A stretch of DNA of 35,977 nt. Source: Chloroflexota bacterium (GTDB lineage Bacteria > Chloroflexota > Limnocylindria > Limnocylindrales > CSP1-4). How positions within the stretch are numbered: position 1 is the stretch's first letter; the number at the start of each line of letters is the position of its first letter. The stretch covers positions 425-36,401 of the forward strand of contig PMIP01000064.1 in NCBI GenBank assembly GCA_003158295.1, written 5' to 3'. Positions 1 to 35,977 of this stretch are shown here, piece by piece. Under the pieces are notes generated by a model. It was not told where the DNA came from and ran no database searches. It saw nothing but the letters and a program-made list of their open reading frames with translations. A program made the position numbers and the translations under genes.

Positions 1-380
1 AGGGTCGAGCTGGTCGGGTTGTTCATCGCCACAGGGCCGATGTACAGGAAGCCCGCGCTGGTCTGCTGGGTCACGGTCAGGTTGCCGGTCACGGCAGTGG
101 CACTGGCGACGACTCCACCTTGTCCGGTGACCTGGAACGTCCGGGCCACGTGCGAGCTTGACGGACCAGAAAGACCGACGTTGCTGCGGGTGTCGAGGAT
201 ACGGATCGGGGTCAGCGGGACGTACGAACCCGGGTATGGCGCCACCGTGGACTGAGGCGACGTGCTCACGGCGCTGACTATGCCCGCTCCCGCCCCGATA
301 AGCGCCACCACGCCGACGGCGGCCATTAGCCCACGGCCGAAAACCCCGAGCCGTATCCGGTGTGGCTTGTTCAGGCTCAT
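1..380 (-). CDS. Secreted/surface protein, N-terminal part (runs off left edge), signal/TM segment followed by 'PIRILDTRSNVGLSG...FQVTGQGGVVASATAVTGNLTVTQQTSAGFLYIGPVAMNNPTSST' repeat-type module
   Basis: Minus-strand translation from ATG at 380 (AGGAGG upstream) is open to position 1; not in the ORF track because it is truncated by the window. Hydrophobic N-terminus MSLNKPHRIRLGVFGRGLMAAVGVVALIGAGAGIVSAV. An alternative in-frame ATG lies at 422. Confidence 0.75.
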   Translation of the reverse strand, partial: MSLNKPHRIRLGVFGRGLMAAVGVVALIGAGAGIVSAVSTSPQSTVAPYPGSYVPLTPIRILDTRSNVGLSGPSSSHVARTFQVTGQGGVVASATAVTGNLTVTQQTSAGFLYIGPVAMNNPTSST

Positions 381-752
381 GATCGACTCCTCCTCTGAAG
401 TCTTTGCGCTGGTGTCTTTCATGGGGTCGATTCTCCTCCTGAAGTAGGTGGTGACGGCTCAAACTCGATGACGGCCGCACTGGTGCACAGGTCCTGCCAT
501 GGCTGGGATGTCACGGGCGCCACAGCTGGACGCCGGAGCCGCAGCCACTCACAACTCGTCTCGCCTCCTCGAGGACCGGGACGAATTCTGGTGTCCTTTC
601 GTGACTGCGTCCAGTGTCAACCGCACGACAACGCCCTCCGGACTGTCCGTGCGGCCGCCCGCCGCCAGGACTCGCTTTCTCCCACCGAAGCCCTGCGGTA
701 GGTCCGTGAATCCCGTTGACGAAGACAGGGGCACGACACTCAGCGCAACCAG

Positions 753-929
753 TCACGACGTGGTCATCGTGTTGTCTCCGAGCTTGGCCAACCGGGTGGT
801 CAGGCGGGAATCTGGTTCGAAGATGCACGCCGCCCATTCGGAGATCTCCTCGGCCGGAGTAGGCCGGTCGAGATCGGCTGCAAGGTCATCGCCGATCCTG
901 CCGCTAGGCGCCTCACCCTCGACGCTCAT
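753..929 (-). CDS. Small hypothetical protein (58 aa), doubtful
   Basis: ATG with AGAGGTGGG upstream; MSVEGEAPSGRIGDDLAADLDRPTPAEEISEWAACIFEPDSRLTTRLAKLGDNTMTTS. The same frame stays open again after the stop (549..734), so it may be a decayed longer gene. Confidence 0.25.
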   Translation of the reverse strand: MSVEGEAPSGRIGDDLAADLDRPTPAEEISEWAACIFEPDSRLTTRLAKLGDNTMTTS

Positions 930-1074
930 CGCCCACCTCTTCTGTGCCACTCCGGTCCTACCCTGCAGCCTAGCTCTGGGACCGAACCTGAACCATAAGG
1001 AAGCCGTCCGAATGAAGCCACGGCCGAGCCGATGCTAGCCTAAGGCGGACGCGCAGGATCAGAGGGAGGGAGAC

Positions 1075-2388
1075 GTGATCGACTCCAGAGGCGCGACGGA
1101 CCAGCCGGTCAGATTCAATGGGCGCACGTGGCGGGGGGTCCTAGCACAAGTAGGCGTCGTTGCTGCCGTCGCCTGCCTGCTCGATCTTGAGTTTGCCCTT
1201 GGGTGGGGTTGGTCCGACTGGGCGCTGGTCGTCGGGCCCATCGTGTTCCTTCTTCTCTTGCTCTTCATGCTGGCAGGAACCACGGAGTGGACCGTCGCGG
1301 GCCGCGAGCTGCGCCGTCGGCGCTGGCTCTCGCGGCCCGGCCGCGAGCCCTCTCTCGTCATGGAGCTAGGTCCACAGATCGAGATCGTCCACGAGACAAG
1401 GCTTCTCTGGCGTGTGCGACCGAACGGACTCGCGCTCGGGGGGTGGCGGGCCCGCCGGCTCGTCGGGGCCATGGAACGTGCCGGAGTCCGCGTCAACGAC
1501 TGGCGTGGCGATTGGGCGCGCCGCCATCGATTGATCGACACCCTGGGCGGCCTGGCCCTCTATGGCGGCCTTGCCGGCATGATCGTAATGCCCATACTCG
1601 GGTGGAACTGGTCGTTGCTCAGGGCCATGGCGGGGCTTGCCTGCTCCGGCGCGGCGTTCCTTGGCCTGGCGTTCGACTACCTGCCCTGGAGCACGAGGAA
1701 GACCCCGGCTCATGACGGGTGGCCGCCACTGTCCGCTGGAGCGCCCGCTGGCGCGTCGGCTCAACAGACTCAGCTCCGGCCGGCGCCGGGCCTGGAGTTC
1801 GGTGGGTTCTGGCTCCGCGTGTTGGCCTACCTCATCGATATGAGCCTGCTTGGGATCGTCGGGACGGTCCTATCCTTAGCCCTCGGATCGGCCGGGCAGG
1901 CGATCAGCGCGCTCATCCTCATCGCCTACTTTGTTGGCCTGTGGGGCACGACGGGTCAAACGATCGGGATGATGCTGCTCGGTCTGCATGTTGTCCGTGA
2001 TGTCGACGGCGGCAAGATCACATGGGGCAATGCCGTTCTACGCTTCGTCGGCTTGTTTGTGGCCTTCGCCTGCATCTACATCGGCGTTATCTGGGTCGCG
2101 TTCGACCCGCGCAAACGCGGCTGGCACGACAAGATCGGAGGCACGGTCGTCGTCCGGAACGTGGGCGTGGGAAGCGCTGGTGAATCCATGCCTCGGCTCA
2201 ACGTCAGGCAGGGTGCAATGGCGGGAATCATCATGTCCTTCGTTGTCGCCGCGTCCGTCGCTGGCTCATCCCACGCGAACCTACAAACGTTCGTCTTGCT
2301 CCTCGCGGTGCCTCTAACGGTCACGGTTGTGATCGCTGCCCTGGCGCTGGCCATCAACCGTCGGGCTGGCCGGCCCCGGGATCTCTAG
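1075..2388 (+). CDS. RDD family membrane protein
   Basis: 437 aa; GTG start after GGGAGGGAG. C-terminal half has RDD features: GGFWLRVLAYLIDMSLLGIVGTV ... GTTGQTIGMMLLGLHVVRDVDG ... DPRKRGWHDKIGGTVVVR. Confidence 0.85.
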   Translation: MIDSRGATDQPVRFNGRTWRGVLAQVGVVAAVACLLDLEFALGWGWSDWALVVGPIVFLLLLLFMLAGTTEWTVAGRELRRRRWLSRPGREPSLVMELGPQIEIVHETRLLWRVRPNGLALGGWRARRLVGAMERAGVRVNDWRGDWARRHRLIDTLGGLALYGGLAGMIVMPILGWNWSLLRAMAGLACSGAAFLGLAFDYLPWSTRKTPAHDGWPPLSAGAPAGASAQQTQLRPAPGLEFGGFWLRVLAYLIDMSLLGIVGTVLSLALGSAGQAISALILIAYFVGLWGTTGQTIGMMLLGLHVVRDVDGGKITWGNAVLRFVGLFVAFACIYIGVIWVAFDPRKRGWHDKIGGTVVVRNVGVGSAGESMPRLNVRQGAMAGIIMSFVVAASVAGSSHANLQTFVLLLAVPLTVTVVIAALALAINRRAGRPRDL

Positions 2389-2429
2389 GACCGCTCGATC
2401 AAGTCCCCTGTGGCCACGACGATCCTCCG

Positions 2430-2451
2430 CACGATCAAGCCATAGGGTCGG
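2430..2451 (+). repeat. Copy 1 of dispersed 22-bp motif CACGATCAAGCCATAGgGTCGG
   Basis: 21/22 identity to 14481-14502; lies 42 nt beyond the stop of the RDD gene. Confidence 0.6.
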
Positions 2452-2559
2452 TTTTGCCAGTGGCGTTCTTAACGGTCAGGCTGTCGGTCTCCTGCCCGCG
2501 AGGGCGGCACCAGCCTTGATCACAGGATGGCGGTCCCGAGCAGAGCACCGATCCCGTAG

Positions 2560-3201
2560 GTTGCGGCGGCTGCCAGAAGGCCCAGCGCCGCTTGCCGGAG
2601 AGGCGATTACGGTGGCCATCGCCGAGGGGCCCGCCGGCGGCGGATCACCAACGACTCGCTCGATCCAGCTGCCTGGCAGACGTTCGTCCGAGCCTGGGCC
2701 GCGACACTTCTGCCCGGCGTGGACGGAGCCATCTACGTCTGCATGTCGAGTAAAGAGCTGGGGCCTGTCTCACGAGTCCTCGCCGAGGAGGGAGGCCACT
2801 GGAGCGACACCCTCATCTGGCACAAGGAGCGCTTCGTGCCAGGTCAAGCCGATTACCAGCGAGCGTACGAGCCGATCTGGTATGGCTGGCGAGAAGGGGC
2901 TTCGCACCACTGGTGCGGCGATCGCGACCAAGATGACGTCTGGCAGATCGCCCGACCGGCCGATGCGCCCCTCCATCCGACGATGAAGCCCCTTCCGCTA
3001 ATGGAGCGGGCGATCTCCAACAGCTCCAAAGCGGGCGAGCTGGTTCTCGATCCCTTCTTGGGTTCCGGCAGCACCCTCATCGCCTGCGAGCGGACGGGCC
3101 GGGTGTGCGCCGGCATCGAGATCGACCCCGTGTACGCCGACGTCATCCTGGCCCGCTTCGAGCGGTTCAGCGGGTCGGTCGCGGAGCGGATCGATGTCTA
3201 G
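2560..3201 (+). pseudogene. N-terminally truncated DNA modification methylase (N-4/N-6 type)
   Basis: Open frame reads ...GDYGGHRRGARRRRITNDSLDPAAWQTFVRAWAATLLPGVDGAIYVCMSSKELG...LHPTMKPLPLMERAISNSSKAGELVLDPFLGSGSTLIACERTGRVCAGIEIDPVYADVI. Motif I region (DPFLGSGST) is present. No in-frame DPPY/SPPY precedes DYGG and an in-frame stop is at 2557. Track ORF starts only at GTG 2719. Confidence 0.7.
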
Positions 3202-3616
3202 ACGCAGGCCGGCCACGAGCCCCTCGGCTCGGCTGACACCGTATGGGTCGGCCAGGGAGCCAACTCGCAGACAGCCGGCCAACACGAGGGCTGTGTCGGG
3301 CTTCAGAGCCAAGAAAGCGGCTCAGCGGGAGCTTCTGGTCACGGCCCAAGAGCTGTCCGATCGCGCGACCGACACCCGGGTCGATCGGTGGGCCTTACGC
3401 TATCTGGAGTCGAGCCGCCTGCTCGTCCCGCCACCGGCGCCACTCGACTCGGCCGAACAACGCAAGCTCACCCAGGAACTCGCGGACCTGGTCGCCGAAG
3501 TCATCGGCTCGGTCCTCGACGGACTTGGCCTCTCAGACGCGGAATGGCAGCGAGGTCGCGAACTGGCACTGACGGCCCTGACCGCCGCGACACAAGAGGG
3601 CTGGGAGCCGCAGTGA
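3194..3616 (+). CDS. Hypothetical protein (140 aa), downstream of the methylase remnant
   Basis: ATG overlaps the methylase stop by 8 nt; helical C-terminal half (DSAEQRKLTQELADLVAEVIGSVLDGLGLSDAEWQRGRELALTALTAA). Confidence 0.6.
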   Translation: MSRRRPATSPSARLTPYGSAREPTRRQPANTRAVSGFRAKKAAQRELLVTAQELSDRATDTRVDRWALRYLESSRLLVPPPAPLDSAEQRKLTQELADLVAEVIGSVLDGLGLSDAEWQRGRELALTALTAATQEGWEPQ

Positions 3617-3671
3617 ACAGCCGACACTATGGCGAGATAGCGAGCACTCGGCGGTATACCAGAGGTAAACG

Positions 3672-4091
3672 ATGGTAAACCGCGGTTGCACCTATGAGAT
3701 GACAGACGGCCTCGCCTGCCAGGCTCCGGCCCTTCGGGGCAAGACCGTCTGTTACTGGCACGACCCCGAAAAAGCCGAGGAGGCGGCCGAGGCCAGACGC
3801 ATCGGAGGGATGCACCGGCGCAAGGCCAAGAGCGTCGCGACCATCTACGACTTCGCAGGGCTGCGGACCGTCGAGAGCGCCCAGCGACTGCTCGAGATCG
3901 CGGCCATCGAGACGTTGGCGTTGGAGAACTCCATCGCCCGTAACCGGGCCCTGATCAGCGCCGCAGCCGGTGCCGGCAAGCTCATCGAGGCAGGCGATCT
4001 AGAAGAACGACTGACCGCGGTTGAAGCCGCCGTTGGACCGAAGGCCCATGCCGACGGTGATGCGGCCTTCCCCGAGGAGCCAGTCCGATGA
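3672..4091 (+). CDS. Hypothetical protein with short Cys/His cluster near the N-terminus (C-x10-C-x10-C-x2-H)
   Basis: MVNRGCTYEMTDGLACQAPALRGKTVCYWHDPEKAEEAAEARRIGGMHRRKAKSVATIYDFAGL...; stop overlaps the next start (ATGA). Confidence 0.75.
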   Translation: MVNRGCTYEMTDGLACQAPALRGKTVCYWHDPEKAEEAAEARRIGGMHRRKAKSVATIYDFAGLRTVESAQRLLEIAAIETLALENSIARNRALISAAAGAGKLIEAGDLEERLTAVEAAVGPKAHADGDAAFPEEPVR

Positions 4092-4903
4092 CTCTCAAGG
4101 GTCGGGTGGCTGCGGTCGAGACCTCGCTCTCGCCCATGCAACTCGTCCTGCGCTGGATGGCCGAAGCTCACGCCTTCGGCGACATAGAGCCCTACGTCTC
4201 CTCTTTGCTGGCCAAGGACCCACCGGTGGCTCCACTGGATCGTCTGGCTCGGGAAGCGGTACGCGGGGCCAGGGCAGCCATGCGCGGCAAGCGTCCCGAG
4301 CTAATCGATGCCACGGTCCGCAGCGCTCTGCGCGAGACCGTCTTCCGCTTCGAGCTGGTGATGCGGATCAACGTGACCGCGCACGAGCTTCTCGATCGAG
4401 AGGAACTCCTCTCGGCGCTCTTCGCCTCGCAGCTCGCGATGCTTCTTGGCGAGGCTCCCGACAAAGTCGTGGCGGGCGACTCGCACCTGCGCCGCCTCGA
4501 GCTATGCCGCCGGGTGGCTCTCTATCGGGTGGACGAGCTGCTCGCGTCGCGAGAGGCACGTTCGAGCGTCGAGGCCCGCTACCTCGACGGCCATTCCGCC
4601 CTCTTCCCGGACGAGGCCAAGCGGTTCGAGCAGCAGCTCAGAACCAGCCAGGAAGTCGCTGCGACCGCGGTGCGCGCCGCCGAGCTCGATGGCGTCGAAC
4701 CCGCGCCTCCTGAGGATCCCGATGCGCTCAAGGTCCGAGCAGGAGAACTGGTCGCGGATCTGGTGGAGCCCTCGAAGTCTGAGGCGCTCGACAAGTGCGG
4801 CGAAGGAAGGCAGGCGTTCGGGATCGCGGCGGGGTGGGTACGGTCGAAGCTGGCGCCGCGGGCGGACGTTACGACGGATGTCGCGTCGCCTGGCGCGCCA
4901 TAA
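4088..4903 (+). CDS. Hypothetical helical protein (271 aa)
   Basis: ATGA overlap with upstream gene; long open frame with coding-like composition. Confidence 0.7.
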   Translation: MTLKGRVAAVETSLSPMQLVLRWMAEAHAFGDIEPYVSSLLAKDPPVAPLDRLAREAVRGARAAMRGKRPELIDATVRSALRETVFRFELVMRINVTAHELLDREELLSALFASQLAMLLGEAPDKVVAGDSHLRRLELCRRVALYRVDELLASREARSSVEARYLDGHSALFPDEAKRFEQQLRTSQEVAATAVRAAELDGVEPAPPEDPDALKVRAGELVADLVEPSKSEALDKCGEGRQAFGIAAGWVRSKLAPRADVTTDVASPGAP

Positions 4904-5535
4904 TGCCGCCGATGCAACTTGCTGACGGCGTCTACAAGGTCGATGGCCTGAGGGCGGCCAATGCGTACCTAGTGGCGGTCGATGACGGCCTCCTCCTGGT
5001 TGATACTGGCATGCCCGGCAACGCGAAGCGGATCGTGGCCTTCATCGAGAGCACGGGCCATCACGCGGCCGACCTGCGCTATATCGTCCTGACGCACTGC
5101 GACGTAGACCACATCGGCAGCGTCGCGCGGCTCAAGGAGCTGACAGGCGCCAAGGTCGCCATCCACGAGCTCGATGGCCCTGTCCTGGCGGGGCGGCAGA
5201 GGTCCCAGAAGGGCGGGCCTCTGATGGCCGTGTTCGGTAGGCTGTTCAGAATTCGGCACGTGGTGCCAGACCTTCTCCTCAAGGATGGCGATGTGATCGG
5301 TGGCCTGACGGTCATCCACGTGCCGGGCCACACCGCCGGGAGCATCGTCCTGGTCCGCGAGGACGGTGTGGTCTTCTCCGGCGATGCGCTACTCAGTGAC
5401 AACGACGGGCAGGTTCGCCCGCCAAGGCCGCGTCTTGCGCTCGATCGAGTCCAGGCGCAGGCATCTGCCGAGCGGATCAAGGCGCTGCCGACGAAGCTGC
5501 TCTGCACGGGCCACGGGGCGCCGGTTCACATGTAG
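4903..5535 (+). CDS. MBL-fold metallo-hydrolase (210 aa)
   Basis: TAATG overlap with upstream stop; YIVLTHCDVDHIGS (HxxDH), HVPGHTAGSIVLV, VFSGDALLSD, CTGHGAPV. First metal motif reads HCDVDH rather than the usual HxHxDH. Confidence 0.88.
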   Translation: MPPMQLADGVYKVDGLRAANAYLVAVDDGLLLVDTGMPGNAKRIVAFIESTGHHAADLRYIVLTHCDVDHIGSVARLKELTGAKVAIHELDGPVLAGRQRSQKGGPLMAVFGRLFRIRHVVPDLLLKDGDVIGGLTVIHVPGHTAGSIVLVREDGVVFSGDALLSDNDGQVRPPRPRLALDRVQAQASAERIKALPTKLLCTGHGAPVHM

Positions 5536-6019
5536 GTCCCGCCGGCCATGGGCCAACGGTGTCGGGTCGAGGTTCGACGGCCTCCGTTCGGCCGACACGA
5601 TGGAACGATGGTGGTGACCCTCGCGACGTCTGCCCGGGGATGGAGATCGCCGTGACGGAGCAGAAGGCCATCGGTGGGACCAACGGGGGCCGATTCGACG
5701 TGCCGCGTCTGGAGATCGGGGCCGACGTCAGTCCGTCGACGCTCCTGGTGATGCTGGCCGGGTAGTCCGAGAGGTCCGAGTCGCGCAGTTCACGCAGACG
5801 CGAGATGCCGCCGACGAGCAACCTAGTCCCGGGCAAGAACCTGACCCCGACGGTCACTTCGCTCTGCTGCGTCACCACGTCCGCACGTCTTCCGGGGAGA
5901 CGTCTGACACTGGCGGCAAGTGCAGCGCCGTCGCCGAGCCGATAAGGTCCTGGGCGCAGCCCGTTGTAGGATTTCTCTGCCAAGCCGTCGGGCAGACAGA
6001 CGCATGGAGGAAGCTTTCC

Positions 6020-7582
6020 GTGAAGGGTTCAGGGCGTATGAATGAGTTCGGCGGGGTAAGCCGACATCTGTTGGCTCGCCTCACCGCTCTGGCCGTTGGC
6101 CTGCCACTGGCGCTCCTCGTATCCGGCACGTGTCTGGCGGCCACGCACTCGATCGATCAGCAGAACACGGCATACAACGACGCCAGGAATGAGGGCACGG
6201 AAACCATCGCTCAGACATTCACCGTGGGAATGTCCGGCACGCTGGACCAGGTGGACTTGATGATCTGGCTCACGGATTCCAACCAGCCGGGTAGCGCGAC
6301 GGCGATCATCGAGGCCGTCGACGGCTCCGGCGACCCCGTCTACCCCCCCGTGGGTTCCCCGCTGTCCACCGGCGCCCATGCGATTCCGTCGGCCGCCCAC
6401 ACCTGGGTGCCCTTCACCATGACGCCGCTGGCAGTCACCGCCGGCCAGCACTATGCCATCGTCGTGACCCCCACGACGTTCTTCACAGGCGACTTCTGGT
6501 CCGGCGGGGATGAGTACACCAGGGGCAAGGGCTATGAGGGAGGGACCTACACGGAGAGCTACATCGCCGGAAACCCGAATGCGGACTGGGTCTTCCGGAC
6601 CTACGTCACCCCCGCCCCTCCGGCCATGACCGCCGCCTTCGCCGCGCCCTCGATGAGCGTGGGTCAGGCCGTCGCGCTAACCTTCACGATTGCCAACGGC
6701 TCGGGCAACGGGCCCGTTACCGGAGTCGGCTTCAGCGATACTCTCCCGACCGGCCTGACCGTCTCGAGTGGTTCGGCGAGCGCCTGCGGCGTTGGGACGC
6801 TCACCCGGACGTCGCCGTCGGGCATCGCCCTCTCCGGTGGCTCCCTCGCCGACGGCGCCTCATGCCAGGTCTCGGCAATAGTCACAGGCTCCGCGGCTGG
6901 CGCCTACACCACGACCACCGGTGCTGTGTCATCGACCGAGGGCGGCCCGGGCAACACCGCCAGCGCATCGGTCAATGTGGATGCGTACCCATCGATAGCC
7001 GCCGCCTTCAATCCGAGTTCGGTCGCCGTCGGCGCCACCACTGCACTCACCTTCACTATCACCAACCCCGCAGGCAACCCCGACGTGCTGCATTTCATCG
7101 GCCTGACCGACACGCTGCCGGCTGGACTCACAGTGGCGAACGCCGCTGCGGTCACGACGTGCGGCGCCGGTAGCCTGACGGTGACCGCACCGAACAGCAT
7201 CGTGCTCTCTGCGGCCTCGGTCGCGGTCGACTCGCCATGCGTGTTCTCGGTGCCGGTCACGGCAGGTGTCGCTGGCAGTTATACGAACACCGTCACCGCG
7301 ACTCTCGGCGGCTTCACCTACCCGGGCAACACCGCGAGCGCAGGCCTCGGCGTAGCGGCCGCAGCACCTACCCCCACGCCTACGCCTGCCCCTACGCCCA
7401 CGCCTACACCCACGCCTACGCCCTCTCCGACCAAGTCCCCTACGCCGCCGCCCACCAGCACCGGCGTTGGGTCTGCCCCTGACAACACCGGCGGCACCAT
7501 CTGGCTCCTACCGTTCGCCCTGGTCGCCTTCTTCGGTGGATTGCTGATACTCGTTGACCGGCGACGCCGGAGGACTTTCTAG
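6020..7582 (+). CDS. Secreted surface protein with two DUF11-like repeats, Pro-Thr spacer and C-terminal TM anchor
   Basis: Signal peptide (LLARLTALAVGLPLALLVSGTCLAA); N-terminal domain (SIDQQNTAYNDARNEGTETIAQTFTVGMSGTLDQVDLMI); two repeats around LTFTI.N....GNP.V....FTDTLPAGLTV; PT-rich tract; C-terminal GGTIWLLPFALVAFFGGLLILVDRRRRRTF. Start may be ATG 6038. Confidence 0.85.
   Translation: MKGSGRMNEFGGVSRHLLARLTALAVGLPLALLVSGTCLAATHSIDQQNTAYNDARNEGTETIAQTFTVGMSGTLDQVDLMIWLTDSNQPGSATAIIEAVDGSGDPVYPPVGSPLSTGAHAIPSAAHTWVPFTMTPLAVTAGQHYAIVVTPTTFFTGDFWSGGDEYTRGKGYEGGTYTESYIAGNPNADWVFRTYVTPAPPAMTAAFAAPSMSVGQAVALTFTIANGSGNGPVTGVGFSDTLPTGLTVSSGSASACGVGTLTRTSPSGIALSGGSLADGASCQVSAIVTGSAAGAYTTTTGAVSSTEGGPGNTASASVNVDAYPSIAAAFNPSSVAVGATTALTFTITNPAGNPDVLHFIGLTDTLPAGLTVANAAAVTTCGAGSLTVTAPNSIVLSAASVAVDSPCVFSVPVTAGVAGSYTNTVTATLGGFTYPGNTASAGLGVAAAAPTPTPTPAPTPTPTPTPTPSPTKSPTPPPTSTGVGSAPDNTGGTIWLLPFALVAFFGGLLILVDRRRRRTF
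7367..7445 (+). repeat. Short hexamer-like repeat (cctacg/cccacg) encoding a (PT)n spacer
   Basis: cctacccccacgcctacgcctgcccctacgcccacgcctacacccacgcctacg. Confidence 0.8.
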
Positions 7583-7675
7583 CGCTCTTCTGACAAACGC
7601 AGCCGATAGGATGCGCCGGTCGCGTTTCGCTTCTGGGCAGCCCGTCGCTTTGTCTCTGGCCGACTCTTCAAGGAC

Positions 7676-8248
7676 GTGAGGATGGCAATGGATCTGCTCG
7701 AGGCGATGTCCGGACGGCGATCGGTTCGCGACTACACCAGCCAGCGGCCAGATGACTCGATCATCGCCCAGTTACTGACCGCTGCCGTGAACGCTCCCAG
7801 CGCTCGCAACGGTCAGCCATGGCGCTTCACGGTCGTACGGGACCCCGAACTGCTCGATCGCCTCTCGACCGAGGCCAAGGCATACCAGCTGGCCACACTG
7901 CCGGCCGGGCATGGCAATGAGGAGCGACGGGCCAGAATGGCCGACCCGGCAAACCATCTGCTGCACAACGCTCCGGCGTTGATCCTCATCTCGGCCGTCG
8001 AGCCCTCGATCTGGGCCGTGGAGGATTGCGCCCTTGCCGCCCAGAACCTGATGCTCGCGGGCTGGAGCCTGGGTCTCGGCAGCTGCTGGATCGGCAATGT
8101 CCAGTTCTACCTCAACACCCCCGAGGGCAAGCGGCTCCTCGGCCTGCCTGAAGGATGCGTGCCGGTAGCCCCGATCATCGCCGGCTACCCTGCGAGCCAG
8201 CCTGTGCCGGTCCCGCGCAACGAGCCCGTTGTCAGCTGGATTGGTTAG
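7676..8248 (+). CDS. Nitroreductase family protein
   Basis: MDLLEAMSGRRSVRDYTSQRPDDSIIAQLLTAAVNAPSARNGQPWRFTVVRDPELL...AVEDCALAAQNLMLAGWSLGLGSCWIGN...LGLPEGCVPVAPIIAGYP. Start may be ATG 7682 or 7688. Confidence 0.92.
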   Translation: MRMAMDLLEAMSGRRSVRDYTSQRPDDSIIAQLLTAAVNAPSARNGQPWRFTVVRDPELLDRLSTEAKAYQLATLPAGHGNEERRARMADPANHLLHNAPALILISAVEPSIWAVEDCALAAQNLMLAGWSLGLGSCWIGNVQFYLNTPEGKRLLGLPEGCVPVAPIIAGYPASQPVPVPRNEPVVSWIG

Positions 8249-8605
8249 AGGAGGCGTTCGTCTCTGCTGCTCGCAGACCGCGACGACTCGGCCCGAGCGC
8301 CCACGCTCAGGGTCCTGACACGATAAAACCATGGTGGACGAATCGATTGGGACCAGAGGAGTGGTAGAACCAAGACTTTGGCAGGTGATCGTCCGGGGCA
8401 GTTGCTTAGCTGTGCCTTCAAAGCAAACCAGGACAGCGTCCGCAGGCTTTCGCAGACGTCGCGCCTCGGGAACGCAGAAAGACCTTCGCGCCGGCTCGCT
8501 GGCGTAGGTCAGACTGTTGGGCCCGGGTCCTGAGCGATTGCCGACGCCTCGGCGGCGGCCAGCCTCGCGACACGCCAGCGCGGAACAACGCTGCGACCAG
8601 AACTG

Positions 8606-9229
8606 CTAGGTGCTTGGCCACGCCCGCTGCGCCAATGTATCGGCAAGCCCTTGTATCTGGCCGCATTGCCCCTCCGACGACGAGAACCCATTTGGCCCCG
8701 GCCGCGTCGAGGCCTTGGGAGCGACTGATTTACCGCCCGTCACCACGAGGTCAACGTACTGACTCGCCGTGTCGAGGTCATCTACCGTCTGGCGAACCAC
8801 CGCAGTCTGCGAATCTGACCACGCGCCAAGTCCAGCGGCTGCATCGAAGATCCGGGCGCTCCCGCGCATGATCTGCGCCGTCGAATTGAAGCATGTGTAG
8901 AACCAATCAGGGTCTGGGCCGTCGGATCCAAGGTTCAAACTTGATCGCATTGCGCCGACGGCGTCGGTGTAGGACCTACCTTGCAGCGCCACCACGCTGA
9001 ACAACTGATGGTCGTTCGCTGAGAGGGCGAGATGGGCAGCACCCGCTGCGGCGATAAGACCCTGATCATCCAGTTGTGCCGCAACCTGCAGTGCGGCTTG
9101 TTGAGATGCGCCGAGGCTGCCACCGCCTTGCAGATCGCTGACGATCGCTGCACCGCCTGCGGATGATGCGGCGCCCAGCAAAAAGAGCAGGGCGCCGATC
9201 AGAACCTGACGACGGCGAGTCAGTTTCAT
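8606..9229 (-). CDS. Hypothetical exported/membrane-anchored protein (207 aa)
   Basis: N-terminal signal-like helix MKLTRRRQVLIGALLFLLGAASSAGGAAIV; stop of the upstream gene is 13 nt before its start. Confidence 0.65.
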   Translation of the reverse strand: MKLTRRRQVLIGALLFLLGAASSAGGAAIVSDLQGGGSLGASQQAALQVAAQLDDQGLIAAAGAAHLALSANDHQLFSVVALQGRSYTDAVGAMRSSLNLGSDGPDPDWFYTCFNSTAQIMRGSARIFDAAAGLGAWSDSQTAVVRQTVDDLDTASQYVDLVVTGGKSVAPKASTRPGPNGFSSSEGQCGQIQGLADTLAQRAWPST

Positions 9230-9242
9230 CGTGCGTGGACCC

Positions 9243-10421
9243 TTAACAGATCAACCACACGCCATGGTTCTTGTTCCATGAACCGCCAAGGTATCCGGTC
9301 GACACCGACAGAAATCCGAACCCAGCGGTCACCGAGATCGCCTGTGAGAAGTTGTTCCACGTGTGAGTGTAGTTGAAGTACACGTTGAACTTGACTCCGT
9401 AAGAGCTGGACGATTTCGGACGAATGTCCACCTCGAGGATGTTCGCCTTCGAGCAATGCGAAGGCTCTTGCGAGTAAGCCCCAGACCAAGCCCTTCCTGT
9501 CGTCGAATCCATGGTCATCGGGCCGCCGATGCAATAGTTGGAGCTTGCTGGCAGATCGGGCGACCACGCCACGCCGGCCTGATACATGACAGCTGGGTCG
9601 AACTCGCCATCCATGGCGTCGCGGTCGCCCGAGTCGGCCCCCAACGGGCTGGCCCCGCCCGTCCAGGTGCCATACGTCATGAGGTACGCGTTGTGGTACC
9701 CAGTCTGGCCACTTAGGTTGTACCAGTAAACGCCCCACGAGAAAGCCAGATCACCGTAGTTCTGGTAGCCCGAATAGAACGTTGGGTATCCGTTGAAATG
9801 GTACTGCACGATGCTCGCGGCATCCGCCCGACCCACAAGGCCCAACTGCTCCAATAGCCCGACACTGGCCGGCGAGGGCCCTGCATTCTCCTGCGCTCGC
9901 GCATGTGCGGCCTGGTCAACGGCCGTCAACGTGTCGAAGTAGGCCTTGGGTGGATGCACCGAGAGCTTCGTGCTGTTTGTCGCCACGCCATTCGCGGTTC
10001 CCGCAGCGGATGCGATCGTCTGCCGAGTCAACTCGGCATCCTGAGCATGGCCAGCTGTGTCGAAGGTCCGCCTCGTCTGAACCTTGACGGCTTTGTTGCC
10101 CGAGTAGGTGACGTCCGTGATCACGCCACTGGTTGGGTCCGTCCACTCCGATCCGATCGACCCGACCACAGCACCCCGGCTTTCCATCTGGGTGACCATC
10201 GCGTTCATGTAGTCCCCGAGCGACTGACTGTCGCCCTGGGCCACTACCTGAGGCATCCCCGGATCATTTGAATTCGCGCTTTGTTGGGGCGCGGATGCAG
10301 CGACCGGCTGACTGGATCCGAAGACTACTGCCGCCGCGATCGCGAAGGCCGCCGTTCCGCCGAACAGTCGGCTGCGCAGTCTGATTCCGCTGCGGACACA
10401 GTACGGTTCTTGGCTGAACAC
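9243..10421 (-). CDS. Secreted hypothetical protein, aromatic/Gly-rich C-terminal domain
   Basis: GTG start at 10421 with AAGGAGG upstream; hydrophobic segment FGGTAAFAIAAAVVFGSSQPVAASA. C-terminal ~200 aa rich in Tyr/Trp/Gly. Track ORF extends to 10466. Confidence 0.75.
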   Translation of the reverse strand: MFSQEPYCVRSGIRLRSRLFGGTAAFAIAAAVVFGSSQPVAASAPQQSANSNDPGMPQVVAQGDSQSLGDYMNAMVTQMESRGAVVGSIGSEWTDPTSGVITDVTYSGNKAVKVQTRRTFDTAGHAQDAELTRQTIASAAGTANGVATNSTKLSVHPPKAYFDTLTAVDQAAHARAQENAGPSPASVGLLEQLGLVGRADAASIVQYHFNGYPTFYSGYQNYGDLAFSWGVYWYNLSGQTGYHNAYLMTYGTWTGGASPLGADSGDRDAMDGEFDPAVMYQAGVAWSPDLPASSNYCIGGPMTMDSTTGRAWSGAYSQEPSHCSKANILEVDIRPKSSSSYGVKFNVYFNYTHTWNNFSQAISVTAGFGFLSVSTGYLGGSWNKNHGVWLIC

Positions 10422-10512
10422 TAGGGTCCCTCCTTGCGACTCCGCGCACCCCTTCGGAGCACTCAAGAGAGACTAGACTCAAGGTATCAAGGCTGGGAAT
10501 ACGGGTGTTGAC

Positions 10513-10770
10513 CTAAAGGATGGGAACTCTTGGCGCCCAGAACAGGCATGCGGCGTCGACCTCCGGCTCCCCTCTGAGTCGCCGCGACAGGACGCTCAAA
10601 CCCTCCCGCGTCCTCCGCTGCGTCACGAACAGGACGGCGAAGATGATGGCGTCGATGGCAAACCCATACATGATCGGCCGTACTCGGGCTGCCCAGCGAT
10701 CTCTCCGTCGTCGTCGGCTGCCTTTGGCCCGGCGCTCAGTGCCGACCTCAAACTTGCCGTTCGCCGCCAT
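10513..10770 (-). CDS. Small single-pass membrane protein (85 aa)
   Basis: ATG with GGAG about 6 nt upstream; KGSRRRRRDRWAARVRPIMYGFAIDAIIFAVLFVTQRRTREGL (basic stretch plus TM helix). Confidence 0.5.
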   Translation of the reverse strand: MAANGKFEVGTERRAKGSRRRRRDRWAARVRPIMYGFAIDAIIFAVLFVTQRRTREGLSVLSRRLRGEPEVDAACLFWAPRVPIL

Positions 10771-10840
10771 GCTTCTCCATCACCTCTCGGGTTGCGGGCC
10801 GCCGTTGGCAATCGCGGCCCGCCCGGCCAGCTCCGCTTCG

Positions 10841-11515
10841 TCAGATCTCGTCGAGCCATCGCATGAACTGACTCGCCAGACCCAAGAGCTCGATGGCTGA
10901 GGGGCCATCAATCCCTTCGAGTTCATGCGCCCCGAGGTTGCGGACGGCCTGTGCGGCTCCCAGCAGCATTAGCCGGCGCCCGTCGTGCTCGTCACGGCCG
11001 AGTTTGCCTTTTCGCTTCGTCAGACTGCAAATTGGGGATTCGCCGCCGAACACCGCGCCAATTAGCCTAGTTCCGCTCTCGTCCGTGCCGCTTGCCTCCC
11101 GGATGCGCACTTCAACGGCCTTGTGCGCCTCGAAGACCGCTTGAGCAAAGTGACCATCGGCATAGAGAGCACTCGCCACTTCGGACACGCGCGGGTGGAA
11201 TTCGCCAATCGCGAGTGCCTTCGGCTTAGCAACCGCCGGTTTCGGCGGCAATCCCCATGTAACCTCGATGTGGCTGAGCGGGCCGTGCCCCTGGAAGATC
11301 TCCACTCGTTCCACGGAGCGCCGGAGGACATCCATGCCGGGGCGAGGGTCAGGCTCCTCGACAACGTCGCCAGCCTCGATCGGGACATTGAGCGGAAAGA
11401 AGCCCTGGCGTCCCTGAACCTGACCTTCGATCGCAAGTCGTCGCTCGTTGGCAGTTCCTTCGCCTTTGACGAGCGTTACCTTTCGCGTACCAGGCAAGCC
11501 TCGGAGAAACCCCAT
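10841..11515 (-). CDS. TIGR02391 (Ymh-like) family protein, HEPN-type C-terminal domain with Rx4H motif
   Basis: ATG 11515 preceded by GGGAGGT. HPRVSEVASALYADGHFAQAVFEAHKAVEVRIREASG...GAAQAVRNLGAHE matches the TIGR02391 pattern by eye; RNLGAH gives Rx4H. Additional ~85-aa N-terminal domain. Confidence 0.72.
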   Translation of the reverse strand: MGFLRGLPGTRKVTLVKGEGTANERRLAIEGQVQGRQGFFPLNVPIEAGDVVEEPDPRPGMDVLRRSVERVEIFQGHGPLSHIEVTWGLPPKPAVAKPKALAIGEFHPRVSEVASALYADGHFAQAVFEAHKAVEVRIREASGTDESGTRLIGAVFGGESPICSLTKRKGKLGRDEHDGRRLMLLGAAQAVRNLGAHELEGIDGPSAIELLGLASQFMRWLDEI

Positions 11516-11688
11516 CGCGGTCGGACCTCCCTGTCTACCGATCGAGGGTAGCACGCGTGTTCGATGGATCTACCATTCGGTCGTGGCCGTGCGTGGTGAC
11601 ACCTGACGGGCCTCCGGCAGCTCGTTGCGACACGCAGTCTCTATCCGCGCATGGTGCCTCTGCTGCGCCAACGGGCGCCGAAGCGAGG

Positions 11689-12042
11689 CTACATGGGGGC
11701 GGACCGCGTGCCCTTCGAAACGTAGTCGAAGAAACGCTCGGTGACTCCACCCGCCGTCCATGCCGCCCGCAGGCGGGTGCGCCGCTCGACCCGGCGGAGG
11801 GCAGACAGCAGTGACCGGTTCAGGTCCCGGGCGGACTCACCGGAGAGCATTGCCACCACATGGAAGCCGCCGGCGATTGGGGTTACCTCCCCGTCGACGA
11901 GCCGCCGCAGCACGGGTTCGATCGCCGCCAGGTCGGCCGACGTCACGTCGGCCACAAGGTCGAAGCCGTGAGCGCTCACCGTGTCATTGTCCACCCTGTC
12001 CGAGCCCATAGGGGCCAGCGTGACGAGATGGGCCATCTCCAC
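11689..12042 (-). CDS. Hypothetical protein (117 aa)
   Basis: Coherent frame MEMAHLVTLAPMGSDRVDNDTVSAHGFDLVADVTSADLAAIEPVLRRLVDGEVTPIAGGFHVVAMLSGESARDLNRSLLSALRRVERRTRLRAAWTAGG... Confidence 0.55.
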   Translation of the reverse strand: MEMAHLVTLAPMGSDRVDNDTVSAHGFDLVADVTSADLAAIEPVLRRLVDGEVTPIAGGFHVVAMLSGESARDLNRSLLSALRRVERRTRLRAAWTAGGVTERFFDYVSKGTRSAPM

Positions 12043-12196
12043 GCTGAGATCGATTCAGGCGTCGCCTGCCCGAGCGGGTAGTCTGAGCTGGTCGTGATAA
12101 CTTGATCGCAATGTCGGCGTTCTACTGGTTCGGGTGCCTGTCGCCCCGAAGTCGCCCACCCTCAGCCGGCCTCATAAGGGACAAGGGGAGGTCTGA

Positions 12197-12988
12197 ATGG
12201 TTCGGTTTGTTCAAAGGCAAACGCGTGGCCTGCTCGTCTTGCTGGCGGCCGTGGCGATTGCCCTGAGCGCCTGCGGCGGCAGTTCCGCCACGCTGGCGCC
12301 GGGGAGCAGCAACAACGGCGACAACGCCGCCTCGGCCAACGCCGGCGGCAACGGCGGCGGCTCAGGTCTCAGTGGAGCAGCAAGCGCCTTCTCCGCGATC
12401 GAAAGCTACAAGTTCAGCATGACTCTCGCGGGCGGTGACCTCGGTTCAACCCTCTCGATGCTGGGTGGCCCGTCGGCTTCGGGCAATGCTGCCTTCACAT
12501 ACAACGGAACCGTGACAGTCAAGCCCGAGAAGGCCGCCGACGTCAGCATGGCCGGCTTCCACATCATCGAGATCGGCGGCTACGACTATCTCGACATGGG
12601 CGGCACCGGGAGCTTCGTGAAGACTGCGGTCGTGGGCACCGGCATGACCGACTCGCTCTCGCCAGCCGCTATGTTCTCGAACGCCATCGACCCTTCCGTC
12701 ATCAGCGGCTACAACAAGGTCGGGTCGGAGACCAAGAACGGCGTGACCAGCGATCACTATCAGGCCTCAGCCTCGGCTCTGGCTGCGTACGGGATGATGC
12801 TGAACGTCACGGGCGCCACGTGGACCGCCGACGTCTGGATCGCCCAGAACGGCGGCTACCCTGTCAGCCTGTCGATCCTGGCCAAGGCCAGCGACAGCAG
12901 CGTCGTCTACCAGATCCTCTTCGACATCACCAACGTCAACGACCCCGCTAACAAGGTGACTGCCCCGACCAAGGTGACCGGCGGCTAG
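12197..12988 (+). CDS. Lipoprotein, LppX/LprAFG-like
   Basis: Signal peptide plus lipobox VAIALSACGGSS; later pattern FSAIESYKFSMTLAGG...VKTAVVGTGM...GVTSDHYQASASALAAYG...WTADVWIAQNGGYPVSLSI. Confidence 0.8.
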   Translation: MVRFVQRQTRGLLVLLAAVAIALSACGGSSATLAPGSSNNGDNAASANAGGNGGGSGLSGAASAFSAIESYKFSMTLAGGDLGSTLSMLGGPSASGNAAFTYNGTVTVKPEKAADVSMAGFHIIEIGGYDYLDMGGTGSFVKTAVVGTGMTDSLSPAAMFSNAIDPSVISGYNKVGSETKNGVTSDHYQASASALAAYGMMLNVTGATWTADVWIAQNGGYPVSLSILAKASDSSVVYQILFDITNVNDPANKVTAPTKVTGG

Positions 12989-13041
12989 GTCTGCCAGCTC
13001 GAACCTGCGGCGTACCGACTGGGACGATGCGTCTGCTCCAA

Positions 13042-13063
13042 CACGACGTGGTCATAGCGTCGG
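13042..13063 (+). repeat. Diverged copy of the dispersed motif (CACGACGTGGTCATAGCGTCGG)
   Basis: 17/22 to 14481-14502; 15/16 to CACGACGTGGTCATCG at 754-769. Confidence 0.35.
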
Positions 13064-13181
13064 CAACGGGGGCCGGTGCGCCCGCTTCCAACTGCCGGGC
13101 TCTAGTCGGCTGCCAACACACGCAACCACTCGCTGATTTCGGGGTCGATCTCGCCAACGGACATGCATTCGGCGATAGCTG

Positions 13182-13226
13182 CCCCGACGCAGCCGCTCGA
13201 CTGGCCGGCACCGGGCCGGGATCGTC
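13182..13226 (+). repeat. 45-bp direct repeat, copy A
   Basis: CCCCGACGCAGCCGCTCGACTGGCCGGCACCGGGCCGGGATCGTC; identical to copy B except for two single-base indels. Confidence 0.85.
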
Positions 13227-13366
13227 GGCAACCAGCGGGGCGGGCCAAGGGCGAGGCTAGCGGGAGCCGCTCAGCTACGGCTTGCCCTTGACGCGAAGGG
13301 CGGCCAAGGAGGAAGCCCCGCCATCCGCCCCCGTCCGCCCATGTCCGAGCACCATAGGCTGTCAGA

Positions 13367-13924
13367 TCAGGCGTCAACCCGTGGGCGGGGGCTACCCTTG
13401 ATAACCGGTTCGTAGCGACAGTTGCAGTAGGTGTTCCGGCACTCCCTCAGGGGAAGCTCTGGAGCCTTCGCCGGCTCGAAGACCGTCTTGCTGAGTGATC
13501 GGCACGGGCCGCATGGGCCGCTTCCCCAAACCACCACGCGCACACCAAGGCCAAGCGCAGCGTACCGGGCCATCCAGACACGCCGAAGCCGGCGGATGGC
13601 CTCGGGATCCCACCGCCCGCCCGCCTCTGACCACCCGCGGGTGAGGGCCCAGTGGTCGTCCATCTCCTTGCGCAGCGGGCCGGCATCCTCCTCTCGAAGC
13701 AGGTACACGACGTAGTCGTCACCCCGAATCCGAACGATGGGCTGCTGGCATGAAGGGCACTTCATACTCCTGAGCGGGAGCTTGACCAGACGTGACGAGC
13801 AGTGCGGGCAAGTGTTGCGCGCATAGATGGCACCCTTGGCCTCGGTCGCCTCGCCCAAGAGCGGTGCCCAAGCACGAGCCGCGGCGCCCGGCAGCCGTGC
13901 CGCGAAGTTCTTTAGAGACGGCAT
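13367..13924 (-). CDS. Zinc-ribbon-containing hypothetical protein (185 aa)
   Basis: ARNTCPHCSSRLVKLPLRSMKCPSCQQPIVRI plus a second Cys cluster (GPCGPCRSLS, CRNTYCNCRYEP); AGGAGGC before ATG. Confidence 0.7.
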   Translation of the reverse strand: MPSLKNFAARLPGAAARAWAPLLGEATEAKGAIYARNTCPHCSSRLVKLPLRSMKCPSCQQPIVRIRGDDYVVYLLREEDAGPLRKEMDDHWALTRGWSEAGGRWDPEAIRRLRRVWMARYAALGLGVRVVVWGSGPCGPCRSLSKTVFEPAKAPELPLRECRNTYCNCRYEPVIKGSPRPRVDA

Positions 13925-14030
13925 CGCGCCTCCTACTTGCAGCTATGACGGGCCGCCTGATTGGCGTCCACGTCGCGCATAGTAGTCTCGCGTCGAACCG
14001 CCCAGCCGCCCACTGCCAGAGGTATCGCCC

Positions 14031-14366
14031 GTGCAAATCGAGGTCACCAGTCGCGACATGCTCTACATGCGGAGGCTGCTCGCCGGGAACAGCTACTCAC
14101 AAGGGATGGAGATCCCGGGCCCTCCAGGGACGACACTCCGCTACGAGGGCGCCATCGAGTCCCGGGGCGTCGACATCCCGGCGGTGTACGCGTTCGTCAT
14201 GTCGGTGGCAAGCGGTGTCACGGCAGCCATCATCGCCGACTGGATACGTGACAAGTTCCGGGGGCGGGCCGAGAAGGTCACGATCAACCGCCGTGAGATC
14301 GACCTCGACGACGAGGGCCAGATACGTCGTGTCGTTGAGGAGGAAACCCAGATCCGCCCACAGTGA
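14031..14366 (+). CDS. Hypothetical protein (111 aa) with one TM-like helix and basic/acidic C-terminal strand region
   Basis: MQIEVTSRDMLYMRRLL...VYAFVMSVASGVTAAIIADWIRDKFRGRAEKVTINRREIDLDDEGQIRRVVEEETQ. Confidence 0.6.
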   Translation: MQIEVTSRDMLYMRRLLAGNSYSQGMEIPGPPGTTLRYEGAIESRGVDIPAVYAFVMSVASGVTAAIIADWIRDKFRGRAEKVTINRREIDLDDEGQIRRVVEEETQIRPQ

Positions 14367-14382
14367 CTGTCGGACCGCGGGC

Positions 14383-14429
14383 CCCCGACGCAGCCGCTCG
14401 AGCTGGCCGGCACCGGGCTCGGGATCGTC
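14383..14429 (+). repeat. 45-bp direct repeat, copy B
   Basis: CCCCGACGCAGCCGCTCGAGCTGGCCGGCACCGGGCTCGGGATCGTC; compare copy A at 13182-13226. Confidence 0.85.
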
Positions 14430-14480
14430 CGCGCAGACTCTCTTGCGGCAAGGCTGTCCCGACACTGCATCGGGCGTGCA

Positions 14481-14502
14481 CACGATCAAGCCATAGCGTC
14501 GG
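14481..14502 (+). repeat. Copy 2 of dispersed 22-bp motif CACGATCAAGCCATAGcGTCGG
   Basis: 21/22 to 2430-2451. Confidence 0.6.
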
Positions 14503-14674
14503 GTCAAAGGCAGTCAAGCTCGCTCCACGATCCGGCATGCTCGGTCGGAGCTTCTACTCCGCTCGGCGCATCGAAAACGCATTCCCAGCACTCGTTCCGG
14601 TCGAACAGTGCCGGGGCCGGCACGTGGCCCCTCCGCACGCGCCGGCCACCGAGCGCCTCATGGCGCCGCGAACG

Positions 14675-16150
14675 CTATGGCTGATATAGCTCGGCCGAGG
14701 AGAGTCCTTCAGTCGTCGTGGTTTTTGGCGCGGATAAAGTGGTGACTTGGCCGGCGATGAGGAGGACGCGACCGTCGGGCAGAAGTGTCGCGGTGTGGCC
14801 ATAGCGAGCAGTCGTCATCGAGCCGGTGGATTCGAAATGGCCGGACTTCGGGTCGTACAACTCGGCCGAAGCAAGCGTGCTCCAGGACACCACACTCCAA
14901 CCGCCGGACGTTGTCTCGTAGACGACGTGGGTTCCCCCCGCGACAAGGACCTGGCCATCGGGGAGCAGGGTTGCTGAATGTGATTGGCGGGCCAGGCTCA
15001 GCGACTCTGTCACGCTGAAAGTGCCAGTTGCGGGGTCGTACAGTTCCGCGGTGGCGACGTTCTGTCCCGACTGGTCGATGCCTCCGGCGATCAGCACGCG
15101 GCCGTCCGAAAGCAGAGTCGCGGTGTCGTAAAGGCGGCCGGACGTCATCGTCCCCGCCGTACCGAACGTCCCGGCAACAGGGTCGTACAACTCAGCCGAA
15201 GAGAGGGCCGGCCCGTCGCCGCCCACGCTTTCGCTGGCACCGCCGCTGACCAGAACGTGGCCGTCCGCGAGGAGGGTCGACGTCTGGCCGCGACGGCCAA
15301 CGCTCATCGAGCCTGTCTTGATGAACTTCCCTGTCTGGGGGTCATATAGCTCGGCCGAGCTGAGGTTATCCGGCCCGGTCATGGCCACCGGGTCGGTGCC
15401 CTGGGCTCCAGAACTCACATGGTATGCCAGGGCTATTGCCAGGGGAAAAGGCGGCATCCCACCGGTAATAAGCACGCGGCCGTCCGAAAGCAGAGTCGCG
15501 CTTTGGCCGTCGCGAGCGGCGGTCATGGAACCGGTGCTGCTGAACTTGCCGGTCGTCGGGTCATACAGCTCGGCCGAGGCAAGCACGGCCGTGCCGTTAC
15601 TGCCTCCGGCAATCAGCACTCGTCCGTCCCGGAGCAGCGTTGCGGTCGCCCCTCCGCGAGCGGTCGTCATGGCGCCGGTCCTGGCGAATGTCCCAGTCTT
15701 GGGGTCATACAGCTGCGGCGAAGTGGCGCTTTGGCCAATGATGAGGACGTGCCCGTCTAGAAGCATCGTGGCGACACTGCCGTCGCCGTCGATCATCGCG
15801 CCCGTCGGGATGAACCTACCGGCGATGGGGCTCAGCGCGGGAGTGACCGCAGGTCTGCCGGATGGCTCGGCCGACGCCATGGCAGACGCGGTCTCCGACG
15901 CCGACGCGCCCGGCACGGCCCCCTCAGTTCGGGTGCGCCACGCCGCGAAACCGGCACCGGCCACGACCGCCGCGACCAGCGCCGCTGCGATTCCGACAAG
16001 TGCCCATGGACGTATCCTGCGACTCCGGGCCGATCGAACCCGTGCTCGGGCCACTCGTTCCGCGGCGTCGTTGACTTCTACAGACAGGGCTTCGGCAACG
16101 AGGGCCTTTCGAAGCTCTTCCGCAAGTTGGTCATCAGTCATCTCAGGCAT
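14675..16150 (-). CDS. Anti-sigma-like N-terminus and TM helix fused to extracytoplasmic Kelch-type repeats
   Basis: MPEMTDDQLAEELRKALVAEALSVEVNDAAERVARARVRSARSRRIRPWALVGIAAALVAAVVAGAGFAAW, then seven TATLLxDGRVLIAGG / SAELYDP units. ATG overlaps the sigma-gene stop by 8 nt. Confidence 0.82.
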   Translation of the reverse strand: MPEMTDDQLAEELRKALVAEALSVEVNDAAERVARARVRSARSRRIRPWALVGIAAALVAAVVAGAGFAAWRTRTEGAVPGASASETASAMASAEPSGRPAVTPALSPIAGRFIPTGAMIDGDGSVATMLLDGHVLIIGQSATSPQLYDPKTGTFARTGAMTTARGGATATLLRDGRVLIAGGSNGTAVLASAELYDPTTGKFSSTGSMTAARDGQSATLLSDGRVLITGGMPPFPLAIALAYHVSSGAQGTDPVAMTGPDNLSSAELYDPQTGKFIKTGSMSVGRRGQTSTLLADGHVLVSGGASESVGGDGPALSSAELYDPVAGTFGTAGTMTSGRLYDTATLLSDGRVLIAGGIDQSGQNVATAELYDPATGTFSVTESLSLARQSHSATLLPDGQVLVAGGTHVVYETTSGGWSVVSWSTLASAELYDPKSGHFESTGSMTTARYGHTATLLPDGRVLLIAGQVTTLSAPKTTTTEGLSSAELYQP

Positions 16151-16700
16151 CTCGAAGCTCCTCGCGAAGCCGCCGCATCGCCAGCCGGAGCCGCGAGCGG
16201 ACAGTCTCAAGTGGCACACCGAGCATCTCGGCTACTTCCGCGACCGGGTAGGCGAGGTAGTGGTGGAGCACTACCACGGCGCTCTGGTCAGCTGGCAGGT
16301 GTTCGAAGGCGCGGACGACATCGAGCCGTTCGGTACGGCCCGGAGCGCTCGGACGGCGGCCGGCAGGCTCGATCTCCGCGACATGGAGTGGCGACCTCAA
16401 CAAGCGCCAGGGCGACGACCGCACTCGGAGCGCCTCGTGGACAACGATCCGGCGGAGCCAGAAGAGGGTGCTATCCGCAGACCGCACCTGAGCCCGGGAC
16501 CGCCAGGCCCGCTCCAGCGCGAGCTGGGTCGCGTCCTCCGCCTCGGCGAAATCATGAAGGATCAGGAACGCGAGCCGGATCAGGTCCGGATAGCGTTCCA
16601 CCATCAACTGTTCGAGCCAGCCCTCGGCCAGCACTTGCATAGGCGCGATCTCGATGGCCATCTGCACCCTCGGCCCATCCCTTGCGGTTTGATTCTTCAC
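16143..16700 (-). CDS. ECF-type RNA polymerase sigma factor
   Basis: YPDLIRLAFLILHDFAEAEDATQLALERAWRSRAQVRSADSTLFWLRRIVVHEALR (region 2) and VVRAFEHLPADQSAVVVLHHYLAYPVAEVAEMLGVPLETVRSRLRLAMRRLREEL (region 4). Confidence 0.9.
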   Translation of the reverse strand: MKNQTARDGPRVQMAIEIAPMQVLAEGWLEQLMVERYPDLIRLAFLILHDFAEAEDATQLALERAWRSRAQVRSADSTLFWLRRIVVHEALRVRSSPWRLLRSPLHVAEIEPAGRRPSAPGRTERLDVVRAFEHLPADQSAVVVLHHYLAYPVAEVAEMLGVPLETVRSRLRLAMRRLREELRDA

Positions 16701-17211
16701 TTCTCAAGACCGCTGAATGGGCGGGAACGGGTCAATGATCCGGCAAAGCCGGCCGATCTCAATGATGACCAGCCCTCGGCCGGCAGGTTTTGGTTGGACC
16801 TGGGTTGTGTGCGCGCTACCCATGATCGCCACCGCCTAGGCACGCGGCGTTCGGGGTCGCGCCGGCTTGCTCGTTGTCTCGGCCGCAAGTCCTGTCGCCC
16901 CGACCCACAAGGACCTGGTTTCGGAACGGGCGCGACAGGCACAACGGCGAGCTGCCGGCGGCCGTTTCAGAGCGCGGTTGCTCGCGACTTCGACGGCCAG
17001 TCTGTTATCTCGGCCTCTACTCCTCTCGCCGCGATGTCTCGCACGACCGGGTGATCGTGACGGTATCGCTGACCTTCCGCCGCGGCTCAGACAGGACCGT
17101 CGTTCGTGGCCGAGAGCGGGCTGGCCGGCTGGCGCCGTCGAATGATGGCCGCCGACCCCACGGGCGCCGGCGATGGCTGATCCGCGAGCGATCCAGCCCC
17201 ACTCCTCCGGG

Positions 17212-17823
17212 CTACAGGAGCTGGTTTGCCAGGGCCTCGATCTGAGCAAGCGACGCCGGCGTCGCGGTAGCGGTGATCGCCACGAGAGTTGTGCCCTTCG
17301 TTGCTACCACGCCCTCGTTGTCCTTCCCTCCGCTGAGCGACTGTGAGAAGGAGCGAGCCTGGTCGCCAACCCCGGACACGCTCGCGTAGGCCACCGGGAA
17401 CTTGCTGCTGAACTGCGAGATGGACGTCGGATCGATGTTGCTGATCAGCTCGATGATCACGTTGAGGCCGGTGCCGCTGTAGTCGCAGGCGAGGCCCGTC
17501 GCACCGGCCGGAAGCTGAGCTCCACCCCCACCTGCCACGCCGATTGGCTTGGAGACCGTGATCCCAAGGGCGGTGCCGACCGTCGCGGCAGTGGGGCAAC
17601 TGGCGGCTGCCTGGGTCGACGCGGGGCTCGAGAGCGCCGTGGCGGTGGCCGATGCGGGGGTGGCGGTGGCCGATGCGGGGGTGGCGGCGGGCGTGGATAC
17701 GGGGGCCGATGCGGGGGTGGCGGCGGGCGTCGCCGATGCGCCGCTCGAACCTCCGCAGGCGCTGAGGGTGACGACCAAGACAAGCATGATTACCGCCAAC
17801 CAGCGCGAGTTGCTGTGTGACAC
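17212..17823 (-). CDS. Lipoprotein with Ala/Thr/Pro-rich spacer
   Basis: GTG 17823 with AAGGAGAC upstream; WLAVIMLVLVVTLSACGGSSGAS lipobox; SATPAATPASAPVSTPAATPASATATPASATATA spacer. Track ORF extends to 17967. Confidence 0.8.
   Translation of the reverse strand: MSHSNSRWLAVIMLVLVVTLSACGGSSGASATPAATPASAPVSTPAATPASATATPASATATALSSPASTQAAASCPTAATVGTALGITVSKPIGVAGGGGAQLPAGATGLACDYSGTGLNVIIELISNIDPTSISQFSSKFPVAYASVSGVGDQARSFSQSLSGGKDNEGVVATKGTTLVAITATATPASLAQIEALANQLL
17641..17740 (-). repeat. In-frame tandem repeat encoding the Ala/Thr/Pro spacer
   Basis: + strand: ggtggccgatgcgggggtggc repeated, then gatgcgggggtggcggcgggcgt variants. Confidence 0.75.
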
Positions 17824-18407
17824 GTGAGGCGTCTCCTTTTCGAGAGTCGCCTCCGGGATGTGATGGAGAGGCAGTGGTGGGGCGGCCGCTCGGCGCCAGT
17901 AGGTTATGCGATCCTCACGTTTGTGGCCGGAGTCGAGCACGCTGGCCTCAATCGCCGCCTCCACCACGCGCCTAGCTGGCCCCGAAAGGCCGCCGTCCTT
18001 GGGCGGCCGACATCCCGCGACGATGCCGCGATGGTGGCAGTTTCACACTAACGGCGCCGGGCCGAGCCAAGGACGAAGAAACGTGGCGTGGTGACCACAT
18101 TGACCTCGGTGAAGCCGGCCCGTCGCAGAGCGGACTCGACATAGTCAGGCTGGCACCGGCGGCACTGGCAGGTTGGCGTGTGTACCCTCTGGTAACCGGC
18201 ACGCCCGCCGCTATGATCAACGCAGTTCGGCGCCGAGGTCCGGGCGCGTGAAACGGGGTGGAGGTTAGCAGGTCTCCGTCGTCGCATCCATCGCCGCGAC
18301 CGCGCCGGTTCGGTGGGGAGTGGAGCCGCCACTCGTCTGGAGGCCCGCGACCGGTCGAGGAGGAGTTCCCCGGCGTTGTTGCTCGGCGCGTTTCCAGGAG
18401 GTGAACG

Positions 18408-19340
18408 ATGAAGTTCTGTCCGAATTGCGGTTTCGAGCGGTTCACCGACACGGCGTCCTGCGCCTCGTGCGGCGCCGACTTCCGCCGGATGGCGGAGGCG
18501 ATGGTGGAGGCAACCACCGCCGCTCCCAGGCGGTCCCGACGAGAGGTGGGCGTTGCGATCTGTGCCCTGGTGGCCGTGGTAATGGTGAGTGGCGGCATCC
18601 TCGCGGCGTGCTCCGGCAACAGCGCGGCGGCCACCACGCCCGCTGCCGCGCCGCTCGCCTCCGGCGCCCCCAACTCGAACGCCACGTCCGCGGCCGGCCC
18701 GACGCGCGCCACTCCGGAGGACGCCGTTCACCAGTATCTGACCTCCTTCGCCTCGAACAACGCGGGCCAGCTCCTGGACGCCTGCGCAATCGAAGAAGTC
18801 GCCGCCCATTACCAGTTCGAGGCGCAGGCCACTCGGCTCCAAGCGATCATGCCGAACCAGTTCCTGCTCCCGACCAGCTACGCCTTCTACGCCGGCCTGG
18901 ACAAGTTCGGGCAGGCCTACGTGAACTTCAACCAGGTTCGCGGCCTCGCCCTCAGCCTGCTGACCTCCCAGCCGGTCGATCAGCCCATCGTCCCGGTCAC
19001 GGCGGATCAGGCGCAGCAATACGTCAAGAGCGCCGACCCGTCGCAGCTCGCCGGTCTGAAGGTCGTGGAGATCAAGTTCCCCAGCGCCAAGTTCGCGGCC
19101 GACTCCAAGACCCTCGCCAACTTCGCCGCCCAGGCCAAGGTGTACGGTGCGGACGAGCTGACCGAGCGGCTGGCCCTCGTCGCCTGGAACGGCAAGGACT
19201 ACGCCGTCGGCTTCACCCTCGTTCGGTACGGCAGCGACTGGAAGGTCCTCAACCAGGTCTCCAACCTCGCGGGTACGTCCGTCGCCGGCGCGGCGCAGCC
19301 CGTGACGCAATCGGACTTCGACGCCTCGGTCGCCAGCTAA
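18408..19340 (+). CDS. Zinc-ribbon membrane/lipoprotein (310 aa)
   Basis: MKFCPNCGFERFTDTASCASCGADFRRM zinc ribbon, TM helix VGVAICALVAVVMVSGGILAACSGNS, long extracytoplasmic domain; GGAGGTGAACG before ATG. Confidence 0.85.
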   Translation: MKFCPNCGFERFTDTASCASCGADFRRMAEAMVEATTAAPRRSRREVGVAICALVAVVMVSGGILAACSGNSAAATTPAAAPLASGAPNSNATSAAGPTRATPEDAVHQYLTSFASNNAGQLLDACAIEEVAAHYQFEAQATRLQAIMPNQFLLPTSYAFYAGLDKFGQAYVNFNQVRGLALSLLTSQPVDQPIVPVTADQAQQYVKSADPSQLAGLKVVEIKFPSAKFAADSKTLANFAAQAKVYGADELTERLALVAWNGKDYAVGFTLVRYGSDWKVLNQVSNLAGTSVAGAAQPVTQSDFDASVAS

Positions 19341-19505
19341 AGCGGCGGCCGGCGGCGCCACGAGCTTTCGCCGTGGCCCCGCTCCACTGGTCGGCTAGCT
19401 GGTGATTTGGGCGGAACGATTCGGTCATGGTGTTGCTTTGTGGGCGCACCCGAGTGAGTGATGCCGGCACCAAGTCGTTATCCGAGGCACCCACGACGAC
19501 CGCCT

Positions 19506-21005
19506 TCAAGTACGCCCTCGGTGATGGTCCTCGGGCCGCCTGGCGAGATGCCCCGCCGGACAGTAGCGGCCGTAGGATCCGGTCACCAACCCCCTCAATT
19601 CGAGGAGCGTCAAGGCGCTCAGAATGGCCGCCCCCGGCAGCGAAGTCCGGGCCGCCAGATCGTCGGCCGTGGCCGGACCACGCACGAGGGCCTCGGCCAG
19701 CGTCCGTTCCACCGGTCCCAACGAAGCCAGGACGGCTCCCCTACCCGCCCCGACCGCGTTCGCGGAAGGCGCTCCGCCTGAGTCGGGGCTGTTCGCTGCG
19801 AGTGCGGCTCCGACCGAGTCGCCCGCTCCACCCGCGGCATCCTCCGCGCAGCCCAGATCGAGATCCTCGATCAGTTCGGGGACGCCGCATACCACCCGGG
19901 CCTGACCGGGGAAGCTGCGCAAGAAGGCGTTGCACCCGGCGCTGGTTGGCGAGTCCATCGGGCCCGGCACCAGGAAGCACTCCCGACCCTGCTCGAGAGC
20001 CCAGCCGGCGGTGATGAGCGCACCGCTGCGACGCCCCGCCTCGACCACGACCGTAGCGTCGGCGAGCCCGCTCACCAGCCTGTTGCGGCGGGGGAACGTG
20101 CCTCGACTGGCCGGCGTGTCGGGCGCCAGCTCGGCCACGACCGCACCTCCCGCCGCGACGATCGCATCCGCGAGACGCTCATGGGCCCGAGGGAACAGCC
20201 GGGCGTGCCCGCCTCCCAGCACCGCCACCGTCGCCAGGCCCTCGCCCACGACGGCCGCGTGCGCCGCTCCGTCGATCCCTACGGCGAGTCCGGAGACGAC
20301 CACCGCCCCCGCGCGAGCCAGGCCCGAGCCGATCCAGCCGGCGAAGAGCCGCCCCTTGTCCGAAGGCCAGCGCGTCCCGACCACGGCGATCGAGTGGCTT
20401 GCCGCAAGACAATCGATCGAGCCCCTGACGAATAGGAGCGGCGGCGGCATCTCCACTCGCCGCAGGCGTTCCGGGTAGCCTGGATCGTCCAGGGTGACCA
20501 CGGTGAGCCCAAGGGACCTGACCTGTTCCACCGCTCGCGCGCCGAGTTCGACCGACTCGCATATGCGGCGAGCGAGGTCGGCACCCAGTGCCGACCGTCC
20601 TCCGTGCCGTGCCCGCGAATCGATTGCCACAATCCCTGCGGATGGCGCCTCTCCGGCCTCCGCCTCCAAGTGACCGCGCATACCCGCCACTGGCGCGCCG
20701 CCGTCGCCCCCGTCCGGGGCGTCCATGGCGACCCCGGCAAGTGCCTCCCGCAGGCACGCCGGCCCCGCCGGCTGCGCAGCAAGGTTCAGAACCGCCCGGG
20801 CAGATCCGAGAGCTGCGAGCAACGCCGCGAACGTGATCGGCCCCAGGCCCGGCACGGCGAGCAGAGTCACCCATGCGTCCCGCTCCGAGCTCGCCTCGGT
20901 GTCTTCTCGGGCACGCACCGATTCGACGACTCGCGAGGTCTCGCCGACGACGCCTTCCGCGATGCGCCGCGGGGGCAGCGGACCCAGGCTCTGCACGCCC
21001 AGCAT
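19506..21005 (-). CDS. dprA: DNA-processing protein DprA
   Basis: YPERLRRVEMPPPLLFVRGS...IAVVGTRWPSDKGRL...GAVVVSGLAVGIDGAAHAAV...VAVLGGG...NRLVSGLADATVVVEAGRRSGALITAGWALEQGRECFLVPGPMDSPTSAGCNAFLR; C-terminal winged-helix-like segment. Confidence 0.93.
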   Translation of the reverse strand: MLGVQSLGPLPPRRIAEGVVGETSRVVESVRAREDTEASSERDAWVTLLAVPGLGPITFAALLAALGSARAVLNLAAQPAGPACLREALAGVAMDAPDGGDGGAPVAGMRGHLEAEAGEAPSAGIVAIDSRARHGGRSALGADLARRICESVELGARAVEQVRSLGLTVVTLDDPGYPERLRRVEMPPPLLFVRGSIDCLAASHSIAVVGTRWPSDKGRLFAGWIGSGLARAGAVVVSGLAVGIDGAAHAAVVGEGLATVAVLGGGHARLFPRAHERLADAIVAAGGAVVAELAPDTPASRGTFPRRNRLVSGLADATVVVEAGRRSGALITAGWALEQGRECFLVPGPMDSPTSAGCNAFLRSFPGQARVVCGVPELIEDLDLGCAEDAAGGAGDSVGAALAANSPDSGGAPSANAVGAGRGAVLASLGPVERTLAEALVRGPATADDLAARTSLPGAAILSALTLLELRGLVTGSYGRYCPAGHLARRPEDHHRGRT

Positions 21006-21008
21006 CGC

Positions 21009-22577
21009 TCAGACCACCGCCGCGAACTCAGACCGACGGCTCGATGGGGAACGGAACCGGGCCGCTTCGTCCAGGTGGGCAGCTTCGACTCTCACCGACC
21101 CGTCCAGGTCGGCCGCGGTCCGCGCCACCCGCAGCAACCTCTCGATCCCGCGGGCAGACCAGCCCTCCATCTCGGCCAGCCGGATCGCGTGGTCTTGCTC
21201 GGCCGGACCGAAGGCGCAGGCCGCCCTAAGCGCTCGCCCCGTAAGCCTGGAGTTGCAGCATCCGCCACGCTCGATCTGCCGTTCTCGCGACTCGGCGATC
21301 CTGCGAGCCACGGACGCCGAGCCCTCGGGAGCCGTGGCCCCTACGTACTCCTGAGCCCTGACCCGAGGCATGTGAACCCACAGGTCTATGCGATCGCGCA
21401 CAGGCCCGGAGATCCGGGCCGCGTATCTGTCGGCCACGGAAGGCCGGCAGCGGCATCGGCCATCGCCCTCGCCCGCATGGCCGCAGGGACACGGGTTCAT
21501 GGCGGCGATGAGCTGGAACCGCGACGGGAAGACGGCCGCTCGACCTACCCTGGCGATGGCAACGTACCCATCCTCGAGCGGCTGCCGGAGAGCCTCCAGG
21601 GTGGCCCGGTCGAACTCGGGCAGCTCGTCCAAGAAGAGGACCCCGTCGTTTGCGAGGGTCACTTCGCCCGGCGACATACGAGGGCCACCGCCGACCATTG
21701 CGGCGTAGGAGATGGTGTGGTGAGGAGCCCGGAACGGCCGCCTGCGAACCAGCCCGCGAATCTGAGTCGAGCCGGCCACCGAGGCGATGACCGTGGCTAC
21801 ACGAGCCTCCTCGTCATCCAGGGGTGGGAGCAGACCCGGCACGGTGCGGGCCAGGAGGGTCTTGCCCGAGCCCGGCGGGCCGACCATGACCATGCAATGC
21901 CCGCCGGCCAGTGCCAGCTCGAGAGCCCGCCGCCCCTCGAGCTGACCGCGAACTTCGGCCAGATCGGGACCCGCATCCTCGCGGGCGACCCCGACCTGGA
22001 GCATCTCGGTTTCGTCACCCACCTCGGCCGCCATCTCCACCCGAGGAGGCCGGTTGCGTCTCCGACCCCGGCTGCTCTCCCGCACAACGAGAGCTGCCTC
22101 CGCGAGCGTCGCCGCCGGAACCACATCTATCCCGCCCGCGAGACGCGACTCGTCAGCGCCCTCGACGGGAACCAGGACCCGCCGCACGTGGCGCCGGGCG
22201 AGAGCTGCCACCATCGGCAGCAGACCGGGGACGGGACGCAGCTCGCCGCCAAGGGAAAGCTCGCCGAGGACGGCCCACCGACCGTTCGCCCGCACCTGCT
22301 CGGACCCGACCAGAATGCCCAACGCCATGGCCAGGTCCAGAGAGGCGCCGCTCTTGCGCATATCCGCCGGTGCCAGGTTGACGGTGATCCGCCGGGGCGG
22401 GTACTCGTAGCCGCTATTCCGGATGGCTCCCCTGACCCGCTCGCGAGCCTCCTGCAAGGCCGTGTCCGCCAGCCCGACGATGGTGAAGCCGGGCAGGCCC
22501 GGTGCTACGTCCACCTCCACCCGAATCGGGCGTCCGTCCAGTCCCTGAAGGGTGGCCGAGAGAAGTGAGGCGAGCAC
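21009..22577 (-). CDS. comM: YifB/ComM family Mg-chelatase-like AAA ATPase
   Basis: GLPGFTIVGLADTALQEARERVRGAIRNSGYEYPPRRITVNLAPADMRKSGASLDLAMALGIL; MVGPPGSGKTLLARTVPGLLPPL; FLDELPEFDRATLEALRQPLEDG; NPCPCGH. Confidence 0.95.
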   Translation of the reverse strand: MLASLLSATLQGLDGRPIRVEVDVAPGLPGFTIVGLADTALQEARERVRGAIRNSGYEYPPRRITVNLAPADMRKSGASLDLAMALGILVGSEQVRANGRWAVLGELSLGGELRPVPGLLPMVAALARRHVRRVLVPVEGADESRLAGGIDVVPAATLAEAALVVRESSRGRRRNRPPRVEMAAEVGDETEMLQVGVAREDAGPDLAEVRGQLEGRRALELALAGGHCMVMVGPPGSGKTLLARTVPGLLPPLDDEEARVATVIASVAGSTQIRGLVRRRPFRAPHHTISYAAMVGGGPRMSPGEVTLANDGVLFLDELPEFDRATLEALRQPLEDGYVAIARVGRAAVFPSRFQLIAAMNPCPCGHAGEGDGRCRCRPSVADRYAARISGPVRDRIDLWVHMPRVRAQEYVGATAPEGSASVARRIAESRERQIERGGCCNSRLTGRALRAACAFGPAEQDHAIRLAEMEGWSARGIERLLRVARTAADLDGSVRVEAAHLDEAARFRSPSSRRSEFAAVV

Positions 22578-22655
22578 GACGCGACCCTAGGCCATGTCGA
22601 TCACTTGCCGCTTATCGGCCGCTTCGCGGGCACGATCAGTGCGGCCGGAGCTCGA

Positions 22656-23882
22656 CTACCGAGCCTCTTTCTGCGCCGCCGCCTGTGCCGCCACCGAGCG
22701 TTCATCGAGATCCTTGTCCAGAGCCTTGACGAACTCGAGCACGTCCCGGCCCAGGGCAGAATCCACCTTCGTATACATGAACGGCGCGCCGCTGTTCAGG
22801 GCGCCGATCGCGGAGCGGTACTCGTTGATGATCTGGTAATCGATCCGGCGCTTAAGAGCGCTCTCCGCGTTCTTCACGTTGATACCGGTGAACGCGTTCG
22901 ATCGATTGAGGATGAGCTTGACCTTCTCGTCCGAGTAACCCAGGTGATTGATCGTCTCCAGCACCAGCCTGACGTTCTTGAGGCATGGCAGGTCCGCCGT
23001 CAGGACGACGTAAATCATCTGGGCGACATCCATCAGCCTCAGGTTGATCTCGTCGAGGCGCTTGTCGATGTCGAGGACGATGTAGTCGAAATCGTTGGCC
23101 AGCAGGCCGATGATCTCGGGCAGGTGGTCGCTGTTGACGAGCTCGGCCGTCTCCGGCGACGGCGGCGCCAGCAGCAGCTCGATTCCCGACTCGTGCTTGA
23201 CGAGGATCTGGCGTACCAGATCGACATCCATCGCCGGCGTTGTGGCCAGATCGACCACGCTGGGGCGATCGAGTCCAAGGTCGAGGAAGACGCGATGGTC
23301 GCCGAACTGGAGATTCGCATCGATCAGGCACACCCGCTGATCCAGCTCCTTGTGGAGCGCGATCGCGGTGTTTATGGCGAGCGTGGTGGTGCCGACACCG
23401 CCCTTGGCGCCGTAGAACAGGATGACCCGAGCCGGTCCGCGCTTCTTGGGAGCCACCGGATGCGCGACCGCCGGCTCGCGGCTCGGCGCCACGAGCGGCT
23501 CGGCAGGCTGATAGCGCGCCAGCAGGCTGCGCATCCGGGCCATGAGCTCGGCCGGATGGAACGGTTTGATCAGATAGTCGTCCGCCCCGGAGCGAAGGGC
23601 CTTGCTGCGGCTGTCCGCCTGGTTCTCGGTCAGAAGCAGGATGGCCGGCGTATGCGTGGATGGGCCGTCTTCCATCCGAAGCCGGGAGACGACGGTGAAC
23701 CCGTCAATACCCGCCAGGTTGGACGCCACCAGCACCAGGGCCGGTCTCTCGGACCGCGCCAGGCGGAGCGCATCCGTTCCCTCGCTCGAAACGATGACTT
23801 CGAATCCAACCTGCGCGAGCGCGTTGCTCAGCGCTCGCTGCACGGTCGGATCGGCATCGACCACGAGGATCTTGACGGCCAT
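22656..23882 (-). CDS. Receiver-like domain fused to CpaE/TadZ-type ATPase
   Basis: N-term KILVVDADPTVQRAL...LVLVASNLAGIDGF...LRSGADDYLIKPF; C-term VILFYGAKGGVGTTTLAINTAIALHKELDQRVCLIDANLQFGDHRVFLDL (deviant Walker A). Confidence 0.88.
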   Translation of the reverse strand: MAVKILVVDADPTVQRALSNALAQVGFEVIVSSEGTDALRLARSERPALVLVASNLAGIDGFTVVSRLRMEDGPSTHTPAILLLTENQADSRSKALRSGADDYLIKPFHPAELMARMRSLLARYQPAEPLVAPSREPAVAHPVAPKKRGPARVILFYGAKGGVGTTTLAINTAIALHKELDQRVCLIDANLQFGDHRVFLDLGLDRPSVVDLATTPAMDVDLVRQILVKHESGIELLLAPPSPETAELVNSDHLPEIIGLLANDFDYIVLDIDKRLDEINLRLMDVAQMIYVVLTADLPCLKNVRLVLETINHLGYSDEKVKLILNRSNAFTGINVKNAESALKRRIDYQIINEYRSAIGALNSGAPFMYTKVDSALGRDVLEFVKALDKDLDERSVAAQAAAQKEAR

Positions 23883-24107
23883 TGCTACACCTGGTTGCGC
23901 GGTTCAGCGGCTCACGAAGGCCAAGGCGGCGTGCAACCGCCACGAGACGCACAGATCGGGACGAACCGCCAGATTATAGGCGGCCCACCGCGCGGGAGAC
24001 ATCGGTCGTGGCAATGCCCGCCTTCAGTGCGGTTCCGCGGCGAGTGCGTTCCAGTCAAGTTACCGCCACAGGCGCAGCCGCGGCCCGTGTCGTTTCGGCG
24101 CGGCGCT

Positions 24108-25010
24108 CTAGGAGGACTTGCCCTCAGAGCTCTTGCTCATGCCCGTCTGGATCATCGAACTGACGGGCCCGAGCAGTTGCGTGAACTCGAGGGGAATCAC
24201 GAACTTGGTCGCGGGACCGCTGCCCAGCGCCTTCAATGCATCCAGGTACTGCAGCGTCATCGTCTTCTGATCGATGCCGCGTGCCGCCTGGAAGATCGTC
24301 TGGAGCGCCTCGCTGAAGCCTTGAGCGCGAAGGATCGCAGCCTGCCTGTCGCCCTCAGCGCGGAGGATGGCCGACTGCTTGTCGCCTTCCGCAACGTTGA
24401 TCGTGGCCTGCCGGGTACCTTCCGACTCGGTGATGACCGCACGGCGGGTCCGCTCGGCGGAGAGCTGCCGGTTCATCGCTTCCTGGACCGCCGGCGGCGG
24501 CAGGATCTCGCGGATCTCGACGGTGGTTACCTTCCCGCCCCAGCGCTCGGTGACCTCGTCGAGCTTGAGGCGGAGCGTTTCGTTGATACGCTCGCGCTGC
24601 GAGAGGACGTCGTCGAGCGGGATGTCGCCGATGACCGACCGGAGCGACGTCGCGGCCACGCCCTGCAGAGCGCCCGGGAAGTTGGCCACGTTCACGATGC
24701 TCATCAGCGGGTCCGCGATCTTCCAGTAGATCAGGAAGTCCACGCTGAGCGGGGCGTTGTCCTTGGTGATCGCGGTCTGGCGCGGCACCTCGATGAACTG
24801 CTCGCGCAGGTCCACCCTGATGCCTTGGTCGACGATCGGAATGAGGAAGCGCAAGCCCGGGTCCCTAACCAGGCCTTGATTGGTCTGGCCCCATCGCTTG
24901 ACGACCATGCGCTCCCATTGCGCAACCACGCGGAATGACATTGCCGAGAAGAAGATCACGAGGATCGCAACGACGATCAACGCGACCAGGGCCACAGACG
25001 CAGCTTCCAT
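24108..25010 (-). CDS. SPFH domain/stomatin-like protein (slipin/QmcA type)
   Basis: N-terminal TM; FRVVAQWERMVVKRWGQ...DPGLRFLIPIVDQGIRVDLREQFIEVPRQTAITKDNAPLSVDFLIYWKIADP...GDIPLDDVLSQRERIN; coiled AEGDKQSAILRAEGDRQAAILRAQG. Confidence 0.95.
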   Translation of the reverse strand: MEAASVALVALIVVAILVIFFSAMSFRVVAQWERMVVKRWGQTNQGLVRDPGLRFLIPIVDQGIRVDLREQFIEVPRQTAITKDNAPLSVDFLIYWKIADPLMSIVNVANFPGALQGVAATSLRSVIGDIPLDDVLSQRERINETLRLKLDEVTERWGGKVTTVEIREILPPPAVQEAMNRQLSAERTRRAVITESEGTRQATINVAEGDKQSAILRAEGDRQAAILRAQGFSEALQTIFQAARGIDQKTMTLQYLDALKALGSGPATKFVIPLEFTQLLGPVSSMIQTGMSKSSEGKSS

Positions 25011-25077
25011 CCCCTGAACCTCCAGTCGATATTCGCTACAAAGGCGCCATAGCCAGCTGCCGATCGCCCGGCAGACC

Positions 25078-26688
25078 CTACTCCACCCGCTCGACGATGA
25101 GCGTCAGGCCTTCCTGTCTGATGACTCGAACGTGTGATCCGCGGGATACGCCCTGACCGTCCGAGGTCCGAGCCGTCCACGACTCGCCGCCAACGTACAC
25201 CGTGCCGGTCGGGACCAGATCCGCCTGGACCTTGCCCGTCTTGCCCACAAGTGTGACCGTACCGACCATCCCCGACCCGGCGGGGACGGCCAGGTGCCGC
25301 ATCTGGAGCAGGGTTCGCACGAGGACCAGCCCGTAGAGCGCCGCGGCCACCGTCATCGTGATGATGATCGGCCAGGCCACGGCGACGCCCGGCAGATACG
25401 GACCGGGTGACCCGTAGAACGCCACCGCCCCAATCAGGAAGCTGGCCAGGCCGCCGACGGTCAGCAGGCCGTGGCTGGGAACGGTCGACTCGAAGACGAG
25501 CATGAAGATCCCCAGCACGACCAGGATCACTCCGAGGATGTTCAGGGGCAGGCTGCCCGCTCCGTAGAACGAGAGCGCCAGCGACGCGGCTCCAAGCAGG
25601 CCCATAAGCAGGGTGGGATGGAAGAACTCGATCAGCACGCACAGGACGCCGATCACCAGCAGGATGAAGGCAATGTTCGGGTCGTCCAGAGTGTGGAGGA
25701 ACCACTGGATCGGGTCTTCGCCGATCGTGACCGTCGTGGCGCCCTTGGTGTGGACGACGACAGATCCGGCCGACGTCGTGACGGTCTGGAGGTCGGCGAG
25801 GTTCAGCACGTCATCGATGCTGTTGGCGATGCCGTTGACGGCATGGGCATCGACCGCTTCCTGGGCCGTGAAGGACTCCGCCTGCGCGACCGTCTTGACA
25901 GCCAACGCCACCGCCAAGGGATCGGGATGCCGCTCCTGAACGATGCTCCGCATCGTGGCGATGGCGTCGTTCATGACCTTGGTGGCCTCGGTCTGGCTGG
26001 ACACGGCGGCGATATCCTGGCCCCCGGCCGCCACCGGCGATGCGGCACCGATGTTCGTGCTTTGGGCCATGTAGGCCAGGTTCGCCGAGAGCGTGATGAA
26101 GGTGCCCGCACTGGCCGCCTTGGCGCCGGACGGACCGACCCACACGATGGTGGGGATCTTCGAATGCAACGCGGCGTCGATTCGCAGCATCGCGTCCTCG
26201 CTGCCGCCCAGCGTGTCGAGCTGGATGATCACGGCGGCGGCCCCATCGGACTCGGCCCGGTGAATCGCCCCGGCCACGTGGTCTGCCATCACGTCGTCTA
26301 CGACGCCGCTCGTAGGTACGACGACCACCTCGGGACCAGCCGGCGCCGCAATTGCGCCCGTCGGCCGTGGCGTCGGCAAAGGCTGCACCAAGTTGGCTCC
26401 ACTGCCGCTGGTCCTGGCCATGCCCACGAGCCCGAGAAAGCCTGCGGCTACGACCAGCGTGGCCGCCAGCCTGGCAAACGCGGAGGCCGAGCCCCGCAGC
26501 GACCGCACTCCGGCCGCGAGGGCCGGCGCGAAGTCGAAGACCCCCACTCCCGCACGCTCCTGCTGCACGGTCCAGGGCAGAGCCGCGGTCTCGTCCGGGA
26601 GGGGCGGTGTCCGGCTCTCGGCGGCGAGCCGTCTCAGGCGGCCTTCCATCTCGATGTCGGACCCATTCTCGATATCGGAATCGCTCAT
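25078..26688 (-). CDS. NfeD family protein (ClpP-like protease + membrane + C-terminal OB domain) with anti-sigma-like N-terminal extension
   Basis: MSDSDIENGSDIEMEGRLRRLAAESRTPPLPDETAALPW...FARLAATLVVAAGFLGLVGMA, then VVVPTSGVVDDVMADHVAGAIHRAESDGAAAVIIQLDTLGG...SGAKAASAGTFITLSANLAYMAQSTNIGAASPV; C-term GMVGTVTLVGKTGKVQADLVPTGTVYVGGESWTARTSDGQGVSRGSHVRVIRQEGLTLIVER. Confidence 0.9.
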   Translation of the reverse strand: MSDSDIENGSDIEMEGRLRRLAAESRTPPLPDETAALPWTVQQERAGVGVFDFAPALAAGVRSLRGSASAFARLAATLVVAAGFLGLVGMARTSGSGANLVQPLPTPRPTGAIAAPAGPEVVVVPTSGVVDDVMADHVAGAIHRAESDGAAAVIIQLDTLGGSEDAMLRIDAALHSKIPTIVWVGPSGAKAASAGTFITLSANLAYMAQSTNIGAASPVAAGGQDIAAVSSQTEATKVMNDAIATMRSIVQERHPDPLAVALAVKTVAQAESFTAQEAVDAHAVNGIANSIDDVLNLADLQTVTTSAGSVVVHTKGATTVTIGEDPIQWFLHTLDDPNIAFILLVIGVLCVLIEFFHPTLLMGLLGAASLALSFYGAGSLPLNILGVILVVLGIFMLVFESTVPSHGLLTVGGLASFLIGAVAFYGSPGPYLPGVAVAWPIIITMTVAAALYGLVLVRTLLQMRHLAVPAGSGMVGTVTLVGKTGKVQADLVPTGTVYVGGESWTARTSDGQGVSRGSHVRVIRQEGLTLIVERVE

Positions 26689-27323
26689 CTGGTGCCCCCT
26701 TCCGCGGAATCGATCCGGCGGCGAAGCGCCTGCAGGGCGGCATGATGTCTCGACTTGACGGTTCCGATCGGGATGCGCAGGCGATCGGCAATCTCAGCCA
26801 GCGATAGGTCCCCCCAGTAGCGCAGGATCACGACCATCCGCAGCTCCTGGCTGAGAGCCGAGAGGGATCGGCCGACTGCGTCGCGAGCCAGGGCGGCCCT
26901 GAACGGGTCGCCGCCCTCGAGATCGAACTCGTCAAGATCGAGGGTCCGTCGCCGGCTTCGCTGGCGGAGCCGCGTGCGGCAGACGTTGACGAGGATCTGG
27001 CTGAACCAGGCGTGAAACCGGTCTTTCTCGCGCAGGCCGGCCCAGCCACGCCAGGCTCGGACGGACGCTTCCTGGACCGCATCCTGGGCCTCGGCGGCAT
27101 CCGCCATCAGGTAGCCGGCCAGGCGGTACGCCATGGAGAGCTCGCCCTCCAGAGCGGCCGCGAAGACAGAGTCGATAGCGCGATCCCGCACGGCGGGCGG
27201 CGCTGCGGAGGCGCGAACTGCTTGCGCTCCCAGGTAGCTCTCTTTGACGAACATGCCACGCTCTGATGGCGGCCCGGGCGGGTCGCTCATGAGTGTGACT
27301 CGCAGTTCTGGCGATCGGTTCAC
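26685..27323 (-). CDS. ECF-type RNA polymerase sigma factor
   Basis: GELSMAYRLAGYLMADAAEAQDAVQEASVRAWRGWAGLREKDRFHAWFSQILVNVCRTRLR and LSALSQELRMVVILRYWGDLSLAEIADRLRIPIGTVKSRHHAALQALRR. GTG start overlaps the upstream stop; its own stop overlaps the NfeD start (ATGA). Confidence 0.92.
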   Translation of the reverse strand: MNRSPELRVTLMSDPPGPPSERGMFVKESYLGAQAVRASAAPPAVRDRAIDSVFAAALEGELSMAYRLAGYLMADAAEAQDAVQEASVRAWRGWAGLREKDRFHAWFSQILVNVCRTRLRQRSRRRTLDLDEFDLEGGDPFRAALARDAVGRSLSALSQELRMVVILRYWGDLSLAEIADRLRIPIGTVKSRHHAALQALRRRIDSAEGGTR

Positions 27324-27958
27324 TGGTGAGCTTCCTCGCCCGACCGACGCAACGCGCCCCCTGGAGCGGAGTCCGGCCCGTCGATCGCGTCGAGCACCAG
27401 CTGGCTCCAGGTCTCCATCAGATCGTAGACGCCCCGCACGGCCTCGATCCGCTCGAAGGAGCCGCTGAGCTTCTCCGTCTCACGCACTCCAACCGGTCGA
27501 CCGGACGCCTCCGCCAGATAGACCAGACCGAGGTGATGGATTCCGACGTCGACGGTGTCGTCGTTGAGCAGGCCGACGAACTCGAACGGGGGCACGAAAC
27601 CGGCGTCCAGCTCCTCACGCCACTCGCGCTCCAGACCGCTCCGGGGCGAGTCGTCTCCCGGGTTGAGATGTCCTCCGATGCCGATCGTGTAGTGATCGTG
27701 CAGCCGGGCATCCCCGCCGGCCCGCGTCCGCTTCATCAGGAAGATGCGGTCGCCGTCGCGAAGAACGAGGTACGGGATGATCTGCTTGAGCGTCCGATCC
27801 CTCTCGGCATCCGCTCTGGGGACGTACTTCCCAGCCTCGTCGACCCGTCGCAGGATCCCCGCCACCTCGTCGCGCCGAACTCCTCGCCAGGCGACCACGC
27901 CGTCGAAGAGGCTCTCTCGCGGGACCGCATATACGAGCTCCTGGGCATCCTTGCTCAT
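27320..27958 (-). CDS. NUDIX-domain protein
   Basis: YAVPRESLFDG...LKQIIPYLVLRDGDRIFLMKRTRAGGDARLHDHYTIGIGGHLNPGDDSPRSGLEREWREELDAGF (Nudix-box-like); ATG overlaps upstream stop. Confidence 0.85.
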   Translation of the reverse strand: MSKDAQELVYAVPRESLFDGVVAWRGVRRDEVAGILRRVDEAGKYVPRADAERDRTLKQIIPYLVLRDGDRIFLMKRTRAGGDARLHDHYTIGIGGHLNPGDDSPRSGLEREWREELDAGFVPPFEFVGLLNDDTVDVGIHHLGLVYLAEASGRPVGVRETEKLSGSFERIEAVRGVYDLMETWSQLVLDAIDGPDSAPGGALRRSGEEAHQ

Positions 27959-28842
27959 GAGCGATCCGACTCCACCAGCCGCTGCCGGGCGGCCGACAAA
28001 CGGGTCAGAAGCGCCGCCTCGTCCGGATCTCCGTCGTGCTCCAGTTCGGCCAGCCATAGATCCAGGACATCTCTCAGGTCTCGCAGCCGGGCGGCGATAG
28101 CCTCGGCATTCGTCGCCGCGATGCCCGCACCCATGGCAGGCTCCCCACGGGCCAGTCGGGTCATGCCCGCCCACCCGGTCGCTGCCAGAGCCTCGGCCGC
28201 TCCCCAATCCTCGCGTTCGGGCTCGCCCGGTCCACCGGCAACCGACTCCACGAGCGCCGCCGAGACGATGAGTGGCATGTGGCTGATCGCCGCGACTGCG
28301 GTGTCGTGGGCGCGAGCCTCCATCGGGATCTGGATCGCGCCACAGGCCTCGATGAGTTCGCCGATCCGCTCACCGTCGCAGAGCCGCGCAAAGCGACCCA
28401 GAACGGTCACCCACGGCCGTTCCACGAAGAGGTCCGGCAGGGCGGCGCCGTAGCCACTCAGCTCTCGACCCGCCATCGGATGGCCGCCGATGAAGGGCAG
28501 ACGTGCGGCGTCGGCCCTGGCCACGATCCGCGCTTTCGCGCTGGCCACGTCCGTCACGGTGCAGTCCTGAGGCAGGGAGCCGCGGAGCGGGCCGGCAAGC
28601 TCGTCGATGAGGTCCAGGCAGATCAAAGGCGGCGCGGCGAGAACGACCATCTCGGCGTCCCGGACGGCTTCCTCCAAGGTGGTGGCGGCCACCGTCACGG
28701 CTCCGTCCGCCACGGCACGTTCGACCGGCGCCCGGCTGCGGCTCCAGGCGGTCACGTGCCATTGGCCCGGCTCGCCTCGCTCGTGAAGGGAGCGGGCGAT
28801 CGAACCGCCGATCAGACCGAAGCCAAGGATGGAGAGTCGCAC
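27955..28842 (-). CDS. Prephenate dehydrogenase
   Basis: GTG 28842: VRLSILGFGLIGGSIARSLHERG...MVVLAAPPLICLDLIDELAG...CTVTDVASAKARIV...PFIGGHPMAGRELSGYGAALPDLFVERPWV. Confidence 0.92.
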   Translation of the reverse strand: MRLSILGFGLIGGSIARSLHERGEPGQWHVTAWSRSRAPVERAVADGAVTVAATTLEEAVRDAEMVVLAAPPLICLDLIDELAGPLRGSLPQDCTVTDVASAKARIVARADAARLPFIGGHPMAGRELSGYGAALPDLFVERPWVTVLGRFARLCDGERIGELIEACGAIQIPMEARAHDTAVAAISHMPLIVSAALVESVAGGPGEPEREDWGAAEALAATGWAGMTRLARGEPAMGAGIAATNAEAIAARLRDLRDVLDLWLAELEHDGDPDEAALLTRLSAARQRLVESDRS

Positions 28843-29131
28843 GACGCCATTATGGCCGGGCGGCCCACCCGCCAGGATCCTCTCGGGGCCTGCGAGTGCC
28901 AGGAGGCCACTCCAGGCCGAGTCCCCGGCCGCTCGGCCCGCGCTGGAAACGGCCTGTGAAGCGCCGCCGCACCTCTCGCCGGACCGAGTGGCCACAGATC
29001 CAGATCGAGATCACCTTCGAATTGACAGGTGCGCGTTCGTCCAAGTGGCGACTAGAATGCGATGGAGCGGCCGCCCGTCGCCTGCCGGCCCGCATGCCCG
29101 GTCTCGCCGCCATGATGAGGACAATTGGGAC

Positions 29132-29827
29132 ATGACCGAATCGTACGGCGAGACCCGACCGATCCGAGTCCTTCTTGTCGACGATCACCAACTCCTGACC
29201 GGCGCCCTGTCCCAGATGCTCAGCCGAGAGCCGGACATCCTCGTTGCGGGTGTGGCCGGCACCGTCGCCGAAGCCAAGGCGATGGCTCGCGAACGCCTCG
29301 ACGTGGTCCTGATGGATTACCGGCTGCCGGACGGTACGGGCGCCGAGGCCACGCGCGCCATCAAGGCCCGTTGGCCGGCCGCCAGGGTCGTGATGCTGAC
29401 CGCCTTGACCGACGACGAGACCGTCCTGGAGTCCATCCAGGCGGGCGCCGACGGCTATCTCACCAAGGACCGAGCAATCGACGAGGTGGTGAGTGCCGTC
29501 CGCGCCGCCTACGCCGGAGAGACTCTCCTGCCGCGATCCGTGATCGTAGGCATCGCGCAACGGGTCGCCGCCGCGAGGGACCGCGGGATCGAGCGGCACC
29601 AGATCGAACCCCTCACTCCGCGCGAGCTCGAAGTACTGAAGGCTTTGACGGAAGGCCTTGCCACGCCGGAGATCTGCGATCGCCTCTATATCGCCCCGAA
29701 CACGCTGCGGACGCACGTCCAGAACATCATGGGCAAGCTTCGGGTGCACTCGAAGCTGGAGGCGGTCGCGTTCGCCCTGCGCCACCGGCTCGTCGAGCCG
29801 CCCAAGTCGGACGACAACCTGTTCTAG
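29132..29827 (+). CDS. NarL/LuxR-type response regulator
   Basis: IRVLLVDDHQLLTGALSQML...DVVLMDYRLPDGTGAEA...ADGYLTKDRA; C-term LTPRELEVLKALTEGLATPEICDRLYIAPNTLRTHVQNIMGKLRVHSKLEAVAFALRH. Confidence 0.95.
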   Translation: MTESYGETRPIRVLLVDDHQLLTGALSQMLSREPDILVAGVAGTVAEAKAMARERLDVVLMDYRLPDGTGAEATRAIKARWPAARVVMLTALTDDETVLESIQAGADGYLTKDRAIDEVVSAVRAAYAGETLLPRSVIVGIAQRVAAARDRGIERHQIEPLTPRELEVLKALTEGLATPEICDRLYIAPNTLRTHVQNIMGKLRVHSKLEAVAFALRHRLVEPPKSDDNLF

Positions 29828-29889
29828 GCCCAGCCAGGCGCGCCTCCAGGTCCGGCGAGCGTCTCGAGTCCGAGCGTCCCCGGGGAACC

Positions 29890-30126
29890 TCAGCCCGATC
29901 GTCTGCGCCGGTGGACTCTGCGCTCTTCGCGCCGCCTCTCACCGGCCGGCGGATTCCCTGCCTTGACCTCCCGCCGGGAGGGAGTACTCCGACGGTCCAC
30001 CACGCGCCGGTCGTCGTGGAGCGCGGTCCCGCATCGAGGACATCGCCGCTCCTCGGCGAAGAGCCCAGCCAGCGGGACCGTGGCCCAGATCGTTCGTCCG
30101 CAGGCGAAACAGGCCAGTCGCGGCAT
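29890..30126 (-). CDS. Small zinc-ribbon protein with highly basic C-terminus (78 aa)
   Basis: MPRLACFACGRTIWATVPLAGLFAEERRCPRCGTALHDDRRVVDRRSTPSRREVKAGNPPAGERRREERRVHRRRRSG. Confidence 0.65.
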   Translation of the reverse strand: MPRLACFACGRTIWATVPLAGLFAEERRCPRCGTALHDDRRVVDRRSTPSRREVKAGNPPAGERRREERRVHRRRRSG

Positions 30127-30302
30127 AAGTTCATCCTACGTCATCGCGGGGCGCATTCAACAGGGACATAGGGCGTCTCGACAACTGGCAACGCCGAGCG
30201 GATGCGTGGTCCCGACCGGCGACCCGTCGCCACGACGGTCTGGCTCCATCCTCCTCGCCGATCGCGAACTCCGCGGCGGTGGCGGTGCCGGGTCCGGAAT
30301 CC

Positions 30303-30330
30303 GAGAGCCGCGCCTCGCGGCGCGGCTCTC
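30303..30330 (-). terminator. Perfect 12-bp stem / 4-nt loop hairpin downstream of the TrpB-like gene
   Basis: GAGAGCCGCGCC-TCGC-GGCGCGGCTCTC, 20 nt past the stop at 30351; no obvious U-tract. Confidence 0.6.
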
Positions 30331-30350
30331 AGGCGCTGGGTGACGCTGGG

Positions 30351-31706
30351 TTACGCCTCGACTGCCTCGAGGGCGAGCTTGACTTCCGCGGCCGGATACT
30401 CGTAGTCCTCGAGCTGGCCGCTCAGGTACCGCTGGTACGAGCTCAGGTCGAAGTGGCCGTGGCCGGAGAGGTTGAAGAGGATGACCTTCTTCTCGCCGCT
30501 CTTCTTGGCTTCCAGAGCCACGTCGACCGCGGCCTTGATGGCGTGCGTCGACTCGGGCGCCGGGATGATCCCTTCGGTCCGGGCGAACTGGATGCCGGCC
30601 TCGAAGCAGGGCCGCTGGTGGAGGCTCCGAGACTCGATGAAGCCGTGGTGCTTGAGGAGGCTGACCAGCGGCGACATGCCGTGGTACCGGAGACCGCCGG
30701 CGTGGATCGGCTCGGGCACGAAATCGTGGCCGAGGGTGTACATCTTCACTACGGGGGCGAGCTTGGCCGTGTCGCCGTAGTCGTAGGCATAGCGTCCCCG
30801 GCTCAGGCTGGGGGCAGCCTCCGGCTCAACGGCAATCACCTGGTACTTGCGGCCCCCGCGGAAGGTCCGACCCAACCACGGAAATGACAGCCCTGCGAAG
30901 TTGGAGCCACCGCCGGCGCAGGCGATGATGACGTCCGGCTCCTCGCCGGCCATCTCCATCTGCAGGATCGACTCCTCGCCGATGACCGTCTGATGAAGCA
31001 TCACGTGGTTCAGGACCGAGCCGAGCGAGTAGTGCGTGTCCTCTCGCTTGATCGTGTCCTCGACCGCTTCGCTGATGGCCATTCCGAGCGAGCCCGGGCT
31101 GTCCGGGTGCTCGGCCAGGATGGCCCGCCCGGCCTCGGTCTCCATGCTCGGACTGGCGACGACGCTTGCGCCGTACGTCTCCATCATCAGACGCCGATAC
31201 GGCTTCTGGTCGTAGCTGGCCCGCACCATGTAGACCTTGATCTCGACCCCGAACATCGCGCCCGCGTATGCCAGCGCGCTGCCCCACTGGCCGGCGCCGG
31301 TCTCGGTCGCGATTCGCTTGATCCCCTCCTCCTTGTTGTAGAAGGCTTGCGGGATCGCTGTGTTGGGTTTGTGGCTACCGGCCGGACTGACGCCTTCGTT
31401 CTTGTAGTAGATGTGAGCCGGCGTGTCGAGGGCCTTCTCGAGCCGAAGGGCGCGGACGAGCGGGCTCGGCCGGTACTGTGCGTACAGGGCTCGCACAGGC
31501 TCGGGAATCTCGATCTCGCGCTCGGTCGAGACCTCCTGCATGATCAGGGCCATCGGGAAGAGCGGGGCCAGATCGGCAGGGCCGAGAGGCTGGTGCGTGC
31601 CGGGATGCAGAGGCGGCGCCTGCGGGACCGGCAGGTCGGCCGCGATGTTGTACCAGGACTTGGGTATCTGAGCTTCGTCCAGCGTGAAACGGGTGCGTTC
31701 GACCAT
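30351..31706 (-). CDS. trpB2: TrpB-like pyridoxal-phosphate-dependent enzyme (TrpB2-type tryptophan synthase beta chain)
   Basis: [67 protein letters not shown]...[13 protein letters not shown]; long N-terminal extension typical of the TrpB2 branch. Confidence 0.93.
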
Positions 31707-31783
31707 CCGACTCCTCCCGCCGGCCAACCGGCGACCTAAGCTGCTCGATGCCGCCGTCGCCCCAACACGACTGTGACCGCGCA

Positions 31784-31813
31784 AGCCTACCGGCTCGCGG
31801 GCAGGCCGTGCAA
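31784..31813 (-). promoter_or_regulatory. Candidate sigma70-like promoter for the TrpB-like gene
   Basis: Minus strand TTGCAC-18 bp-TAGGCT, about 78 nt upstream of the ATG. Confidence 0.35.
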
Positions 31814-31860
31814 GCTCGATGGGACAAGCCCGCCCCGCGCGACCTCGGCTCCACCGTCCC

Positions 31861-32565
31861 CTAGACGGTCCGGAGTGGAACCTCGGCCAGGGCCTCGTAC
31901 CGTGCGGGGCCGCGTCCCAGAAGGCTCTTGTAGAGGACCAGCCGGTCGGCCTGCCACGTCAGTCGCACCTCCCCGGCCGCCTCCACCAACCGGCGGGCGT
32001 ACTCATCGGCCCCGGCCACGCCATCGGTCCGGGCGAGTGTCAGATGACCCTGGAAGGGGCGATCGTCCGACGGCCAGCCGAGGATCCGCAGCTCGTCGTT
32101 CAGCTGCCGGGCGAGGCCGGCCAGCTCGTCCGACCCCGCGCCGATACCGATCCACAACACCCGTGGCCGGTAGGCGTTCGGAAACGCGCCGCCGCCGTTG
32201 AGCTCGATGGCAAAGGGCGCCACTCCTCCGGCCGCAGCCACGACCGCCGCGACAACGTCGGGCTGCCGTTCGTCGAGGGTGGCCCCCAGGAAGCGCAGGG
32301 TCAGATGCAGGCCCTCCACTCGGACCCAGCGCGGCTGCCCGGACGCTCGTTCCTCGATCGAAGCTCGGGCCACGCCGGCCATCAAATCGCCGACGGCGGC
32401 GCGCACGTCGTCTGCCACCGGCACGGCGATGAAGAGCCGGCTCGTTCCGGGCGGATCGTCCTCGGGGCGCCGGAAGCCGCCGGGCCCGCCTGGCCGGGCC
32501 GATCCTGCCGAGCCGCCGAAAGGGCCTTCTCGCCCCGAGAGAACGCGGTCTCCCCCAAGTCTCAT
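31861..32565 (-). CDS. thpR: RNA 2',3'-cyclic phosphodiesterase (2H family)
   Basis: [18 protein letters not shown]...LHLTLRFLG...[10 protein letters not shown] (two HxTL motifs). Confidence 0.9.
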
Positions 32566-32581
32566 CGAGCCGGCCTCGAGG

Positions 32582-33670
32582 TCACTCGTTGTAGAGGCGC
32601 TCTTCGATGAGCTTCTCCTGGACCGTCCGGCCGTTGGGGTCGAAGCACGAGTACTCGAAGTGCTTCTCGAATTCGAGATCGACGTTGTCCTGGCCGCCGC
32701 GGTTCTTCTCGACGGTCAAGATCACCCAGTCGCGGAACCGCTGTGCCTGGTACGGATTGAACTCGATGTTGACCTTGGCGACGATGTGGTACTTCTCGTT
32801 GATGATCAGGATGATGTCGGCCTCGTAGTTGATCGCCGACGAGCCCCGCAGGTGGTGGTTGCGGAGTCTCTGAGCCTTGAGACCCTCTTTGTCGGCGGCC
32901 ACGATCGCGATCATTGCCACCTGCTCCGAGAGAGCGATGTCCTTGAGGCCGTTGATGACGAACGTGACTTTCTCGGCTTCGGTGGTCGGTTCGGGGTGCA
33001 TCGGCACCTTCTGCATGTAGTCGACCACGACGAGGAGCCGCCGGTCGCCCGAGAGCTGGCGGTGCTGCTGGATGAGCTTGCGGATGTTCTCGACCGTGCT
33101 CGCCGTCTGCGAGCCCCGCATCAGGAACAGGTTCTGGCCGTAGCGGGCGATGCGGTCCAGGCTTGGGCGCAGCTTCTGGTTCGCGGTCAGGCCGGCACCG
33201 CCGGCCCCCTCGGCCATCCACGAGGCCATGATCTCCTTGCGAACGTCCTGGATCTTGATCGCGCCGGTCTTCTGGGGCAGGTGGGCAAGCGCCGACTCGA
33301 GGGCCACGAGCCGGTTCAGGAGGTACTGCTCTTCGTGCTCGAAGCAGATGTACAGCACATTGGCCTGGCCGCTGGAGGCCACGTTGCGTGACATCTGGAG
33401 AGCCATCGTCGTCTTGCCCGTGCCCTGCGCGCCGCCGATGAGCATGAGCTCGCCCGCTCGCAGGCCGCCGCCGATCGTCTTGTCCAGCATCCCGAATCCG
33501 AGCGGAATCGCCTGATACTCACCGAAGCGGCCGCTGGCCAGGTTGTCGTTCAGGTCCACCAGCACGTCCAGGGCGGAACGCGGAACGAGGCTGCCGTTGT
33601 CGGTGTCCAGCCGCCAGGTCAGCTGAGCCGGAGCGGCATCGGCTTCTGGCGCTCGGTCTTTCGTGGTCAC
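32582..33670 (-). CDS. DnaB C-terminal-like RecA-fold ATPase, standalone
   Basis: IPLGFGMLDKTIGGGLRAGELMLIGGAQGTGKTTMALQMSRNVASSGQANVLYICFEHEEQYLLNRL...RRLLVVVDYMQKVPMHP...LRGSSAINYEADIILIIN...VEKNRGG; no DnaB N-terminal domain. Confidence 0.85.
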   Translation of the reverse strand: MTTKDRAPEADAAPAQLTWRLDTDNGSLVPRSALDVLVDLNDNLASGRFGEYQAIPLGFGMLDKTIGGGLRAGELMLIGGAQGTGKTTMALQMSRNVASSGQANVLYICFEHEEQYLLNRLVALESALAHLPQKTGAIKIQDVRKEIMASWMAEGAGGAGLTANQKLRPSLDRIARYGQNLFLMRGSQTASTVENIRKLIQQHRQLSGDRRLLVVVDYMQKVPMHPEPTTEAEKVTFVINGLKDIALSEQVAMIAIVAADKEGLKAQRLRNHHLRGSSAINYEADIILIINEKYHIVAKVNIEFNPYQAQRFRDWVILTVEKNRGGQDNVDLEFEKHFEYSCFDPNGRTVQEKLIEERLYNE

Positions 33671-33823
33671 GGGTGCCTCCAGCCAGGTCCTAGTCGGAAC
33701 TCAGCGATGAGAATCGTATCAGCGACTTCCAGCCACGGTACTCACCCAAACTGCACACGTCCACTCCCTTTGGGCTCGATGAGCCGGCGCAGCGATGCTA
33801 ATCCTCGCCGATCGCCCTTCCCG

Positions 33824-35230
33824 CTAGAGATGGTCCAACTCGGCAACCTCATCCCAGAATCTGGCAATCGCCCGAATCCCGGTCTCGTAGTTGGCCATGG
33901 ACATCCACTCGTTGGGGGCATGGAACTGCCCGTCCGGCGGCGCAAAACCCAAGAGCACGGTCGAAATCCCCAGGATCGACTCGAAGCTGGCGCAGACCGG
34001 GACGGATCCTCCCTCACGAATGTACAGCGGTGCGACGCCGAAGGTCGCCTCGATGGCCCGCGCGGCCGCCTGCGTGGCCGGGTTGTCGATCGGCGTCAGG
34101 CTGGCCTCGCCGTCGCCCAGGCGCTGGATCGAGTACCGCACCGATTTCGGCGCGACCCGGTCGATGTGTTCCGCCACGAGCGAGAAGATCTTCTCTGGAT
34201 CCTGGTTGGCCACGAGCCGGCAGCTGATCTTGGCGTGCGCATGGGCCGGGATGATGGTCTTGGGTCCTTCGCCCTCGAAACCGCCCCAGATTCCGCACAC
34301 GTCCAGCGTGGGCCTGGCTCCCAGCCGCTCGAGGGTCGTGTAGCCGGGCTCGCCGATCAGCTCCGGCACGCCGAGCGACTCCCGATAGGCCTCCTCGTCG
34401 AATGGAAGCTTCGCGAAGGCGGCCTTGTCCAGCGGCGTGAGCGCGGCCACGTCATCGTAGAACCCGGGGACCTGGATTCGGCCGCTCGTGTCCTTGAGTG
34501 CGGCCACGATGTGGCACAGGGCGTTGACGGGGTTGTCAACGGCGCCCCCGTACGCGCCCGAGTGGAGATCGACCGTGCTCCCCGTGACGTCCAGCTGGAA
34601 GTAGACCAGGCCGCGCAGGGCGATCGTGATCGAGGGCAGGTTGCCCTCGAAGAAACTGGTATCGGAGATGACGGCAAAGTCGGCCTGGAGGCGCCCCCGG
34701 TTGGCCTCGAGCCAGGCGTCGAGATGAACCGAGCTCGACTCCTCCTCGCCCTCGAACACCACGCGGATGTTGACCGGGAGATTCCCGCGAGTCTTCAGCA
34801 GCGCCTCGATCGCTCGGACGTGCATGTGCAGCTGCGATTTGTCGTCCGACGATCCGCGGGCCAGCATCTTCCCGTCCTTGACGACGGGCACGAACGGAGG
34901 CGAGTCCCACAGGTCGAGCGGGTCCACCGGCTGGACGTCGTAGTGGCAGTAGACCAGCACGGTGGGCCGGCCCGCGGCGTGCAGCCAGTCCGCGTACACG
35001 ACTGGGTGGCCCTCCGTCTCGGAGACCTCGACGTGGTCCATGCCCACGGCTCGAAGGTCCGCAGCCACGAACTCCGCCGCAGCCCGGCAGTCGCCGGCAT
35101 GGGACGGTATCCCCGAGATGCTGGCGATCCTGAGCAGGGTCTCGAACGACTCCAGTCGAGCCTCGGCGGTCTCGCTCAGGAATCGGTCCAGGGCCGCGTT
35201 CGAGGCGTCGTTGCGAATCTCGTCCGGCAT
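33824..35230 (-). CDS. M20 family metallopeptidase / dipeptidase
   Basis: VLVYCHYDVQPVDPLDLWDSPPFVPVVKDGKMLARGSSDDKSQLHMHVRAIEALL...VFEGEEESSSVHLD...DTSFFEGNLPSITIALRGLVYFQLDVTG...DLHSGAYGG. Confidence 0.95.
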   Translation of the reverse strand: MPDEIRNDASNAALDRFLSETAEARLESFETLLRIASISGIPSHAGDCRAAAEFVAADLRAVGMDHVEVSETEGHPVVYADWLHAAGRPTVLVYCHYDVQPVDPLDLWDSPPFVPVVKDGKMLARGSSDDKSQLHMHVRAIEALLKTRGNLPVNIRVVFEGEEESSSVHLDAWLEANRGRLQADFAVISDTSFFEGNLPSITIALRGLVYFQLDVTGSTVDLHSGAYGGAVDNPVNALCHIVAALKDTSGRIQVPGFYDDVAALTPLDKAAFAKLPFDEEAYRESLGVPELIGEPGYTTLERLGARPTLDVCGIWGGFEGEGPKTIIPAHAHAKISCRLVANQDPEKIFSLVAEHIDRVAPKSVRYSIQRLGDGEASLTPIDNPATQAAARAIEATFGVAPLYIREGGSVPVCASFESILGISTVLLGFAPPDGQFHAPNEWMSMANYETGIRAIARFWDEVAELDHL

Positions 35231-35314
35231 CAGGCTCTCCCGGTGTGGCTACAAGGGATCGATTGTATCGAGCGCCTGCCCTCCTGCACGTCAGGCAGTC
35301 CCGATCGGATAGCG

Positions 35315-35344
35315 GAACCGGGCGGCCTTGCGGCCGCCCGGTTC
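35315..35344 (-). terminator. Perfect 13-bp stem / 4-nt loop hairpin downstream of ftsH
   Basis: GAACCGGGCGGCC-TTGC-GGCCGCCCGGTTC between the ftsH stop (35368) and the next gene start (35230); no clear U-tract. Confidence 0.6.
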
Positions 35345-35367
35345 TATGTCTCGCGTTGGGTCCCCTC

Positions 35368-35977
35368 TCAGGATGGGCTGGGGCTCGGGGCGACGGCCGG
35401 GGGCGGCGTCACGCTCGGGGAGGGCGCCGGGGTCGGAGGGCCGCCCAGCGGCGTGAGCCCGGAGATGCCGTGCAGGTTTAGCTTGGGCGGCAGATCGGCG
35501 AAGAGCTTCTCGAATTCTTCGGATTCGACCGTCTCCTCGGCTATGAGCTTGTCCGCCAGGGCCAGGAGCCTGCTCTTGTTTTCGGTCAGGGTCTTGGTCG
35601 CTCGGGCGTAGCCGTTCTCGACCAGTGCCCGAACTTCTTCGTCGATCAGCTTGGCTACGTCGTCCGAGTAGTTGCGCTGTTCGCCGATCTCCCGGCCCAG
35701 GAAGATCATCTCGTCGCGCTTTCCGAAGGCCAGCGGGCCGAGCTTGTCGCTCATGCCCCATTCGGTGACCATCCGGCGAGCCAGGTCGGTCGCCTTCTCG
35801 ATGTCATTGGAGGCGCCCGTCGTGGTGTCGCCGAATATCAGGCGTTCCGCGGCGTTGCCACCGAGCAGGCCGGCGATCTTGTCCTCGAACTCGGTTTTGG
35901 ACTGCAGGTAGCGGTCCTCGGTGGGCAGGGCCATCGTGTAGCCGAGCGCCATGCCGCGGCTGATGATCGTGACCTTG
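35368..35977 (-). CDS. ftsH: ATP-dependent zinc metalloprotease FtsH, C-terminal part (runs off right edge)
   Basis: KVTIISRGMALGYTMALPTEDRYLQSKTEFEDKIAGLLGGNAAERLIFGDTTTGASNDIEKATDLARRMVTEWGMSDKLGPLAFG; Pro/Ser-rich C-terminal tail. Confidence 0.95.
   Translation of the reverse strand, partial: KVTIISRGMALGYTMALPTEDRYLQSKTEFEDKIAGLLGGNAAERLIFGDTTTGASNDIEKATDLARRMVTEWGMSDKLGPLAFGKRDEMIFLGREIGEQRNYSDDVAKLIDEEVRALVENGYARATKTLTENKSRLLALADKLIAEETVESEEFEKLFADLPPKLNLHGISGLTPLGGPPTPAPSPSVTPPPAVAPSPSPS

Follow-up and report, generated by a model that had tools for sequence, protein, structure and literature searches.

Comparative analysis of a 35,977-nucleotide stretch of a Chloroflexota genome (hereafter, the window) suggests that an NfeD-family membrane protease is probably the membrane anti-sigma factor of an ECF sigma factor whose gene overlaps its own, with the NfeD-SPFH assembly acting as the sensor. 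Comparative evidence from gene order, sequence conservation and the kinship of both partners makes this a well-supported interpretation. The initial annotation had envisaged a one-polypeptide stress switch; because the sigma factor is a separate polypeptide, it is, strictly, the anti-sigma and protease parts that would share one chain.

The window comes from a 2.7 Mb genome in 101 contigs, which contains 33 Sigma70_r2 matches and one NfeD of the NfeD1b type. On the minus strand, overlapping genes for a prephenate dehydrogenase-like protein, a NUDIX hydrolase, the ECF sigma factor and the NfeD1b protease form a continuous run that is followed by an SPFH gene (Table 1). The sigma factor matches Pfam Sigma70_r2, r4 and r4_2 and scores above the cut-off of the sigma70-ECF superfamily model TIGR02937; it consists of regions 2 and 4 only, with no fused C-terminal domain. 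The overlap of its stop codon with the NfeD start codon, described in the initial annotation, is indeed present, and we infer from it that translation of the two genes is coupled. The SPFH gene was likewise correctly anticipated; it lies just beyond the stretch that had been delimited earlier, separated from NfeD by a spacer of 67 bp.

Table 1. Features of the sigma-NfeD locus (positions in the window; residue numbers refer to NfeD).
Feature	Position	Strand	Basis
Prephenate dehydrogenase-like gene	27955..28842	-	Named from sequence; conserved position; heads the conserved block
NUDIX hydrolase	27320..27958	-	NUDIX 1.5e-7; GTGA shared with the sigma start
ECF sigma factor, 212 aa, GTG start	26685..27323	-	Pfam Sigma70_r2 2.6e-14, Sigma70_r4 1.6e-14
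ATGA overlap, sigma stop/NfeD start	26685..26688	-	Sequence
NfeD1b membrane protease with anti-sigma-like N-terminus, 536 aa	25078..26688	-	Pfam domains, PDB matches
Conserved core, residues 9-43 (D-x-EM-x-x-RL...PPLP...LPW-x-VQ), proposed cytosolic sigma-binding segment	26560..26664	-	Conservation, dN, relatedness to ECF-coupled N-termini
TM helix, residues ~70-92, in place of the signal peptide of related NfeDs	26413..26481	-	Hydropathy peak 2.01 over residues 70-88
Pro-rich linker, residues 93-118, which may be cleaved	26335..26412	-	Fast evolving
ClpP-like serine protease domain, residues 119-302	25783..26334	-	NfeD1b_N 2.7e-16; 2DEO/3BPP/6M4B
Catalytic Ser193 codon (= PH1510 Ser97)	26110..26112	-	Alignment; invariant in 21
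Catalytic Lys237 codon (= PH1510 Lys138)	25978..25980	-	Alignment; invariant in 21
NfeD integral membrane domain, residues 338-451	25336..25677	-	PF24961 2e-18
NfeD C-terminal OB-fold (SPFH-partner-binding) domain, residues 480-534	25087..25251	-	PF01957 9.4e-16
SPFH (stomatin/HflK-like) protein, NfeD partner	24108..25010	-	Band_7 1.2e-37

The protease is an NfeD1b by its domain order, its Ser-Lys dyad and the SPFH gene in the same operon. The Pfam domains NfeD1b_N (residues 121-302), NfeD_membrane (338-451) and NfeD C-terminal (480-534) succeed one another in the NfeD1b order, all above the curated cut-off, and a PDB search with the protein recovered PH1510-N (1.4e-21) and 1510-C (3WWV, 1.5e-6). 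The assignment of the catalytic serine to the AASAG stretch holds: S193, within GAKAASAGTF, falls in the alignment on the position occupied by Ser in 2DEO and by Ala in 6M4B, a PH1510 chain, and the Ser193/Lys237 dyad, which corresponds to Ser97/Lys138 in the PH1510 numbering (PMC10153343), is invariant across the 21 loci of the genus. AlphaFold2 yielded a poor model of the whole protein from 10 sequences (mean pLDDT 52, pTM 0.34).

Ahead of the protease domain, NfeD carries an N-terminal extension of ~100-118 residues with a TM helix inside it. The extension and the helix are as initially annotated, whereas the length given there, ~80 residues, is revised to ~118 relative to the protease domain. 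The extension comprises a conserved core (residues 9-43), a variable stretch (44-72), the helix and the linker, and A22, P28, L30, P31, L37, W39, V41 and Q42 of the core are invariant in the 21 loci. The core is under purifying selection comparable to that on the protease domain (dN of 0.03-0.16 and 0.07-0.20, respectively), and dN is mostly higher in the linker (0.18-0.61) and in the 44-72 stretch (0.05-0.50). These rates bear on the alternative that the head, once captured, served only to anchor the protein in the membrane and as a translation leader, such that NfeD no longer binds the sigma factor and the latter is controlled by other means. Replacement of a signal peptide by fusion would yield an anchor in any case, and the poor conservation of the 44-72 stretch and of the linker would fit an anchor. 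However, an anchor needs no core that evolves as slowly as an enzyme domain; moreover, the extension and the sigma gene are never found apart in the 137 loci surveyed, and a second, independent capture likewise retained both sigma and head (see below). We consequently consider a mere anchor improbable.

Full-length NfeD is present in all 21 available genomes of the genus, at 60-89% identity, and is in each case preceded by the sigma gene (21/21 loci, 70-91% identity); the overlap between the two genes is retained throughout, measuring 4 nt in 18 loci and 1 nt in the other three. The SPFH gene is located 3' of NfeD in all loci of the genus and in nearly all relatives examined. One genome, G051, contains a second sigma-NfeD locus (L111, G051:C2) of the same arrangement, with sigma and NfeD proteins that are 76% and 66% identical, respectively, to those of the window. 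Most of the genomes are draft assemblies, but many of them show the same arrangement. In the other genera of the family, NfeD is alignable only from residue ~111 and carries an ordinary signal peptide at its start, and the block of prephenate dehydrogenase, NUDIX, NfeD and SPFH genes is found there with neither the sigma gene nor the extension. NUDIX, which directly precedes NfeD in the genera that lack the sigma gene, is the upstream neighbour in the ancestral block; because it adjoins a signal-peptide NfeD in these genera, the sigma gene and the N-terminal segment look as if they had been inserted precisely at the junction of NUDIX and the NfeD protease domain. The concern that such an extension could be ordinary in NfeD homologues with no sigma neighbour is thus not borne out, the relatives having an ordinary signal peptide instead.

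A same-strand ECF sigma gene upstream of NfeD was found in none of 53 other loci of the class and in none of 60 loci sampled elsewhere in the phylum. The survey of sigma/NfeD adjacency across Chloroflexota that had been suggested initially accordingly covers 137 loci, in which extension and sigma gene are both present in 24 and both absent in 113. A Fisher test of this co-occurrence was dropped as evidence because it ignores shared ancestry. As a separate observation, genome G006 (L077), which lacks the fusion, has an ECF sigma gene oriented divergently beside NfeD.

Outside the genus, the pairing was encountered in a genus of another family of the same class (genus g37, family f4), where an ECF sigma gene overlaps NfeD in both available genomes (L101 2212-4262 and L163), by ATGA and GTGA; in the other f4 genera examined, no sigma gene is found at NfeD. 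The g37 NfeD proteins have a different N-terminus (MNERDQDSLGIALARAIDTQRV...), again followed by a TM helix, and their sigma factors form a separate long branch (1.84 changes per column) that is remote from the clade of the window sigma, in a tree whose deep branches are weak. The simplest reading is that the sigma-NfeD fusion was captured twice separately. Such independent recurrence suggests that existing membrane machines can be fitted with ECF sigma/anti-sigma heads.

The origin of the head was approached with a profile of the NfeD N-termini of the genus (A1), which was searched irrespective of gene context in 177 genomes. Nine of the 21 non-self places examined (L138, L140, L141, L143, L145, L153, L154, L157 and G000:C2, i.e. 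L051) coincide with the start of a gene that directly follows an ECF sigma gene, an enrichment with a binomial p of ~2e-12 if ECF-following genes are assumed to make up 1.25% of the background; the remaining places are mostly not convincing genes. Similarity of single sequences is weak (best non-self E of 9e-5 per genome). An HMM of residues 1-60, which leaves out the TM helix, nevertheless separated 13 ECF-downstream N-termini of the same genome from 333 decoy ORFs (AUC 0.93, p 9e-8), with six of the 13 scoring above every decoy; these 13 were not selected by similarity, and eight A1-selected neighbours were excluded to guard against circularity. Alignment of the N-terminus with the unselected ECF-downstream set by hhalign gave 95% with the TM helix and 53% without it. 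In the sigma tree, the clade of the window is sister (100/98) to the sigma factors of L140, L141 and L143, the partners of which begin MNTNDVERRLEALAAASANPDLPP and are among the better A1 matches. The anti-sigma-like character ascribed to the N-terminus by the initial annotation is, then, upheld by profile matches that adjoin ECF genes, by the separation from decoys and by the sigma tree. The profile search against known anti-sigma families proposed alongside gave a different outcome: Pfam returned zero matches for residues 1-118, and the N-terminal profile, searched against the PDB, recovered no solved anti-sigma factor but weak matches, mostly to designed coiled coils and Kelch-like proteins. 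With neither a Pfam-recognisable anti-sigma domain nor, for want of any cysteine in residues 1-118, an HxxxCxxC motif, the segment lacks the marks of zinc-binding and other class I (ASDI) anti-sigma domains.

Taken together, these data support the view that the NfeD N-terminus belongs, as a divergent member, to the ECF-coupled anti-sigma-like N-termini of this lineage: the gene overlaps the 3' end of an ECF sigma gene, and the protein has a related short head and a TM helix, with a similarity that is weak singly and significant as a set. The ECF partners encoded in the same genome share a common design, namely, an ATGA overlap (8 nt in one case), a short acidic/RL/Pro head, a TM helix and a varied outer part, and apparently represent an uncharacterised modular anti-sigma repertoire. 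Many ECF sigma genes of this genome (L008, L048-L071) are overlapped by a gene for such a head, TM helix and variable outer domain (Kelch or unnamed). One of them lies in the window as its second ECF sigma gene (16422-16601, minus strand; L068) and is followed by a gene for a head-plus-TM protein (MPEMTDDQLAEELRKALVAEAL...).

Coincidental neighbourhood, whereby the sigma factor would act on unrelated genes and the resemblance of the N-terminus would be fortuitous, might be invoked given that operons in MAGs are dense and that genes in this genome commonly overlap by ATGA, including upstream in the prephenate dehydrogenase-NUDIX-sigma run. Chance as the source of the overlap and the extension is excluded, however, because both are kept in 21 of 21 loci across NfeD proteins of 60-89% identity and the core changes no faster than the protease domain. 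The block without sigma in sister genera, the discrimination from decoys and the recurrent origin all weigh against coincidence too, which we regard as highly improbable.

If NfeD is the anti-sigma factor, its predicted cytosolic N-terminal segment, residues ~9-43, would hold the sigma factor at the membrane, and the TM helix would join this head to an extracytoplasmic NfeD protease as well as to the membrane and OB domains, which presumably cooperate with the product of the adjoining SPFH gene. Membrane or protein-quality stress would alter the NfeD-SPFH assembly and thereby free the sigma factor, which would then transcribe its regulon, possibly including its own operon; autoregulation is not evident because the sigma gene lies within a chain of overlapping metabolic genes. 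Such a system would have originated by duplication of an ECF sigma/anti-sigma pair into the gap between NUDIX and NfeD, with the head and TM helix taking the place of the signal peptide.

Release in ECF systems commonly occurs by regulated proteolysis or conformational change (PMC4598750). For the window sigma factor, a conformational change, a separate site-2 protease or the proteolytic activity of NfeD itself may each bring about release. In the last case, the Ser-Lys protease would be its own site-1 protease, acting on the linker of the same or a neighbouring subunit, after which a site-2 protease would cut the TM helix and free the sigma factor with the head bound. The invariant dyad, the fast-evolving Pro-rich linker between TM helix and protease, and the M50 site-2 protease candidates present in the genome are all compatible with this route, and RsgI anti-sigma factors provide a precedent, being self-cleaved and then processed by RseP (PMC12203970). 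Yet the substrate known for PH1510 is not PH1510 itself but a hydrophobic segment in its SPFH partner (PMC10153343), the dyad is ancestral and retained in NfeD proteins that have no anti-sigma head, and the g37 proteins share no linker motif. We deem built-in proteolysis rather unlikely, and likewise its fullest version: that assembly or loss of the NfeD-SPFH complex allows the dyad to cut the linker in cis or in trans and so release the ECF sigma factor, so that enzyme, sensor and inhibitor are united in one chain, and that this evolved at least twice.

The closest counterpart of the enzyme is PH1510/PH1511, the NfeD1b-SPFH1 pair of Pyrococcus horikoshii, with the same ClpP-like Ser-Lys protease, membrane domain, C-terminal OB domain and adjoining SPFH gene (PMC2636767, PMC10153343); unlike the latter, the window NfeD is overlapped by an ECF sigma gene and has ~70 predicted cytosolic residues plus a TM helix in place of the signal sequence. 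A cytosolic head with a single TM helix would put the protease domain outside the cell membrane, in contrast to the modelling of PH1510, in which it is on the cytosolic side (PMC10153343). With the putative membrane anti-sigma factors of its own genome, NfeD shares the ATGA overlap, the short D/E-RL-...-P-rich head and the TM helix, but its outer part is a whole polytopic membrane protease with a partner system of its own rather than a Kelch or unnamed domain. The class II anti-sigma factor CnrY of Cupriavidus, with a short two-helix cytosolic segment before its TM helix (PMC4598750), is comparable in the way it works, with no claim of membership, and differs in that the window NfeD carries an enzyme domain; CnrY (4CXF) was not among the PDB matches of the N-terminal profile in what was a sequence search only, the NfeD model having a pLDDT of 52. 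RsgI, the anti-sigma-I factor of Clostridium thermocellum, similarly combines an anti-sigma head, a TM helix and a modular outer domain, which in RsgI9 includes a protease-like domain reported to bind polysaccharide (PMC12203970), but it pairs with sigma-I rather than an ECF sigma factor and involves neither NfeD nor SPFH. An ECF sigma factor is also linked to an NfeD-SPFH operon in Bacillus subtilis, where the NfeD-flotillin operon yuaFGI (NfeD2) depends on sigma-W (PMC2636767); there, NfeD is a regulon member, whereas the window NfeD seems to act as the anti-sigma factor. A literature search for NfeD together with anti-sigma factors found no paper linking them, and what appears to be new is an ECF/anti-sigma variant with an enzyme complex as its outer part.

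The role and the signal of NfeD-SPFH membrane assemblies are poorly defined. If NfeD is an anti-sigma factor, a membrane-maintenance enzyme would become a sensor for gene expression; the cell would read the state of the NfeD-SPFH assembly directly, and what the assembly senses could therefore be tested with a sigma reporter.

With regard to noncoding sequence, an Rfam scan of positions 24000-29200 gave zero matches, and a promoter common to all loci was not evident in the NfeD-SPFH spacers compared throughout the genus. In one subgroup of the genus (L013, L016, L020, L024, L025, L027 and L029), the spacer contains a conserved element around CCCGCTAGAACCGCCCATTTGGGC, which includes a small inverted repeat, GCCC-ATTT-GGGC.
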